From Chloroflexota bacterium (GTDB lineage Bacteria; Chloroflexota; Anaerolineae; Anaerolineales; Villigracilaceae), in contig JACRLB010000019.1 in the NCBI GenBank assembly GCA_016235445.1, positions 1 to 64,000 of the forward strand: DNA of 64,000 nt. Direction: 5' to 3'. Shown one piece after another: positions 1 to 64,000 of this stretch. Under the pieces are notes generated by a model. The model was not told where the DNA came from. It searched no databases and saw only the letters and a list, made by a program, of their open reading frames with translations. The translations under genes and the position numbers were made by a program. Each line of letters begins with the position of its first letter. The stretch's first letter is position 1.

Positions 1-129
1 CCGGCCAAGCCTTTTTCCAAATTTTGGTTGACCTTGCGCCGCTTGGCGCGTATGTTTGCTCATGCCGTTGAGAACTTATTCGATCTGGCTGATGTCGTTT
101 CTCGTCATGCTCGTGTCGCTCTTTCGTGA

Positions 130-432
130 TCTACTGATTATGAAGAAGGCGGATATTTATGGGTGCTCACCAGCCGCGATAGAACCTGGTGGAAAAACCT
201 GCAAGGCGGCGCAAGTGTTGACCTGCTGTTGAAGCGCAGGCTGGTAAAAGGTTTTGCCGAAACCGAGTTGGATGAAAATGCCGTTGAGCAATGCATGTAC
301 GAATTTCTTCGCCATGAACCACGCGCCGCGAAGCCAATGGGCATTCGTGTGGAAAATGAAAATCTGAATGCCAAAGATGTTGCGCGAGTTGCAAAAGATA
401 GGTTGTTCGTGAAAATCAAGATATCGGGATAA
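130..432 (+). pseudogene. Remnant of a nitroreductase/deazaflavin-type oxidoreductase, C-terminal part
   Basis: The open frame after the TGA at 127-129 encodes a segment with TSRDRTWWKNLQGG and a long Lys/Arg-rich stretch. It resembles the C-terminal half of the split-barrel, deazaflavin(F420)-dependent nitroreductase family, where a 'SRDRxWWRNLRGG' block precedes the last strands. The same frame continues upstream to the window edge but is broken by that TGA, and no ATG with a ribosome-binding site is present; the only candidate start is a GTG at 163. I read it as a truncated or decayed gene. The family assignment rests on motif memory only. It could instead be a short intact gene of unknown function starting at 163. 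Confidence 0.35.
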
Positions 433-440
433 TTCAAGAG

Positions 441-538
441 CGTGGAATATTTTTTCGGCACTCCGCGTGGGACAAATCTCTGATTTGCCTCGCAAGTCAA
501 AGACTTGCGCCACATTTCCGAAACTTTAGTCCGCACCC
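441..538 (+). repeat. Palindromic intergenic repeat, family A (copy 1)
   Basis: This roughly 98-bp element starts GTGGAATATTTTTTCGGCAC and ends TTTCCGAAACTTTAGTCCGC. It contains two inner stem-loops, CAAATCTCTGATTTG and CAAGTCAAAGACTTG. Copies occur at 9414-9495, 21161-21238, 56639-56738 and 56901-57000, the last two inverted. It lies just after the decayed reductase gene. Confidence 0.8.
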
Positions 539-554
539 ATAATTCAATCTTTGC

Positions 555-583
555 TTGAAATCCAGGATAATTAACGCTACAAT
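555..583 (+). promoter_or_regulatory. Putative sigma70-type promoter for the two-component pair
   Basis: TTGAAA (555-560) and TACAAT (578-583) are separated by 17 bp, a near-consensus arrangement about 100 bp upstream of the kinase start. It would drive the kinase and regulator as one transcript ending at the terminator at 2670. Confidence 0.5.
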
Positions 584-684
584 AATATCCAATTAGTCTT
601 TATTGGAAACATGGCGACAGCCACTTTTTTATTGCACTGTCAGGGTTGGCAGGGCGTCTCTTTTTATCTTTTTGAATTCATTGG

Positions 685-1965
685 ATGAGTAAAATGATTA
701 AACTTTCAACGCCCTTTCGGTTTGTTGCAATCATCATTATAGGACTGTTCGTTTCTGAAGTGATTGTGATGGGGGTGATAGGCACAATGGATACCATGCC
801 GTATCTGCGGCTCTCGATCATCGATGCAACTTTGATGATATTGTTCGCCACGCCCTTTTTGTATTTTTTTTCCCTGCGCCCTCTGCTTAAAGTGATTGCG
901 GAACGCGAAGCCGAAATTACCCAGCGCAGGCAAACGGAAAGCCAGCTTCGCATCCAAACCAAGGCGCTGGAGACGGCGGCGAATGGGGTCATTGTCACTG
1001 ACAGGGATGGGAATATCCTTTGGGCAAACCGCGCCTTTGCAAACCTGACTGGCTATTCCATTCCAGAGGTGCTGGGTAAATCGCCTAAATTATTAAACTC
1101 AGGGGTGCATGGACCGGAGTTTTACAAGAGTTTATGGGAAACCATACTTTCGGGAAATGTATGGCATGGCGAGGTGACGAATCGCCGCAAAGACCGCACG
1201 CTTTACATCGATGAGCAAACCATTACGCCGGTAATTAATTCGGACGGTGAAATCGAAAATTTCATCGCGATTCAACAGGATATCACCGAACGAAAACGCG
1301 CGGAAGCCGCCGGCAGGGAACATGACCGCAAGACAAAACTGCTTACCCAGACCATCCACACCATGCAGTTGGATATCGCGCGCGACCTGCATGATACAGT
1401 GGGGCAGAACATTAGTTATCTGCGTATGAAACTCGAATACATGCTGGATAAGGAGCTTTTCACAGATTCGGAGATTGCCCAGGAAATCAAGCGCATGAGC
1501 CAGGTTGCAAATGAATCCTTCGATCTGATGCGCGGCACGCTTGCCGTGCTTCAATCGGATGACTCCTCCGATCTTTCCGATTTGTTTGCCCGGTACGTAA
1601 GCCGAATTGAGGAGCGCTCGACCTTCAAGGTTGATTTTTCCAGCAGGGGCGAACCCCGGCCTCTTTCGCCGAAACGTATGCGCCAGTTGTTTTACGTATA
1701 CCGGGAAATTTTGAACAATATCGAAAAACACGCCCGCGCCAGCAAGGTATCCATCGAGATTGTCTGGAGTGAGGATTGCCTGGCTCTTATTGTTTTCGAC
1801 GATGGCTGTGGGTTTGATATGATAAACTTCGTTCAGCCAGGCGGTCACTATGGATTAAGATTCATGAGAGAGAGAATCGAAATGCTGGATGGAACGCTGG
1901 CCATCACTTCCGCGCCAGATTCAGGAACGAATATTCTGATCAATCTGCCGATTGGCAGTCAATAA
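685..1965 (+). CDS. PAS-domain sensor histidine kinase (NarX/DesK-type, HisKA_3)
   Basis: A 426-aa membrane-anchored sensor kinase. Two hydrophobic segments lie in the first 65 residues with almost no periplasmic domain between them. A PAS domain follows at about 95-205 ('AANGVIVTDRDGNILWAN', ending 'QQDITERKRAE'), then a coiled linker and a HisKA_3 dimerisation segment with the phospho-acceptor His236 in 'ARDLHDTVGQ'. The C-terminal HATPase_c domain has an N-box-like 'ILNNIEKHARAS' and 'FDDGCGFD'. This class phosphorylates NarL/LuxR-type regulators, and one starts 34 bp downstream. The signal is probably sensed by the cytoplasmic PAS domain, since no extracellular sensor is visible; the ligand is unknown. 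The ATG at 685 has only a weak ribosome-binding site. Confidence 0.9.
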   Translation: MSKMIKLSTPFRFVAIIIIGLFVSEVIVMGVIGTMDTMPYLRLSIIDATLMILFATPFLYFFSLRPLLKVIAEREAEITQRRQTESQLRIQTKALETAANGVIVTDRDGNILWANRAFANLTGYSIPEVLGKSPKLLNSGVHGPEFYKSLWETILSGNVWHGEVTNRRKDRTLYIDEQTITPVINSDGEIENFIAIQQDITERKRAEAAGREHDRKTKLLTQTIHTMQLDIARDLHDTVGQNISYLRMKLEYMLDKELFTDSEIAQEIKRMSQVANESFDLMRGTLAVLQSDDSSDLSDLFARYVSRIEERSTFKVDFSSRGEPRPLSPKRMRQLFYVYREILNNIEKHARASKVSIEIVWSEDCLALIVFDDGCGFDMINFVQPGGHYGLRFMRERIEMLDGTLAITSAPDSGTNILINLPIGSQ

Positions 1966-1999
1966 CCCTGGGTTATTTATAAATTTAATATGGTGAACA

Positions 2000-2638
2000 A
2001 TGAAGATGTTGATAGTAGATGATCATGTTCTTTTTCGCGAAGGTCTGGCATCGATCATTCGCGCAGAACCCGATATGGAGATCGCAGGCCTGGCCGGCAC
2101 GGTTCGAGACGCTGTCGAGATGGCTGGCAGGATCAAGCCGGACATTATCCTGATGGATTTTACATTGCCGGATGGCACCGGGGCAGATGCGACACGCCTG
2201 ATCCTTGGCGCGCATTCAATTTGCAATATCATATTTCTGACCATGACCGATGAGGATGAAAACCTGTTCGATGCGATTCGCAGTGGGGCCAAGGGATATT
2301 TACTTAAAGACATGCATCCGTCCAAACTTGTCTCTGCCATACGGTCGGTGTACAAAGGGGAAAGCGCCCTTTCGCGGGCAATGACCCTGCGCGTAATGAA
2401 GGAACTGTCCCAGACGAAGAAAGCCGATATGGCCCAGGCATCCCCCACGCTGACGCGCAGGGAATTGGATGTGCTTCAGTCTATTGCGACAGGGAAGACC
2501 AACCAGGAAATCGGGAAGGAACTCTTCCTTTCCGAAAACACGGTCAAATTCCATGTGCATTCCATCCTTGAAAAACTGCGTCTTAAAGATCGCAGGGAGG
2601 CTGTCACCTTTGCGAGAGAGCGCGGCCTGGTTAAATAG
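2000..2638 (+). CDS. NarL/LuxR-family response regulator
   Basis: A 212-aa regulator. The N-terminal receiver begins 'MKMLIVDDHVLFREGL', giving the acidic pocket, with the phospho-acceptor Asp53 in 'ILMDFTLPDG' and a conserved Lys in 'GYLLKDM'. The C-terminal LuxR-type helix-turn-helix lies at about 148-205 ('LTRRELDVLQSIATGKTNQE', 'SENTVKFHVHSILEKL'). It is the evident partner of the kinase immediately upstream. Targets cannot be read from the sequence. The downstream degenerate receiver and multicopper oxidase genes are candidates by proximity only, because a strong terminator separates them from this gene. Confidence 0.93.
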   Translation: MKMLIVDDHVLFREGLASIIRAEPDMEIAGLAGTVRDAVEMAGRIKPDIILMDFTLPDGTGADATRLILGAHSICNIIFLTMTDEDENLFDAIRSGAKGYLLKDMHPSKLVSAIRSVYKGESALSRAMTLRVMKELSQTKKADMAQASPTLTRRELDVLQSIATGKTNQEIGKELFLSENTVKFHVHSILEKLRLKDRREAVTFARERGLVK

Positions 2639-2669
2639 GATTAACCAGGGGATTAATTATTTTCCACAA

Positions 2670-2698
2670 AAGACCACCCGAAAAGGGTGGTCTTTTTT
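2670..2698 (+). terminator. Rho-independent terminator after the response regulator
   Basis: AGACCACCC, a short loop, then GGGTGGTCT followed directly by a run of T. Confidence 0.9.
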
Positions 2699-2826
2699 AT
2701 CCCCAATGTTTAGGTGAGGTGGATGTACGGATGCCCGGCGCTGAGATACCCTTGTCGCATTCAGCCGGGTTTGGCTGTGAATACTATTTGTATAAAACAG
2801 GAAGCTTGGTTAATGTGGAAGACTTG

Positions 2827-3195
2827 ATGATTTCTGTTAAGCCAAAAGTTGTGGTCATTTCAAGGCGCGAAAGCCTGCTTGGATGCGCGGTGGAATACCT
2901 TACAACCGACGAGAAAGAATGGATGGTTCTCCTGGTATCTGAATGCCACGCCATTCCAGACGTATCTCGAAAAGTGGCAGAGGCGAACCCCAATATCGTT
3001 ATTCTCTCCCGCAAGGAGCGCGGATATGACGAGCGCTTGTCGGCGCAATTGTTGCAGGATTGCCCGGAGTTGAACAAGGTCATTCTTGTAAGCCTGAGCG
3101 AAAATTTTATGGAAGTCTATGGCAGACGGCGGATCCAAGTCAAAAGTGTGGAAGACATATATGCAGTGGTAGACGATCAATTTTCTATGGCATGA
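2827..3195 (+). CDS. Receiver-like protein without phospho-acceptor (pseudo-receiver)
   Basis: A 122-aa protein from the ATG at 2827, which has GGAAG five bases upstream. The frame stays open to a GTG at 2719, but that extension looks non-conserved. The spacing of strands and helices follows a CheY-like fold: 'KVVVISRRESLLGCAVEYL' matches the usual 'VLIVDDHPLVREGL' region and 'EANPNIVILSRKERG' matches the 'xPDVVLLDxxMPG' region. The acidic pocket is replaced by Ser/Arg and the phospho-acceptor Asp by Ser. It is a stand-alone domain with no output domain. It may be a decoy or phosphorylation-independent partner of the neighbouring two-component pair or a regulator of the oxidase downstream. 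Function not known; fold assignment is inference. Confidence 0.55.
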   Translation: MISVKPKVVVISRRESLLGCAVEYLTTDEKEWMVLLVSECHAIPDVSRKVAEANPNIVILSRKERGYDERLSAQLLQDCPELNKVILVSLSENFMEVYGRRRIQVKSVEDIYAVVDDQFSMA

Positions 3196-3270
3196 CCGGA
3201 GGTAAACCAAAGAAATAACAAAAAACATTTCAACCGTATTCATTTTTTCATTTTACCCGGAGGATTTCAC

Positions 3271-6200
3271 ATGAAAACACGACTCAGTAAGTTTTTCAAT
3301 GTTTTGTTGATCATCAGCCTTATGTCTGGTGGATATAGCCAGGTAGAGGCACAGAACGTAAAGGCTGGCGCAAACCTGGCTCCCGCTGAAATTGATAAAG
3401 CCCGGATGCCGGCGGCGGGCGAGGTTCCGCATTATTTTAGTTCGCCAAACTATGCCAACAGTCCCCTTCGCCTGCCTGACGCGATTGTGGAAATCGCAGG
3501 CGATGGAACAGGCGCGCTCGCTTCGGCAGTTGTTGACCCAGCCACCGGCGCGATCACTGGCTTAACGCTGGATTCTGGCGGCATTGGTTATACAACTGCT
3601 CCGACCATTGTAATTTCCAGCGCGGTTGTAACCAGCGGGGCAGGGGCTTCGGCAACTGCCACGATCTCAGGCTCCGTTACAGACTTTGTGCTCGTTGGCG
3701 GCGGGTCTGGTTACACTGAACCCGTTTCCGTTGTGTTCTCAGGCGGCGGCGGTTCTGGCGCGGCCGGCACAGCGACTGTCTCGCCGATTGGCTTTGTTAG
3801 CGGCGCGTCGGTTATCGAGGGCGGATCGGGCTATACCACTGCAACAGTGGATATTGCGGGGGATGGAACCGGCGCGTTGGCTACTGCCACCATATCGCCA
3901 ATCGGCTTTGTTGATGGCGCTTCTATCACGAACGGCGGTTCTGGCTACACATCCGCAACTGTTGATATTGCGGGGGATGGGGTCGGCGCGGGGGCTTCAG
4001 CCACAGTAACGCCGATTGGTTACGTCAGCGCCATTTCCTTGACCAATAATGGTTCTGGTTATAGCGCGGCCACCGTCACCATCGATGGCGATGGGGTGGG
4101 GGCGACTGCTGAAGCGGTGATTGATCCGTCTGGCTTTATCAGCGGCATCAATATCACTAATGGCGGCTCCGGGTATTCCACTGCTACTATCACCATATCG
4201 GGTGACGGCGTGGACGCCTTTGCGGATGCCGTGGTTGATACAACCCATGGCCCCATCACAGCAATTACCATCACGAATGGCGGCTCCGGATATACCCTTC
4301 CCCCAACAATCTCCTTTGTTGGTGACGGTGTGGATGCCACAGCCGATGCCACTGTGAATACGACCAGCGGCTCCGTTTCTGCAATTAATGTGACGAATGG
4401 TGGCGCTGGATATACTTCGGCCACTCTGACGATTACCGGGGATGGCAGCGGGGCGACTGGCTCAGTAGTCGTAGATACAGCTAGCGGCGCGGTCACGAGC
4501 GTTACTCTCACAAATGCAGGCTCTGGCTATTCGTCCGCTCCAGATGTTTCATTCTCTGGAGGGACTGGAGCTTCCGCCGTGACAACCATCGCTGGCTCTG
4601 TCAGCGCAATTACATTGGTTAATGGCGGCAGTGGCTACGTTACGCCTGGTATCCGCAAGTTTGTCGATACCCTGCCCGGGCTGGGACCAGACGCAGCGAA
4701 TAACCTCGGCCAGTATATTCCTGTTGCCACGCCAGATACAACCACCTACCCAGGCTCTGATTATTACGAAATCGAATTGGTGCAATATACCGAGCAGATG
4801 CATTCGGATATGCCGCCAACTCAATTGCGTGGTTATCGGCAAGCCAACATGGGAGGAACCCTGCCTCACTATTTGGGACCGTTGATCTCTGCCACGAAAG
4901 ACCGCCCTGTGCGTATCCTGTTCCGCAACCTTCTGCCTACTGGTGAGGAAGGCAATTTATTCCTTCCAGTTGACACTACGGTGATGGGCTCAGGCATGGG
5001 ACCCAATATGGGTGAAATGGTGGAGCCTGACCCACAGAACCCCATGTGTGGATCGATTCCCAAACCTGCCGATTGCTATACCGAGAACCGGGCTACACTG
5101 CATCTACATGGCGGCCTAACCCCATGGATCAGCGATGGAACCCCACATCAGTGGATTACTCCTGCGAACGAAAACACTCCTTATCCTCAGGGTGTCAGCG
5201 TTAAGAATGTACCGGATATGGATGTTTGCGGCGCGCCTGACGATGGCTGTCAGACCTTCTACTACACCAATCAGCAGAGCGCCCGCTTGATGTTCTATCA
5301 CGATCACGCCTGGGGCATCACCCGCCTGAACGTTTATGCGGGAGAGGCTGCTGGCTACCTGATCACCGACTCTACAGAGCAGGCGCTCATTAGCAACGGG
5401 ATCATTCCTGCGGATCAAATCCCGCTCATCATCCAGGATAAAACCTTCGTTCCTAACGATGCGCAACTTTCCATGCAGGATCCCACCTGGGATACCGCTC
5501 GTTGGGGCGGCGAAGGCAACTTGTGGGTGCCGCATGTCTATGTGCCTGCGCAAAACCCAGGCGATCCTTCAGGCGTCAACCAATTTGGACGCTGGGCTTA
5601 TGGCCCCTGGTTCTGGCCGCCTACGACCAACATTGCCTTTCCTCCAGTCGATAACCCATACTACGATCCGAACTGTGACCCCGATGTTCAGTGGTGCGAG
5701 CCGCCATTGATGCCCGGCGTGCCAAACGTATCCATGGGCATGGAAGCTTTCAACGATACGCCCCTCGTCAATGGGACGGTTTATCCCACGCTCACATTGG
5801 ATCCGAAATCCTACCGGCTTCGCATCTTGAATGCCGCCAATGACCGCTTCTGGAACCTGCAACTCTATAAAGCCATCGATGCAAATGGCGTTGTCTGTAA
5901 TGAGGCTGTCAACCCCACCCCTGCGCCGGAGTCGACCGGTGTCACATGCACTGAGGTGGCGCTTAACCAAGCCGAATTGGCCGCGGCATTGGATGACCCG
6001 ACAGTTTTCCCCAACCCTGTTATGAGCAATGCAGGCCCAAGCTGGATCCAGATCGGCACTGAAGGCGGCTTCCTGCCGGCCCCGGTGGTAATTCCGAATC
6101 AGCCCATCACCTGGGTGACGGACCCAACGGTATTCAATGCTGGTAATGTGGACAAGCATTCCCTTCTGCTCGGCCCAGCCGAACGAGCGGACGTTATTGT

Positions 6201-9024
6201 CGATCTCTCGCAATACGCCGGGCAAACCCTTATCCTCTATAACGACGCTCCTGCCGCTTTCCCGGCGCGCGATGCTCGCTACGATTACTACACCGGAAAT
6301 GGCGATCTGACAGAAACAGGCGGCGCGCCTTCAACCCTTGCTGGCTATGGCCCCAATACCCGCACCATCATGCAGATCAAGGTGAATGCTGGGACGGGCC
6401 AAGGCTTCCAGATGGCTCCTCTTCAGGATGCATTTAGGCACAAGGCTGATGGTTCTGGTGTGTTCGAATCATCCCAGAATCCGATCATCGTCGGGCAGAG
6501 CGCCTACAACTCAGCCTATGGCACATCCTTCGCGCTTAGCGGAGCCAATGCCGGCACGGTTCAGATTTTCAATACATCATTCAGTTTCAAAACCCTTTTC
6601 GGCGGCCCCACTGGACCGTCAATGACCTTCCCGCTCAAACCAAAGATGATCCAGGATGAAATGGGTGAGGCCTTTGAGCAGGAATATGGGCGCATGAGCG
6701 GCTATCTGGGCCTCGAGGCGCCGAATGCCACTGCTGGCGTACAAAATATGATTTTGTACCCGTATGTCAACCCGGCGAGTGAGATTCTCGATGGAATCGT
6801 ATTGCCGCCTGGCGTTGAATTAACCCCAATTTCCACAGCGGACGATGGAACGCAAATCTGGAAAATCACCCATAACGGGGTGGATACTCATCCGATTCAC
6901 TTCCACCTCTTTGATGTGCAACTCATCAACCGCGTCGGCTGGGACGGGATCATCAGGCGTCCCGACCCGAATGAGTTAGGCTGGAAGGATACAGTCCGCA
7001 TCAGTCCGCTCGAAGATACGATCGTGGCCTTTAGGCCAGTCCTCCCGAAGATGCCGTTCGGACTCCCAAACAGCGAGCGCTTGTTGAATCCCATGATGCC
7101 CGAAGGCTCGCAGATTGGTTTCAACCCCACCGATGCGTTCGGTAACCCAATCCCTGGCGGTATTTTCAATATCACAACCAACTTCGGATGGGAGTATGTC
7201 TGGCATTGCCATATCCTCAGCCATGAAGAGATGGACATGATGCGGCCGCTTGCCGTCGACCCAAACAATGAACTTCCTGCCGCGTCTGTGTTGTCTGCTG
7301 GTGGAGTTCCTGTTCCTGGGTCTCCCATTGCGCTCTCCTGGACGGATGGAACTCCAGTGGATATGCAAAATATAGCAACCTGGGGCGACCCCAGAAATGA
7401 GATTGGGTTCAGAATCGAACGGGCTGTTGGCGCCGGGGCGTATGCCGTCATTGGAACAACCCTGCCCAACGCAACATCATTTACTGACTCAACTACCGCG
7501 CCCGTCTTTTCTTACAGCTATCGCATCGTTGCCTTCAACGCGCTAGGCGAGACTCAGTCGAATGTTATTGTTGTGTCTCCTCCAGCGCCATCCGCTCCCG
7601 CTGATTTGACCGCCACGGCCATCAGCGCAAGCCAGATTGATCTAAGCTGGACTGACACCGCCGCCACAGAAACCGGCTTCCGCGTCGAACGCGCGTTGGT
7701 GACTGCTGGAATCCCCGGCCTGTTCACTGCCATTGACGGTGTGGGCGCAAATGTCACAACCTACAGTGACCCATCTGCCGCCGCCAACACCACTTATGCC
7801 TATCAGGTGTTTGCGTTCAACGCATCTGGTGACTCGCCTTCATCCAACATTGCCACTGCCACAACGCCAGACGTGCCGCCTGCCGCTCCAACAGGGTTGA
7901 GCGCAGTATTGCAGAACGGTCCGCAAATTGACCTGGCATGGACCGATAATGCGAACAACGAAGCGAATTTTGTGGTCGAACGGGCCGTGAACGGTGGAGT
8001 CTTTGAAGCGCTTGCCACATTACCCGCTGACACTATCGGCTACGCGGATACGGCGCTGATTGCCGGCAACACCTACACCTATCAAGTGATGGCTGTAAAT
8101 GCAGGAGGCCCCTCAGGCTATTCCAATTCCGTTAGTTTGACGCTTCTTGCCCCTCCAGCCGCCCCAACAGACCTGACGGCGACCCTGCTTGCCAACCCAA
8201 CGAGAATTCGGATGACCTGGCTTGACAACGCCACCAACGAAACTGGCTTTGTGGTTGAACGCTCCATAAACGGCAGTCCCTTCGCCATGGTGACCACCCT
8301 CCAGGCCCGCGCTGGCACAGGCAGTATGACCTACACAACGCAAACTCTGACAAACGGCAATATCTATTCCTACCGCATAGTGGCTATCAATGCGGCAGGC
8401 TCATCGGCCCCCTCAAACGTGATTAGCATGGCTATTGGCGCCGCTCCAACAGCTCCAACCAACCTGGCAGGCACATTGTTGGGCAACCCCACCCGCATCC
8501 GCCTGACGTTTACAGACAACGCCACCACCGAAATCAACTTCGCGCTTGAACGCTCTGAAAACGGTGGGCCATTCGCCCTGCTCGCAACCCTGCCGCGCAG
8601 GAATAATACAGGCGGCGTAACCTACAATGACACCACCGTGCTGGCAGGCAACACCTACAGCTACAGAGTGATGGCTGTAAACGGAGTAGGCCCATCCGCT
8701 TACTCGAACACATTCACAATGGGTGTTCTGGCCCCCACAGCTCCTTCCAACTTTACGGGCACGGCTGTGGTAAGCGGAAACAATGCCATCGTCACGTTGA
8801 CCTGGACTGACAACTCCAACAACGAAGCCAGCTTTGAAATTCAGCGCGCCACCAACGCCGCCTTCACAGCCGGCCTGAATACCAACACGGTCGCGGCCAA
8901 CACCGTCACCCGCGTCGAAACCCGTAATCGGAATAGAAGCTACTATTACCGCATTCGCGCCATCAACGCCGCCGGGGTATCTGAGTGGGTGAACCTCACT
9001 CCGTTCCCACTCGTCACACCATAA
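3271..9024 (+). CDS. Giant secreted multicopper oxidase with GGSGYT repeats and fibronectin-III-like modules
   Basis: A 1917-aa protein with a Sec-type signal peptide (about residues 1-27) and a good ribosome-binding site (GGAGG). Residues about 70-465 hold ten GGSGYT-type repeats of roughly 30-40 aa. Residues about 470-1335 form the multicopper oxidase. All four copper motifs are intact: H611-x-H613 ('LHLHGG'), H677-x-H679 ('FYHDHAWG'), H1207-x-x-H1210-x-H1212 ('HPIHFHLFD') and H1312-C1313-H1314...H1318 with Met1323 as probable axial ligand. The rest is six fibronectin-III-like modules (about 1340-1917) and no C-terminal anchor. Such enzymes couple four one-electron substrate oxidations to O2 reduction at the cell exterior. 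The 'TPWISDGTPHQWITPA' and 'TNQQSARLMFYHDH' blocks remind me of large MofA-like putative Mn(II) oxidases, but the substrate is not proven by sequence. Confidence 0.9.
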   Translation: MKTRLSKFFNVLLIISLMSGGYSQVEAQNVKAGANLAPAEIDKARMPAAGEVPHYFSSPNYANSPLRLPDAIVEIAGDGTGALASAVVDPATGAITGLTLDSGGIGYTTAPTIVISSAVVTSGAGASATATISGSVTDFVLVGGGSGYTEPVSVVFSGGGGSGAAGTATVSPIGFVSGASVIEGGSGYTTATVDIAGDGTGALATATISPIGFVDGASITNGGSGYTSATVDIAGDGVGAGASATVTPIGYVSAISLTNNGSGYSAATVTIDGDGVGATAEAVIDPSGFISGINITNGGSGYSTATITISGDGVDAFADAVVDTTHGPITAITITNGGSGYTLPPTISFVGDGVDATADATVNTTSGSVSAINVTNGGAGYTSATLTITGDGSGATGSVVVDTASGAVTSVTLTNAGSGYSSAPDVSFSGGTGASAVTTIAGSVSAITLVNGGSGYVTPGIRKFVDTLPGLGPDAANNLGQYIPVATPDTTTYPGSDYYEIELVQYTEQMHSDMPPTQLRGYRQANMGGTLPHYLGPLISATKDRPVRILFRNLLPTGEEGNLFLPVDTTVMGSGMGPNMGEMVEPDPQNPMCGSIPKPADCYTENRATLHLHGGLTPWISDGTPHQWITPANENTPYPQGVSVKNVPDMDVCGAPDDGCQTFYYTNQQSARLMFYHDHAWGITRLNVYAGEAAGYLITDSTEQALISNGIIPADQIPLIIQDKTFVPNDAQLSMQDPTWDTARWGGEGNLWVPHVYVPAQNPGDPSGVNQFGRWAYGPWFWPPTTNIAFPPVDNPYYDPNCDPDVQWCEPPLMPGVPNVSMGMEAFNDTPLVNGTVYPTLTLDPKSYRLRILNAANDRFWNLQLYKAIDANGVVCNEAVNPTPAPESTGVTCTEVALNQAELAAALDDPTVFPNPVMSNAGPSWIQIGTEGGFLPAPVVIPNQPITWVTDPTVFNAGNVDKHSLLLGPAERADVIVDLSQYAGQTLILYNDAPAAFPARDARYDYYTGNGDLTETGGAPSTLAGYGPNTRTIMQIKVNAGTGQGFQMAPLQDAFRHKADGSGVFESSQNPIIVGQSAYNSAYGTSFALSGANAGTVQIFNTSFSFKTLFGGPTGPSMTFPLKPKMIQDEMGEAFEQEYGRMSGYLGLEAPNATAGVQNMILYPYVNPASEILDGIVLPPGVELTPISTADDGTQIWKITHNGVDTHPIHFHLFDVQLINRVGWDGIIRRPDPNELGWKDTVRISPLEDTIVAFRPVLPKMPFGLPNSERLLNPMMPEGSQIGFNPTDAFGNPIPGGIFNITTNFGWEYVWHCHILSHEEMDMMRPLAVDPNNELPAASVLSAGGVPVPGSPIALSWTDGTPVDMQNIATWGDPRNEIGFRIERAVGAGAYAVIGTTLPNATSFTDSTTAPVFSYSYRIVAFNALGETQSNVIVVSPPAPSAPADLTATAISASQIDLSWTDTAATETGFRVERALVTAGIPGLFTAIDGVGANVTTYSDPSAAANTTYAYQVFAFNASGDSPSSNIATATTPDVPPAAPTGLSAVLQNGPQIDLAWTDNANNEANFVVERAVNGGVFEALATLPADTIGYADTALIAGNTYTYQVMAVNAGGPSGYSNSVSLTLLAPPAAPTDLTATLLANPTRIRMTWLDNATNETGFVVERSINGSPFAMVTTLQARAGTGSMTYTTQTLTNGNIYSYRIVAINAAGSSAPSNVISMAIGAAPTAPTNLAGTLLGNPTRIRLTFTDNATTEINFALERSENGGPFALLATLPRRNNTGGVTYNDTTVLAGNTYSYRVMAVNGVGPSAYSNTFTMGVLAPTAPSNFTGTAVVSGNNAIVTLTWTDNSNNEASFEIQRATNAAFTAGLNTNTVAANTVTRVETRNRNRSYYYRIRAINAAGVSEWVNLTPFPLVTP
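3481..4650 (+). repeat. Tandem GGSGYT protein-repeat tract within the multicopper oxidase
   Basis: About ten degenerate coding repeats, each with a 'NGGSGYT' turn followed by an alternating Thr/Val strand and a 'GDGxGAxAxA' glycine/alanine stretch. The codons are partly conserved between units, so the repeats are visible in the DNA too. The pattern suggests a repetitive beta structure acting as a surface stalk or adhesive region. Confidence 0.85.
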
Positions 9025-9033
9025 GTTGAAATA

Positions 9034-9132
9034 CCAACTCATCGCCAGCCCCGGTTGACGATGAGTTGGCTGTCAAAATAGTTGAAGTCGTCATCTTTCC
9101 CTGCAAAGGGAAGGATGACGACTTTCTTTTTT
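9034..9132 (+). terminator. Two consecutive hairpins ending the oxidase transcript
   Basis: The first stem pairs CCAACTCATCG (9034) with CGATGAGTTGG (ending 9069). The second pairs GAAGTCGTCATCTTTCCCT with its complement around 9104-9125 and is followed by CTTTTTT, a strong intrinsic terminator. Confidence 0.85.
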
Positions 9133-9221
9133 GGCAGTGGGTCGAAATAAATGTTGGCAACCGTAACGCGAGATATTATCTCGCGCTATACTGGGCGCGG
9201 CCATGAATTGCGGTTTTCCTT

Positions 9222-9294
9222 ATTAACGCAAAGTCACAAAGTCGCAAAGATTCAAGGGCTTTTCCTTCGCGCCTTTGCGACTTGGCGTTAAGAA
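9222..9294. repeat. Imperfect inverted repeat (CGCAAAGTCGCAAAG type)
   Basis: TTAACGCAAAGTCACAAAGT at the left pairs imperfectly with GCCTTTGCGACTTGGCGTTA at the right. This belongs to a kind of palindromic repeat common in bacterial intergenic DNA. The rest of the 9133-9569 gap holds only this element and a family A repeat; no gene is evident. Confidence 0.6.
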
Positions 9295-9413
9295 TTTCAT
9301 TCGACAAAAGCGCAATTTGTTCCCGTGTTCAGTATACATCATTTACTCAATGCCGCTATTTCTTTTTTCCTCCTCTCGATAAACTAAGTTCATTGGCAAT
9401 CCGCCCACATCTA

Positions 9414-9495
9414 GGGTGTGGAATATTTTTTCGGCACTCCGCGTGGCGCAAGTCTCTGATTTGCGCCACATTTCCGAAACTTTAGACCACATCCC
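9414..9495 (+). repeat. Palindromic intergenic repeat, family A (copy 2, shortened)
   Basis: Same ends as the 441-538 copy (GTGTGGAATATTTTTTCGGC to TTTCCGAAACTTTAGACC) but with only one inner stem (CAAGTCTCTGATTTG). It therefore lacks about 17 bp of the longer copies, as if one internal hairpin had been lost or not yet gained. Confidence 0.8.
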
Positions 9496-9569
9496 ACATC
9501 GAACGGGATATCCGTCTCGTCCACGCTTTGAGATAAAATCTGGTCATCCCGTTTATGAGGAGAACATCC

Positions 9570-11576
9570 ATGACCGATCAATTTAACACTTCGACTGCGC
9601 TCAGTGCAGGCTTCGGCGGTGACATCGTTTGGAAGCCAACCCCACAGCACATCGAACACGCAAACCTGACATCCTTCATGCACGCGCACGGCATCAAGAA
9701 TTTTAATGAACTCATGCGCAGGTCAACAACCGATGTGGCATGGTTTACAGACGCAGTATTTAAATATCTCGATATTCAATTTTATGAACCGTACACAAAC
9801 GTCGTCGATCTTTCGGATGGGATTCAATTTCCAAAATGGTGTGTGGATGGGAAGATGAACATCGTGCATAACTGCATGGATAAATACCAGTCATCAGAAA
9901 TCAGCCATCAGTTGGCAGTGGTTTTCGAAGGCGAAGAGGGAAGTACAAAATCGCTCACATACGAAGAACTTTATAAAGAAGTAAATAAAACCGCAAACGC
10001 GCTCCGCTCGCTTGGCCTCGGCAAAGGCGATGCCATTGGCATCTTCATGCCGATGACACCCGAAATTGTCATTGCCCTGCTTGCCATCGCAAAAATTGGC
10101 GGCATCATTCTTCCGCTCTTTTCGGGCTACGGCGCGGGCGCAATCGTCTCACGCATGAACGATGCAAACGCAAAAGCCCTCTTCGCCGCAGACGGCGCAT
10201 TTCGGCGCGGCAAAGCCGTCGAGATGAAATCCATTGCCGATGAAGCCGCCGCGCAAATCCCCACCTTGAAACACATGATCGTTTTGAAACGCACCGGGCA
10301 GGATGTAAATATGAAAGCGGGACGCGACCACTGGTGGGCGCCTCTGACCGCGCCTCAGCCTGATACTGCTTCGACAGAAATTACCTCCGCTGAAGATCCG
10401 CTGATGATCATCTACACCTCGGGAACGACAGGCAAACCAAAAGGCGCGCTCCACACCCATTGCGGATTCCCCGTCAAAGCCGCGCAAGATATGGCGTTCG
10501 GTACAGATGTGCATGGCGCGGGGCAAATTGCCAATTTGCCCCACGCAGATGTGATTTACTGGATGACAGACATGGGTTGGATGATGGGACCCTGGCAGGT
10601 CTTCGGCAGTCTACTACTTGGCGCAACCATGTTCATTTACGATGGCGCGCCAGATTTTCCCACGCCCAGCCGTTTATGGGAGTTGGTTGAAAAGCACAAA
10701 ATCAATCAACTGGGAGTTTCGCCAACTTTGATTCGTTCATTAATCCCGCATGGCGATGAGCATTTCAAGAAACACGATCTATCTTCGTTGACGTGTTTCG
10801 CGTCCACTGGCGAGCCGTGGAATCCTGACCCGTGGATGTGGCTGTTCGAGAAGGTGGGCGGCGGGCGCATCCCGATCATCAACTACTCCGGCGGGACGGA
10901 AATCTCCGGCGGCATTGTGATGGGCAACCCGCTACTGCCGCTGAAACCGTGCGCTTTTTCCGCACCCTGCCCCGGCATGGATGCGGATGTGGTGGATGAA
11001 AATGGAAAGCCCATCCGCAATGCGGTTGGGGAGCTGGTCATCAAAGCGCCGTGGGTCGGCATGACGCGCGGGTTTTGGAAGGACACCCAACGATATCTGG
11101 ATACGTACTGGTCACGCTGGGAGAATGTTTGGGTGCATGGTGACTTCGCCGCGATTGACGATGACGGCTTGTGGTACATCCTCGGGCGTTCGGATGACAC
11201 GATAAAAATTGCAGGCAAACGTTTGGGTCCCGCCGAGGTCGAGTCTATTTTGGTGAGGCATGAAGATGTTGTGGAGGCCGCGGCGATTGGGACGCCGCAC
11301 GCTGTCAAGGGGAGTGAACTGATCCTTTTCGCAGTGATCAGGCCAGGGGTAGAAAGAAGCGATGTACTTCGTCGGCAATTGTACGAGATGGTCGTCGCTG
11401 AAATGGGCAAGCCGCTCGCGCCGAAGGCGATCCTGTTTGTTTCTGATCTGCCGAAGACGCGCAATGCAAAGGTGATGCGCAGAATGATTCGCGCCGCGTA
11501 TTTAGGCCTGGAGCTGGGCGACACATCTTCGCTGGTGAATCCGGGGGCGGTGGATGAGATAAAAAAGGTAAAATAA
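9570..11576 (+). CDS. AMP-forming acyl-CoA (acetyl-CoA-like) synthetase
   Basis: A 668-aa member of the ANL adenylate-forming family. It activates a carboxylic acid with ATP to an acyl-AMP and transfers it to CoA. Visible motifs are the phosphate-binding 'YTSGTTGKPKG', 'NYSGGTEISGG' in the A5 position, 'VHGDFAAIDDDGLWYILGRS' (A7/A8 hinge) and the C-terminal catalytic lysine region 'PKTRNAKVMRRMIR'. Length and sequence fit acetyl/acetoacetyl-CoA synthetase-like proteins; the exact acid is not fixed. I start at the ATG at 9570 rather than the in-frame ATG at 9555, because GAGGAGAA between them is a perfect ribosome-binding site for the second. It is a single-gene transcript closed by a terminator. 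Confidence 0.88.
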   Translation: MTDQFNTSTALSAGFGGDIVWKPTPQHIEHANLTSFMHAHGIKNFNELMRRSTTDVAWFTDAVFKYLDIQFYEPYTNVVDLSDGIQFPKWCVDGKMNIVHNCMDKYQSSEISHQLAVVFEGEEGSTKSLTYEELYKEVNKTANALRSLGLGKGDAIGIFMPMTPEIVIALLAIAKIGGIILPLFSGYGAGAIVSRMNDANAKALFAADGAFRRGKAVEMKSIADEAAAQIPTLKHMIVLKRTGQDVNMKAGRDHWWAPLTAPQPDTASTEITSAEDPLMIIYTSGTTGKPKGALHTHCGFPVKAAQDMAFGTDVHGAGQIANLPHADVIYWMTDMGWMMGPWQVFGSLLLGATMFIYDGAPDFPTPSRLWELVEKHKINQLGVSPTLIRSLIPHGDEHFKKHDLSSLTCFASTGEPWNPDPWMWLFEKVGGGRIPIINYSGGTEISGGIVMGNPLLPLKPCAFSAPCPGMDADVVDENGKPIRNAVGELVIKAPWVGMTRGFWKDTQRYLDTYWSRWENVWVHGDFAAIDDDGLWYILGRSDDTIKIAGKRLGPAEVESILVRHEDVVEAAAIGTPHAVKGSELILFAVIRPGVERSDVLRRQLYEMVVAEMGKPLAPKAILFVSDLPKTRNAKVMRRMIRAAYLGLELGDTSSLVNPGAVDEIKKVK

Positions 11577-11580
11577 TTTC

Positions 11581-11624
11581 AATGCCCCGCAGATTTTCGA
11601 AAATTCTCGGGGCATTTTTCTTTT
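11581..11624 (+). terminator. Rho-independent terminator after the acyl-CoA synthetase
   Basis: AATGCCCCG and CGGGGCATT form the stem (loop of about 20 nt), followed by TTTCTTTT. Confidence 0.85.
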
Positions 11625-11664
11625 ATAATAATAAGGCTTGTTTATGCAAGGAAAAGGAGATTGA

Positions 11665-13425
11665 ATGAAAAAAGCTCGATACGTGATGGTTGCCTGCATT
11701 TTGATACTTGCTTTTGTTTTGTCGGCATGTGGCGCAACCCCAACTCCACAGTTGATCGTGGTCACGGCGACCTCGTTGCCAGCGACGGAGGCTTCAATTG
11801 CAGAGCCTACTGCGACTTTTGTACCCGTCGCTCTTTCTGGACCTCAGAGCGGCTCCACCCTGAAATGGCTGGATGGCTCCACTCTGGCTTACATCCCCGC
11901 TGGTGATTTCACAATGGGGGATGGCGTCAACGCGCTTTCGCATAACGTCACTTTGGATGGATATTGGATTCAACAAACCAAGGTCACCAACCGCATGTAT
12001 GAGCAGTGTGTGAAAGTGGGAGCATGTTCGTCCCCTTCGCAGGAATTGGGTGGACCTGTTTTTAGCAATCCGCAATTTGGAAATCATCCCGTTGTCGGTG
12101 TGGCATGGGATCAAGCGCAGGCCTACTGCGCGTGGACTCAAGGAAGCCTGCCGACAGAGGCACAATGGGAAAAAGCCGCGCGCGGAACGAGCGGCAACGA
12201 CTATCCCTGGGGGAATAATGCCCCTGCATGTAATCTGTTGAACTTTGCCAATTGCTATGAAGCCACCAGCAACGTGGAGGCTTTTCTTTCCACGGGCGCA
12301 AGCCCGTACGGCTTGTTGGATATGGCGGGCAACGCTTTTGAATGGGTGGGCGATTGGTACGATGAAAGCTATTACGGTTCGTCGCCTCTTGTCAACCCAA
12401 CTGGCCCCGAAAGTGGACAGTACCGTGTGGTGCGCGGCAGTTCATTTGAAACCTCTGCAAACCAGATCGCCTCTGCAATTCGCCGCTTTAATGAATCAGG
12501 TGATAGTGAACGCGATACGGGCTTTCGTTGCGTTGTGGCAAATCCACAGCCAATAGCGCCGTATTGCCAGCTTTCTGCGTTTGTCCCTTCAGCCGCTACG
12601 GTCTCTGCCAGTTGTGAATTGCCCGAAGGCACAGTGACAAATCAATACTGCGCCCAGGGTGAAACCTATGCCACTGTTCAGCTTTCCTTCAACTCAACAT
12701 GGGAGGTGAGTGGGACGCGGCTCATCTGCACCGAAGCGGTCAACGGCGGCCTCAGGCAGTTGACCTGCGCTGGCCCGGAGACGATTGAATCGACGAACGA
12801 AATCGTAGTGTGCAACACGGCTTGTACAAGCGGGCCATCCTTGCAAGGCGTTAGCCCCGTCTGTGATTCTGGGTATACCCTCGACCCATCCACAGGGATG
12901 TGTAATTACACGCCTATTCTCAATCAGGCTACTGTGGCGGGCTGTCCGCTGGGGTATTCCATGATGGACAGGGGCGGCCAGCAAACCTGTGCCATCAGCA
13001 GGGATGCGAATGGCTATTGTCCCGCTGGTTTGTATTTCGATGAATTGGCAGGGATGTGTGCGCCGCCAAACGGTGAAACCTCCGCGCCCTATGGCATTGA
13101 TAATTCTTCACTTGCCGCGCAGACCTTTGCAGGCTGTGCGGCTGGCTATTCCTATAACGAAGGATTCCAATGCTGTCAGGCAATGACAGGTGGAACGTAC
13201 CCCGGCTGTGCCGCTGGATATGTGTACAGCCCGGACTTGAAATCCTGCATTCCCACAAACGCGGAACTTAGCGGGGAGGGTTGTACCACAGTGAGGGTGA
13301 CAACTCTCAAATGCAGTGAGCCTGTCAACACCTGCGCGCAATACAGCGCTAGCGAATCCCGTTGTGTGGCGAATTTCTGTAGCTGGAATGAAAAAGACTC
13401 GGTTTGCGAAATGCCTTCGCCATAA
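11665..13425 (+). CDS. Lipoprotein with FGE-sulfatase (SUMF1-like) domain and Cys-rich C-terminus
   Basis: A 586-aa exported lipoprotein. A signal peptide ends in the lipobox 'LSAC' (Cys22), followed by a Thr/Pro-rich linker. Residues about 70-295 form a formylglycine-generating-enzyme/sulfatase-modifying fold ('IPAGDFTMGDG', 'GSLPTEAQWEKAARG', 'YPWGNNAP', 'LLDMAGNAFEWVGDWYDE', 'VRGSSF', 'DTGFRCVV'). The remaining 290 residues hold repeated Cys-rich units ('CxxGYxYxxxxxxC' style). Most bacterial members are not true formylglycine generators, and no sulfatase gene is nearby. A surface C-type-lectin-like binding role is equally possible. The Cys-rich tail suggests disulfide-stabilised exterior modules. 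Single-gene unit with its own terminator. Confidence 0.8.
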   Translation: MKKARYVMVACILILAFVLSACGATPTPQLIVVTATSLPATEASIAEPTATFVPVALSGPQSGSTLKWLDGSTLAYIPAGDFTMGDGVNALSHNVTLDGYWIQQTKVTNRMYEQCVKVGACSSPSQELGGPVFSNPQFGNHPVVGVAWDQAQAYCAWTQGSLPTEAQWEKAARGTSGNDYPWGNNAPACNLLNFANCYEATSNVEAFLSTGASPYGLLDMAGNAFEWVGDWYDESYYGSSPLVNPTGPESGQYRVVRGSSFETSANQIASAIRRFNESGDSERDTGFRCVVANPQPIAPYCQLSAFVPSAATVSASCELPEGTVTNQYCAQGETYATVQLSFNSTWEVSGTRLICTEAVNGGLRQLTCAGPETIESTNEIVVCNTACTSGPSLQGVSPVCDSGYTLDPSTGMCNYTPILNQATVAGCPLGYSMMDRGGQQTCAISRDANGYCPAGLYFDELAGMCAPPNGETSAPYGIDNSSLAAQTFAGCAAGYSYNEGFQCCQAMTGGTYPGCAAGYVYSPDLKSCIPTNAELSGEGCTTVRVTTLKCSEPVNTCAQYSASESRCVANFCSWNEKDSVCEMPSP

Positions 13426-13434
13426 ATCTAACGA

Positions 13435-13464
13435 CCCCGCAGGGATTAGCCTGCGGGGTTTTTT
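13435..13464 (+). terminator. Rho-independent terminator after the FGE-like lipoprotein
   Basis: CCCCGCAGG / CCTGCGGGG stem followed by a T run. Confidence 0.92.
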
Positions 13465-13491
13465 ATGACTCATAAATGATAACAAGGTGAG

Positions 13492-15039
13492 TCACCCGCT
13501 TTCATCGAGCGCATACTTTACTTTGAACAAATTCCGCACCGTGGACACATACGCAATTCCCCGTTCCACATTCAGAGAGATCGTGCGGATCCACGGGCCG
13601 ATGTAAAAGCTGGCGACAGGCTCGAACGTGTTTAAGTCAATCACCTGCACACGGTTGTTGATGAAATTCCCAACCAGCAATAAATTTCTTTGCGAGTCGA
13701 TGGTCAACGTGCGGTCGCCAAGGCTGGTTTTGATTTTGCCTTTGAATTCCAACGTCTCTGCATCGTAGCGCAGAATGACTCCCTCCAATGGAGAAGCGAC
13801 CAACACCTCAGACGCACCCGGCCAGAAGACTAGCCTGTCTGTGCGTGGACTGGTCTCCACCCGCTGAAGAACTTCGTGCGAATTCATATTCCATGAAACC
13901 AGGTACGTGTCTCGAAACGAATTGAAATACAAAATATTTTTTTCAGAATGAAAAGCAATGTTGGTGGGAATCAACGGCAGTTGCATGGATGCGATCGCTT
14001 CGCCGCTCGCGTGGTCGATCATCACGAAGGGCACACCAGTTACCAGGTCCGCTTCAGAGGCGATGGTGACGCTGTCTGTGCCGCGATGCCAGTTCACCCA
14101 CACGTCGCCCGGCGAAAGGCTTGTCACAGGCGTGGAGCGGATGATTTCCAAAGTCACCGCGTCGATGTAATCCAACTGCTTCGCGCCCGCCTCGTAAACA
14201 TAAATTTCCTGCCGCTCGGGGTTGAACGCAAAACTCTGCGTTTTTCCAATATCTCTTTTTGATTTGCGCGGCGGCAGGTTGAGGTTTTCTGTATCGAAAG
14301 CCAGCAAAAAATTCGTTCCGCGCCCAACCGCATAAAGCAGGTTATGTTCACGGTTGAACTCGATCCAGTTGTAATCTCCCTGCGCAAATTTTTCCACCGC
14401 CGCGCTCGCGTGGATTTTTTCCCCCAGCGTCAGAATGCGTTGATTGTCGTAGGGCGTCAGCAAAAAAATCCAGAAGAGCGGGGCGATCACCACGCCGCTC
14501 AACCATGACCATTTTTTGATGGATGCGCTCGCCCGCAACTTTCCCATCAACCAGAAAATATACGCCTGCGGCAAAACCGCCTCACTCACCCCGACGCCTG
14601 CCACAAAAACAAGATTCATTAAACCACTCTCGGGCATTCGCCTCGCGAGCCAATTCTCTGGCAGAGTATTTATTGCCAAAATTAAAACAACAAGGGATGT
14701 TTTCAGCAAAGCATCGGATGAAAGCAATAAAAATGCAAATGAAAAATAAACAAAAATGAATGCGCCAAAAAGCGAAACGACATAGCCCCAAAGCTCGGAA
14801 GCCATCCATTTTTTTGCCAGCCAAATTCCAAACCCAGGCATGGTCGCGCAAACAACATAAAGCAAAAACCTTGTCCCAAACGTGCTCGCAGAATAGACCG
14901 CAAAATCCATTGCCGCCCCCAGCCCATATTTTTCCTCGATGAAAGCGGCAATCGAAAAACGGAATAAATATGCGCCTGCCGCAATCATCGGCAGGCGCAG
15001 GAGCGCCCAAATAACCAGCCCTGTTTTTTTCACTTGCAT
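13492..15039 (-). CDS. Membrane protein with C-terminal beta-propeller (YncE/YVTN-like)
   Basis: A 515-aa protein. The N-terminal ~210 residues contain about six hydrophobic segments. The C-terminal ~300 residues consist of repeated short blades such as 'LYAVGRGTNFLLAFDTEN', 'IYVYEAGAKQLDYIDAVT' and 'LLLVGNFINNRVQVIDLNT', the pattern of seven-bladed YncE/NHL-type propellers. The soluble domain is probably extracytoplasmic. No catalytic motif is visible and no specific function can be assigned. It is transcribed away from the upstream palindrome and converges on the FGE-like lipoprotein gene. Confidence 0.7.
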   Translation of the reverse strand: MQVKKTGLVIWALLRLPMIAAGAYLFRFSIAAFIEEKYGLGAAMDFAVYSASTFGTRFLLYVVCATMPGFGIWLAKKWMASELWGYVVSLFGAFIFVYFSFAFLLLSSDALLKTSLVVLILAINTLPENWLARRMPESGLMNLVFVAGVGVSEAVLPQAYIFWLMGKLRASASIKKWSWLSGVVIAPLFWIFLLTPYDNQRILTLGEKIHASAAVEKFAQGDYNWIEFNREHNLLYAVGRGTNFLLAFDTENLNLPPRKSKRDIGKTQSFAFNPERQEIYVYEAGAKQLDYIDAVTLEIIRSTPVTSLSPGDVWVNWHRGTDSVTIASEADLVTGVPFVMIDHASGEAIASMQLPLIPTNIAFHSEKNILYFNSFRDTYLVSWNMNSHEVLQRVETSPRTDRLVFWPGASEVLVASPLEGVILRYDAETLEFKGKIKTSLGDRTLTIDSQRNLLLVGNFINNRVQVIDLNTFEPVASFYIGPWIRTISLNVERGIAYVSTVRNLFKVKYALDESG

Positions 15040-15057
15040 CCGTACATTTCTCTCGTG

Positions 15058-15121
15058 AAAACCCTAAAGGTCTTTTTTGACAATCGGGGAATTACGAAAG
15101 ATAGGCAGACCTTTAGGGTTT
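15058..15121. repeat. Palindromic repeat, family B (ACCCTAAAGGT)
   Basis: AAAACCCTAAAGGTCT at the left is matched by AGACCTTTAGGGTTT at the right, with a 33-nt spacer. Related palindromes occur at 56124-56155 and 57206-57267. It sits between the amidase and the propeller protein and may act as a hairpin in either transcript. Confidence 0.75.
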
Positions 15122-15150
15122 GGTGTAAGGTGGAGAATTTTTTCATAAAT

Positions 15151-16521
15151 TTACAGTAAAGCGATTTTTGGTTTAAGCGTGTGCCATTCGGTGGCTTGCT
15201 GGTAGGCGTACCCAGCCCTTAGCGCGCCCGATTCATTCCACGGACGTGCAACGATCTGCAAGCCAATCGGCAGGCCATCTTTGGTGAAGCCGCAGGGGAG
15301 GGAGAGCGCGGGCAGGCCGGTCAGGTTGAAGGGCGCAGTGAAGCGCGTCAATTGGCGGGCGCGTTCCACGGCATTTTCCCCTTCCGACAGCGGCGCGGCG
15401 ATGGGTGTAGTCGGGAGGATCAGCACATCATATTGATCGAAGAGATTCTCGCATCTGCGCCGCTCCTCGATCTGGGTGTGCCTCGCAAGCGCATACTCGC
15501 TGGAGGTGAATGCCGCTCCCGTTTCCAGCCGCTGACGCACATCCGCGCCGAACCAGTCTGGGTGTTCCTTCATTCTTTCGCGGTGAAAGGCGGCGGCGTC
15601 AGACTGGCCTATCACGGCATTGGCAAGCGCGGCTTCTTTTAGAAAATCCATGTTCACTTCGGTGATGACCACGCCCTGCTCTTCCAAAATTTTTGCCGCC
15701 TTGAGCACAGCCGCCAATATTTCCTCGTCTGTTCCTTCTTCGATGAAACTGCCAATTGCAAGGGCGGCCTTGCGCCCTATCATCGTATCCTGCAAATGAC
15801 TGGAATAATCGCCGGGCAATGTTTTTACGCTGGTGGGGTCCTTCTCGTCATATCCGCCCATCACTTGCAGCATCAACGCCGCATCTTCCACTTTGCGGGT
15901 GATGGGGCCTGCGTGGTCGAGATTCCACGAGAGCGGCAGGATTCCGCGCAGGCTGACTCGTCCATAAGTGGGTTTGAGTCCCACCACGCCGCATAACGAA
16001 GCGGGGATGCGGATGGAGCCGCCTGTGTCTGTGCCTATTGCCGCCATGGCCATGCCTGTGGCAACTGCCACGGCGCTTCCGCCGGAGGAACCACCGGGTG
16101 TGCGGGTAATATCCCATGGATTTTTACACGCCCCAAAGTGTGGATTGTTGTTGGTGACACCCAGCGCGATCTCATGGGTGTTCGTTTTGCCGATGATCTG
16201 CCCGCCCGCTCTTTTTATTTTATGCACAACGAAGGCGTCTTCTGTGGGGATGTTGTCCGCGAAGAATTTCGAGCCGCTGGTGGTGCGGATGCCTTTCGTA
16301 TCGTATAGATCTTTTACCGCAATGGGGATTCCATAAAGCGGGGCGCTTCCAGATGGAGGAAGCATGTTTTGCTCGGGTTCCACCATCGTGATAAAAGCAT
16401 TAAGCGTCGGGTTGAGTTTTTCAATTTGACGGTAACAGGCTGAGGCGAGGTCAGAGGCGCGCACTTCGCGGCTTTTTACCAAATCGCGCTGGTCGGTCAG
16501 GGATAATGTGTCAAGTTTCAT
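15151..16521 (-). CDS. Amidase-signature hydrolase (GatA-like)
   Basis: A 456-aa amidase-signature enzyme. The Ser-cisSer-Lys triad is visible as Lys70 ('GIPIAVKD'), Ser145 ('TPGGSSGGSA') and Ser169 ('GTDTGGSIRIP'). Such enzymes hydrolyse amides, or as GatA channel ammonia in Glu-tRNA amidotransferase. No gatB or gatC is adjacent, so a stand-alone amidase is more likely; substrate unknown. There is no Shine-Dalgarno site, but a TATAAT on the minus strand lies only 8 nt before the ATG, suggesting a leaderless message. A terminator-like hairpin separates it from the upstream folate gene, so it is probably its own unit. Confidence 0.88.
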   Translation of the reverse strand: MKLDTLSLTDQRDLVKSREVRASDLASACYRQIEKLNPTLNAFITMVEPEQNMLPPSGSAPLYGIPIAVKDLYDTKGIRTTSGSKFFADNIPTEDAFVVHKIKRAGGQIIGKTNTHEIALGVTNNNPHFGACKNPWDITRTPGGSSGGSAVAVATGMAMAAIGTDTGGSIRIPASLCGVVGLKPTYGRVSLRGILPLSWNLDHAGPITRKVEDAALMLQVMGGYDEKDPTSVKTLPGDYSSHLQDTMIGRKAALAIGSFIEEGTDEEILAAVLKAAKILEEQGVVITEVNMDFLKEAALANAVIGQSDAAAFHRERMKEHPDWFGADVRQRLETGAAFTSSEYALARHTQIEERRRCENLFDQYDVLILPTTPIAAPLSEGENAVERARQLTRFTAPFNLTGLPALSLPCGFTKDGLPIGLQIVARPWNESGALRAGYAYQQATEWHTLKPKIALL

Positions 16522-16529
16522 ACGGTGAA

Positions 16530-16535
16530 ATTATA
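16530..16535 (-). promoter_or_regulatory. -10 box of a possible leaderless promoter for the amidase
   Basis: Perfect TATAAT on the minus strand, 8 nt upstream of the ATG at 16521. Transcription would start at or within two bases of the start codon. No clear -35 box is seen. Confidence 0.4.
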
Positions 16536-16572
16536 TCCAAAGAAGTTCGTTTTCCCATAGCCTGTCGGTACT

Positions 16573-16636
16573 GAAAAAGCAGGTCACGCTTTGGCGGCCG
16601 AGTAGCGCGAGCATTTCGAGACCAGGCGTGACCTGC
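16573..16636 (-). terminator. Hairpin terminator downstream of the formate-THF ligase
   Basis: Read on the minus strand, GCAGGTCACGC pairs with GCGTGACCTGC across a loop of about 36 nt, and the stem is followed by TTTTTC. It lies just after the end of the ligase gene. Confidence 0.6.
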
Positions 16637-16659
16637 AAATTGTTTGGACGATTCGGGTT

Positions 16660-18627
<1,968 letters not shown>

Positions 18628-18719
18628 GATCTCTCCTTGAAATTATATATAATTCACTTACCCAATTATCTTAATTAACGATAAAAAAAGCAAGAGTTTT
18701 TCGTCACATCTTTGTCATG

Positions 18720-19547
18720 TCAGGCTGTTAACAGCGTGCCCGCATTTTCTCCGCGCAATGCCCGCTCCAAAAACCCTCTTTCCTCTGCCGAAAAAATTTG
18801 CACGGTCAGCCCTTTTGTTCTTTGGATTAATGCAAGCATTTCCTCCACTTTGGCTTTCATCCCGCCAGTGACATCGGTACTCGTCGAACCGCCGATGCCT
18901 GCCCGCATCTTTTCATAATCTGACAATTGAATCTGTTTCACCAGCCTCGTCCTCGCTGGGAAATCCTCCCACACCCCGGCTTCCATTCCAGCCAGCAAAA
19001 TGCGTGTGGGGGAGAACTGCTCAACCAAAAATGTAAAGACATCCTCCGTCGAAAGTATGGTTCCGCCGAGTTTCTCGTCGAAGGTCACATCGCCATACAC
19101 CACCGGCAGTAAGTGGACATCCAACGCCTTGCGTATAGTCAGTATATTGTGATGGGTGACTTTGCGGCTATTTGAAACCATCGAAGAGGATGGCGGAAAT
19201 GAGATGGCAGGCACGCCCGCATTGAACAGCGCCTCCATCACATGGCGGTTCAACTCTGCCGCCTGAAAACGGACTTCGGCAAAACCTTTCCAATAATTCC
19301 CCTCTCCCTCAGGGAGAGGGGTTAGGGGTGAGGGAAACCCATCCCGCGTGCCATACTTCTTCGCGGCCACATGTCCGAACGAGCCAGAGCCATGTCCTAG
19401 AATCAGGAGCAGGTCCGGGCGCGAGTCGAGAGCCGTTTTTATTTCCAGAGCCAGTTCATTTAATTTATCGAGTCTTGGGGTGTAGGGAATATCCTTGTCT
19501 GTGATGAGCGATCCGCCCAGTTTGAGGAGAACGATGTCTTTTTTCAT
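18720..19547 (-). CDS. ipk: Isopentenyl phosphate kinase
   Basis: A 275-aa amino-acid-kinase-fold protein that phosphorylates isopentenyl phosphate to isopentenyl diphosphate in the alternative (decarboxylate-first) mevalonate pathway. Motifs are the phosphate loop 'LLKLGGSLITDK', 'LGHGSGSFGHVAAKKYG' with His59 at the position of the catalytic His that distinguishes this family, and 'GGSTSTDVTGGMKAKVEEML' near the end. Residues 71-83 (FPSPLTPLPEGEG) are encoded by a palindromic genomic repeat lying in frame in a loop right after the 'KKYG' helix, so the protein seems to tolerate an acquired insertion. No other mevalonate gene is in the window. Confidence 0.88.
   Translation of the reverse strand: MKKDIVLLKLGGSLITDKDIPYTPRLDKLNELALEIKTALDSRPDLLLILGHGSGSFGHVAAKKYGTRDGFPSPLTPLPEGEGNYWKGFAEVRFQAAELNRHVMEALFNAGVPAISFPPSSSMVSNSRKVTHHNILTIRKALDVHLLPVVYGDVTFDEKLGGTILSTEDVFTFLVEQFSPTRILLAGMEAGVWEDFPARTRLVKQIQLSDYEKMRAGIGGSTSTDVTGGMKAKVEEMLALIQRTKGLTVQIFSAEERGFLERALRGENAGTLLTA
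19299..19334. repeat. Coding palindromic repeat, family D, inside isopentenyl phosphate kinase
   Basis: CCCCTCTCCCTCAGGGAGAG followed by GGGTTAGGGGTGAGGG: a 10-bp perfect hairpin plus a G-rich flank. Almost the same sequence lies inside murE (50098-50132), and related versions lie in non-coding DNA at 27283-27357 and 56802-56863. Here it is translated in frame. Confidence 0.85.
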
Positions 19548-19594
19548 GGGTTATGTTTTACCACGCGTAAGTCGGATTGGCAATCCGACCCATA

Positions 19595-19621
19595 TTGTGG
19601 CACATACCCACATGCTATAAT
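19595..19621 (+). promoter_or_regulatory. Extended -10 promoter giving a leaderless transcript
   Basis: TGCTATAAT (TGn plus perfect TATAAT at 19616-19621) with a weak TTGTGG 15 bp upstream. The ATG at 19628 begins 7 nt after the -10 box, exactly where transcription would start, and no Shine-Dalgarno site precedes it. Confidence 0.55.
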
Positions 19622-19627
19622 CACTTT

Positions 19628-20422
19628 ATGGATATTCGCGCGGGCGTGATTGCACTTGCTTTGCTTGTTGTTGTGGCTGCATATTTTTCGATACGGGCGG
19701 CTGTCAAAACGATGCAGACCGCGCGTAAGTTATCTTTTTACAGTTTGCGAAAGCGGCAGAATGCCACGGCCTGGCGGTTGTTTTTTCTGGCTATATTTTT
19801 AGCGGGGTTTGCCTACTGGCTTCCATTCTATGGCGAGCCGATGATCTATGTGTATTTCCCGCCATCTGCCACGCCATCGCTGACCCCGACGATTACACTG
19901 ACGCCCACCATCACATTAACGCCGTCGATCACAGTCCAGCCGACACTTACCTTAACTCCTGCTGTGTCTGATACTCCCACATTAACTCTCACGCCTTTTT
20001 TGCCGCTTGCCATCGAAGCCCTGTTCGAAGGGCCTGTCACCCCGAACCCGGAGGCGTTGTTTACTGCCATTCAATTCTCTCCAAAATTTGACGGCCTCAA
20101 CCCGGTGGACCCGAAAACTGTTTTTGAACTTCCCATCCAAACCATGTATGGCGGCTTCGATTACAACAACACCCTGCCCGGCGTGCAGTGGACTGCGCTC
20201 TGGTATCGCAACGCTCAATTGGTGTGCTACGAAACCAAGCCCTGGGATGGCGGCACGGGCGGCATTGGCGGTTACACCGAATGTTCCACTCCCATCGACG
20301 GTTGGCAGGCTGGCGAATACGAAGTGCAGATTTTCATGGGCTACGAATGGAAGGTGGTCGGGCGGTTTCGAGTGTTGGAAAGCCTCACGACGCCAACGGC
20401 TACGGGCACGCCTACGCCATAA
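19628..20422 (+). CDS. Membrane-anchored Thr/Pro-rich protein of unknown function
   Basis: A 264-aa protein from the ATG at 19628; the frame is open upstream to 19577, but the promoter overlaps that part. There is an N-terminal transmembrane helix (about 5-23), a basic stretch, a second helix (about 50-66), then a Thr/Pro linker of 'TPTITLTPT' repeats (about 78-122). The C-terminal ~130-residue globular domain contains 'GVQWTALWYRNAQLVCYET' and 'GEYEVQIFMGYEWKVVGRF', reminiscent of small beta-sandwich extracellular domains. The linker style matches the lipoproteins at 59991 and 60695. Function unknown; an extracytoplasmic binding or assembly role is an inference. Confidence 0.7.
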   Translation: MDIRAGVIALALLVVVAAYFSIRAAVKTMQTARKLSFYSLRKRQNATAWRLFFLAIFLAGFAYWLPFYGEPMIYVYFPPSATPSLTPTITLTPTITLTPSITVQPTLTLTPAVSDTPTLTLTPFLPLAIEALFEGPVTPNPEALFTAIQFSPKFDGLNPVDPKTVFELPIQTMYGGFDYNNTLPGVQWTALWYRNAQLVCYETKPWDGGTGGIGGYTECSTPIDGWQAGEYEVQIFMGYEWKVVGRFRVLESLTTPTATGTPTP

Positions 20423-20595
20423 AGAGCGTAATTGGTAATTCGTAATTTGTTGTTTCAGCGTGTGAGTGAGGCCTTGCAAGGCGAAAAACGCAAATCTGGT
20501 GTCGATACTAGGCAAGAGCAAAAGGCGCGGCTATTCAACCACCAATCGAAAATCATAAATCCAAAATCGTAAATCGTAAATTGAAAGGTTTTTCA

Positions 20596-21084
20596 ATGAC
20601 CGAAAAAGCATTCCAGGATTACTACCCCGATCATATGGCGCACTGTTATGGCTGTGGAAGTTTAAATGAGTTGGGGCATCAGATTAAAAGCCATTGGGAC
20701 GGGGAAGAATCCGTTGCGTATTTTCAACCCAAGCCGTTTCATACCGCCATCCCTGGCTATGTCTACGGCGGCCTGCTGGCTTCGTTGATCGATTGTCACG
20801 GCACCGGCACCGCCGCTGCGGCAGGCTACCGCGCCGAAAACCGCGCCATGGATACCGAGCCGCCTCTCCGTTACCTCACCGCCTCCCTGCACGTGGATTA
20901 TCTCAAGCCCACGCCGCTGGGTCCCAAACTGGAAATCCGCGGGAGAGTGAAGGAAATAAAGGGGCGCAAGGTTGTCATCGAAGAATGGATCGTGGTGAAT
21001 GGGGTGATTACTGTGCGCGGTGAGTTGGTGGCTGTGCAGGTGCCGGATGAGTTGGTGAGGGATTTGCTGAAGGATGAAGGATAA
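20596..21084 (+). CDS. PaaI-like hotdog-fold thioesterase
   Basis: A 162-aa hotdog-fold protein, probably an acyl-CoA thioesterase. 'MAHCYGCGSLNELGHQIKSH' at the N-terminus, 'GYVYGGLLASLIDCHGTGTA' (the conserved Gly-Gly turn and helix with the acidic residue) and 'TASLHVDYLKPTPLGPKLEI' are typical of the PaaI/4HBT group. The ATG at 20596 is preceded by AAAGG; the in-frame TTG at 20581 lies before that site. The 173-bp gap upstream contains only AT-rich imperfect repeats of the GTAATTGGTAATT kind. Substrate unknown. Confidence 0.82.
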   Translation: MTEKAFQDYYPDHMAHCYGCGSLNELGHQIKSHWDGEESVAYFQPKPFHTAIPGYVYGGLLASLIDCHGTGTAAAAGYRAENRAMDTEPPLRYLTASLHVDYLKPTPLGPKLEIRGRVKEIKGRKVVIEEWIVVNGVITVRGELVAVQVPDELVRDLLKDEG

Positions 21085-21160
21085 AAGAAGTCAACAGTGA
21101 GATAGGACGCTTGGAGCACATCTCTGGTTTTGGAGTGATCACCGCCGTGACAGTCTACGC

Positions 21161-21238
21161 GGGTGTGGGGCAAATCTTCGATTTGCCCGCGCAAGTCAGA
21201 GACTTGCGTTACATTTCCAAAACTTTAGTCCACACCCC
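21161..21238 (+). repeat. Palindromic intergenic repeat, family A (copy 3)
   Basis: GTGTGGGGCAAATCTTCGATTTG, then CAAGTCAGAGACTTG and ATTTCCAAAACTTTAGTCCAC. The left arm is truncated (the TATTTTTTCGG block is missing) and both inner stems are present. The 21085-21410 gap holds this element and a promoter; no gene is seen. Confidence 0.75.
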
Positions 21239-21326
21239 GGAACGCAGAAAAGCAGAGCGCACTTCCAGGTTCTCTCCTCTGGCAAGTCTCTCCTCATGGG
21301 GCGGGTGATTTTTGTTAATATGGCAG

Positions 21327-21354
21327 TTGCGTTCTGTTTTTCGGGGGGTATAAT
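21327..21354 (+). promoter_or_regulatory. Putative promoter of the metallophosphoesterase gene
   Basis: TTGCGT (21327-21332), 16-bp spacer, perfect TATAAT (21349-21354), about 55 bp upstream of the start codon. Confidence 0.5.
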
Positions 21355-21410
21355 CAGCCAATCGAAACTGCACCACCTCTGCAAGCCATCCCACTTTAAA
21401 GGATTTGCAT

Positions 21411-22352
21411 GTGACTACAATCTTCTTTGCCACGGACATTCACGGGTCGGATATTTGTTGGAGCAAGTTTTTGAATGCGGGGAAGTTCTACGGCGCGGAT
21501 CAGTTGATCCTCGGCGGCGATATGACGGGCAAGGCGGTGGTCCCGTTTGTGCATCAGGGCGGCAGTAATTATCGCATCACTTTACTTGAACAGGTGTTTG
21601 ATACTACGAACAACGACGAATTGCAGGACATTGTCAAACGTGTCCGCAGTCGTGGTTATTATCCCTACATGACCAACCCCGATGAAATTGCCGAATTGGA
21701 AAAAAACCCAGAACGCGTCAGCGGGATATTTCTTGCCGAAGTGCTCAAGGTCGTCCAGCAGTGGATGGACCTGGCGGATAAAAAACTGGAAGGCACGGAT
21801 ATGAAACTCTACTGCTGTCCGGGCAACGATGATATGGATGAAGTGGACGAGATCGTTCGGGCGAGCCGCAGTGTGGTTCTGGCCGAAGGGCAGGTGACTA
21901 TCCTGAAGAGCGGCCACGAGATGATTGCCTCAGGCTGGAGCAACAGAACTCCCTGGGACACGCACCGTGAAGAGGACGAGGATCAGCTCAAAGTCAGGTA
22001 TGAAGCGATGACGTCCCAATTGAAAGACCCGCACAATGCCATCTTTAATATCCACGTGCCGCCTTATAAATCCCAACTGGATGAAGCTCCCGAATTGGAT
22101 AAGGATTTACGTCCCATTTTAGCGGGCAATGCCTTGAAGCCTGTTGGTTCCACCGCCCTGCGTGAAGCGATAGAAAACGCCCAGCCGTTGCTTGGCTTGC
22201 ATGGGCACATCCACGAAGGACGCGGCGTTTCGAGAATTGGAAAAACTCTTTGCGTCAACCCGGGTTCCATGTATGAACAGGGAACCTTGCTTGGCGCAAT
22301 TGTAAAACTTGGCAGGAAAAAAGTTGAAGATTATGTTTTGACGACAGGGTAA
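21411..22352 (+). CDS. Calcineurin-like metallophosphoesterase
   Basis: A 313-aa two-metal phosphoesterase. The family's ligand blocks are in order: D-x-H in 'FFATDIHGSD', 'LILGGDMTGK', 'CCPGNDDMD' (GN-D/H), the isolated His in 'IFNIHVPPYKS', and 'GLHGHIHEGRG'. It starts at the GTG at 21411 with AAAGGA nine bases upstream; the TTG two codons earlier would have no spacing for that site. Substrate (nucleotide, phosphodiester or protein) cannot be inferred. 'CVNPGSMYEQG' at the end is typical of the YfcE/Mre11-like subfamilies. The APC permease follows after an AT-rich palindrome. Confidence 0.88.
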   Translation: MTTIFFATDIHGSDICWSKFLNAGKFYGADQLILGGDMTGKAVVPFVHQGGSNYRITLLEQVFDTTNNDELQDIVKRVRSRGYYPYMTNPDEIAELEKNPERVSGIFLAEVLKVVQQWMDLADKKLEGTDMKLYCCPGNDDMDEVDEIVRASRSVVLAEGQVTILKSGHEMIASGWSNRTPWDTHREEDEDQLKVRYEAMTSQLKDPHNAIFNIHVPPYKSQLDEAPELDKDLRPILAGNALKPVGSTALREAIENAQPLLGLHGHIHEGRGVSRIGKTLCVNPGSMYEQGTLLGAIVKLGRKKVEDYVLTTG

Positions 22353-22354
22353 CA

Positions 22355-22391
22355 GCGAATTACCAATTACCGCGTAATGGGTAATTCGTAA
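22355..22391. repeat. AT-rich palindrome, family C
   Basis: GCGAATTACCAATTACCGCG pairs imperfectly with CGTAATGGGTAATTCGTAA. It is the same TAATTACCAATTA vocabulary as in the nuo gene spacers. Confidence 0.7.
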
Positions 22392-22425
22392 ATAAAAGAA
22401 ATAAAAACCAAAAGAGGAGAGAGTT

Positions 22426-24093
22426 ATGAGCAACTTGTTTGTCCGTAAGGCGACTGGCATGGTGCGTTCGTGGTCAGTCTTCGACGCGTTCATTTACGCG
22501 TTCTTTTCCATCAATATTGTGACATTGGGATTCTACAGTTTCAGCCAGATGTATTTCTTTGGTGGCGGCATGATCAACTCGTTGGTCGTGAGCGCCATCT
22601 TTTTGATCTTTGAGATCATCGTCTATGCCTCGCTGATTGCGGTCATGCCGCGCTCGGGCGGCGATTACGTCTGGATGACACGCATCTTTGGCGGAGGCAT
22701 TGGCTTCATCCTTGCCATTACAGGCTGGTGGTTCACCCTCTGGCTCTGGACGCCGATCTATGGCGACATGCTGCGCCAATTTGTCATCACCCCATTGCTT
22801 GGAGTATTGGGACAGCAAGACCTGGCATTGTGGTTCTCCGGCAAAGGGACCCCGTTGTTCGTCAGCACCTTGATTGCCATTGGGTTTGTGTCTGTTGTGA
22901 TTGCAATGGGTATGAAGACCTATGCCCGCGTTCAAAAATATTCCTTCTATGCTGGAATGCTTGGCCTGCTGATTGTGATCGTCCTGCTCTTCACAGGCTC
23001 TCACGATGCTTTCAAGGCAGGCTACGATGCGAATGCAACCGCCTTGTTTGGCTCCCAACCCGGGGCGTATGATGCCACCGTTCAGGCAGGCACAGATGCG
23101 GGCGCGGCCACGCCTCTCACTGGCGGTACTCTCAATCTGGTTTTCCTCACGCTTCCGTGGCTCGTGTTCTTTAACTTGTGGCCGAACTGGGGCGCAACCC
23201 TTTATGGCGAAGTGCGCGGCGCAACAGATTACAAGCGCAACTTCTCAGGCATGGCCTGGGCGCTTGGCTCGGTGACTGTGCTCGGCATCATCTTCTTCCT
23301 CGGCGTGGCAAAGACCATCGGCTGGGATTTCTACATGCAGTCCAACGGCGCCTGGTGGAATTACGCCTGGGCTTATGTCACCGACAAACCGCCACTGCCC
23401 ATTTGGCCTTACCCCGCTTTGTTGGCAGTCTTCCTTACCACAAACCGCTTCGTTCAAATCCTCGTCGTTGTTTTGATGAGCTTCTGGTGGTTTGGCTGGG
23501 CAGGGACGTTGTTCCTTTCCTCGACCCGTGTGATCTTCGCCGCCGCGTTCGACCGTCTGCTCCCCGAGAAGGTCGCCGAATTGAACAAAAACGGAACCCC
23601 CATCAATGCCATGCTGTTGATGGTGCTACCCGCCATTCTGGTTTCCTACCTCTATGCTTATAACGTCGGCGCAGCCGCAGACGGCACGGGCGGTTTCTAT
23701 ACGATCACCCTTGCCGCCACACAAGGGATTGCGATCATGTACTTCGGCACAGCCATCGCCGCAATCGTCCTTCCATATAAAAAGAAGGAGCTTTTCGAGG
23801 CTTCTCCAATTGCCCAGATGAAAGTGGCTGGAATTCCGCTCATCACCGTTGCCGGCCTGATCTTCGGCGGCTTCCTGGCCTTCCTGCTCGTGGAATGGAT
23901 GTTTGACCCCTGGCTCAACACAGGCGGAGAAGGCGCGGGTTTGTACGGCATCAGCTTTAAGAATACAAACTCCATCATCTTCCTGCTCGTCTGCTATGGC
24001 TTGTCCGCCTCCATTTACTACGGCTTCAAGTCCTACCGCCAAAAAGGCGGCATCGACATGGACAAGGTCCAGACCGAAATTCCTGTAGAATAG
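22426..24093 (+). CDS. APC-superfamily amino acid/amine permease
   Basis: A 555-aa integral membrane transporter with about 12 hydrophobic segments. The N-terminal 'SVFDAFIYAFFSINIVTLGF' and 'AVMPRSGGDYVWMTRIFGGG' (equivalent of the APC 'PxSGGxYxY' motif) place it in the amino acid-polyamine-organocation superfamily. An insertion rich in Asp/Ala/Thr around residues 205-235 probably forms an external loop. The start has a strong GGAGAGAG site. The substrate is not determined. Its neighbour is a choline-kinase-like gene, so choline, ethanolamine or another amine is a reasonable guess. A perfect hairpin follows the gene. Confidence 0.88.
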   Translation: MSNLFVRKATGMVRSWSVFDAFIYAFFSINIVTLGFYSFSQMYFFGGGMINSLVVSAIFLIFEIIVYASLIAVMPRSGGDYVWMTRIFGGGIGFILAITGWWFTLWLWTPIYGDMLRQFVITPLLGVLGQQDLALWFSGKGTPLFVSTLIAIGFVSVVIAMGMKTYARVQKYSFYAGMLGLLIVIVLLFTGSHDAFKAGYDANATALFGSQPGAYDATVQAGTDAGAATPLTGGTLNLVFLTLPWLVFFNLWPNWGATLYGEVRGATDYKRNFSGMAWALGSVTVLGIIFFLGVAKTIGWDFYMQSNGAWWNYAWAYVTDKPPLPIWPYPALLAVFLTTNRFVQILVVVLMSFWWFGWAGTLFLSSTRVIFAAAFDRLLPEKVAELNKNGTPINAMLLMVLPAILVSYLYAYNVGAAADGTGGFYTITLAATQGIAIMYFGTAIAAIVLPYKKKELFEASPIAQMKVAGIPLITVAGLIFGGFLAFLLVEWMFDPWLNTGGEGAGLYGISFKNTNSIIFLLVCYGLSASIYYGFKSYRQKGGIDMDKVQTEIPVE

Positions 24094-24106
24094 TAATATG
24101 AAGTTG

Positions 24107-24146
24107 GGTGACTGTCACCTTCAAGGTGACAGTCACCTTTTGTTTT
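24107..24146 (+). terminator. Perfect 14-bp hairpin after the permease
   Basis: GGTGACTGTCACCT, 3-nt loop, AGGTGACAGTCACC, then TTTTGTTTT. Each arm is itself a partial palindrome (GTGACWGTCAC). It reads as a terminator or attenuator between the permease and the kinase. Confidence 0.75.
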
Positions 24147-24155
24147 GGAGCGCCT

Positions 24156-25058
24156 ATGTCTGTAATCGAAGAAGTCGTTGAGAAAGTGGAAGAATGGAAA
24201 GATGGGGATGTTCAAATTCAACATCTTTCTGGCGGGTTGACGAATACGAACTACAAAGTCACTGTGAATGGAAAACCATTTTTTATCCGCGTGCCGGGCG
24301 AAGGCACGGAACTGCTGGCAATAGACCGCAACAACGAATATCACAGCGCCAAAGCCGCCGCGCAGGCGGGCGTTGGCCCGAAAGTTTTATATCATTTCCC
24401 CGAATACAACGTGATGATTCTGGAATTCCTGAACGGCGTTACCATGTCCAGAGATTCGCTGAACGCGCCCGGAATGCCAAAGCGGATGGCTGACTCGATC
24501 AAGAGACTCCACGCTGGAGAACGCCTCCTGCTCGACTTCAACATGTTCCGCCTCACAGAGTATTACCTCCGCCTTTGCAAAGAGCGGAGCATCAAAATCC
24601 CCGACGGTTATCTCGAAAGAATGCAAACAGTAACGCAGATCGAAAAAGCCATGTCCGTGAAGCCGCTGGCAACCGTCCCTTGCAACAACGACCTCCTCGC
24701 CGAAAACTACATCGACGACGGCAAACAACTCTGGCTCATCGACTACGAATACAGCGGCAACAACGACCCAACTTTTGAACTCGGAAACACCTGCCAGGAA
24801 ATGCAGTTCAACGACCAGCAGATCATGGAAGTCTGCGAGGCTTATTTTGGCGAGGCATCTGCTGATAAAATTGCCCGCATGAAATTGAACATGGTCATGT
24901 CTGACGTGGGCTGGGGATTGTGGGCCGCCATTCAAGCCAATATCTCCACCATCGACTTTGACTTTTGGGGCTGGGCCATCGAACGCTGGGGCAGGGCAAT
25001 GGAAAAAATGGATTCGGCGGAATTCCCCCTCTGGCTGAAAGATGTACAGGCATCATAA
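24156..25058 (+). CDS. Choline/ethanolamine kinase-like phosphotransferase
   Basis: A 300-aa protein of the aminoglycoside phosphotransferase/choline kinase fold. 'QHLSGGLTNTNYKVTVNGKP' is the glycine-rich N-lobe, 'VMILEFLNGVTMS' the hinge, 'PCNNDLLAENYI' the Brenner catalytic loop (Asn where most members have His; the catalytic Asp is kept) and 'LWLIDYEYSGNNDPTFELG' the metal-binding DxE motif. The start is the ATG at 24156; an in-frame GTG at 24108 lies inside the terminator hairpin. It is followed without any gap by a nucleotidyltransferase-like gene. Likely product: phosphocholine or another phosphorylated amine alcohol for surface decoration or lipid synthesis (inference). Confidence 0.82.
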   Translation: MSVIEEVVEKVEEWKDGDVQIQHLSGGLTNTNYKVTVNGKPFFIRVPGEGTELLAIDRNNEYHSAKAAAQAGVGPKVLYHFPEYNVMILEFLNGVTMSRDSLNAPGMPKRMADSIKRLHAGERLLLDFNMFRLTEYYLRLCKERSIKIPDGYLERMQTVTQIEKAMSVKPLATVPCNNDLLAENYIDDGKQLWLIDYEYSGNNDPTFELGNTCQEMQFNDQQIMEVCEAYFGEASADKIARMKLNMVMSDVGWGLWAAIQANISTIDFDFWGWAIERWGRAMEKMDSAEFPLWLKDVQAS

Positions 25059-25814
25059 ATGGAAACGAATCAGACCGAGATATTCAATGAAATGCACCGC
25101 CTCATCAAGGCAGGGGATGGAAAAAAAATCCAACTCCGCGCCATCGGCGGGCTGGCAGTTCAGGCGCACAACAAAACCAACCACCCGCTTTTTGCGCGTG
25201 AATTCGCCGACCTGGATTTTGTAGTCGCCAGCAAACAACGCCGTAGCTTTGAAGCCTTCATGCCCGAAGTCGGCTATCAGCCAAATAAAAAATTCAACAT
25301 CATGAACGGCGACCAACGCCAGATTTACTATCACGAGACCACCGAAATGAAAGTAGATATCTTCGTCGGCGACTTTGAAATGTGCCACAAAATTCCCCTC
25401 GAAGACCGCCTCACCGCCGACCCCGTCACCATACCGCTCGCCGAATTACTGCTCTCCAAAGCGCAGATCGTGGAACTCAACCGCAAAGACGCGCTTGATC
25501 TAACATCCATTTTATTGAACAATGAAACTGGCGACGGCGATAACGAAACCATCAACCTGAAAATTCTCGCCCAGTTATGCAGTCAGGATTGGGGCTTGTA
25601 CAAAACCACCTCCATCAATTTGCGGCGCGTTGTCGAACTGGTCGACGAAAAAGATATCAGCCTTACACACGATGAACGCGGCCTCATCATCCGCCGCGTG
25701 CGCGAGATCGAAAAAACATTTGCCGAAATGCAAAAACCCGTCGCCTGGCAATTACGCGACCGCGTCGGCACCCGCATCAAATGGTACATCGAAGTGGAAG
25801 AAGTCTCGCGATGA
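25059..25814 (+). CDS. Nucleotidyltransferase-fold protein
   Basis: A 251-aa protein whose ATG directly follows the TAA of the kinase-like gene, so the two are translationally coupled. 'LRAIGGLAVQAHN', 'EFADLDFVVASKQ' (first acidic pair) and 'EMKVDIFVGDFEM' (third Asp) match the DNA-polymerase-beta-like minimal nucleotidyltransferase fold seen in AbiEii-like and LinB/aminoglycoside-transferase proteins, with a helical C-terminal half. It is not a LicC-type cytidylyltransferase, because the 'GxGxRxxP' start is absent. It could modify a small molecule made by the preceding kinase or act independently. Function unproven. Confidence 0.65.
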   Translation: METNQTEIFNEMHRLIKAGDGKKIQLRAIGGLAVQAHNKTNHPLFAREFADLDFVVASKQRRSFEAFMPEVGYQPNKKFNIMNGDQRQIYYHETTEMKVDIFVGDFEMCHKIPLEDRLTADPVTIPLAELLLSKAQIVELNRKDALDLTSILLNNETGDGDNETINLKILAQLCSQDWGLYKTTSINLRRVVELVDEKDISLTHDERGLIIRRVREIEKTFAEMQKPVAWQLRDRVGTRIKWYIEVEEVSR

Positions 25815-25984
25815 AAAAACTTCGGCTTTTACTTGCCCTGCTGATTCTTGCAGTTTCATTTTCCCTTTTACTTTGGGGATATTTGCCCAACCCGCGTGAA
25901 GTGATTGACAGGGACATCCCGCCTGCCGAGATGCAACTCCCAACTCCCACCTCGCTTCATCCTTACCCGTTGCCTGTTTTATGA
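25811..25984 (+). CDS. Small single-span membrane protein
   Basis: A 57-aa ORF that overlaps the preceding gene by 4 nt (ATGA) and the next gene by 4 nt (ATGA), which strongly supports it being real. It starts MKKLRLLLALLILAVSFSLL, a single hydrophobic helix or uncleaved signal sequence, followed by a Pro-rich tail. No lipobox Cys is present. Unknown function; probably works with the next envelope protein. Confidence 0.55.
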   Translation: MKKLRLLLALLILAVSFSLLLWGYLPNPREVIDRDIPPAEMQLPTPTSLHPYPLPVL

Positions 25985-26727
25985 CCTACAAACATTTTTC
26001 CCCCCGAATCATTTCCCTGCTCATCGCCGCGCTGACGATTGCTCTCGTCAACTATGCCTGCGGCGTTGTCACTTCCCCCATAGCCCAGCCTCCCGCAGAC
26101 GCAGGCTCTGAACCCGCCGCAACCTTTATTGCTCCGCAAGCCACTCAGTCCGCATCCACAGCAGAGACACAACCCGCCATCCCAGAGACGCGCCGCCTCA
26201 CCCTGGAATATCCCCCCAAAATGAAAGCAGGCGCCGAGAGTGACGTGATCCGCCTGACGCTCGAGGTGGATGAGCAGGGCAACATCACTCCCACCGCGCA
26301 GGTGGAAGGGAACGTGATCACTGGCGAAACGATCCAAATCCCCAATTTATATGAAACACACACCGTCACCGCCGAAGCGCGGATTGATATGGCTGGCATG
26401 GATATTCAACCCGCTGGCGCGATTTACGAACCGATGACCCCCGGCCAGCCTGTGAAATTTTTCTGGAGCATCCGCCCGCAAGAGACGGGGGTGTATCGCG
26501 GCACGGTCTGGTTGCATTTGGTTTTTGTGGACCGCATCAGCGGGGCAGAAAGCCGAATGGCTGTATCAGCCCAGGTCGTAGAGATCGAGGCGGTGGACTT
26601 CTTTGGATTCTCCGTCAACCTGGCGAGGACTTCAGGCGTGGTGGGTTCTGTCGTGGGTGGCATCGTCGGCTTCCCGTTTTTGGAGGATATCGTCAAGTTT
26701 TTGTTTCGGAGGAGAAGAAGGAAGTGA
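25981..26727 (+). CDS. Envelope protein of unknown function with C-terminal membrane segment
   Basis: A 248-aa protein. An N-terminal hydrophobic segment contains 'LVNYACGVV', a possible but atypical lipobox around Cys27, followed by a Pro/Ala/Thr-rich linker. A beta-rich domain (about 70-205) includes 'PMTPGQPVKFFWSIRPQETG' and 'GTVWLHLVFVDR'. A second hydrophobic segment (about 215-235) precedes a polybasic end 'FLFRRRRRK'. The architecture suggests an extracytoplasmic domain held at both ends, with the basic tail inside the cell. It ends the five-gene run that begins with the permease. Confidence 0.6.
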   Translation: MTYKHFSPRIISLLIAALTIALVNYACGVVTSPIAQPPADAGSEPAATFIAPQATQSASTAETQPAIPETRRLTLEYPPKMKAGAESDVIRLTLEVDEQGNITPTAQVEGNVITGETIQIPNLYETHTVTAEARIDMAGMDIQPAGAIYEPMTPGQPVKFFWSIRPQETGVYRGTVWLHLVFVDRISGAESRMAVSAQVVEIEAVDFFGFSVNLARTSGVVGSVVGGIVGFPFLEDIVKFLFRRRRRK

Positions 26728-26855
26728 CAGGAGAAAGCGGGGAAAAATATGACGAATATCACCTAAAAAATTGACATGCTTTACGGGAAGGCCGTTTGTT
26801 CTCTATGGTACAATTTGCGAACTTGTTGTAATAAATTTCACGACGGAGTACTTAA

Positions 26856-27209
26856 ATGAACGAGTGGCTGTATGTAGCTTTGTTTATTGTTGTCGGGATG
26901 ATCATCCCCATCGGCGCGATCGCGGCAGGCTTTATCTTCGGACCCAAAAAGCCAAACCCCATTAAACAATCAACTTATGAATGCGGTATCGAGCCAGTCG
27001 GCGAGGCATGGATCCAGTTCAAGGCGCAGTATTATATTTTTGCGCTGGTCTTCCTTGTCTTCGACGTGGAGGCGGTTTTCCTTTTTCCGTGGGCTGTAAA
27101 AATTGGACAGCTTGGGTTGTATGCAGTGATTGAGGGCATTGTATTTGTGGGCATCCTGGTTGTTGGCCTGGTGTACACCTGGCGCAAGGGAATGTTGGAA
27201 TGGGTGTAG
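26856..27209 (+). CDS. nuoA: NADH-quinone oxidoreductase subunit A
   Basis: A 117-aa membrane subunit of complex I with three transmembrane helices. Conserved features are 'KQSTYECGIEPVG' (the loop near the quinone site with its conserved Cys) and 'FVFDVEAVFLFPW' with the essential acidic residues. CGGAG precedes the ATG. In most bacteria nuoB, C and D follow; here nuoH comes next after a 163-bp gap holding a palindrome. Confidence 0.95.
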   Translation: MNEWLYVALFIVVGMIIPIGAIAAGFIFGPKKPNPIKQSTYECGIEPVGEAWIQFKAQYYIFALVFLVFDVEAVFLFPWAVKIGQLGLYAVIEGIVFVGILVVGLVYTWRKGMLEWV

Positions 27210-27282
27210 TTTTCAAGTAAATAATAGAGAAGGCTGATTGGATTAAATCCTTTCAGCCTTTTCTTTGTGTAATAAGGAAAAT

Positions 27283-27357
27283 CCCCCTCACCCTAGCCCT
27301 CTCCCGAAGGGAGAGGGGACTCCCTTCCCCTTCGGGGGAAGGGTAGGGGATGAGGGA
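27283..27357. repeat. Palindromic repeat, family D, between nuoA and nuoH
   Basis: CCCCCTCACCCTAGCCCTCT, CCCGAAGGGAGAGGGGAC, then a second hairpin CCCTTCCCCTTCGGGGGAAG and GGGTAGGGGATGAGGG. These are two nested hairpins of the same family that is translated inside ipk and murE. The frame of nuoH is open through it, but the real nuoH start lies after it. Confidence 0.8.
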
Positions 27358-27372
27358 GAAACAGGAGTGATT

Positions 27373-28569
27373 ATGAATTTTTGGAATGACCCACTAAAAG
27401 TCGCCGCGGGTTGGCTGGAAGGAATCTTCACGGGCTGGGGCATGGACGCTGTCCTTGCGCATGTGCTGGTGGTCTTCCTCGGCGTATTTCTGCTCATCAC
27501 AATCTTGATGGTGTTGGATATTTTCCTGGTGTGGATCGAGCGCAAGGTGGTGGCTCGCTTCCAGGACCGCATCGGCCCCAACCGTGTCGGCCCGTATGGT
27601 TTGATCCAGCCGTTTGCAGACATTATCAAACTCATCATTAAAGAAGATACCACCCCCGATGGCGCAGACAAGGTGGTCTACAACCTTGCGCCGATTCTTT
27701 CGATGATGTCTGTGCTCATCTTGTGGGCGATTGTGCCTCTGGCGCCCGTCATGCTGGGCGTGGATTTGAACGTCGGCGTGCTCTTTCTGATTGCCGCAGG
27801 CGCAATTGGCACACTCTCCATTATTATGGCGGGTTGGTCATCGAACAATAAATTTGCGATGATCGGCGGCTTTCGTCAGGTGGCGGTGATGGTGGCGTTC
27901 GAGATTCCCATGCTCACCATGCTGATGATCCCGACCATTTTTGCGGGTTCGATGAACATGAACGACATCATCGAGTCGCAGAACGTTTGGTACTTCATCA
28001 TTTCTCCGCTTGGCGCGTTGATCTTTTTGATCGCCGCGATTGCAGAGTTGGGACGCGCTCCCTTCGATCTAGCAGAAGGCGAATCCGAATTGGTGGCTGG
28101 TTTCAACATCGAATATTCAGGCATGAAGTTCGGCATGTTCTACGCGGGTGAACTTTTGCACGCCTTCACCTTCGGCGGTTTCTGGGCAATCCTATTCTTC
28201 GGCGGCTATCGTTTCTTCGGCCTGGAACAGGTCAGCCCCTTCCTTGCCATCCTCATTTTGGTTATCAAAGCCATGCTTGGTTACTGGGTCATCATGTGGG
28301 TCAAATACACCATGATGCGCATCCGTATCGACCAGATGCTTGGCTTCAACTGGAAATTCCTGACTCCGCTTTCATTTGCCCTTTTACTTGTCACCGCCTT
28401 GATGAATACGCTTCTGCGCGGTGCGGACGGCTGGCTCTACATCCTGGGCATGTTCCTCGCTAATGTAGTGACCGCCTGGGTCGCGCTGGAGATTGCGCGT
28501 TCGGTGAGTAAAAAAGAACGCGAACGAGTTGAGGGCGTGAAGCAGGTTGCCGAGGTGCATCATTCGTAA
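27373..28569 (+). CDS. nuoH: NADH-quinone oxidoreductase subunit H
   Basis: A 398-aa membrane subunit joining the quinone channel to the membrane arm. Motifs are 'WIERKVVARFQDRIGPNRVG', 'GLIQPFADIIKLIIKED' and 'AELGRAPFDLAEGESELVAG', with the conserved acidic loop residues. The ATG at 27373 follows GGAG with proper spacing. An upstream in-frame start at 27265 would add residues encoded by the palindromic repeat and is rejected. The C-terminus is slightly extended, with a Lys/Glu-rich tail. Confidence 0.96.
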   Translation: MNFWNDPLKVAAGWLEGIFTGWGMDAVLAHVLVVFLGVFLLITILMVLDIFLVWIERKVVARFQDRIGPNRVGPYGLIQPFADIIKLIIKEDTTPDGADKVVYNLAPILSMMSVLILWAIVPLAPVMLGVDLNVGVLFLIAAGAIGTLSIIMAGWSSNNKFAMIGGFRQVAVMVAFEIPMLTMLMIPTIFAGSMNMNDIIESQNVWYFIISPLGALIFLIAAIAELGRAPFDLAEGESELVAGFNIEYSGMKFGMFYAGELLHAFTFGGFWAILFFGGYRFFGLEQVSPFLAILILVIKAMLGYWVIMWVKYTMMRIRIDQMLGFNWKFLTPLSFALLLVTALMNTLLRGADGWLYILGMFLANVVTAWVALEIARSVSKKERERVEGVKQVAEVHHS

Positions 28570-28645
28570 GTAGTAATTGGTAAATAGTAATTGGTAAATG
28601 AAGTCCCCAGTCTCTAATTACCAATTACCAACAACGAATTACCAA
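28570..28645. repeat. AT-rich palindrome, family C, in the nuoH-nuoJ gap
   Basis: Two direct units of GTAATTGGTAAATA at 28572-28599 are opposed by CTAATTACCAATTACCAAC and GAATTACCAA at 28614-28645. The hairpin fills the gap up to the nuoJ ribosome-binding site. Confidence 0.75.
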
Positions 28646-28655
28646 AGGATTTTAT

Positions 28656-29165
28656 ATGACAGGCGAACAAATCATTTTTCTGATCGTGGCCCTCTTCACC
28701 CTCGGCTCTGCGCTGATGGTGGTGACGACGCGCAACTTGATCCATGCGGCGCTGTGGCTGGTTGCCACCCTGTTCGGTGTGGCGGTCATTTACGCGTTGT
28801 TGAATGCGGGTTTTATGGCGGTGGTGCAGGTGGTGGTGTACATCGGCGCGATTGCCATCCTCTTCATCTTTGCAGTGATGCTCACCCGCAAAGACTTGCG
28901 CGACAATACCCCGCAGACGAACAAGAACTGGTGGGCTGGCGCGCTTGTGGCGGCGCTGACTTTTGTGGGACTCGTTTTTACGCTCCAGAGTTGGAGCGGC
29001 TTCTCGAAGACAGCATCAGCCGTCCCGTTAGGCTTTGATGCGATCAGTCAGCTTGGTGAACAGTTGACATCGCCCACGGCCTACGTCCTGCCGTTTGAAG
29101 TTGCATCCGTCCTTCTGTTGGCGGCGTTGGTTGGCGCGGTGTATGTCGCGTTCAATAAAAAATAA
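28656..29165 (+). CDS. nuoJ: NADH-quinone oxidoreductase subunit J
   Basis: A 169-aa membrane subunit with five hydrophobic helices. 'RNLIHAALWLVATLFGVAVI' and 'VVQVVVYIGAIAILFIFAVM' (the third helix, with the pi-bulge region) are diagnostic. It starts after AAAGGA. nuoI, normally just upstream, is absent here. Confidence 0.94.
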   Translation: MTGEQIIFLIVALFTLGSALMVVTTRNLIHAALWLVATLFGVAVIYALLNAGFMAVVQVVVYIGAIAILFIFAVMLTRKDLRDNTPQTNKNWWAGALVAALTFVGLVFTLQSWSGFSKTASAVPLGFDAISQLGEQLTSPTAYVLPFEVASVLLLAALVGAVYVAFNKK

Positions 29166-29166
29166 A

Positions 29167-29231
29167 ATTAGGAAATAGTGATTAGGTAATTAGGAATTGA
29201 CGATCCCTAATTCCTAATCCCTAATTACCTA
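29167..29231. repeat. AT-rich palindrome, family C, in the nuoJ-nuoK gap
   Basis: ATTAGGAAATAGTGATTAGG and TAATTAGGAATTG are opposed by CCCTAATTCCTAATCCCTAA and TTACCTA. It differs in sequence from the nuoH-nuoJ spacer but has the same layout. Confidence 0.75.
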
Positions 29232-29254
29232 CACCCCTGATTTTTGGAGGCTAA

Positions 29255-29563
29255 ATGATTCCCCTCTCATGGTATCTCATTCTTGCGGCGGCGTTGTTCG
29301 GCATTGGCTTGTTCGGCGTGCTGGTGCGCAGGAACGCGGTTGCGATTTTGCTCGGCGTGGAACTCATGCTCAATGCGGTGAATATCAACCTCGTGGCCTT
29401 TTGGCGCTACGGTGACATGGCAACGATGGCCGGGCAGGTTTTTGCCATCATCGTGTTTGCGGTTGCCGCCGCCGAAGTTTCCGTGGGGCTGGCTTTGGTC
29501 ATTTCTGTGTACCGCAGGCGCAATACTGTGATCGCAGATGAACTCGATATGTTGAAATGGTAG
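29255..29563 (+). CDS. nuoK: NADH-quinone oxidoreductase subunit K
   Basis: A 102-aa, three-helix membrane subunit. 'LLGVELMLNAVNINLVAF' carries the conserved glutamate of the E-channel, and 'VFAVAAAEVSVGLALVIS' carries the second one. Strong GGAGG site before the ATG. It lies between two AT-rich palindromes. Confidence 0.95.
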   Translation: MIPLSWYLILAAALFGIGLFGVLVRRNAVAILLGVELMLNAVNINLVAFWRYGDMATMAGQVFAIIVFAVAAAEVSVGLALVISVYRRRNTVIADELDMLKW

Positions 29564-29568
29564 AAATC

Positions 29569-29611
29569 GGTAATTAGTAAATGGTAATTACTATTCACCA
29601 ATTACTAATTA
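29569..29611. repeat. AT-rich palindrome, family C, in the nuoK-nuoL gap
   Basis: GGTAATTAGTAAATGGTAAT opposed by ATTCACCAATTACTAATTAC, followed by TTTTT; it could also act as a weak terminator or an RNA-stability element. Confidence 0.75.
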
Positions 29612-29627
29612 CTTTTTCGGAGGCTTC

Positions 29628-31763
29628 ATGACGACTGAATTATTGATTTGGTTAATCCCACTACCGCCTTTGCTGGCGTTCTTCTTGATCGTGCTGTTCA
29701 CGAACAAGAGTAAGGCGCTCAGCCACTCTATAGCGGTGGGCGCGGCTTTCCTTTCGTGGCTCGGCGCAATGATCGTTTTTGCGCGCGCGCTTGGCGTGGA
29801 ACACCTTGGCGAACATCCGTTTGAGTCTGCGGTCAACTGGCTGCCGACAGGCGAGACGTGGTTGAAGATTGGCGTGTTGATCGATCCACTTTCCGCCGCG
29901 GTTTTATTCTTCGTGGCGTGGACGGTGTTGATGATCTTCATCTACAGCGTTGGCTATCACAATTACGGCCAGCCCGAAGGCGACCATGACCACGCAGGCC
30001 TTCCGCCGCATGGCGCAACCGTGCATGGACACACCGTACCATCTATCGAGCCGATGTATTCCCGCTTCTTTGCATTTATCGGCCTGTTCGCTTTCGGCAT
30101 GTACACCCTCGTGGTTTCCGATAACCTGCTTACGCTTTTTGTAGGTTGGGAGATCATGGGGCTGTGCTCCTACCTTTTGATCGGCTTCTGGTACGCCAAG
30201 CCTTCCGCTCGCAATGCGGCGGTCAAAGCCTTTATGACCACCCGCATCGGCGATGTCTTCATGCTGTTGGGCATTGCATTCCTGTACAGCGTGACGGGCA
30301 CACTTTCCTATCGCGAGATTTTCACCGAAGAGATTTTGCACACCCTCGCCATCGTGCCAACTGGCGTCTTTGGCCTCTCTGCCGCTGGTTTGATCGCGCT
30401 TTTACTCTTCATTGGTACAGTCGGTAAATCGGCGCAGTTCCCCTTGCATGTCTGGTTGCCAGATGCGATGGAAGGCCCGACCCCTGTCAGCGCAATGATC
30501 CATGCGGCCACGATGGTGTCAGCGGGTGTGTACGCGGTCATCCGCATGTTCCCGCTCCTCAGCCTCGACCCGAAGACGATGACCATCGTTGCCTTCATCG
30601 GCGCGTTCACCGCCATCTTTGCCGCGACAATCGCTGTTGCGCAAAATGACATCAAGCGCGTGCTGGCTTATTCGACCATTTCACAACTTGGCTTCATGAT
30701 CGCCGCACTCGGCATCGGCGCGTATGTTGCCGCAGTCTTCCATCTGATTACACACGCTTTCTTCAAGGCTCTGCTCTTCCTCGGCTCTGGCTCCGTCATC
30801 CACGGCATGGAGCATGGTGTGCTTCACACGGGGGATCACAAAGTTGACCCGCAGGACATGTTCAACATGGGCGGCCTGCGCAAGAAGATGCCAATTACAT
30901 TCTGGACCTTCCTCATCGGCGGCTTTGCCCTTTCTGGCTTTCCACTCATCACCGCTGGCTTCTGGTCGAAGGATGAAATTCTCGCGGACGCTTTCGGTCA
31001 TGGTCACATGGCTGTCTTCATCACCCTCGCTATCGCCGCATTTATGACCGCCTTCTACACCATGCGCCAGATCACGTTGACCTTCCTTGGCGAACCGCGC
31101 ACGAAGGAAGCAGAACACGCGCAGGAAAATAAATGGACGATGACCGCTCCGCTCGTTGTCCTCTCGTTCTTTGCCATAACCTATGGCTGGGTCGGCATCC
31201 CCGAACATTTTCCAGTCCTCGGCGGACTCGTGCCAAACTGGTTCCACGAATTCGTCGGCGGCACACTGGCCGAACACCCCGAAGCTGTTGAATTCAATAT
31301 TGTTCCGCTTGCCACTTCATTGTTTGTCGCTCTCGGCGGCTTATTCTTCGGCTGGCTTGCGTATCGCAATGTTCAGTCTCCAGCAGAAGACAAACTCCAG
31401 ATCGGCGTGCTCAAGAACAAATGGTACTTCGATGAAATCTACGGTTTTCTTTTTATCAAGCCTGCCATTTGGTTCTCCGAAGTCTTCGTCTCCAAATGGA
31501 TGGACAAAGGCTTCATCGACGGCATTCTCCATTTGGTCGGGCCAGCCACCGGCGGAGTCGGAAGCGCAATTCGTAATTACTTTGATCTGCCCGTTATCAA
31601 TCAATTCTTCGGTGATGGTTCCGCGGATGCCACCTGGTGGGTCGGCAAAAACCTTCGCCCCATTCAAACGGGCCGCATCCAGCAGTATCTCATCCTTTCA
31701 CTGGTCGTCCTTTTTGTTGTCGGCGGCCTGCTATATTTCTTTCTGCTGGCCAGGAGCGCATGA
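29628..31763 (+). CDS. nuoL: NADH-quinone oxidoreductase subunit L
   Basis: A 711-aa antiporter-like proton-pumping subunit at the distal end of complex I. 'LFVGWEIMGLCSYLLIGFWY' contains the TM5 glutamate, 'GTVGKSAQFPLHVWLPDAME' the TM7 lysine region with 'GPTPVSAMIHAATMVSAGVY', and 'FWSKDEILADAFGHGHMAVF' the TM12 lysine. The C-terminal ~100 residues include the lateral helix region and a final anchor helix. A His-rich insertion near residues 115-140 is unusual. It overlaps the next gene by one base. Confidence 0.95.
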   Translation: MTTELLIWLIPLPPLLAFFLIVLFTNKSKALSHSIAVGAAFLSWLGAMIVFARALGVEHLGEHPFESAVNWLPTGETWLKIGVLIDPLSAAVLFFVAWTVLMIFIYSVGYHNYGQPEGDHDHAGLPPHGATVHGHTVPSIEPMYSRFFAFIGLFAFGMYTLVVSDNLLTLFVGWEIMGLCSYLLIGFWYAKPSARNAAVKAFMTTRIGDVFMLLGIAFLYSVTGTLSYREIFTEEILHTLAIVPTGVFGLSAAGLIALLLFIGTVGKSAQFPLHVWLPDAMEGPTPVSAMIHAATMVSAGVYAVIRMFPLLSLDPKTMTIVAFIGAFTAIFAATIAVAQNDIKRVLAYSTISQLGFMIAALGIGAYVAAVFHLITHAFFKALLFLGSGSVIHGMEHGVLHTGDHKVDPQDMFNMGGLRKKMPITFWTFLIGGFALSGFPLITAGFWSKDEILADAFGHGHMAVFITLAIAAFMTAFYTMRQITLTFLGEPRTKEAEHAQENKWTMTAPLVVLSFFAITYGWVGIPEHFPVLGGLVPNWFHEFVGGTLAEHPEAVEFNIVPLATSLFVALGGLFFGWLAYRNVQSPAEDKLQIGVLKNKWYFDEIYGFLFIKPAIWFSEVFVSKWMDKGFIDGILHLVGPATGGVGSAIRNYFDLPVINQFFGDGSADATWWVGKNLRPIQTGRIQQYLILSLVVLFVVGGLLYFFLLARSA

Positions 31764-33286
31764 TGGACTTCCTCAATACTCATCTCCTCAGCCTGATCTT
31801 GTTCCTGCCGACCATTGCGGCATTGATCATGCTTTTCCTGCCGGGCGCGGAAACAAAATTATTACGCTGGTACGCCCTCGGCGCCAGCCTGATTCCTTTT
31901 GTGCTCACGCTTGTGCTCTGGAACAATTTTGACCCGAACACAACAGGCTTTCAATTTCAAGAAACGTATCCCTGGTACGAAGCGCTGAATTCATCCCTGC
32001 ATCTCGGCGTGGATGGCATCTCCATCACGATGGTCTTGCTCACCACCCTGCTTACGCCGCTTGCCATCCTCGCATCTTTCAGCGTGACCGACCGCGTCAA
32101 GCCATACATGATGCTCTTCCTCTTTTTGGAAACAGGCATGTTGGGCGTTTTCATGTCGCTCGACCTGCTCATCTTCTTCGTCTTCTGGGAAATCGGCCTC
32201 GTGCCGATGTATTTCCTCATCAACCAGTGGGGCAGCGCCAATAAGGATTACGCTTCGCTCAAGTTCATGATCTACACCATGGGCGGATCGCTCGGCCTGC
32301 TGCTGGCTGTGCAGATGCTCGGCGTTCTTTTCGGGACCTATGATCTGGTTGCCCTCTACGAGCGTTGGAATTCGCTGGATGCTGGTTCTGTTCTCCTCGG
32401 TATGCCCGTGCATACCATCAAGACCATAGCCTTCTGGGCATTTACAATTGCCTTCGCGGTCAAAGTTCCATTATGGCCTTTCCACACCTGGCTGCCTGAT
32501 GCTCACACCGAAGCCCCCACCGCTGGTTCGATGATTTTGGCAGGTGTGCTCCTCAAACTCGGCGCGTACGGCTTCATCAGACTCGTGCTTCCACTTTATC
32601 CGTTGGAAGCAAAGATATTTGCAGGCGCGCTCGCTGTCCTTGCCGTTGGTGCAATCGTCTTCGGTGCGTTTGGCTCCTTCGGCCAGACGGACTTCAAACG
32701 ACTCGTGGCCTACTCCTCCGTCAATCACATGGGCTTTGTCGTGCTCGGCATCGCCGCCGCCGGTCTGGCCGCTGGCACGCCCGATGCTCACATCGCCATG
32801 AACGGCGCAGTCTTGCAGATGTTCAATCACGGCCTGTCTGCGGCGGGCATGTTCTTCCTCGTCGGTGTGATCTACGAACGCACGCACACCCGCAACCTGG
32901 AAGAGTTCGGCGGCCTGTTCCCGCTTGTTCCAATCTACGGCGGCATTTTGATCTTCATGAGCATGGCCTCCCTCGGCCTGCCCGGACTTAACGGCTTCGT
33001 CTCCGAATTCATGGTTGTGCGGGGCGCGTATCCTGTACTTACGATCTACACCGCCATCTCCATGCTTGGCTTACTCTTCACGGGCGCATATATTTTGAAA
33101 GGCATCATGAAAGTTTTGCATGGCCCCATGAACGAACATTGGGCGCACGGCGTACATAAACTCACCGAGATCAACACACGCGAAATTTTCGTGGTCGTCC
33201 CGCTGATGATCCTAATCCTGGTCATCGGTATCTACCCTGCGTGGATTTTGGAAGTTATCAATAAAGCCGTAGTCGCTTTGTTCTAA
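31763..33286 (+). CDS. nuoM: NADH-quinone oxidoreductase subunit M (first copy)
   Basis: A 507-aa antiporter-like subunit from the ATG at 31763, which overlaps the nuoL stop (TGATG) with AGGAG nearby; the ATG at 31760 is the alternative. 'LLIFFVFWEIGLVPMYFLI' carries the TM5 glutamate, 'KVPLWPFHTWLPDAHTEAPT' the TM7 lysine, 'LVAYSSVNHMGFVVLG' and 'FNHGLSAAGMFFLVG' are typical NuoM blocks. It differs enough from the second NuoM (33332) to be an old duplicate. Confidence 0.94.
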   Translation: MDFLNTHLLSLILFLPTIAALIMLFLPGAETKLLRWYALGASLIPFVLTLVLWNNFDPNTTGFQFQETYPWYEALNSSLHLGVDGISITMVLLTTLLTPLAILASFSVTDRVKPYMMLFLFLETGMLGVFMSLDLLIFFVFWEIGLVPMYFLINQWGSANKDYASLKFMIYTMGGSLGLLLAVQMLGVLFGTYDLVALYERWNSLDAGSVLLGMPVHTIKTIAFWAFTIAFAVKVPLWPFHTWLPDAHTEAPTAGSMILAGVLLKLGAYGFIRLVLPLYPLEAKIFAGALAVLAVGAIVFGAFGSFGQTDFKRLVAYSSVNHMGFVVLGIAAAGLAAGTPDAHIAMNGAVLQMFNHGLSAAGMFFLVGVIYERTHTRNLEEFGGLFPLVPIYGGILIFMSMASLGLPGLNGFVSEFMVVRGAYPVLTIYTAISMLGLLFTGAYILKGIMKVLHGPMNEHWAHGVHKLTEINTREIFVVVPLMILILVIGIYPAWILEVINKAVVALF

Positions 33287-33331
33287 TCTCTAATTCTCTA
33301 ATCTTTGCTCTTCCCCGCCCTTGAGGTGATT

Positions 33332-34846
33332 ATGAATTTTCCAATATTAAGTATTATCACTTTCCTTCCCTTTGTAGCCGCGGTCATCATGTTGCTGATG
33401 CCTGCCGACCGCAAAACAGAAGTCCGCGGCGTTGCGCTGGCAACCGCCGCCATTGACCTCCTGCTTGCTGGTTGGATGTATGCGCAATACCTGCTCCGCG
33501 ACCTGACGGGCTACCAGTTCATCGAGACATACAACTGGCTCCCCGCGCTTGGCATCAGCCTGAAATTCGGCGTGGATGGTATGAGCGCTCCGCTCGTCCT
33601 GCTGACGGGCATCGTCATGTTTACAGGCGTGCTCATCTCCTGGGGCGATGACGATAAACACGTCATGGCTGGCATTCAGGATCGTCCGCGTGAATTCTTC
33701 GCCTTCCTCTTCCTGCTCGCAGGCGGCGTGTTCGGCGTCTTCGTCTCGCTCGACCTGTTCATGCTGTTCTTCTTCTATGAAATCGCCGTCTTCCCGATGT
33801 ACCTTCTCATCGCAATTTGGGGCTGGGTAGTCACTCGTGAATACGCCGCCATGAAATTGACGCTCTACCTGTTCATCGGTTCGGTCGTTTCACTTGTCGG
33901 CGCGCTCGCCATGTACTGGACTCAATACCAGAACACAGGCGTACTCTCCTTTGACATGATCCAGATGGAGAGCGCAGGCTTCTCAGCCGCATTCCAATAT
34001 GCCTGGTTCCTGCCCGTCTTCTTCGGATTTGCGGTCTTGGGCGGTATCTGGCCCTTCCACAACTGGTCACCAGATGGTCACGTCGCCGCACCGACAGCGG
34101 TTTCCATGTTCCATGCAGGTGTGTTGATGAAGCTCGGCGCCTTCGCCGCCTTGCGTGTGGGCGTCATGCTCCTGCCCGAAGGCGCGAAGCAATGGTCGTG
34201 GCTCATCATGGCCTTCGCGGGAGTGGCGGTTGTGTACGGAGCGTACATTGCTTTCGTTCAAACCGACATGAAATACATGATCGGTTTTTCCTCCGTTTCG
34301 CACATGGGGCTGGTGATGCTCGGCATTTCCACCCTCAACCATAATGGATTGGTGGGGGCGGGCGTGCAGATGTTCTCGCACGGCATCATGACGGCTCTCT
34401 TCTTTGCCATCACAGGCATGATCTACGACCGCGCGCACACCCGTATGATCCCCGAACTGGGCGGCATTTCCAAAGTGATACCCTTCGCCACAATCGGCTT
34501 CATCATTGGCGGCCTCGTGTCCATGGGTATGCCTGGCTTCTCTGGGTTCGTCGCCGAATTCCCGATCTTCATGGGCGTTTGGGAGGAACAATGGCTGGTG
34601 GCAGTGATCGCAAGCATTTCCATCATCATCACGGCGGCTTACATCATGATCAACATTCGTAAAGTCTTCTTTAGCCCAATGCCTGAAAAACTCGAAGGTC
34701 ACGTAGGAGACATCACCATTTTAGACAAAGTGGCAATCTCAACCCTGTGCTTCCTGATGATCGTCATTGGCGTGTTTCCCGCCGTCATGGTTCCCATGGT
34801 GGAAAAAGGCGTCGAGAATATCATCCGCCTGCTGGGAGGTGCATAA
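33332..34846 (+). CDS. nuoM: NADH-quinone oxidoreductase subunit M (second copy)
   Basis: A 504-aa NuoM paralogue with GAGGTG before the ATG at 33332. 'LDLFMLFFFYEIAVFPMYLL' carries the TM5 glutamate and 'GGIWPFHNWSPDGHVAAPTA' is the TM7 region; here Gly-Gly-Ile replaces the 'KVPLWPFH' lysine of the first copy, so the TM7 lysine equivalent appears to be missing. 'DMKYMIGFSSVSHMGLVMLG' and 'MFSHGIMTALFFAITGMIYD' are conserved. Complex I forms with two NuoM subunits ('2M') have been described and may pump additional protons; whether this copy pumps is uncertain given the missing lysine. Confidence 0.9.
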   Translation: MNFPILSIITFLPFVAAVIMLLMPADRKTEVRGVALATAAIDLLLAGWMYAQYLLRDLTGYQFIETYNWLPALGISLKFGVDGMSAPLVLLTGIVMFTGVLISWGDDDKHVMAGIQDRPREFFAFLFLLAGGVFGVFVSLDLFMLFFFYEIAVFPMYLLIAIWGWVVTREYAAMKLTLYLFIGSVVSLVGALAMYWTQYQNTGVLSFDMIQMESAGFSAAFQYAWFLPVFFGFAVLGGIWPFHNWSPDGHVAAPTAVSMFHAGVLMKLGAFAALRVGVMLLPEGAKQWSWLIMAFAGVAVVYGAYIAFVQTDMKYMIGFSSVSHMGLVMLGISTLNHNGLVGAGVQMFSHGIMTALFFAITGMIYDRAHTRMIPELGGISKVIPFATIGFIIGGLVSMGMPGFSGFVAEFPIFMGVWEEQWLVAVIASISIIITAAYIMINIRKVFFSPMPEKLEGHVGDITILDKVAISTLCFLMIVIGVFPAVMVPMVEKGVENIIRLLGGA

Positions 34847-36294
34847 TGTTTACTTCACAAATTTTTGCTTCCATCCTCCCCGAAATTCTGATCCTCGTTC
34901 TCGGCATTCTCATCCTCGTCTTTGAGCCCTTCTGGAAGGAAGACCAGCGGCGCAATGCAGGCTGGCTCACCGCAGGCGGGCTTTTCGCCGCGATCATCAT
35001 CAGCCTGTTGTTTGGCCAGCCTGGCGAACCGACCTCCGTCCTTGGCGGCATGATCCGCTTTGACTGGTTGGGCTTCTTCTTCAAACTTTTGTTCATGTTT
35101 GCGGGGGCGGTAACAGCCCTGCTTTTGATGGATCATAAAACTGCGGGACATCGCGGCGAGGCCTATGTTCTGCTTCTCGCTTCGCTTCTCGGCATGAACC
35201 TGATGGCTGTTTCCTCCGACCTGGTCATGCTCTACCTGGCAATTGAAACCGCGTCCATCCCGCTTTACATCCTCGCGGGCTTCCTGCTCGCCGACGAACG
35301 CTCCACAGAAGCGGGCTTCAAATATTTGCTGTTTGGCACGCTGGCTTCCACCATCATGCTTTATGGATTTAGCCTCATCTTTGGATTTGCCGGCACGACG
35401 AATATTTACCAACTCTCTGAGATTCTCGCCGCTGGCAATCTTTCGGTCTTACTTGCCTTTGGGCTGGTTGCCCTCGTGACGGTTGGCCTTGGCTTCAAAA
35501 TGGCAATCGTCCCCTTCCACTTTTGGGCGCCAGATGTATATCAGGGTTCTCCCACACCCGTGGCGGGTTTCCTTTCCACAGCTTCCAAAGCCGCTGGCTT
35601 TGCGGTTGTGGTGCGCTTTTTCTTCGTAGCGCTACCCGCCTTCGCCCCCTCGTGGACGTTGATCTTCGCCGCGCTTGCCGCCATCACCATGACAGTTGGC
35701 AACCTGCTCGCGCTTACGCAGACGAATATCAAACGTTTGCTTGCGTATTCATCCATTGCACATGCGGGGTATGCGTTGATCGGTGTGGTGGCGTTCAGCC
35801 AGCTTGGCGCGGCGAGTGTGGTGTTTTATCTTGCCGCGTACATTGCAACGAACCTGCTCGCCTTCGGTGTGGTGATGGCATTCAGCCGCATCACTGGTTT
35901 GGAAGAGATTACCGACTACGCAGGCCTCAGCCGCCGCAACCCGTTGATGGGCTTGATGATGCTGGCCGCTTTCCTGTCTCTGGCGGGGATGCCTCCGTTC
36001 GGCGGTTTCGTGGCGAAGGTTTTTGTCTTTGCCGCGGGTGTGCAGGCCAATTACACCTGGCTGGTGGTTGTGGGTATTATCAACTCGATCTTTGGCGTGT
36101 ACTACTACCTTAATGTGTTGAAGTATGTGTACCTGTACCGTATGGAAGGGGAGAACGAGGAACAGCACCCTGTGCCCTTGACCCGTCCGTACGCGATTGC
36201 GCTGGTTGTACTTGCCATTGGCGTGATCTTGGTTGGTACTGTGTTTGCGCCGTGGTTTAGCTGGTCTGACGCGGCGGCGTTGAATTTGTTCTAG
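34846..36294 (+). CDS. nuoN: NADH-quinone oxidoreductase subunit N
   Basis: A 482-aa antiporter-like subunit starting at the ATG that shares one base with the preceding stop (TAATG) behind GGGAGG. 'LVMLYLAIETASIPLYILAG' has the TM5 glutamate, 'GFKMAIVPFHFWAPDVYQGS' the TM7 lysine, and 'LLAYSSIAHAGYALIG' follows. It ends the membrane-arm cluster; nuoB, C, D, E, F, G and I are not in the window. Confidence 0.95.
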   Translation: MFTSQIFASILPEILILVLGILILVFEPFWKEDQRRNAGWLTAGGLFAAIIISLLFGQPGEPTSVLGGMIRFDWLGFFFKLLFMFAGAVTALLLMDHKTAGHRGEAYVLLLASLLGMNLMAVSSDLVMLYLAIETASIPLYILAGFLLADERSTEAGFKYLLFGTLASTIMLYGFSLIFGFAGTTNIYQLSEILAAGNLSVLLAFGLVALVTVGLGFKMAIVPFHFWAPDVYQGSPTPVAGFLSTASKAAGFAVVVRFFFVALPAFAPSWTLIFAALAAITMTVGNLLALTQTNIKRLLAYSSIAHAGYALIGVVAFSQLGAASVVFYLAAYIATNLLAFGVVMAFSRITGLEEITDYAGLSRRNPLMGLMMLAAFLSLAGMPPFGGFVAKVFVFAAGVQANYTWLVVVGIINSIFGVYYYLNVLKYVYLYRMEGENEEQHPVPLTRPYAIALVVLAIGVILVGTVFAPWFSWSDAAALNLF

Positions 36295-36302
36295 TTCTGG
36301 AG

Positions 36303-36336
36303 TCTGGAATCCATCAGCTTGCTGATGGATTCCAGA
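36303..36336. terminator. Hairpin after nuoN
   Basis: TCTGGAATCCATCAG / CTGATGGATTCCAGA, a 15-bp perfect stem with a 4-nt loop. No T run follows, so it may be an RNA-stabilising 3' end rather than an intrinsic terminator. Confidence 0.6.
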
Positions 36337-36453
36337 GGCTTCAGTGAAGAAAAATATTAGAGAAAGCAGAATCAGGTCAAAAGTCGAGAAAGAGGCGTTG
36401 ATGGGGAGGGGAGGAGGTCTCTTCGAGCGGATTTTCACAAAAAGGATTTTCGT

Positions 36454-36483
36454 TTGACAGCCCTTTGACCTGTCAGTTATAAT
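36454..36483 (+). promoter_or_regulatory. Consensus sigma70 promoter of the F-type ATP synthase genes
   Basis: TTGACA (36454-36459), 18-bp spacer, TATAAT (36478-36483): both hexamers perfect. The first start codon (36492) begins 9 nt after the -10 box, so the transcript would be leaderless or have a one-to-two-base leader. Confidence 0.8.
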
Positions 36484-36491
36484 CGTGCGAC

Positions 36492-36770
36492 ATGACACAA
36501 TCAAAACAAACCAATCGTCAAAATATGGTGTACACCCTGCTCGTGGTTATGGTCGGGCAGGTGGGTTGTATTACCATTGCGGTCATTTTGGCTTCGGTGT
36601 TTGGCGGGTTGTGGCTTGATGAAACGTTCGGAACAGGGCGGGTTTTTACACTGGCCCTGTTGTTTGCTGGAATCCCTCTTTCGGTCTTCCTGATGCTGTT
36701 TGCGGCGCGGAAAACGCTGGCGCGGTTGAAGGAAAAATACGAAGCCGAAGAGAAAAAAACTACTGCTTAG
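36492..36770 (+). CDS. AtpZ/AtpI-family ATP synthase-associated protein
   Basis: A 92-aa protein with two hydrophobic helices (about 13-38 and 51-72) separated by 'GGLWLDETFGTG' and ending in a charged tail. This is the standard layout of AtpZ/AtpI proteins that precede atpB and assist c-ring assembly or Mg/Ca handling. No Shine-Dalgarno site is present before the ATG at 36492, consistent with a leaderless start at the strong promoter; an alternative ATG lies at 36525 and would keep both helices. Confidence 0.8.
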   Translation: MTQSKQTNRQNMVYTLLVVMVGQVGCITIAVILASVFGGLWLDETFGTGRVFTLALLFAGIPLSVFLMLFAARKTLARLKEKYEAEEKKTTA

Positions 36771-36779
36771 GAGGCGGGC

Positions 36780-37793
36780 TTGGAGACCCAAAAACGTACC
36801 CCCTGGCGGCGCTGGATTGTTCTAATCCTGATGATTGCAGGTTTTGTGCTGGGCGGAATTTATGCCCCGGTTCAGCCTGAGATTACGGTTGCCGCCGAAA
36901 AATTGATCGAGGAGCCGCTGACCGAGAATTTTCTTGGTTTTGCCGGCCCCTTCTATTTGGTAAATACGCTCCCCACATTGGCGGTGACAATTGTCCTGCT
37001 GGTGGTGATTGGCTTTGCCGCGAATCGTTCATTGAAGAAGAGTCAACAGACTGACCTTGTGCCGAGCGGCATTGGCAATGTGATGGAAGCCATTTTGGAA
37101 ATGTTGTACAACATGACCGAAGGTTCTGCGGGCACGAAGTGGGCGAAGGCGATCTTCCCCTGGTTTGCAACGATCATGATCTATGTGTTGTTTGCCAACC
37201 TGCTCAAATTAATCCCTGGTTTTGAGTCAATTGGCGTTCTGCATGAGGCACACGGTGAGGGACATGCAATTGCTGAGATGGGCGCATTTGCCAATATTCT
37301 CCCCGCAAAGGTGGAGGAAGGCGGCTATATTCTGGCCCCGTTCTTCCGCGGCATTTCTGTGGATTTGAACTTCACCCTGTCTTTGGCGTTGATCTCGTTC
37401 TTTTCCATTCAGGTGATGGGTGTTCGCGCTCAGGGACTTGGCTACTTCAGCAAGTTCTTCAACACAAAGCGGATGTTCAAAGTGCCGTTCTTCGGCGCGA
37501 TGGATTTCCTCGTAGGTTTGCTGGAAATCATTTCTGAATTTGCCAAGATTCTCTCGTTTACATTCCGTCTTTTCGGGAACATGTTCGCGGGTGTGGTGTT
37601 GGTGGCGGTGGTTGCTTCCCTGCTCGGCAAGATCAGCATTCTGCCCTCAATGATCATGATGTTCGAGTTGTTCGTGGGCATTATTCAGGCTTTCGTGTTC
37701 GGCATGTTGACCATGGTGTTCATGGCAATGGCCACACAGGGACATGGCGAAGAAGACCACGCTGAAGCGCATACGGAAGCGCACGAAATATAA
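36780..37793 (+). CDS. atpB: F-type ATP synthase subunit a
   Basis: A 337-aa Fo subunit a starting with TTG, chosen because GGAGG lies five bases upstream and no ATG fits. 'KILSFTFRLFGNMFAGVVLV' carries the essential proton-channel arginine, and 'LFVGIIQAFVFGMLTMVFMA' is the last helix. It is longer than the E. coli protein, with an N-terminal extension and an extra loop containing 'HEAHGEGHAIAEMG', and ends in a His/Glu-rich tail. Confidence 0.93.
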   Translation: METQKRTPWRRWIVLILMIAGFVLGGIYAPVQPEITVAAEKLIEEPLTENFLGFAGPFYLVNTLPTLAVTIVLLVVIGFAANRSLKKSQQTDLVPSGIGNVMEAILEMLYNMTEGSAGTKWAKAIFPWFATIMIYVLFANLLKLIPGFESIGVLHEAHGEGHAIAEMGAFANILPAKVEEGGYILAPFFRGISVDLNFTLSLALISFFSIQVMGVRAQGLGYFSKFFNTKRMFKVPFFGAMDFLVGLLEIISEFAKILSFTFRLFGNMFAGVVLVAVVASLLGKISILPSMIMMFELFVGIIQAFVFGMLTMVFMAMATQGHGEEDHAEAHTEAHEI

Positions 37794-37825
37794 TTAAGTT
37801 AATTATTCTTAAGGAGAATTGAAAC

Positions 37826-38068
37826 ATGGATGGAAATATTTTAGATGCAGCTCGGTTGATTGGAGCTGGCTTGGCGATGATCGGTGCCGCGGGCGCTGGT
37901 GTAGGAATTGGTTTGAGTGTACATGGTGCCCTTGGCGGCATGGCTCGCAACCCCGACACATACGGCAATTTGTTGACCAACATGATTCTTGGCGTGGCGT
38001 TCTCTGAATCCATTGCCATCTACTGCCTGGTTATTGCATTTTTGATGCTCTTTGGCATAGTGCCTTAG
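37826..38068 (+). CDS. atpE: F-type ATP synthase subunit c
   Basis: An 80-aa two-helix proteolipid that forms the rotor ring. Helix 1 is Gly-rich ('GAAGAGVGIGLSVHGALGG'), the loop 'MARNPDT' carries the conserved R-N/Q-P, and helix 2 has the ion-binding glutamate in 'GVAFSESIAIYCLVI'. The Glu-Ser and Tyr of Na+-binding rings are present, but the helix-1 Gln is Ile and the Thr after Ser is Ile, so proton use is more likely. AAGGAG precedes the ATG. Confidence 0.95.
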   Translation: MDGNILDAARLIGAGLAMIGAAGAGVGIGLSVHGALGGMARNPDTYGNLLTNMILGVAFSESIAIYCLVIAFLMLFGIVP

Positions 38069-38087
38069 GCTGGAAGGCAGGAGAAAA

Positions 38088-38822
38088 ATGGAAGGTTTAG
38101 GTATTAATCTCGGATTGCTCATTGTTCAGCTGATCGCGTTCGCAATTGTGTTCCTCACATTGAACGCCTGGGTCTACAAGCCCATGCTGGACATGATGGA
38201 GTCCCGCAAGAAGAAGATTGCGCAAGGCCTTGAAGACGCCCGCATCGCTGCGGAAGCGCGGGCCGACGCAGAAAAGGATTCCGCCAAGATTTTGGCGAGC
38301 GCACAGGCTGAAGCGGGTAAGGTGGTTCGTGAAGCCACCGAACGCGCCGCGGACGCTGTGAAGGATGTAAAATCTGCTGCGGAAGCTGAAACTACAAAAG
38401 CGCGTGAATCTGCCGCCGCTGAAGCTGAATTGGAACGCAACCGCATTCTCGGTGATTTGCGCGGCCAGGTTGCGGCCCTTGCAATTGCCGCCGCCAACAA
38501 ACTTGTCGGCGATGCGCTGGATGAAAAGAAACAACGAGCCTTGCTCGATGAGTTTTTCTCCGGTGTGAAATCCGGCAAGGTGGTTGTTTTGGATGCCGCT
38601 GATTTCAAAGGCGAGTCCGCTGAAATTACAAGCGCCCTGCCTTTGACCAAAGATGAAGAAGCCACGGTCAAGAAGGATGTGCTCTCGAAAGTTGGAGCCA
38701 CGGATGTAAGCTTCCGGGTAGACCCGTCAATCCTGGGAGGTCTTGTCATCAAAGTGGGCGACAAGGTAATGGATGGTTCAGTCTCTGGCAGGCTTGAAGG
38801 TTTGCGCCAGAATTTGAAGTAA
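38088..38822 (+). CDS. F-type ATP synthase b subunit fused to a delta-like C-terminal domain
   Basis: A 244-aa stator protein. Residues 1-30 form the membrane anchor, 'NAWVYKPMLDMMESRKKKIA' is the classic b-subunit start of the long coiled coil (about 35-155), and 'ILGDLRGQVAALAIAAANKL' is the typical b-subunit end. The extra ~80 residues finish with 'VDPSILGGLVIKVGDKVMDG' and 'SVSGRLEGLRQNLK', the signature of the C-terminal half of delta/OSCP. The gene therefore covers both stator subunits with only part of delta. It is the last F-type gene before a terminator. Confidence 0.88.
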   Translation: MEGLGINLGLLIVQLIAFAIVFLTLNAWVYKPMLDMMESRKKKIAQGLEDARIAAEARADAEKDSAKILASAQAEAGKVVREATERAADAVKDVKSAAEAETTKARESAAAEAELERNRILGDLRGQVAALAIAAANKLVGDALDEKKQRALLDEFFSGVKSGKVVVLDAADFKGESAEITSALPLTKDEEATVKKDVLSKVGATDVSFRVDPSILGGLVIKVGDKVMDGSVSGRLEGLRQNLK

Positions 38823-38839
38823 TAGAAATGACAGATGAA

Positions 38840-38871
38840 AGAGGGCTTTGGTAAAACAAAGCCCTCTTTTT
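38840..38871 (+). terminator. Rho-independent terminator ending the Fo gene cluster
   Basis: AGAGGGCTTTG, GTAAAA loop, CAAAGCCCTCT followed by T5. It closes the F-type genes before any F1 gene. Confidence 0.95.
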
Positions 38872-38902
38872 AATTGCCCGAGAGATTGGGCATTTTTGTT
38901 TT

Positions 38903-39042
38903 AATTAGGACTTACGCAATAGGGACGACCCACCCGCATTTTTAGGAAACTTTTATCACAGGGCGATCCTTTCTTGTAAGACGGGTGTACGGTTATGCCT
39001 TGTCGGGTCGCCCCTACGGAATATCGCGTAAGGTGAGTTAAT
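38903..39042. mobile_element. MITE-like element with ACTTACGC/GCGTAAGGTGAGTT ends
   Basis: Left end AATTAGGACTTACGCAATAG, right end GCGTAAGGTGAGTTAATAG. Inside the ends AGGGACGACCC pairs with GGGTCGCCCCT. No ORF is present. The right end is shared in inverted form with the element at 52840-52963. It is probably a non-autonomous transposon remnant; no matching transposase is in the window. Confidence 0.45.
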
Positions 39043-39057
39043 AGTGATGGTAAGTAG

Positions 39058-39235
39058 TATTCAATCCCGAAGGGATGGAATGATTGTAGAACGTGGAAAT
39101 ATGCAGAAATCAACCCCGAAGGGGTGTCATGTTTTGCAAAGGGAGTTCCATGACATCCCTTCGGGATTGAAAATTTTCTTGCATGGCCTGCTCTACAATC
39201 ATTTCACTCCTGCGGAGTTGAGTGCGTAACATCAG
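39058..39235. repeat. Complex inverted repeats with CCCGAAGGGAT hairpins
   Basis: Hairpin ATCCCGAAGGGAT at about 39064, ACCCCGAAGGGGT at about 39115, then ATCCCTTCGGGAT at about 39157. AATGATTGTAGA (39078) is the complement of TCTACAATCATT (39192), so the whole unit folds on itself. With the MITE-like element it fills the 530-bp gap between the F-type and V-type ATPase operons; no gene is seen there. Confidence 0.6.
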
Positions 39236-39280
39236 TCAATAAAGAATAGGAATTTTCGCACAATAAAGTGATTTCCACCC

Positions 39281-39309
39281 TTGATTGTCAAGTATTTATA
39301 CTTTACAAT
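39281..39309 (+). promoter_or_regulatory. Putative promoter of the V/A-type ATPase operon
   Basis: TTGATT (39281-39286), 17-bp spacer, TACAAT (39304-39309), about 45 bp before the first gene. Confidence 0.5.
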
Positions 39310-39354
39310 AGCGGACATTAATTACCCTGGCAGTACTGAGTGAGGTGAATCGTT

Positions 39355-39666
39355 ATGAACGAGAAGCACATCCAGCAAGTACTTGAAATTGAAAAACAGG
39401 CACAGGAAATACAGGATAAGGCAAGGCGCGAAGCGCAAGAAATTCCTGTGAAAGCGGAGCAGGAAGCGCAGGCGTTGATTGCCAAAGCTAAAGCTGACGC
39501 TCATGAAGAAGCGCGCAGAATGATCGCGGGCGCACAGTCGAACAATGCCTCCGATCATGGTGCGGCGGATGAAGCGTCCAGGAACAGCGAATTCGAAGAT
39601 TCAGCCAGGAAGAACCTCGATAAAGCGGTTGCCATTGTTTTGGAACATGTCATTGGCAGGGCGTAA
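39355..39666 (+). CDS. V/A-type ATPase peripheral-stalk subunit H (G)
   Basis: A 103-aa, almost entirely charged coiled-coil protein ('EIEKQAQEIQDKARREAQEI', 'AKAKADAHEEARRMIAGAQ') with a short hydrophobic C-terminal helix. This is the usual form of the small peripheral-stalk subunit that pairs with subunit E. It opens the nine-gene operon and is followed after 3 bp by subunit C. The ID rests on position and composition as much as sequence. Confidence 0.8.
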   Translation: MNEKHIQQVLEIEKQAQEIQDKARREAQEIPVKAEQEAQALIAKAKADAHEEARRMIAGAQSNNASDHGAADEASRNSEFEDSARKNLDKAVAIVLEHVIGRA

Positions 39667-39669
39667 CCC

Positions 39670-40752
39670 ATGGCGAGCGGCGTTTCCGGTTACGCGGCAA
39701 TCAGCACGCGGGTGCGGGCAATGTATTCCGATTTGCTCACACCCCAAGAGATGACCCGTCTGGGCGATTCACCTGATCTCCCTGCGCTCGTCAGCGCTTT
39801 GAAAAACACGCCCTACGGAAAATACCTTTCCGGAATAAAAGACAATGAAATGACGCCGCGCCGCATCATTTTGCAGATCAGAAATAGACTGGCGGATTCG
39901 TACTCCAGTGTGGTTCAGCAGGCCCCCGAGCAGACGCGCCCCCTGGTAAAGCAACTCTTTCGATATTTCGAAGTGGGAAATCTCAAAGCCGTATTACGCA
40001 GTATTCAAACAGTTTCATCCTGGAATTCCGATGTCGCCGCGTGGGACCGCGTACGCGAAGTATTATTTCCATTCGGCGCTTTTGCTTCCATCCCTGCGCA
40101 GGCCATGGTGGAATCGGGGAGCGTCGCTTCGGCGGTGGACCTGTTGCATGGTTCCCCCTACGAAGCGACCATGTCTTTTGCGATGAAGCGTTTCTCTGCC
40201 GAGCAGAATCTCTTTCCGCTGGAAGTGGCGTTGGATTTGGATTTCTGGCGCCGTCTGTGGGCCGAAATCAAAAATCTCAAAGGCAAAGACCGCGAGATGG
40301 GCGGAAAGTTGATCGGCTCTCTGCTTGATTTGAACAACCTGATGTGGGTCATTCGCTACAAGATTTATCACAACCTTTCGGAAGAGGAATTGATTAATTA
40401 CACCCTGCCCTTTGGCTATCGTGTGCGCGATGAGGATGTGCGCGCCATCGCGGCGGGTGCGGATATTGCCTCTGTTGTGTCGCGCATCTACCCGAATATT
40501 CACGATGTAAACACGCTTCTTGACCACCCCCAATCTGGGTTGCCCAAACTGGAGCATTTGCTCAAGCAACAGGTGATGCGCCAATGCGTCTCGGCGTTCA
40601 TCGGCTACCCATTCCACATTGGGCTTCCGTTGGCCTACTTGTTGCTCAGCGACTTTGAGATCCAGGACCTGGTGGTGTTGGTCGAGGCAAAATCCTCCAA
40701 ACTCAAAGATGAAGAATTTCGTCCCTTGTTATTGAAAACGACTTTGATATAG
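39670..40752 (+). CDS. V/A-type ATPase subunit C
   Basis: A 360-aa soluble subunit that links the central rotor (D/F) to the proteolipid ring. 'YAAISTRVRAMYSDLLTPQE' at the N-terminus and the repeated helical triplicates with 'DLNNLMWVIRYKIYHNLSEE' are typical. The family normally measures 320-390 aa. The order here (C before I) differs from the G-I-L-E-C-F-A-B-D order of Thermus. Confidence 0.88.
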   Translation: MASGVSGYAAISTRVRAMYSDLLTPQEMTRLGDSPDLPALVSALKNTPYGKYLSGIKDNEMTPRRIILQIRNRLADSYSSVVQQAPEQTRPLVKQLFRYFEVGNLKAVLRSIQTVSSWNSDVAAWDRVREVLFPFGAFASIPAQAMVESGSVASAVDLLHGSPYEATMSFAMKRFSAEQNLFPLEVALDLDFWRRLWAEIKNLKGKDREMGGKLIGSLLDLNNLMWVIRYKIYHNLSEEELINYTLPFGYRVRDEDVRAIAAGADIASVVSRIYPNIHDVNTLLDHPQSGLPKLEHLLKQQVMRQCVSAFIGYPFHIGLPLAYLLLSDFEIQDLVVLVEAKSSKLKDEEFRPLLLKTTLI

Positions 40753-40814
40753 TAACGCCCTCTCCCATTGGGAGAGGAGGCCAACGCGCTTATCACTTTC
40801 ATATTGGAGATGCA

Positions 40815-42818
40815 ATGTTATTTCCGAAGCAGATGTCTGAAGTTGAGTTGATTGTGCCTTCCAAAGACCTTGTGGCTGTAACAAGAACCTTGAGCGGCTA
40901 TGGCGTATTTCATCAGGTTGACAGCGCGTATTTGGGGTTGGAAAGCCAGGGTCCGAATGCGTGGCAGGATAAAGCCGGGGCGTATTCCACGCTCGAACGC
41001 CGCATTCAGGCCATCATGCAGAATGTAGGGCTGGCGGAGGAGTATCCTGTCAAAGCTGAGATCGAATCGGTGGTCGACATGGACGCCGTCCGACCGGGGG
41101 TGGATCGGATCGAGGAGGAAGTCAAAGGGGTCAGCGATCAATTGTCGGGTGAAAGGAAGCGGCTTGAGTTGTTGGAGAGTCAGCTTCGCCAGTTGGAGCC
41201 GATCGCCGATGTCGATGTGGAAGTGGGGGCGCTGAAAAAGTCATCTTTTATGCACTCCATTTTAGGCGTCGTTCCTTCGGCGAATATCAGCAGGTTGAGA
41301 ACCAGCCTTTTGAGAGTTCCGCATGTGTTTTTCATCCTGCGTGAAGATGCTCAAAAACCCGTTGTTTGGATTTTGGGTATCAGGAGCAATTCGGATGTTC
41401 TGGAGCGCGCCGCAAAAAGCGCCTATCTTAACCCGCTGAGCCTGCCCGATGAATTTGGCGGCACGCCCGAACAGATCACTGCGATGTTGAGAAAGGAAAT
41501 CGAATCTGCGAAACAGAGGATTTCAGGTTTCGAAGCTGACCTTGCCAGGCTGGGCGGCTCTTACAAAAGTGAATTACAGAAATTGCTTTGGGATGTTCAT
41601 ATCAGCCGCGTTATGGCAGATGCGATTGTCCGTTTTGGGCAATTGCGCCATACCTATGTTGTGGTGGGGTGGGCGCCCACGGCAGATTTGGAAGACCTGA
41701 CTTCAAGACTCAAGGAAGCCTCACGCGAGATTTTGATCGAAACGATGGCAACCAGCCGTTCGGGGCACCATGCGCAAGTGCCTGTGGCGTTGACGCAAAA
41801 CAAGTGGCTCAAGCCGATTCAAATGCTGGTGGGTACGTATGGACATCCCAGCTATGGCGAGCTCGACCCGACGTTGTTGATGGCTTTCACGTTCCCACTT
41901 TTATATGGGGCGATGTTCGGCGACCTGGGGCAGGGATTGGTGATGCTGGTGTTGGGCATTTTGATGCACAACAAGATCATGATGAAGGGTATGCAAGGCC
42001 TCGGTTTGCTGATCGCTTATTGCGGGGTGTCGGCTTCTTTGTTTGGGTATTTGTATGGAAGTATCTTCGGGTTCGAGGGTCACCTGGTCGAAGAGTATCT
42101 TCATTTCCACTTTGAGCCGATGTGGATCAGTCCGATGGAGAATATTTTGAGTCTTTTGAGCATTGCCATCGATGTTGGCATTGTGATCCTGATGTTCAGC
42201 TTTTTGCTCGGTATGCTCAACAGCATCCGTTCGCAGGATTGGGCGCACCTGCTCTTTGGACATTCAGGCATCGCCGCCTTTGTGTTTTACATTTGCTTCC
42301 TTGCGATGCTGGGCGCATTTTTGGGCGATACCGCGCTTGCTCCGAGGGTTGCGGTTGCCATCAATTCGCTTCCGCTTCCGTTCACGACTCTGCTGGCTGT
42401 GTTTGGGGTCTTCGTGATGTTCGGCGGCTTTTTCAGGAACATGGTGGAAGGGCACACCCTGATCGAAGGCAAAGGCGTTGGCGGGTTTATGATGTTTCTC
42501 ATCCAATCGCTCATGGACCTGATCGAGACGGTCATCAGTATGCTTAGCAACACGCTTTCATTCATCCGCGTGGGTGCGTTTGCGGTGGCGCACGGCGGTT
42601 TGAGTCTTGCCATCTTTTCGCTGGCGGGGGAGGAGCCCGATGCGGGTTTTTGGATCACGATTGTCATCGGCAATCTCTTTATCATCGGCTTCGAAGGTTT
42701 GATTGTGGGCATTCAAACCATGCGCTTGCATTATTATGAAATTCTGGGGAAGTTCTTCCATGGGGGCGGTATGCAATTCGAACCCCTGAAGTTAAGTTCC
42801 TCGCAAGAGGAGACGTAG
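40815..42818 (+). CDS. V/A-type ATPase subunit I (a)
   Basis: A 667-aa subunit with a soluble N-terminal half (about 1-350, alpha/beta with long helices) and a C-terminal membrane half with about eight helices. 'YGHPSYGELDPTLLMAFTFP', 'YGAMFGDLGQGLVMLVLG' and 'LSNTLSFIRVGAFAVAHGGL' are the family blocks; the last holds the arginine that faces the rotor glutamate. GGAG precedes the ATG. Confidence 0.94.
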   Translation: MLFPKQMSEVELIVPSKDLVAVTRTLSGYGVFHQVDSAYLGLESQGPNAWQDKAGAYSTLERRIQAIMQNVGLAEEYPVKAEIESVVDMDAVRPGVDRIEEEVKGVSDQLSGERKRLELLESQLRQLEPIADVDVEVGALKKSSFMHSILGVVPSANISRLRTSLLRVPHVFFILREDAQKPVVWILGIRSNSDVLERAAKSAYLNPLSLPDEFGGTPEQITAMLRKEIESAKQRISGFEADLARLGGSYKSELQKLLWDVHISRVMADAIVRFGQLRHTYVVVGWAPTADLEDLTSRLKEASREILIETMATSRSGHHAQVPVALTQNKWLKPIQMLVGTYGHPSYGELDPTLLMAFTFPLLYGAMFGDLGQGLVMLVLGILMHNKIMMKGMQGLGLLIAYCGVSASLFGYLYGSIFGFEGHLVEEYLHFHFEPMWISPMENILSLLSIAIDVGIVILMFSFLLGMLNSIRSQDWAHLLFGHSGIAAFVFYICFLAMLGAFLGDTALAPRVAVAINSLPLPFTTLLAVFGVFVMFGGFFRNMVEGHTLIEGKGVGGFMMFLIQSLMDLIETVISMLSNTLSFIRVGAFAVAHGGLSLAIFSLAGEEPDAGFWITIVIGNLFIIGFEGLIVGIQTMRLHYYEILGKFFHGGGMQFEPLKLSSSQEET

Positions 42819-42929
42819 CCTGAACGCAGGGCAATATCGCGAAGCGCGTTACGGCGCCAATAAAATTGCGTGGTATCGGTTTGTAGAACTCGAATAAAAA
42901 ATTTCCATCTATCTAAAAGGAGATAAACA

Positions 42930-43361
42930 ATGTTGTTAGTATTTGCTGTCCTGGTTGGTTTGATCCCGGTAATTCCCGCAGTGGTCTTTTTGCTTCAAAA
43001 CGGAAAGACCAGCCCCGCTCAGGCGGTTTCCCGCATTGTCAGCGGATTTACTGGATTTAATTTCCTCGTTGGCATGTTCGCGGCGGGACTGGCAATGGTC
43101 TGGCTCGCCTCGCCGACTTCCGCGCTCGCATCTGGCGCAGCACAGGAAGCCGCAGTGGATCAATACGCCACGCTTGCGGCGGCCCTTTCGACAGGTCTCG
43201 CTTGTATCGGCGCAGGCATTGCAGTCGGAAATGCTGGCGCGGCGGCGGTGGGCGCCACGGCTGAAAAACCCGAGTCCTTTGGCCGCGCGCTGATCTTCGT
43301 GGGCCTCTCGGAAGGGATTGCCATCTACGGCTTGATCATTTCCTTCCTTATTCTTCCGTAA
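42930..43361 (+). CDS. V/A-type ATPase proteolipid subunit K
   Basis: A 143-aa proteolipid with four hydrophobic segments. The first two (about 2-22 and 40-63) lack an ion-binding carboxylate. The C-terminal hairpin has 'STGLACIGAGIAVGNAGAAA' and 'IFVGLSEGIAIYGLIISFL' with one glutamate. So there is one binding site per four helices, as in eukaryotic-like duplicated rings, although an N-terminal signal or anchor pair is equally possible. No Gln is seen at the helix-1 position used by Na+ rings, favouring protons. Strong AAAAGGAG site. Confidence 0.9.
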   Translation: MLLVFAVLVGLIPVIPAVVFLLQNGKTSPAQAVSRIVSGFTGFNFLVGMFAAGLAMVWLASPTSALASGAAQEAAVDQYATLAAALSTGLACIGAGIAVGNAGAAAVGATAEKPESFGRALIFVGLSEGIAIYGLIISFLILP

Positions 43362-43387
43362 ACCCTTACGAAGATAAAGAAAAAAAT

Positions 43388-43693
43388 ATGAAGATTTTGG
43401 TCATCGGTCATCCTGATGCAGTGCTTGGTTTTTCGCTGGCAGGCGTGGGCGGCAGAGTCGCCACCACTGCCGACGAGGTGAATCAGGCATTGGACGAAGC
43501 CCAAGCCAGCAAAGACATCGGCATTGTGCTTGTCACGCAGGATGTGGCTGGGCTAATTCCAGCCCGCATGGAACATCTTAACCTGCGGAGTACGGTTCCG
43601 CTGGTGGTCGAGATTCCCTCTCGCGGAGGCGTCCCGGAGGGGCAGGCTTCGCTCGGCGATATCGTCCTGCGGGCAATCGGAATCAAGCTATAA
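43388..43693 (+). CDS. V/A-type ATPase subunit F
   Basis: A 101-aa central-stalk subunit with a Rossmann-like fold. 'MKILVIGHPDAVLGFSLAGV', 'IGIVLVTQDVAGLIP' and 'PLVVEIPSRGG' follow the family pattern. It lies between subunit K and subunit E, with the ATG reached by a weak purine-rich site. Confidence 0.92.
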   Translation: MKILVIGHPDAVLGFSLAGVGGRVATTADEVNQALDEAQASKDIGIVLVTQDVAGLIPARMEHLNLRSTVPLVVEIPSRGGVPEGQASLGDIVLRAIGIKL

Positions 43694-43732
43694 GCTTTCC
43701 TTCGGATATCCACTACAAGGAAAAGGATTGGA

Positions 43733-44353
43733 TTGAGCGCTATGAAATCTGTCGAAGAAGATATTGAATTGCTTGCACGCGCCATTATGACGGAAGCGCG
43801 GGAGGAAGCCGAACAGTTGCACGCCGAGGCAAAAGAGAAGGCAGAAGCCATTCGGAAGCGCGCCCAGGAACAGGCGGAGTCGGAGCGAAAGGCAATCCTC
43901 GCGCGCGCAAAAGAGGATGCGGATCGTCTTCGCAGTCAATCATCGGCCACATCCCAGCTTAAGGCGCGTTCTGTGCAATTGGATCAACGCGAAAAAATCC
44001 TGAACGAGGTTTTCGAGAAAGCCAGAGAGCGGTTTGGTTCCGTAATGGAACGGCCGGATTACGGCGCAATTGCAACCATGCTGGCGCGCGAAGCGTTGAC
44101 CCAGTTACAGGTGAAGGAAGCCGAAGTGCGGGCGGACGCATCCGCTCAAAAAAGCCTGAGGCTGGATGAGCTTTCCACGGAACTCAATGGAAAATTTACA
44201 TTCGGCAAAACACTCGAGGAAGGCGCCGGTGTTGTGGTGAGCGCGGCAGGCGGGAAACTGCAATACGATAACACGCTCGAGACCCGCCTGAACCGCTTGC
44301 AGGGCTCCCTGCGTTCCTCGGTTTATAAGGCGCTTATGGGAGAAACGGTATGA
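43733..44353 (+). CDS. V/A-type ATPase peripheral-stalk subunit E
   Basis: A 206-aa subunit. The N-terminal ~90 residues form a charged coiled coil ('EEAEQLHAEAKEKAEAIRKR') and the C-terminal half an alpha/beta globular domain that binds the catalytic head. The start is ambiguous. The TTG at 43733 has AAGGA five bases upstream; the ATG at 43742 lies 14 bases from the same site. Either gives a complete protein. It overlaps the A-subunit gene by 4 nt. Confidence 0.88.
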   Translation: MSAMKSVEEDIELLARAIMTEAREEAEQLHAEAKEKAEAIRKRAQEQAESERKAILARAKEDADRLRSQSSATSQLKARSVQLDQREKILNEVFEKARERFGSVMERPDYGAIATMLAREALTQLQVKEAEVRADASAQKSLRLDELSTELNGKFTFGKTLEEGAGVVVSAAGGKLQYDNTLETRLNRLQGSLRSSVYKALMGETV

Positions 44354-46119
44354 GCGATCAAGTCGGAACGATAACCTGGATCAGCGGGCCTGTTGTGCGC
44401 GCCCGCGGATCCCGCAACGTGGGTATGCTTGAACTCGTCGAAGTGGGCGAAGACCGTCTCGTGGGCGAGGTCATCGGCCTCAAAGGCGACCAGATGACGA
44501 TTCAAGTATATGAAGAAACCGCCGGTATGCAGACCGGCGCGCCCATCTACGGCACAGGCCTGCCCCTGTCTGTGGAACTGGCCCCCGGATTAATTCAAAG
44601 CATTTACGACGGCGTCCAGCGCCCGCTTCCGTTGATCGAACAGGCAATGGGCTCCTTCATCAACCGCGGCGCGCACTTCGATTCGATCAGCCGCGAGAAG
44701 AAATGGAAGTTCACACCCAAAGTCAAAGCAGGTGACGAAGTCAGAGGCGGCGCAATTCTCGGCGTTGCGATGGAGACCGACACCTTCGAGCATCGCGTCA
44801 TGCTTAACCCCGACGACTCAGGCACGATCACCTGGGTTGCCCCCGCAGGCGATTACACGGTCATCGACCCGATTGCCAAACTAAAAATGGGCAGGGAAGA
44901 AAAGACCATCGCCATGCTTCAGCGCTGGCCTGTTCGCCGCGCGCGGCCATTTACCAACAGGCGCCCTGCGAACATTCCGTTGATTACCGGCCAAAGAATT
45001 CTCGATACGTTTTTTCCCGTCGCCAAAGGCGGAGCGGCGGGCATCCCCGGCCCGTTCGGATCGGGCAAGACCGTCACCCAGCACAGCATCGCAAAATGGG
45101 CGGATGCGGAAATCATCGTCTACATCGGATGCGGCGAACGCGGCAACGAGATGACTGAAGTATTGCAGGAGTTTCCGCATCTGATCGACCCGAGAACTGG
45201 TCGGCCATTAATGGAACGCACGGTGCTGATAGCGAATACGTCCAACATGCCTGTCGCCGCGCGCGAGGCCAGCATCTACACCGGTATCACCATCGCGGAA
45301 TATTACCGAGATATGGGCTACCACGTGGCATTGATGGCAGATTCAACCTCCCGCTGGGCAGAAGCCTTGCGCGAAGTTTCAGGCCGCCTTGAAGAAATGC
45401 CTGCTGAAGAAGGTTATCCCGCCTATCTTGCGGGCCGCCTCGCGGAATTTTACGAACGCGCAGGTTATGTGGATAACTTGAACGGCACACAGGGATCGGT
45501 TTCCATTGTGGGAGCGGTGTCTCCTCCCGGCGGCGACTTCTCGGAGCCAGTCACCCAGCACACCAAACGCTTCATCCGCTGTTTCTGGGCCTTGGATAAA
45601 TCGCTTGCTTCCGCCCGTCACTTCCCCGCCATCAACTGGCTGGATAGCTACAGCGAATATCTCGAAGATGTGGGCAACTGGTGGCGCGAAAAGACCGGCA
45701 AAGATTGGCTGGCAATGCGCAACCGCGCCATGGAATTGTTGAGTGAGGAAAGCCGCCTGTCGCAAATCGTGAAGTTGGTGGGGCCGGATGCACTGCCTTA
45801 CGCGGAGCGTATGGTTCTCGAAACCACACGCCTCATCCGCGAAGGACTTTTGCAACAGAATGCCACCGAGGCTGTGGATGCGTTTTCATCGGTGGAAAAA
45901 CAGATTCGTATGCTCGAACTCGTGCTTTACTTCCACGAGCGCGGCATGGCAATTGTCAAACACGGCGCGCCGATCCATTTGATTCACGACCTGCCGGTGG
46001 TGGATACGATCATTCGCGCCAAATCTGCGGTTACGAACGAAGAGATGCACAAGTTCGATGACATTCAAAAGCAAATTGACCAGCAAATGGGTCAATTGGA
46101 TGCGGAGTACAGATCATGA
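44350..46119 (+). CDS. V/A-type ATPase catalytic subunit A
   Basis: A 589-aa catalytic subunit. The P-loop is 'GPFGSGKT' (residues 234-241), with Lys240 binding the ATP phosphates. The non-homologous region typical of A subunits separates the N-terminal barrel from the nucleotide-binding domain. '[20 protein letters not shown]' and '[14 protein letters not shown]' are hallmark blocks. It overlaps its neighbours by 4 nt on both sides (ATGA), showing tight coupling. Confidence 0.97.
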
Positions 46120-47543
46120 GCGAAGTGACAGTGCAAGGCGGTCAGGAAGTCGTCGGCGTCGGGCGCATCGAAGGTCCGATTTTGGTCGTCGAAGGCGCGG
46201 CGAATGTCCGGTACGACGAGGTTGTTGAAATTCAGGATACTCGCGGTCAACTTCGCCGTGGGCGCGTGCTGGAAGTGGGCGAGGGCTACGCGGTGGTTCA
46301 GGTGTTTGCAGGTTCCACCGGCCTTTCGATTGACGGGACCCGAGTCCGCTTTTTGGGCAGTACCCTGCACATTCCCGTTGCCGAGGAAATGCTCGGGCGC
46401 ATCTTCGACGGTTTGGGCAACCCGATTGATGGCGGCCCTGAACCGCTTACCGACCGTTATGCCGATGTCAACGGCCAGCCGATCAACCCGACGGCACGCA
46501 TCTATCCGCGCGATTACATCCAGACTGGCATTTCCACCATCGACGGTGTGAACACGCTCCTGCGCGGGCAGAAGCTCCCATTGTTTTCTGGCGCAGGCCT
46601 GCCGCACGATCAACTTGCCGCACAAATCGTGCGCCAGGCGACACTTGGAAAAGTGGCAGGCGCGCCGCCAACTGAAGGCGAAGAGTTTGCGATTGTGTTT
46701 GCCGCGATGGGCGTGAAGAATGATGTGGCAGATTACTTCCGCCGCTCGTTCACCGAAAGCGGAGCGCTGACCCGTGTTGCGATGTTCCTCAACCTGGCAG
46801 ATGACCCCCCCGTGGAACGTATCGTTACCCCGCGCGCGGCATTGACTCTTGCCGAATATCTCGCCTACGAACGTGACATGCACGTGCTTGTGGTGCTTAC
46901 CGATATGACCAACTACGGCGAAGCCTTGCGCCAGATTTCGAACGTGCGCGGCGAAGTGCCGAGCCGCAAAGGATACCCCGGTTATTTGTACAGCGATCTT
47001 GCTTCGATGTACGAACGCACGGGGCGCATCCGCACAAGCAAGGGTTCGATTACGCAGATTCCGATCCTTACAATGCCCAACGACGACATCACCCATCCGA
47101 TGCCCGATTTGACCGGTTACATCACCGAGGGGCAGATCGTGTTGGGGCGCGAGCTTTACTTTGCGGGCATCTATCCTCCTGTGGCCGTCCTGCCGAGCCT
47201 TTCGCGTTTGATGAAGGATGGCATCGGCAAGAACCGCACGCGTGATGATCATCCGCGTTGGGGGGCGCAGTTGTATGCGGCCTACGCCAAGACTCAGGAC
47301 GTGCGCGCGCTTGCATCCGTGATCGGCGAGGAAGAACTCAGCGACGTGGACCAGAAATACCTTAAGTTCGGACGCGCGTTCGAGCGTGAATTCGTCAACC
47401 AAAGTTTTACTGAAAATCGCACCATCGAGCGGACTCTCGAAATCGGCTGGAAACTTCTTTCCATGCTTCCGAAGAAGGAGCTCACCCGCGTCACGCTCGA
47501 CGAGATAGCTCAATATTACAAAGGCGACGATGCCGCAAATTAG
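46116..47543 (+). CDS. V/A-type ATPase regulatory subunit B
   Basis: A 475-aa non-catalytic subunit. The P-loop position reads '[20 protein letters not shown]', without the GKT lysine, as expected for B. '[20 protein letters not shown]' and '[18 protein letters not shown]' are characteristic. It overlaps subunit D by 14 nt. Confidence 0.97.
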
Positions 47544-48162
47544 CATTGCCCCCACCCGCACGAACCTGATTCGCCTCAAGAAGGAATTGCGTTTCGCAAA
47601 AGAGGGCTACGAGATCCTCGACCGCAAACGCGAAGCCCTGACCGGTGAACTGGTTCGGGTGGCAAAAGAAGCCGACACCCTTCAAAAGGAAGTTTGGGCG
47701 TTGTTGATAACTGCGTATGCCACGATGGAAAAAGCGCGCCTGGTGATGGGTTCCGATCACGTTGAATGGGCGGCTCTCGCGGTGGATAAAACTGTGGATG
47801 TGCATCTGCGCCTGCGCGGAGTTATGGGCGTGGCGCTTCCACAGATCGAAGCGCGGGGCGAACCACCGAAACTTCCCTACAGCCCCGGCGATACCTCGGC
47901 CGCGCTCGATGAAGCCAGCGACGCATTCCGCGAGGTGCTTTTACGCATTCCGCAACTCTCGATGTTGACCGCCGCGGTGTGGCGCCTCGCCAATGAATTA
48001 CGAAAAACCCAGCGCCGCGTGAACGCCCTTCAGCATATTTTCATACCGCAATACAAACACCAGATCGAGTTCATCGTCAGCTCTCTCGAAGAACGCGAAC
48101 GCGAAGAGACCTTCCGTTTGAAATGGCTGAAAACGAAGATGTCCAGGGCAAACGAGGGGTAA
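47530..48162 (+). CDS. V/A-type ATPase central-stalk subunit D
   Basis: A 210-aa rotor-shaft protein of two long helices. It starts '[20 protein letters not shown]' and ends '[20 protein letters not shown]' plus a basic tail, as in all D subunits. It is the last gene of the ATPase operon. No obvious terminator follows; the next gene starts 43 bp later behind its own ribosome-binding site. Confidence 0.95.
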
Positions 48163-48205
48163 AATAGAGACTGAAAATAATCAATCCGAAAATTGAGGTG
48201 ATATC

Positions 48206-48856
48206 ATGAACATTGCAGTACTGGGTACGGGACAGGTAGGTCAAACAATCGGCCACAAACTCGTGCAGTTGGGCCATGATGTAATGATGGGCGCACGCGA
48301 CGAAGCCAGCCCGAAAGCTGTGGCCTGGGCAAAGGAGGAAAACCACAATGCCTTGTTCGGCACATTTGCCAACGCCGCCGCATTCGGCGAAATCATCTTC
48401 AACTGCACCCTGGGTTCCGCCTCGCTGGATGCTTTATACCTGGCGGGCGCGGGGAACTTAAAAGGGAAAATCCTGATCGACACATCCAACCCGCTCGATT
48501 ACTCGGATGAAAAACATTGGAAGCTGACAGTTTGCAACACCGATTCCCTTGGCGAACAAATCCAACGCGCCTTTCCCGAAACGATGGTGGTAAAAACGCT
48601 TAACACGGTCTATTGCACAGTGATGGTTGACCCCGACAAACTTGTGGAAAGAACCGACATCTTCGTCAGCGGCAACAGCGCCGAAGCCAAAGCCAGGGTA
48701 ACAAAAATCCTGCGCGATTGGTTCCACTGGAAACACATCGTTGACCTCGGCGATATCACCACCTCGCGCTCCGTTGAAATGTACGCGCTCCTGTGGCGTA
48801 GTTTGCGGCTGTCTACTTCGTCTCATCGCTTCAATATAAAAGTCGTAGCCACATAA
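48206..48856 (+). CDS. NADP(H)-dependent F420 reductase-like dehydrogenase
   Basis: A 216-aa Rossmann protein. 'MNIAVLGTGQVGQTIGHKLV' is the dinucleotide-binding loop, 'VMMGARDEASPKAVAWAKEE' has the NADP-phosphate-binding Arg pattern, and 'LIDTSNPLDY' and 'VVKTLNTVYCTVMVDP' match the COG2085 family (NADPH:F420 oxidoreductase and its relatives). Whether F420 is used is unclear; many homologues occur in organisms without it. GAGGTGAT precedes the ATG. Confidence 0.8.
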   Translation: MNIAVLGTGQVGQTIGHKLVQLGHDVMMGARDEASPKAVAWAKEENHNALFGTFANAAAFGEIIFNCTLGSASLDALYLAGAGNLKGKILIDTSNPLDYSDEKHWKLTVCNTDSLGEQIQRAFPETMVVKTLNTVYCTVMVDPDKLVERTDIFVSGNSAEAKARVTKILRDWFHWKHIVDLGDITTSRSVEMYALLWRSLRLSTSSHRFNIKVVAT

Positions 48857-48870
48857 AACGGCGAACGATT

Positions 48871-48912
48871 TTGGACATCGGAGGATTTTGGCGATACAAT
48901 CATCAAAATCCT
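48871..48912 (+). promoter_or_regulatory. Promoter overlapping a hairpin upstream of murE
   Basis: TTGGAC (48871-48876), 18-bp spacer, TACAAT (48895-48900). AGGATTTTGG (48883) pairs with TCAAAATCCT (48903-48912), so the -10 box lies in the loop of a hairpin that, with the following CTTTTTC, could also terminate transcription from upstream. Confidence 0.45.
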
Positions 48913-48928
48913 CTTTTTCGTTAAGGCC

Positions 48929-50572
48929 ATGTCAAACAATAACACAAAATCACTCCAGCAAATTTTTTCAGAAATCCCTTTCCCTCTTCCATCCAAACTC
49001 CCCGACGCGCAGATTTCAGGCATTGCCATCAACAGCCGCGCTGTGAAGCCTGGCTATCTTTTTGTCGCCATGCAAGGCGGCACAATGGATGGGCATGATT
49101 TCATCCAAAATGCCATTGATAACGGAGCCGCTGTGGTTGTGGGGGATCGGGATTTGGATGGACTCTCCGTCCCATACATTCGACTCGAAAACCCGCGTCA
49201 AGCCCTGACCTGGCTGGCTGGTTCGTTTTACAACTGGCCTGCCCGCAAGCTGACGGTGATCGGCGTAACAGGCACCGATGGCAAAACTACGACCAGCAAT
49301 TTGATCTATAAAATCCTCATTGCGGCGGGCATCAAAGCGGGCATGATCTCGACCGTGAACGCCGTCATTGGCGATGAAGTGCTGGATACGGGATTCCATG
49401 TCACCACGCCCGATGCGCATGATGTGCAAAATTACCTGGCAAAGATGGTGGATGCAGGCCTGACCCATGTTGTGCTCGAGACCACGTCTCATGGCTGGGC
49501 GCAGTACCGTGTGGATGCCTGTGAGTTTGATATTGGCGTGGTCACTAATATTACACACGAGCATATGGACCAGCATGGCAGTTATGAAAACTATCGCGCC
49601 GCCAAGGCCAGGTTATTTTCAAGCCTTGAATGGACGCGCGCAAAACCGCACCCACAGGGGGCTGTGCCGGGGAACCCGCGTTTGGGGGTTATCAATCGCG
49701 ATGACGTTAAGTCATTTTCCTTTCTCAACGACCATATCAAAGTAAACAGGATCAACTATGGGCTGGGGGAGGAGGCGGATGTTCGGGCGGAGGATATCGA
49801 ATATAGCTCGACGGGAATCAAATTTACTGTCGTCTCAAAAGATTTTCGTGTAGGCGCTTCCAGTAACCTGGTTGGAGCGTATAACGTCTCGAACTGCCTA
49901 GCCGCGTTGACAGCGACAATCTACGGCTTGGGGATCGATCCGCAGGTTGCCGCGCAGGGCATCGCGGCGCTGGAGGGCATTCCTGGGCGGATGGAAAAAA
50001 TTTCGATGGGACAGAATTTCATCGCAATCGTGGATTTTGCCCATACGCCCAATGCCTTGAAAGTGGCCTTGGAAGCTGGAAGAACTCTCACCACTAACCC
50101 CTCTCCCTCAGGGAGAGGGGCAGGGGTGAGGGGCAGAGTCATTTCAGTTTTTGGATCAGCAGGCCTGAGGGATAAAGAGAAGCGGCGCATGATGGCAGAG
50201 ACATCCGCAGAGTTGGCGGACCTCACCGTGTTGACGGCTGAGGATCCTCGCACTGAGTCGCTGGTGGGAATTCTCGAGGAAATGGCGGCAGGCGCAAGGT
50301 CCAGAGGAGGACGCGAAGGGGAGACGTTCTGGCGGGTTGCGGATCGAGGCGAAGCCATCAAATTTGCACTGCGTCTTGCGCGCAAGGGTGATGTGGTGCT
50401 TTCGTGTGGAAAGGGACATGAACAGTCGATGTGTTTTGGCAGGACTGAATATCTTTGGGATGACCGCACCGCAATGAAAGCCGCGCTCGCGGAATTTTTA
50501 GGAATGGATGGGCCGAAGATGCCTTATTTACCATCACAAAATAAGATGGAAGAGGAATGGTTGGGAGAATAA
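48929..50572 (+). CDS. murE: UDP-N-acetylmuramyl-tripeptide synthetase (MurE)
   Basis: A 547-aa Mur ligase that adds the third amino acid to UDP-MurNAc-dipeptide using ATP. 'VTGTDGKTTTSNLIYKIL' is the P-loop, 'LETTSHGWAQYRVDACEFDI' and 'NITHEHMDQHGSYENYRAAK' are central-domain blocks (with the carbamylated-Lys site), and the C-terminal specificity motif reads 'AEDPRTES' rather than the DNPR of diaminopimelate enzymes, which may indicate ornithine or lysine. Residues about 390-402 (NPSPSGRGAGVRG) come from a palindromic repeat lying in frame just before the C-terminal domain strand 'VISVFGSAG'. Confidence 0.9.
   Translation: MSNNNTKSLQQIFSEIPFPLPSKLPDAQISGIAINSRAVKPGYLFVAMQGGTMDGHDFIQNAIDNGAAVVVGDRDLDGLSVPYIRLENPRQALTWLAGSFYNWPARKLTVIGVTGTDGKTTTSNLIYKILIAAGIKAGMISTVNAVIGDEVLDTGFHVTTPDAHDVQNYLAKMVDAGLTHVVLETTSHGWAQYRVDACEFDIGVVTNITHEHMDQHGSYENYRAAKARLFSSLEWTRAKPHPQGAVPGNPRLGVINRDDVKSFSFLNDHIKVNRINYGLGEEADVRAEDIEYSSTGIKFTVVSKDFRVGASSNLVGAYNVSNCLAALTATIYGLGIDPQVAAQGIAALEGIPGRMEKISMGQNFIAIVDFAHTPNALKVALEAGRTLTTNPSPSGRGAGVRGRVISVFGSAGLRDKEKRRMMAETSAELADLTVLTAEDPRTESLVGILEEMAAGARSRGGREGETFWRVADRGEAIKFALRLARKGDVVLSCGKGHEQSMCFGRTEYLWDDRTAMKAALAEFLGMDGPKMPYLPSQNKMEEEWLGE
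50098..50132. repeat. Coding palindromic repeat, family D, inside murE
   Basis: CCCCTCTCCCTCAGGGAGAG followed by GGGCAGGGGTGAGGG. Apart from a one-base length difference and one substitution it equals the repeat inside ipk (19299-19334). Because murE is on the opposite strand relative to ipk, the repeat is translated in the opposite orientation. Confidence 0.85.
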
Positions 50573-50573
50573 T

Positions 50574-51167
50574 ATGACAAATTGGATTACGCCTGTTACC
50601 TTGCAGGGCAAGTATATAAGGCTGGAGCCGATGACGGAGGCTCATATTGCAGGTTTGGCTGAAATTGGAATTGGTCAAAGTTTCTGGGATTTTATGTTGT
50701 ACGGCGACATGAATTCGGAAGCTGATATGCGGAACTGGGTGCTGGATATTCTCAGCAGAGTTGAAAAAGGAACCGACCTGCCTTTTGCAGTGATTCACCT
50801 CGCTTCGGGACGGGTGGCAGGAGCGACCCGTTACCTGAACATTATGCCAAAGGATCGGGGGCTGGAAATTGGCGGCACATGGTACGGGACGGATTTTCAA
50901 CGCACGCCCGTTAATACGGAATGCAAATACCTGTTGCTGACCCATGCCTTCGAGACCTTGAAGTGCATCCGCGTGCAGTTGAAAACGGATGCGCGGAACG
51001 AGCGTTCGCAAAAAGCCATCGAGCGGATTGGGGCGAAGAAGGAAGGCGTCCTTCGCAATCACATGATCCTGCCTGATGGCAGGTATCGTGATTCGGTTTT
51101 TTACAGTATTTTGGATACGGAGTGGGGGGAGGTGAAAAAGAATTTGGAAACAGCCTTGAGCAGGTAA
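50574..51167 (+). CDS. GNAT-family acetyltransferase (RimJ/RimL-like)
   Basis: A 197-aa N-acetyltransferase. 'LQGKYIRLEPMTEAHIAGLA' is the usual first strand-helix unit, 'GLEIGGTWYGTDFQRTPVNT' the acetyl-CoA-proximal loop and 'RVQLKTDARNERSQKAIERI' the RimJ/RimL signature with the conserved Asn-x-x-Ser. The ATG at 50574 lies one base after the murE stop and is preceded by GGGAGAA, so the two are cotranscribed. Substrate unknown. Confidence 0.88.
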   Translation: MTNWITPVTLQGKYIRLEPMTEAHIAGLAEIGIGQSFWDFMLYGDMNSEADMRNWVLDILSRVEKGTDLPFAVIHLASGRVAGATRYLNIMPKDRGLEIGGTWYGTDFQRTPVNTECKYLLLTHAFETLKCIRVQLKTDARNERSQKAIERIGAKKEGVLRNHMILPDGRYRDSVFYSILDTEWGEVKKNLETALSR

Positions 51168-51208
51168 ACGAAATAATTTGGGGGTGCTTCAAATGAGTTG
51201 AAGGATGG

Positions 51209-51264
51209 AACGTCCCGAAGGTTTTCTCGAAGACTTTAGCCGTTTTCAAACCTTCGGGACGGTT
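51209..51264. repeat. Inverted repeat with CGTCCCGAAGGTTT arms
   Basis: AACGTCCCGAAGGTTT pairs with AAACCTTCGGGACGGTT across about 22 nt. It lies between two convergent genes and may serve as a bidirectional end structure. Confidence 0.65.
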
Positions 51265-51308
51265 GTTTCAACTGTTGGGCGCTTTCTTATTTTTGTGAAG
51301 GGTGTTGT

Positions 51309-52766
51309 TTATCTGCCTGGCGCAAGATTTGGCTTTAAAAATGGGCCAAGCAGGTAGGAGATCACATCTTCGACGGAGTAGCTGGTTTTGCCTTCTTTGA
51401 GGAACTGGCCGACTGCCACCAGGTCGTCGCCAGAAGTGATAATGGGTTCTTCCACGTAGCCATCTTTGCGGACTTGGGGAAAGCCAGCCGTGGCCGTCAG
51501 GTTGTTGCACAGGCAGGAGCGGTTAACGGTGTCTTCAACATCGCCGCCTTTTTTGACAAACATATCCACGGGTTCGGAGGCACAGCGGTAGCCGACTGAG
51601 CCATCTTCCCGTTTATAAAGGATACGCAGAAAACCCAGGTCGCAAATTCGATTACGCGCGCTGTACGCCTCTGGCTCGGAGAGAGTGCCTTCCAATTTGG
51701 CAACTTTAAAAGGGAAGCCCGTTGGTGAAGCGAGCGGGCTTGTGAATACCTCTGCCTCTTCGTTCATTACTTTACGAAGCATACGCTTTTTCAAATCATC
51801 TCTCATGCCGGATTCGTCGCAAAGGGAAAATGCAGTGCCTACCTGCACGCCTGCCGCGCCTGCATCCAATGCCGCTTGTACTTGCTGTGGATTTCCATAA
51901 CCGCCTGCAAGCCAGAAAGGCAGTCCCAATTGTTTCATCTTTTCCAGGTCTACTGCGTCTTTATCACCGTAGATCGGTTCGCCTTTTTTGTTGAAAGTGA
52001 CTGCGCCTCGCGGGGGTGCATTATGGCCCCCGGCAGTGGGACCTTCGATCACAAATCCATCCACTGCGCCTTCACTGCGTTTGATCAAAGCCTGCGCCAG
52101 AACCACTGAAGAGATAATGGGTAAAAATTTAGGCCGTTTGAGTTTTCCGACGAGTTTGGCAATGCCGGGGAAAATATTCTCTGGGTCAAAATGGATGCGA
52201 TGATCGTCGTCTTTTTCCGCGCCATGCACATCCACGCGGTAGGAGACGGGTTCGTGGTTGCTGAGCTTATCCAAAATTCCTGCAATTTGAGTGGGGATAC
52301 CTGCGCCCATCAATACCACGTCCACCCCGGCGAGCATTGCGCCATAGAGTGAGGCCAGGTTCGGCATCTGCACTTTTTCCAACAGGTTGATGCCAACAAT
52401 GCCCGAATGTCCTTCTTTTGCGAGAAAGACTTCTACATAATTGGCAATGGCTGTGATCTGATCGAGGAATTTCGGCGGTTTGATGGTATAAGCCGCGGGC
52501 GTTTTGTAGGGGGTTTTTGCTGATTTTCCACCGGGGGTGTAGTAGCGATTGATGATGTTTTGCACCGGCTCAGGCAGTGAAAAATTTGCCAGCGCGCGGC
52601 GGACGTTTCCGCTCAGGTCGCCGTCCATGAGGCGGCTGGCTAGCACGCGGCTGATGCCTGTCCCTGAGACCACGCCCAATTGTCCCAATTGCGAAACAGC
52701 CTTTGCCAACCGCCAATCGGAAATGGCGACGCCCATGCCGCCTTGTATTAACTTGGGAAGTTTCAT
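51309..52766 (-). CDS. Nitronate monooxygenase-like flavoprotein
   Basis: A 485-aa TIM-barrel flavoprotein. 'LIQGGMGVAISDWRLAKAVS' and 'GQLGVVSGTGISR' are the FMN-binding start, 'VIEGPTAGGHNAPP' contains the catalytic His of the 2-nitropropane dioxygenase family, and 'GGYGNPQQVQAALDAGAAGV' and 'QVGTAF' complete the phosphate site. It is about 130 residues longer than typical members. The extension holds 'GYRCASEP' and 'NRSCLCNNL', a Cys cluster that could bind metal. Natural substrate unknown; detoxification of nitronates is only one option. Confidence 0.85.
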   Translation of the reverse strand: MKLPKLIQGGMGVAISDWRLAKAVSQLGQLGVVSGTGISRVLASRLMDGDLSGNVRRALANFSLPEPVQNIINRYYTPGGKSAKTPYKTPAAYTIKPPKFLDQITAIANYVEVFLAKEGHSGIVGINLLEKVQMPNLASLYGAMLAGVDVVLMGAGIPTQIAGILDKLSNHEPVSYRVDVHGAEKDDDHRIHFDPENIFPGIAKLVGKLKRPKFLPIISSVVLAQALIKRSEGAVDGFVIEGPTAGGHNAPPRGAVTFNKKGEPIYGDKDAVDLEKMKQLGLPFWLAGGYGNPQQVQAALDAGAAGVQVGTAFSLCDESGMRDDLKKRMLRKVMNEEAEVFTSPLASPTGFPFKVAKLEGTLSEPEAYSARNRICDLGFLRILYKREDGSVGYRCASEPVDMFVKKGGDVEDTVNRSCLCNNLTATAGFPQVRKDGYVEEPIITSGDDLVAVGQFLKEGKTSYSVEDVISYLLGPFLKPNLAPGR

Positions 52767-52839
52767 TTAATACTCCAGTTTATAAAATTAATAATACTTA
52801 TTATTAACCCCGATAACGAGGTATGGTTTCTGTTTAAAT

Positions 52840-52963
52840 ACTCACCTTACGCAAAAAAAAGTTGGATTGCGGACTTTAGTCCACGTTTTTGGCAAGAAGC
52901 GGACTAAAGTCCGCAGTCCGAACAAAAAATAGGCTTCCCGAAGAAAACTGTGTAAGATGAGTT
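52840..52963. mobile_element. MITE-like element with ACTCACCTTACGCA ends
   Basis: Terminal repeats ACTCACCTTACGCA and TGTGTAAGATGAGT match at 12 of 14 positions when inverted. The interior is a large hairpin (TTGCGGACTTTAGTCC / GGACTAAAGTCCGCA). No ORF. The ends resemble the element at 38903-39042, though the interiors differ. Confidence 0.5.
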
Positions 52964-52993
52964 AAATAGTTTGGGAAGTGGAGGCTTTTAAAC

Positions 52994-53029
52994 AAAAAGC
53001 GGACGAAGATTTCCTTTGTCCGCTTTTTA
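52994..53029. terminator. Bidirectional terminator, first copy (after the TA-like pair)
   Basis: AAAAAGCGGACGAAG, a short loop, then CTTTGTCCGCTTTTT. It differs at only two positions from the terminator at 53517-53553, and the two copies flank the toxin-antitoxin-like pair as direct repeats. Confidence 0.85.
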
Positions 53030-53042
53030 TGTGTTGGATTTG

Positions 53043-53252
53043 TCAGGCTGGTAAATGAGCGGAGATTCGCTGATAAAGAAATTCTTCCACATCCGTAGAC
53101 TGGCTGGCATGTTCAATGGTCATACTCACCACCCGCCCTAGCTCATCAAGATCGAGGTAAATGTTTTGATTTAGTTCTCGCGTTTCAACGGGAGTTTTTG
53201 TGGAAAATTCAAGCAAGGTAGTGTCTGTATCGGGGAAATATTTTACACGCAT
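53043..53252 (-). CDS. DUF2283-type small protein (putative antitoxin)
   Basis: A 69-aa protein from the ATG at 53252, which is preceded by AAGGAG; the longer open frame upstream overlaps the next gene and is not used. 'MRVKYFPDTDTTLLEFST', 'NQNIYLDLDELGRVVSMTIE' and 'HASQSTDVEEFL' match the DUF2283 pattern ('YDxxxDxLyi.., ..DYDxxGxvvgIEIL..AS'). DUF2283 genes are commonly paired with a small DUF4258-like gene in toxin-antitoxin-like units, as here. It starts 4 bp after its partner's stop codon. Confidence 0.75.
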   Translation of the reverse strand: MRVKYFPDTDTTLLEFSTKTPVETRELNQNIYLDLDELGRVVSMTIEHASQSTDVEEFLYQRISAHLPA

Positions 53253-53256
53253 GGGG

Positions 53257-53493
53257 TTACTCCTTAAAATCTCGGTCAAAAAACGCATTGTGGACAGTTT
53301 CACCGTCATCAAGCAAGATGACGCGCAACGCGCGGTTGCCCATTTCAGAAATCCGCGCCCAACGACGAATTCTTCCATCAGATTGGCGCTCTTCCCGCAA
53401 TGGATTTTGAATAACGTATTCTATCCATTCATCTTTAATGATTGAACGGTCAGGCCGTTCGCGGGTGTAGATGAAATACTGCGTTGTTTTCAT
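53257..53493 (-). CDS. Small DUF4258-like protein (putative toxin)
   Basis: A 78-aa protein with 'FIYTRERPDRSIIKDEWIEY', 'EERQSDGRIRRWARISEMG' and 'ALRVILLDDGETVHNAFFDR'. The order 'W/E helix, Gly-R-x-R-x-W strand, R-V-x-x-x strand, acidic end' is that of DUF4258/RelE-like small proteins found upstream of DUF2283. A ribonuclease role is possible but not shown. It lies directly upstream of the DUF2283 gene, and the pair is enclosed by duplicated terminators. Confidence 0.65.
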   Translation of the reverse strand: MKTTQYFIYTRERPDRSIIKDEWIEYVIQNPLREERQSDGRIRRWARISEMGNRALRVILLDDGETVHNAFFDRDFKE

Positions 53494-53516
53494 GATGCAG
53501 CTTCAAGTATACAACA

Positions 53517-53553
53517 TAAAAAGCGGACGAAGATTTCCTTCGTCCACTTTTTT
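53517..53553. terminator. Bidirectional terminator, second copy (pnp end)
   Basis: AAAAAGCGGACGAAG, loop, CTTCGTCCACTTTTTT, placed 16 bp after the pnp stop codon on the minus strand. Near-identical to 52994-53029. Confidence 0.85.
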
Positions 53554-53568
53554 ACCTGTTTACTTGCA

Positions 53569-55872
53569 CTACCTACGATTACGATCCCCGCCGCCGCTTC
53601 GTCCCCGATCTCCACCGCCACGGTCGCCATTCCTTCCGCCGCGTCCTGAGCCTGACGAAGGACCGCCTCGACCACCGCCGCTTCGTCCGCCTTTGTCTTT
53701 TTCGCGGGCTTCTTCAGCAGACCAGCCTTCGAGCACAGCCTGACGGGATAAACGAATCTTGCCTGCGGGGTCGATGTCTGTGACCATCACGGTCAGTTCG
53801 TCGCCGAGTACGCAGACATCTTCAACCGTGTTCACGCGTTCGCTGGCAAGCTGGGAAATGTGTACGAGGCCGTCTATGCCAGGCATGATGTTGACGAATG
53901 CGCCGAACGCTTCGATGCGCACGACCTTGCCTGTATAAATGTTGCCGATCACTGCGCTTTCGCTCAGGCCTTCGATGCGTTCCCTTGCGATCTTTGCGCC
54001 TTCTGCGCTCGTGGATGCGATGTACACCGTGCCATCTTCTTCGATGTCGATCTTGACGCCAGTCTCTTCCTGCAAGGCGCGGATGTTCTTGCCGCCAGGC
54101 CCGATGAGCGCGCCGATTTTGTCGATCGGGATTTTCACGGTGATGATGCGCGGGGCGTGCGGCTTTAATTCGGCGCGGGGTTCAGCCAGCGCGGCCAGCA
54201 TCTTTTCCATGATGGACATGCGGGCGGTGTATGCCTGGGCGAGAGCTTCCTTCATCATTTGCGCGCTCAGGCCGGAGATTTTGATATCCATCTGCAAAGC
54301 GGTAATTCCTGCCGCAGTTCCAGCTACTTTGAAATCCATGTCGCCGAGGTGATCTTCGGTTCCCTGAATGTCGGTGAGAATTTGATAGCGGCCAGCCTGC
54401 CCTGAGCCTGTTGAAGAATCGGTGATGAGACCCATCGCCACGCCGGAGACGGGGGCCTTGATCGGCACGCCCGCATCCATCAACGCCAGGGTCGAGCCGC
54501 AGACGGAGCCCATCGAAGTGGAGCCATTGGATGACAACGCTTCGGACACCACGCGGATTGCGTACGGGAAGGATTCTTCGGCTGGGATGACGGGTTCGAG
54601 TGCGCGTTCTGCCAACGCCCCATGCCCAACCTCGCGCCTGCTCTGTCCACGAAGCATTTTTGCCTCGCCTGTGGAGAATGGCGGGAAGTTGTAGTGGTGC
54701 ATGTAACGCTTTTTATTGAAGGGGGATAGGTTATCCAGTTCCTGCGCTTCGCCGAGGGTGGCGAGGGTGGCGAAGGATAAAATCTGGGTTTCGCCGCGGG
54801 TGAAGAGACCCGTGCCATGGGCGCGCGGGGATAGGCCTACGTCACACCAGATCGGGCGGATTTCAGTCGGAGTGCGTCCATCGGGGCGTTTGCCCATGCT
54901 CAGGATTCTCTCGCGGACGACGTTCATTTCAGCGAGTTCAAATGATTCTCGGAATGAAGCAACTGTCAGGTAGGCGGAGGCGTCTGCTCCACTTGCCCCA
55001 GCATTGGTGGGGTCTGGGACGGTGCAAAGTTCTGCTTCCGCTTCTTCTTTGATCTTGCTCATGCCGGTATAAAATTCCACTTTGGAAAGAGGCTTGTCGA
55101 GCAGTTCATTCATCGCGCCGCTGACGCGGTCGAATACTTTTTTCTTCGCTTCTTCGCTGGGCAGGAAGAGTTTGACTTCACGTTTCGGCTTGCCGATTTC
55201 AGCGGCGATTTTCAATTGCAGGTCAACAAGCGGCTGAATGGATTGGTGACCCAAATCCAAAGCCTGCGCCATTACATCTTCGGGGATTTCGAGCGCGCCG
55301 CACTCCACCATGAGGATGGCGTCTTTGGTGCCAGCCAGTCTCAAGTCTAGATCGGAAACTTCCATCTCGGCAAAGGTGGGGTTGACCACGAACTCGCCGT
55401 TCACGCGGCCAATGCGCACCGCGCCAACGGGGCCGCCCCAGGGAATGTCCGAGATCATGATGGCAGTGGAAGCCGCGTTGATTGCGAGAATATCCAGCGG
55501 GTTGACGCCATCGGACGAGAACGAGTACATGATGACCTGCACTTCGTTGCGCATTCCATCCTGAAACAACGGGCGCAGTGGACGATCCGTGAGCCGCGCG
55601 GTGAGAATGGATTCAGTGGAAGCGCGGCCTTCTCGTCGGAAGAACGAGCCGGGGATTTTGCCGCCTGCGTAGAGTCTTTCTTCATATTCCACGGAAAGCG
55701 GGAAGAAATCAATGCCTTCACGCACGCCGCCCATGGTGGCCGCCGCGAACACAATTGCATCTTCGATGCCAATGGTTACCGCGCCGCCAGCCTGGCCTGC
55801 CAAACGGCCAGTTTCGATAGTGACCGTTTTGTTGCCAACAACGGTTGAAAACTTTTTACCTTCGAAATTCAT
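53569..55872 (-). CDS. pnp: Polyribonucleotide nucleotidyltransferase with RGG-like tail
   Basis: A 767-aa 3'-5' exoribonuclease of the degradosome. Two RNase PH domains are present ('[20 protein letters not shown]' and 'MGLITDSS...[19 protein letters not shown]', with catalytic acidic residues), then a KH domain ('[20 protein letters not shown]') and an S1 domain ('[20 protein letters not shown]'). The last ~50 residues are an unusual Gly/Arg-rich tail ('[10 protein letters not shown]', '[17 protein letters not shown]'), likely an additional RNA-binding or condensing segment. The start is at 55872 after GGAG; an upstream in-frame ATG at 55920 is less likely. It lies downstream of rpsO, the classic arrangement. 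Confidence 0.97.
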
Positions 55873-56123
55873 TTTGTCTCCTATTTTTACTCTGGAACTC
55901 ATGAGCTTGCTCATGAACACGCGAAGCGTGTAACCGCCGCGTTCCAGATTTTCCCGCTTTTGGTCAGGGACTGAAGAGTGGGAACAACCACGTTGTTCGC
56001 GCTATTCAATTCCTGACGGCGGGTTTCTGATTTCACTCTCTCCCCGCGGAACGTGTGCCCGTACGGGTAGAGGTTGGGGTGAGGGTTGTCCCCTCATTTC
56101 CTTTGTAACTAAAACTTTTAAAA

Positions 56124-56155
56124 AGACCCTAAAAGTCTCATGACCTTTAGGGTCT
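56124..56155. repeat. Palindromic repeat, family B, between rpsO and pnp
   Basis: AGACCCTAAAAGTCTC and ATGACCTTTAGGGTCT. It sits just after rpsO on the minus strand. The rest of the 55873-56162 gap holds GAGCTTGCTCATGA hairpins and a degenerate family D copy near 56040-56090; no gene is seen. Confidence 0.7.
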
Positions 56156-56162
56156 AACAAAC

Positions 56163-56435
56163 TTACTTGCGGCGCAGGTTCAAGCGTTCGGTGACGCTGA
56201 GGTAGCTCTTATAATTGCTTTGGCGCAAGTACATGAGCAAACGACGGCGGGAACCAACCATTTTGAGCAAACCGCGGCGGCAGGATTGATCCTGCTTGTT
56301 ATTCCGCAAATGCTCGGTGAGTTGAGTAATGCGGTTGGTCAGGATGGCGATTTGCACTTCGGGCGAACCGGTGTCCTTCTCATGGCGATGAAAACCTTCG
56401 ATCGCCTGCGTCTTGACTTCTTTAGCGAGTGGCAT
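56163..56435 (-). CDS. rpsO: 30S ribosomal protein S15
   Basis: A 90-aa protein that binds the central domain of 16S rRNA. '[20 protein letters not shown]', '[20 protein letters not shown]' and '[16 protein letters not shown]' are the universal S15 blocks. GGAAG precedes the ATG. It is the first gene of the rpsO-pnp pair, where S15 often represses its own translation. Confidence 0.97.
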
Positions 56436-56638
56436 GACGTATGCTTCCTTTCTTTAGATATATTTTGCAGGTCTCCGTGTCCACAGCTTCATCCACTAAT
56501 AGAGGATTTACCATAGGGCAGGACCAGTCACGGGCGAGATTATACCAGAGAAACCCGCGCCTCATTCTGTACCTTATGCCTGCTTGCGCCTTCCCGTAAG
56601 CCCCCGTCCACGCTGACGGTTGGTACGGAGTCCGCGCG

Positions 56639-56738
56639 GTGTGGACTAAAGTTTCGGAAATGTGGCGCAAGTCTCCGACTTGCGAGGCAAATCAGAGATT
56701 TGCCCTACAGGGTGCGCCGAAAAAATAGTCCACACCCC
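56639..56738 (-). repeat. Palindromic intergenic repeat, family A (copy 4, inverted)
   Basis: GTGTGGACTAAAGTTTCGG, CAAGTCTCCGACTTG, CAAATCAGAGATTTG, GCGCCGAAAAAATAGTCCAC. It is the full-length form with both inner stems and is inverted relative to copies 1 and 2. With copy 5, a family D palindrome and a pair of GCATGCAAAG inverted repeats it fills the 56436-57078 gap, in which I see no gene. Confidence 0.85.
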
Positions 56739-56801
56739 ACGCGCACTGGTGTGCATGCAAAGATGTCAGGGGAGGTAGATTGTTCGCTGGGCTGTGCAAA
56801 C

Positions 56802-56863
56802 CCCTCACCTTGCCCTCTACCCTTACGGGCACACGTCCCTCAGGGAGAGGGCAGGGTGAGGGA
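56802..56863. repeat. Palindromic repeat, family D, between two family A copies
   Basis: CCCCTCACCTTGCCCTCTAC to CAGGGAGAGGGCAGGGTGAG. Non-coding relative of the repeat translated in ipk and murE. Confidence 0.75.
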
Positions 56864-56900
56864 AAAGGGGAATGCTGACAACCTTTGCATGCAGGCGCGG

Positions 56901-57000
56901 GTGTGGACTATTTTTTCGGAAATGTGGCGCAAGTCTCCGACTTGCGAGGCAAATCAGAGATTTGCCCTACAGGGTGCGCCGAAAAAATACTCCACGCCCC
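56901..57000 (-). repeat. Palindromic intergenic repeat, family A (copy 5, inverted)
   Basis: GTGTGGACTATTTTTTCGGA, CAAGTCTCCGACTTG, CAAATCAGAGATTTG, GCGCCGAAAAAATACTCCAC. It is almost identical to copy 4, only 160 bp away and in the same orientation. Confidence 0.85.
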
Positions 57001-57078
57001 ACGCGCACTGCTTGCATGTCAATTCTGATTATGATAAACTCTCGATTAATAAATCCACTTTGAAAGGAGGTACTTGCA

Positions 57079-57141
57079 ATGATGAAGATCAACCAAAACT
57101 CATTTTTGTTTCGTGTGCCTCCGAGCGGGTTTGGTTTGTAA
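57079..57141 (+). CDS. 20-codon micro-ORF with strong ribosome-binding site
   Basis: The peptide MMKINQNSFLFRVPPSGFGL is preceded by AAAGGAGG seven bases upstream of the first ATG, one of the best Shine-Dalgarno sites in the window. An intrinsic terminator starts 21 bp after its stop codon. This ribosome-binding-site/micro-ORF/terminator layout is that of a translated small gene or of an attenuator leader. No amino-acid run typical of biosynthetic attenuators is present. The peptide is not recognised. The downstream ABC genes lie behind the terminator. Confidence 0.5.
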   Translation: MMKINQNSFLFRVPPSGFGL

Positions 57142-57162
57142 TTTAATTTACATGCCACCACG

Positions 57163-57196
57163 CCGCAGGCGCATTCGTGCCCTGCGGTTTTTTTTT
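57163..57196 (+). terminator. Rho-independent terminator after the micro-ORF
   Basis: CCGCAGG, 11-nt loop, CCTGCGG, then nine T. Confidence 0.9.
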
Positions 57197-57205
57197 GCCT
57201 ATAAT

Positions 57206-57267
57206 AGACCCTAAAGGTTTTCTCGCCCGGCACTATGCAAACTCATGAATATAAACCTTTAGGGTCT
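57206..57267. repeat. Palindromic repeat, family B, upstream of the ABC genes
   Basis: AGACCCTAAAGGTTT at the left and AAACCTTTAGGGTCT at the right, perfect 15-bp arms with a 32-nt spacer. Confidence 0.8.
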
Positions 57268-57293
57268 CATAATAAAGATATATGGAGAAATAC

Positions 57294-58280
57294 ATGTCTT
57301 CAGTTATTGCAATATCGAAACTGGCAAAACATTACGAAGTGCCCGAGCGTGAAGCGGGTCTGAAAGCCGCCGCCATGGGATTGATCAAACGCCGTTACAA
57401 AACTGTCAAAGCCGTGAATGAAATCTCCTTCGACATTCAGCCTGGAGAAGTGGTCGGCTTTTTAGGGCCGAACGGCGCGGGCAAAACCACCACCCTCAAA
57501 ATGCTCAGCGGACTCCTGCACCCGACTTCGGGAAATACTTCTGTTCTTGGCTTTGAACCTGCCAAGCGTTCGCATGATTTCCTGCGTCAGATCACCCTGG
57601 TGATGGGCAACCGCAACCAACTCTCATGGGACTTGCCCGCGCTCGACTCCTTCGACCTGCAACGCGCCATCTACAGCATCCCCATGGACGAGTTCAAACG
57701 CACCCGTGATGAATTCATCGAACTGCTGGAGTTGAAAGAGCTTGTCCAAAAACCCATCCGCAACCTGTCTTTGGGCGAACGCATGAAGATGGAGATCGTC
57801 GGCGCACTGCTCCACAAGCCGAAGATACTCTTCCTCGATGAGCCGACCCTCGGGCTGGATGTGACCATGCAGAAACGCATCCGTACTTTTATAGCGGAGT
57901 ACAACAAGCGCTACGACGCCACCGTACTGCTCACCAGTCACTACATGGCGGACGTGGAAGCCTTGTGCAAACGCGTCGTCGTCATCCATCACGGCAAGCT
58001 GTTGTTTGATGGCGATCTCTCTGCGCTTGTCGAAAAATTTTCCGCCTTCAAGACAGTTGGATTCACGCTGGATAACCATGCCGCAGATTTGAGTCAGTAT
58101 GGGGACGTGGTATCAGTGGACGGGTCGCGTGTGACGCTGCGTGTCCCAAAGGAAAAGACCTCGGCCATCACATCCCGTTTGTTGAATGATCTGGCGGTCG
58201 AAGATTTAACCGTCGAAGCCGCTCCAATCGAAGACGTGATCGAATCCGTTTTCGCGGTCAAAGAGGAGGCGGTGGAATGA
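57294..58280 (+). CDS. ABC-2 type exporter ATP-binding protein
   Basis: A 328-aa ATPase subunit. Walker A is 'GFLGPNGAGKTTTLKML', the signature is 'NLSLGERMKMEIVGALL', Walker B is 'PKILFLDEPTLGLD' and the switch His lies in 'LLTSHYMAD'. The C-terminal ~90 residues are an accessory domain found in COG4586-type ATPases. The ATG at 57294 follows GGAG; an ATG at 57282 is the alternative. It overlaps the first permease gene by 4 nt. The trio matches the COG4586/COG4587/COG3694 family, some of which are viologen or drug exporters; cargo here unknown. Confidence 0.92.
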   Translation: MSSVIAISKLAKHYEVPEREAGLKAAAMGLIKRRYKTVKAVNEISFDIQPGEVVGFLGPNGAGKTTTLKMLSGLLHPTSGNTSVLGFEPAKRSHDFLRQITLVMGNRNQLSWDLPALDSFDLQRAIYSIPMDEFKRTRDEFIELLELKELVQKPIRNLSLGERMKMEIVGALLHKPKILFLDEPTLGLDVTMQKRIRTFIAEYNKRYDATVLLTSHYMADVEALCKRVVVIHHGKLLFDGDLSALVEKFSAFKTVGFTLDNHAADLSQYGDVVSVDGSRVTLRVPKEKTSAITSRLLNDLAVEDLTVEAAPIEDVIESVFAVKEEAVE

Positions 58281-59080
58281 AGCGATATTTCGACTTCTAC
58301 CGCGCGACCATGAAACTCTCCGTGTTGGAGCAGTTGCAATACCCCGTCGCTAATTATTTTTATATGATCGGCATGATCGCCGAACCCGTCATTTACATGG
58401 TGGTGTGGTCGGCGGTTGCGAATCAGCAGGGCGGCATGGTGGGCGGATACACGCCTGGCGCGTTTGCCGCCTATTACATTGTGTGGACTCTCGTCCGCAA
58501 CATGAACATCGTGTTCACGCCGTATGGCTGGGAGTGGCGCATTCGCGAGGGACAGCTTTCGATGAGCCTGCTTCGCCCGATCCATCCACTGCATGGGGAT
58601 GTGGCGTATTTTGCAGGCTGGAAGGTGGTTGTCATTTTGCTTTGGCTTCCGCTGGCGCTCATCCTCTCGCTGATCTTCAAACCTGAATTGAACCCAACTT
58701 TGCTTCAAGGCATCGTGTTCTTCTTCGCCATTTGGATGGCCTACCTCATCCGCACGATGACATTGTCTCTGCTGGGCATGGTCACGTTTTGGACGACGCG
58801 AGTCAGCGCTCTCTTTGAGTTGTATTTCGCGGCAGAGTTGATTCTCTCTGGCCGCCTTGTGCCGCTTTCGCTCATGCCTGATTGGGTGCAGAGACTCGCC
58901 TGGTTCTTTCCGTTTCGCTGGGCGTTTGGTTTTCCAATTGAAGCGCTGGTTGGCAGTATGACCGCCACCGAATTGCTCACAGGCTTGGGTATGCAACTCG
59001 CGTGGATTCTCTTCGGCGTGATTTCGGTCAGCCTGATTTGGAAGGTTGCCATTCGCAGGTTTTCTGCGGTGGGAGGTTAA
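58277..59080 (+). CDS. ABC-2 type exporter permease (COG4587-like)
   Basis: A 267-aa membrane protein with six hydrophobic segments. 'LEQLQYPVANYFYMIGMIAE' and 'ANQQGGMVGGYTPGAFAAYY' are typical of this permease family. It is coupled to the ATPase gene by an ATGA overlap and followed after 1 bp by the second permease, giving a heterodimeric channel. Confidence 0.88.
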   Translation: MKRYFDFYRATMKLSVLEQLQYPVANYFYMIGMIAEPVIYMVVWSAVANQQGGMVGGYTPGAFAAYYIVWTLVRNMNIVFTPYGWEWRIREGQLSMSLLRPIHPLHGDVAYFAGWKVVVILLWLPLALILSLIFKPELNPTLLQGIVFFFAIWMAYLIRTMTLSLLGMVTFWTTRVSALFELYFAAELILSGRLVPLSLMPDWVQRLAWFFPFRWAFGFPIEALVGSMTATELLTGLGMQLAWILFGVISVSLIWKVAIRRFSAVGG

Positions 59081-59081
59081 G

Positions 59082-59867
59082 ATGCACGGACTTCGCCTTG
59101 CTCTCAACTATTTACGAATCGGCGTGCTGAACGAGTTTCAATACCGCGCCAATTTTTATATTCAGATTCTGCAAACCTTCATCGCGCTCGGCACTGGACT
59201 GATCGGCTTGAACCTCGTCTTCAGCCAGACCAGTCAACTGGGCGGCTGGAACAAATCTGAATTGCTGGCGGTGATGGGCGTTTTCATCACGATGGGCGGC
59301 GTGATCCGTTCCGCCATTCAACCGAATATGGAAAGGCTGATGGAGGAGATTCGCGAAGGCAAACTGGATTTCGCCCTCACCAAACCCGCCGACGCGCAAT
59401 TGCTCGTCAGCGTGCGCGAATTCCGCTTCTGGCAAATTGTGGACGTGCTCACGGGTATGATCGTGATGGGCGTTGCGCTTTCGCAGATGAACTGGCTCAT
59501 CGGCGTCTGGTCTGCGCTTGGTTTTGTTTCTGCGCTGGTGATGGGCGCCGTGATGATCTATTGCTTTTGGTTGATGATCACCTCCACTGCGTTCTGGTTT
59601 GTGCGCGTGCATGAGATCGCAAATCTCTTCGAAGGCCTGTACGCCGCGGGACGCTGGCCTGTGGATATTTATCCCAAGTGGCTTCAAGCTGGATTGACCT
59701 TCCTCGTGCCCGTCGCTTTTGCGGTGACGGTCCCTGCAGAAGCGTTGACAGGACGCCTCACTCTCCAGACCTGGCTGGGTGCGCTCGCCCTGACAATTTT
59801 TCTTTTCATCCTGGCACGTACGTTCTGGAAGATCGGCTTGCGGAGTTACTCCGGGGCCTCGGCATAA
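59082..59867 (+). CDS. ABC-2 type exporter permease (COG3694-like)
   Basis: A 261-aa membrane protein with six hydrophobic segments. 'RIGVLNEFQYRANFYIQILQ' and 'EEIREGKLDFALTKPADAQL' match the COG3694 pattern of partner permeases. The ATG at 59082 follows GGGAGG; the frame is open to 59046 inside the previous gene. A terminator follows. Confidence 0.88.
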   Translation: MHGLRLALNYLRIGVLNEFQYRANFYIQILQTFIALGTGLIGLNLVFSQTSQLGGWNKSELLAVMGVFITMGGVIRSAIQPNMERLMEEIREGKLDFALTKPADAQLLVSVREFRFWQIVDVLTGMIVMGVALSQMNWLIGVWSALGFVSALVMGAVMIYCFWLMITSTAFWFVRVHEIANLFEGLYAAGRWPVDIYPKWLQAGLTFLVPVAFAVTVPAEALTGRLTLQTWLGALALTIFLFILARTFWKIGLRSYSGASA

Positions 59868-59869
59868 AT

Positions 59870-59906
59870 AAAATGACCTGCGCTTCATCAGCGCAGGTCA
59901 TTTTAT
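59870..59906 (+). terminator. Terminator after the ABC exporter operon
   Basis: AAAATGACCTGCGC / GCGCAGGTCATTTT, 7-nt loop, then ATTTG. The stem itself provides the T run and is symmetrical, so it may act in both directions. Confidence 0.85.
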
Positions 59907-59990
59907 TTGTTGCGATTCAATTGTCAGTTAAGGGAGAGGCGGAAGCCGTTGTAAAATCAAAGGATATTGATTTCATAGTATCATAGCTTT

Positions 59991-60698
59991 ATGAGGCCAA
60001 ATATGCGCAGGTTCTATTTCGTGATGATGTTAACCGTTTTGTTACAGGCTTGTTCCATGAACGATATTTTAAATCCGCCAACGAACACGCCCGTTCCAAC
60101 CGCCACAGAATTGGTGACGTATACCCCCCTGCCAACGTGGACGCCGTCCATCACTCCAACCATCACGCCTTCGCCGACGATTGTTCGCATCCCCAGTTTG
60201 GACCCGAACGTTCCCACTTCCACCTTTGCGCCCATTCCGATTTTTATCGGCGAATACACCGCCACGCCTGCCACCCCGCCCACGCCCATCCGCCCGGGGC
60301 CGGGCTTTCTTTCGCTGACCATTTCAGAGAAAAGGATTTTTTGGGGAGACTGCACGCCGAACAAATCAGTGGTCGTTGTAAAAGTGACAGACCCCGAAGA
60401 GGTTGCCAGCGTGGTGATTTTCGTGCAAGTGAAATCTTTTGTGGATGAAGATTACACGCCCTGGACGACGGGCGATGTCATGTTCAATTATGGCGATGGC
60501 ACATTTTCCTACATCTTGCAGGCAACCGAGATCGAAGGGCATAACCATTATAAAAAATCATGGGTGCGGATGCAGTTGGTGGCGACGAATATCAAAGGCG
60601 AAGAAGTGGGCCGCACCAGAATTTTCCCCGAAGTTACCACCCTCGAACCTTGCATGTGCTATGAGCCTTTAAAAGGATGCCCCATCGTAACGCCATGA
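59991..60698 (+). CDS. Thr/Pro-linker lipoprotein of unknown function (paralogue 1)
   Basis: A 235-aa lipoprotein. The signal peptide ends in the lipobox 'LLQAC' (Cys21), followed by a Thr/Pro-rich stalk (about 30-100) and a C-terminal beta-rich domain of about 130 residues. That domain ('VVVKVTDPEEVASVVIFVQV', 'EEVGRTRIFPEVTTLEPC') aligns by eye with the domain of the next protein. No ribosome-binding site is obvious; a TATCAT lies 6 nt before the ATG, which may mean a leaderless start. It overlaps the next gene by 4 nt. Confidence 0.7.
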   Translation: MRPNMRRFYFVMMLTVLLQACSMNDILNPPTNTPVPTATELVTYTPLPTWTPSITPTITPSPTIVRIPSLDPNVPTSTFAPIPIFIGEYTATPATPPTPIRPGPGFLSLTISEKRIFWGDCTPNKSVVVVKVTDPEEVASVVIFVQVKSFVDEDYTPWTTGDVMFNYGDGTFSYILQATEIEGHNHYKKSWVRMQLVATNIKGEEVGRTRIFPEVTTLEPCMCYEPLKGCPIVTP

Positions 60699-61378
60699 AA
60701 AAAATAACCGTCATTCTCGCCTTTGCTGTACTCTCGTTATCCTGTTCGGTGGGTGGCTTCACCTTGAATGTAGGCGCAACGCCCACGCCCTCGCTCACAT
60801 CCACGAACACGCGCACCCCCATCCCAACCGCCACGCCTGCCACGCCAACGTTGACCTTTACATCCACGCCGACCCTGGTCGGTTTGAAATCTCCGACGCC
60901 CTCGCAGGAAAGCACACCCACAACGGTTATCAGCGTTACACCCCTTGCGTTGATTACCCCAAACACCGCAACCCCCACCCTGCAAATGGAAGGTTTTATT
61001 GCCGCGCTCATCTCCGTCCATGAATTTTACAAAGGAAGAACCTGCGACCCCGCTTCTGTAAAATTCACAGCGCAGGTATCAGATCGCGACCGCACGGCCT
61101 ACGTTTTACTTTTCGTCCGCTTTCGCAGTCTCACCTCGGGCAAGACCAGCGAGTGGACCAGCATTCCCATGCACACCATCGGCGCAGGCACGTGGATTCA
61201 CGACCTGTATTCGGATGAGATAAAGAACGACGCTTTTTATACAACCGCCTGGGTGGATTATCAATTTGTGGCAACCACTGGCGATGCGAAAGAAATCGGG
61301 CGGACTGCGATCTTCAAAGAAAAACTCACCATGCTCCCATGCACGACGACCCCCACACCCGCGACCATCACGCCGTAA
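60695..61378 (+). CDS. Thr/Pro-linker lipoprotein of unknown function (paralogue 2)
   Basis: A 227-aa lipoprotein starting at the ATGA overlap with its paralogue; 'AVLSLSC' is the lipobox (Cys18). Thr/Pro stalk (about 28-100), then the domain 'TAQVSDRDRTAYVLLFVRFR', 'AWVDYQFVATTGDAKEIGRT', 'AIFKEKLTMLPC'. Both paralogues end in Cys-containing tails. The stalk resembles that of the 19628 protein. The pair could form a surface heterodimer (inference). Confidence 0.7.
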   Translation: MKKITVILAFAVLSLSCSVGGFTLNVGATPTPSLTSTNTRTPIPTATPATPTLTFTSTPTLVGLKSPTPSQESTPTTVISVTPLALITPNTATPTLQMEGFIAALISVHEFYKGRTCDPASVKFTAQVSDRDRTAYVLLFVRFRSLTSGKTSEWTSIPMHTIGAGTWIHDLYSDEIKNDAFYTTAWVDYQFVATTGDAKEIGRTAIFKEKLTMLPCTTTPTPATITP

Positions 61379-61382
61379 CCAT

Positions 61383-61476
61383 CCGTCATTGCGAGGAGGG
61401 CTTTAGCCCGACAAAGCAATCCCATTCATAGCGAACGAGATTTCTTCGGCAGGCGAACGCCGCCTCGCAATGACGG
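61383..61476. repeat. Inverted repeat with CCGTCATTGCGAGG arms
   Basis: CCGTCATTGCGAGG at the left and CCTCGCAATGACGG at the right are exact complements. This type of GTCATTGCGAGG palindrome is frequent in many bacterial genomes. No gene between 61379 and 61493. Confidence 0.8.
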
Positions 61477-61493
61477 AAAAATTTTGAGACCCA

Positions 61494-62240
61494 ATGGACT
61501 TTCCCTCTGATCTGATTCGATTTCTGACAAAGGCAGAGCGCGTCTCTGTCTTAACGGGGGCTGGCGCCTCCCAAGAGAGCGGACTCCGCACTTTTAGAGA
61601 TTCCCAGTCCGGGCTATGGGCACAGTACCGTCCCGAAGACCTCGCCTCGCCTGAAGCATTCGCCCGCGACCCCAAACTCGTCTGGGACTGGTACGCGTGG
61701 CGGCGAGAAGCCATCAAAGGCGTGCGCCCAAATGCGGGGCATTATGCTTTGGTTGAAATGGAAAACAAAATTCCCACATTCACTCTCGTCACCCAAAATG
61801 TGGACGGCCTGCATCGCTTTGCGGGGAGCAGGAACCTGCTCGAATTGCACGGCAACATCCTGCGCGTGCGCTGCGCGAACTGTGGAACTTTCACCGAAAC
61901 CTGGGGCGACGATACCGAGTCTGTGCCGAAGTGTGAAAGATGCTCTGGGTTGTTGCGCCCAGACGTGGTCTGGTTTGGAGAGGCCTTGCCGCGTGCAGAG
62001 TTGGAATCCGCGGTGAATGCGGCGCGCGAGGCGCAAGTCTTCTTTTCGATTGGGACATCGGGCGTCGTTCAACCTGCCGCCGCACTGGCGCACGCCGCGC
62101 GCAACAAAGGCGCTGTGGTGGTGGAGATCAACGCCGAGCCGACTCCGCTGACGCCGAAAACCGATTTTGCCTTTCACGGAAAATCAGGCGAGATTCTGCC
62201 AGAGTTGGTGAAGGCGGTGTGGGGTAATAATTCACGTTAA
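61494..62240 (+). CDS. cobB: Sirtuin NAD-dependent protein deacylase
   Basis: A 248-aa Sir2-family enzyme. 'SVLTGAGASQESGLRTFRD' is the NAD-binding start, 'LVTQNVDGLH' and 'LLELHGNILRVRC' hold the catalytic His, and 'CANC...CERC' the structural zinc ligands. 'WYAWRREAI' places Tyr and Arg in the Y-x-x-R arrangement seen in SIRT5/CobB-type enzymes that also remove succinyl groups. No adjacent acyltransferase is seen. The ATG has only a weak purine stretch upstream. Confidence 0.93.
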   Translation: MDFPSDLIRFLTKAERVSVLTGAGASQESGLRTFRDSQSGLWAQYRPEDLASPEAFARDPKLVWDWYAWRREAIKGVRPNAGHYALVEMENKIPTFTLVTQNVDGLHRFAGSRNLLELHGNILRVRCANCGTFTETWGDDTESVPKCERCSGLLRPDVVWFGEALPRAELESAVNAAREAQVFFSIGTSGVVQPAAALAHAARNKGAVVVEINAEPTPLTPKTDFAFHGKSGEILPELVKAVWGNNSR

Positions 62241-62288
62241 GCGCGATATAAATGTCGTGGCACAGTGGAAACCTGCCAGTTCTTGATG

Positions 62289-62465
62289 TTACCCTTCCAC
62301 AATTCCAATCTCTTCTTCGTTCAACCCGTACAACACATAGACCAGCGAATCAATCGCCCTGTCTGTGACTTCAATTTGGCGTTCCAGCCTTTCCTTTTCA
62401 AGCGGACTGTGCGTGGACTTAAGACTCTTGTGCAAGGCCAACATCCTCCCCACTAGAATTACCAT
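62289..62465 (-). pseudogene. Duplicated 3'-end fragment of a restriction-modification gene
   Basis: A 58-codon frame ending 'TDRAIDSLVYVLYGLNEEE'. It repeats, with few changes, the last ~50 codons of the gene at the right window edge (63835-64000). An ATG overlaps the stop codon of the HEPN-motif gene (ATGGTAA), so it could still be translated as a short peptide. It is best read as a leftover or target-side copy of the restriction gene's C-terminus, separated from the main gene by the HEPN-motif gene. Confidence 0.7.
62301..62444. repeat. Direct repeat, left copy, flanking the HEPN-motif gene
   Basis: Closely matches 63849-63993 in the same orientation over about 140 bp, including identical blocks such as CTCTTCTTCGTTCAACCCGT and AATCAATCGCCCTGTCTGTG. 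Confidence 0.85.
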
Positions 62466-63838
62466 GAAGCATCCCTTAGTTCAATTTTATATCGTGGTGA
62501 GGGAATAAATTTGTTATTTCTCGACCTGTCGCTATATCCTCCTTTATATCCCAATCTCCAAAGTAAAATTTCTTCAACCCATTGGATAGCATTGTCAAGA
62601 ATTATATTAGCTTCCTCCCCTGTCCATTTTCGATTACTTTTAGGGTGTGTAGCATCATTTCGTAATTCTTTAAACCACCATACAGCATCTTGCGCTCCAT
62701 GTTCAGGATCATGGGTGTCATATTTTGGGCCAATGTTATTAATACCAATTGCTCTTAATAACTCTCGAATTTCATCTTCAAGAGTCAATTTTTTGAATTG
62801 TGTTTTTGAAATCTTCTGTTCATCGACAAGGATAATGCTTGCAAGTTTTTCTAAAGCTGCCCCTAAAGCATTTGCGACAACAGGCCAAGGTTTGCCCTTA
62901 ATTTGAATTCCTGATGGCTGAATAGCTTGAAAATACCACATCAAAATCAACCAATAATTATCTTTCCAATGGTCGGATTGAAGCATTTTTTGAAAAGAAG
63001 GAAAGCACTTAAGTAAATCGTCAATATCACTTTGCTTATCCAGCCAAGTGCCTGCAATATGCTCAATTGGGTCAATTGCAAAAGATGTGTAAACAGTGGG
63101 GTACTCCATGTCGAAGTTGCTTTGATCCATTTTGACTACGAGTGGGGCAATTGAGCCGCCATTCGCAAAGGAAAGCAGAAATGCCACATCATCTAATAAA
63201 TCTGCCGCATCATTAATTGATATATCATTGTCAACAAATAATTCCCCATGTGTTGTTATGTATGTACCTATGCTTCTTCGCTTTCTTAGCCAATCAATAG
63301 ATTCAATTGGCGTCTGCATTTTTAGGGTAACTCCATTCCCAATACTGGCTTCCAGAAATCCTTCTCGGAAGTTTCCACCGAATTCTTCTAATTCTTCCGA
63401 TTCCTCCGTTTCTTTTGATTTTTTGTAGATTATTTCTTTGACAACAAAATTCTTGCCTAATATCCCTGCTTCTTGGAATTTTGCATTAGGAAGGAAAAAC
63501 GTAAAAGATTTTCCCGTTACAGTTTGATCGCCTATAATAGCTCTGGTGGTACTTCCTGTCATTCTTCTGCCAAGCGATAAATGAGCCTCTAGTTCATCGG
63601 TTGGGTAAAGAAAAGGATCAAGCAAGTTGAAATACACACATTCAAAAGGTGAAATCAGGTTGCCTTTTTCATCATATTTTGGAAGGTCAATTGCCCTACT
63701 CTCAGTTTCAAATTCCCAGAATATTGCTGGGGCTGGATAAATATCATACGTAACAGATAATCGCCCCAAGCTATCTCCAGATTTTGCGCGGTTATCGTAA
63801 ATAGTCAGTTTATCTTTTAGGATAAAGTCTCTATTCAT
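62459..63838 (-). CDS. HEPN-motif protein, putative defence (abortive infection) effector
   Basis: A 459-aa AT-rich gene, visibly different in composition from its neighbours. The N-terminal ~300 residues look beta-rich and are not recognised. The C-terminal region (about 300-445) is helical and contains 'ELRNDATHPK': Arg393-Asn-x3-His398 fits the HEPN ribonuclease motif R-x(4-6)-H with a polar residue after Arg. 'ANIILDNAIQWVEEILLWRL' is the following helix. A large N-terminal domain plus C-terminal HEPN resembles ApeA-type and other HEPN abortive-infection proteins. Its ATG overlaps the stop of the restriction gene (ATGA), indicating coupled expression. Family assignment is inference. Confidence 0.6.
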   Translation of the reverse strand: MNRDFILKDKLTIYDNRAKSGDSLGRLSVTYDIYPAPAIFWEFETESRAIDLPKYDEKGNLISPFECVYFNLLDPFLYPTDELEAHLSLGRRMTGSTTRAIIGDQTVTGKSFTFFLPNAKFQEAGILGKNFVVKEIIYKKSKETEESEELEEFGGNFREGFLEASIGNGVTLKMQTPIESIDWLRKRRSIGTYITTHGELFVDNDISINDAADLLDDVAFLLSFANGGSIAPLVVKMDQSNFDMEYPTVYTSFAIDPIEHIAGTWLDKQSDIDDLLKCFPSFQKMLQSDHWKDNYWLILMWYFQAIQPSGIQIKGKPWPVVANALGAALEKLASIILVDEQKISKTQFKKLTLEDEIRELLRAIGINNIGPKYDTHDPEHGAQDAVWWFKELRNDATHPKSNRKWTGEEANIILDNAIQWVEEILLWRLGYKGGYSDRSRNNKFIPSPRYKIELRDASW

Positions 63839-64000
63839 TTTTCCTTCACAATCTTGATCTCTTCTTCGTTCAACCCGTACAACTCATAAACCAGCGAATC
63901 AATCGCCCTGTCTGTGACTTCAATTTGATGTTCCAGCCTTTCCTTTTCAAGCGGACTGTGCGCCGAGGCGAGACTCTTATGCAACCCCAGCATGGACTCG
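63835..64000 (-). CDS. C-terminus of a putative type IIG restriction-modification enzyme (partial)
   Basis: The last 54 codons of a gene that continues beyond the window. 'SPLEKERLEHQIEVTDRAID' and 'SLVYELYGLNEEEIKIV' form the C-terminal end I recognise from Eco57I/TaqI-like class II restriction enzymes and related N6-adenine methyltransferases, which commonly end '...IDxLVYELYGLTEEEI.IV'. It is co-directional with and overlaps the HEPN-motif gene. The catalytic part is not visible here. Confidence 0.7.
   Translation of the reverse strand, partial: ESMLGLHKSLASAHSPLEKERLEHQIEVTDRAIDSLVYELYGLNEEEIKIVKEK
63849..63993. repeat. Direct repeat, right copy, flanking the HEPN-motif gene
   Basis: The coding 3' end of the restriction gene, repeated at 62301-62444. 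Confidence 0.85.

Follow-up and report, generated by a model that had tools for sequence, protein, structure and literature searches.

An in-frame BoxC/PIT/TM-type repeat in isopentenyl phosphate kinase of an Anaerolineales bacterium, at a site where related genomes are empty or carry other short repeats

A short palindromic repeat lies within the gene for a conserved enzyme, isopentenyl phosphate kinase (IPK), of a Chloroflexota bacterium of the order Anaerolineales, and is read in frame as part of it. What is this repeat, what do related bacteria carry at the same codon position, and how could such sequences come to reside in a conserved protein? We address these questions with a 64,000-nucleotide stretch of contig JACRLB010000019.1 (assembly GCA_016235445.1), here called the window, with the genome to which it belongs (G000), and with other genomes of the same genus, including its sister G055. 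The comparisons suggest that conserved proteins have a few tolerant spots where short repeats insert and where one repeat may take the place of another.

The repeat in IPK and its identity

The plus strand at window positions 19,299-19,334 reads CCCCTCTCCC-TCA-GGGAGAGGGG-TTA-GGGGTGAGGG, a total of 36 bp. A first-pass annotation of the window had described a hairpin-forming repeat read in frame inside IPK at this place, and both parts of that description hold: single-stranded DNA folding yields a perfect 10-bp hairpin from either strand (z -2.31 and -2.77), and the minus-strand reading supplies residues 71-83 of the product, FPSPLTPLPEGEG. The identity of the host ORF rests on the NCBIfam model NF040647 (177 bits; cut-off 120) and on a Pfam AA_kinase match over residues 5-253, and its best solved relative is 3k4o. 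The insert follows directly upon a block whose His we take to be catalytic, and had been assigned to a loop; in agreement with this, a structural model (mean pLDDT 87.3) places it in a predicted low-confidence loop between helices 56-64 and 83-109, with a mean pLDDT of 57 over residues 71-80.

The same annotation knew of no such description for this repeat, but the repeat has been described before. Judged by its sequence, the 36-bp repeat is the known BoxC/PIT/TM intrastrand triplex motif (hereafter TM). Each of its three arms has a counterpart in the TMECO table of Holder et al. (2015; PMC4666352), for example no. 17, CCCTCTCCCTGAGGGAGAGGGTTAGGGTGAGGGG; the arm order is that of the TM consensus (C-rich, G-rich and a third, G-rich arm, with short loops); and the third arm in reverse equals the second at 9/10 places, compared by eye. 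In the account given in that paper, BoxC and PIT elements are earlier descriptions of the triplex motif, which occurs in >260 genomes; its E. coli K-12 copies are tied to genomic instability by a mechanism left open there, and no mobile genes are reported beside it. The elements described here resemble that motif in three-arm sequence, short loops, many copies per genome and wide bacterial spread. The main text of PMC4666352 contains no mention of chloroflex, in-frame, open reading frame or intragenic.

Copies in the window and across the genome

The window holds further copies (Table 1). A near-copy in murE, reported by the first-pass annotation to run in the other coding orientation, does lie opposite to the IPK copy relative to its gene; two intergenic relatives that it had listed were likewise recovered, together with a degenerate third. 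No Rfam family matched in the window at gathering scores.

Table 1. Coordinates of the TM elements in the window and of two host genes
Feature	Position	Strand	Basis and remarks
Isopentenyl phosphate kinase (IPK) gene, element host, 275-aa ORF	18720..19547	-	NF040647, AA_kinase, 3k4o
TM/BoxC element, in frame in IPK (residues 71-83, FPSPLTPLPEGEG)	19299..19334	-	Sequence, fold, genome count; 32/50 genus homologues empty
REPIN-like TM doublet (class I), intergenic, upstream of nuoH	27285..27356	+	Fold z -4.17 for 27280-27360
murE	48929..50572	+	Three Mur ligase Pfam domains; C domain (353-496) spans insert
Near-symmetric TM element, in frame in murE (TLTTNPSPSGRGAGVRG)	50085..50132	+	9/48 genus genomes with the stretch occupied; sister G055 empty
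Degenerate TM relative, intergenic	about 56033..56085	-	Window scan; far end set by eye
TM subtype with extended apical arm, intergenic	56802..56862	-	Window scan

Inspection of the window showed other repetitive sequences as well. Two inverted repeats of the type designated family B below (GACCCTAAAGG...CTTTAGGGTC) occupy intergenic positions near TM copies, at 57,207-57,266 and about 56,123-56,154. Spurious-looking ORFs at 138-536 (minus strand) and 56,700-57,146 (plus strand) have the peptide SEMWRKSxTCEANQRF..PKKYST in common, and a longer dispersed repeat seems to be present at both places. A lone hairpin at 40,758-40,780, CCCTCTCCC ATT GGGAGAGG, follows a gene end and could be either half a TM or a terminator.

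Interrogation of the entire 4.13-Mb genome with the pattern CCCTCACCC-N2-8-CCCTCTCCC returned 87 matches, and none with the reversed control; the repeat is therefore not a product of chance. These matches represent 83 places, since four symmetric elements were matched on both strands, and 81 of the places were examined (L083 and L094, which comprise the same 80 bp as L028, were left out). Three types can be told apart among the copies: simple elements, doublets that resemble REPINs, and longer elements. A genome-wide count of in-frame copies, proposed in the first-pass annotation, gave 21 of the 81 examined, distributed over 20 coding ORFs; gene boundaries came solely from our own codon-usage script and ORF lists, and three elements were left aside, two because they lie at ORF edges and one because its overlap with an ORF is partial. 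Any Pfam match was counted as support, and 19 of the 20 ORFs have one, the range of the match spanning the insert in 10/20 by our reading. The hosts are IPK, murE, an AddB-like protein, CinA, two amidohydrolase-family proteins, MoeA, a CO dehydrogenase/acetyl-CoA synthase subunit, a methyltransferase, a molybdopterin-dehydrogenase fusion, a luciferase-like monooxygenase, an APH-type kinase, two ABC proteins, a DUF2298 protein, aconitase, valyl-tRNA synthetase (ValRS), a TrmA-family methyltransferase (with two TM copies), Cas4, and one protein that lacks a Pfam match. Location in genes depends on the type of element: as first classified, 21 of 32 simple TMs and 0 of 49 composite ones were in genes (Fisher 9e-12, the in-gene set being entered by hand), and counts corrected for the doublet L114 and the class I copy L120, both miscalled simple, are 20/30 versus 1/51. 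Of 301 Chloroflexota genomes that were sampled, 144 contain the TM pattern.

Residence within genes sets these copies apart from those of E. coli K-12, where the 23 copies are described as always intergenic (PMC4666352). It brings them closer to the Rickettsia palindromic elements (RPE), a likeness already drawn in the first-pass annotation and upheld by the in-frame insert, which is missing from most homologues, and by the proportion of copies found in ORFs. In both cases palindromic repeats stand in frame in unrelated conserved genes. As reviewed by Delihas (2007; PMC2229807), RPE measure 105-146 bp and occur in 19 ORFs, and the gmk product bearing an insert is active. Shorter RPE families exist, but the TM has 36 bp and resides in an unrelated phylum, in bacteria with several-megabase genomes rather than the small genomes of Rickettsia. 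RPE-4 and RPE-6 have been matched with short REPs (PMC3733652).

Occupants of the IPK site and of sites in four other genes

The IPK comparison included 45 named homologues and 57 genomes of the genus, 51 of which have an IPK match and 50 of which could be aligned at the site. Eighteen of these 50 are occupied and 32 are empty, and an archaeal and a Levybacteria homologue also lack the 13 residues, as anticipated for homologues by the first-pass annotation. The span from G70 to W86 holds six residues in all 32 empty alleles, 11 to 25 in the occupied ones and 15 in G000.

The occupants are not of one kind. Family A, the TM, accounts for five (G000, G011, G056, G006 and, in degenerate form, G047); family B (AGACCCTAAAGGTCT..AGACCTTTAGGGTCT) for four (G055, G015, G016, G051); family C (CTCCCCCCATTTT..AAAATGGGGGGAG) for three (G031, G053 and a variant in G052); family D for three (G026, G049 and a remnant in G018); family E for two (G033, G013); and an unclassified loop for the last (G030). 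Patterns for B, C, D and E, allowing 2, 0, 2 and 3 mismatches, respectively, were found in 15, 11, 29 and 10 of the 57 genomes, and in none with the reversed control of each. The IPK copy is the sole match in three of the B genomes and one of the C genomes, so that copies elsewhere are present in 12 and 10, respectively. Some family D matches may be due to chance or to conserved coding sequence (an identical two-mismatch match recurs in G004, G040 and G041), and family E is a repeat, yet forms no clean palindrome. By these same patterns the other IPK families are rare in G000 itself (B 1, C 0, D 1, E 0). In G042 the family D pattern matches 82 times; at least five of these matches lie no more than about 55 bases from the start of a contig, as would be expected of a longer, assembly-breaking repeat. 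The IPK of G001 (L181) bears a private insert with CTTCGACAGGCTCAGGG near its N-terminus, apparently a further repeat, and contains one internal TAA.

Sister taxa can differ in occupant. G000 and G055, joined with a support of 99 in a four-gene tree built without the insert columns (82 once ValRS is added), carry families A and B, respectively. The multi-gene trees are quick trees; the IPK gene tree alone, being weakly supported, was set aside. Occupancy of the IPK site requires 10 changes on the tree that includes ValRS, against a mean of 14.3 after shuffling (3/300 shuffles as low), while family identity among occupied alleles also requires 10, against a shuffled mean of 10.5 (46% as low). 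Occupancy is clustered on the tree, and the identity of the repeat is not. Flanking residues segregate with the insert irrespective of family: Y85, the Tyr preceding the invariant Trp, is present in 18/18 occupied and 0/32 empty alleles, and K87 in 14/18 and 0/32. The Tyr accompanies the insert in nine of nine independent pairs (p 0.004).

Four further genes were compared at their TM sites. All five, IPK included, had been picked for the presence of a TM in G000, so the share of palindromes among the inserts is biased upward. At the ValRS site, 30 genomes of the 54 with a match comprise six with TMs (in two stem phases), nine with other short hairpin inserts and 15 empty. The nine, whose stems measure 4-16 bp, are defined as hairpins at this site, not as dispersed families; those of G038, G046 and G047 are GTAG/GTAA-tagged, a label given by eye, and an exact copy of the G015 hairpin core is present at an aconitase-region locus of G031 (L306). 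Neither clustering test was significant for ValRS (12% and 15%) with the 27 genomes in the tree, three of the 30 being absent from it. Among 49 genomes with the corresponding stretch of aconitase, two carry a TM, two a C-like repeat (lacking one C of the C pattern) and one another insert; here again sisters, G007 and G042 (support 100), have different occupants. A second aconitase site, at alignment column about 240, holds different hairpins in L267 (G034), L274 (G015) and L315 (G052), and none in G000.

The remaining sites are occupied by TM variants only, namely the murE site and two sites in the TrmA-family gene (8/50 and 6/50 occupied at sites 1 and 2, respectively). A second repeat, around TGAGCCTGTCGAAG / TGAGCTTGTCGAAG, lies within the site 2 TM of G026 and G007. 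At site 1 a stem change (CCCTTCTCCC/GGGAGAAGGG in G048 and G044) is accompanied, by eye, by a matching one in the third arm (GGGGATGAGGG, GGAGATGAGGG). Visual inspection further indicated that at most of these sites the insert stands in place of host codons instead of simply separating them; it revealed no target-site duplication, codon replacement leaving the exact ends ambiguous.

Different REPs have been described at about the same recB site in two Xanthomonas species (PMC3733652; BMC Genomics 2013 14:522), the one precedent for such sharing that we found in the open-access literature. That paper also reports REPs within ORFs of several bacteria and GTAG REPs in Chloroflexi, among other groups. 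The present repeats are like the GTAG/CGTC REPs in being short, in entering coding regions and in being present as different kinds at a shared site; they differ in that the TM bears neither tag and in that unrelated repeats share sites genus-wide, with five families in IPK. The TM motif itself, in-frame palindromes (in Rickettsia) and REPs within ORFs are thus already known; what seems new, within the open-access literature searched, is a coding TM and the occupancy of single sites by many families across a genus.

Accounts of how the sites are filled

The reading that we favor, at a probability of about 0.55, is that a long-loop IPK allele has had its contents overwritten in frame by dispersed repeats, with little effect on the enzyme. 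The TM is a short, gene-less dispersed repeat that can fold into a hairpin, to which a third strand could potentially add; simple TMs of this genus occur within genes as well as in the spaces between them, those copies surviving that keep the frame. The long-loop allele would have arisen first, its loop later being rewritten by other repeats, always in frame, and the inserted peptide would be approximately neutral. Turnover could proceed by template switching triggered by the hairpin or triplex, or by short-tract recombination. One long-loop allele with turnover of content fits the data because occupancy is clustered on the tree, family is not, and Y85 and K87 accompany the insert; for IPK we infer overwriting rather than separate insertions. 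Against overwriting, TMs at a given site share their orientation and nearly always their phase. Since the same enzyme exists in close relatives with the site empty, filled by a TM or filled by something else, both the neutrality of such inserts and the movement of short palindromes are directly testable. The findings also tie a long-known, unexplained DNA motif to protein evolution in conserved enzymes.

The uniformity of the TMs at each site leads to a second account, which we regard as possible at somewhat under even odds: each family would have given rise to an insert on one or a few occasions, and homologous recombination of short tracts would have carried it from species to species, so that insertions and replacements could both be infrequent. 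The patchy presence of TMs may then reflect one insertion spread by allele exchange. Orientation and arm phase agree at IPK (5/5), aconitase (2/2), TrmA site 2 (6/6) and site 1 (7/8); in murE they agree for the eight script-matched TMs, that of G024 having the same phase and that of G015 being too degenerate, and a similar murE allele is common to G008, G015, G026 and G049. The flanking residues common to occupied IPK alleles are also consistent with exchange. However, the G000 codons beside the TrmA site 2 insert resemble, by eye, those of its sister G055 and not those of the occupied G042, and unrelated repeats at one site would still call for separate origins.

A third account, compatible with short-tract exchange and held more tentatively, is that the families inserted independently, each by its own route, at the few positions that tolerate them, with Y85 and K87 arising later as compensation. 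The predicted loop location of the IPK insert favors it, as do the uniformly short empty orthologues and the near absence of composite, longer TMs from genes; but independent insertion sits poorly with a Tyr found in every occupied IPK allele whatever the family, and in no empty one, and with occupancy that clusters on the tree when family does not.

We consider it doubtful that the occupied sites act as exchange sockets, in which unrelated hairpin or triplex repeats swap at one codon position through structure-driven template switching. If this were true, conserved enzymes would have a fast-changing loop written by whichever selfish palindrome had landed last.

Transposition of the REP/RAYT type, in which one of the genome's Y1 transposases would mobilize the TM as a REP, appears improbable. 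The REP-associated tyrosine transposase family does have three matching proteins here, two of them above the cut-off, and class I copies are REPIN-like doublets; yet the TM lacks the GTAG/CGTC tag, host codons are replaced and not simply separated, and within about 1.5 kb of the six Y1_Tnp loci there is no TM, a lone CCCTCACCC being present at one (L034). That the insert is an assembly artefact or a stray low-complexity stretch is scarcely credible: most of the compared genomes are metagenome-assembled, but occupied sites recur in many separate assemblies, G001 alone among the 51 genus IPK matches has an internal stop, and the reversed pattern is absent from the genome.

Among the Y1-domain proteins, a 552-aa product encoded at 1444-3102 (minus strand) of L033 has a C-terminal Y1/IS200-like domain over the Pfam cut-off, an NCBIfam score of 50.8 bits against a cut-off of 55, and an N-terminal part that is receiver-like by our reading.
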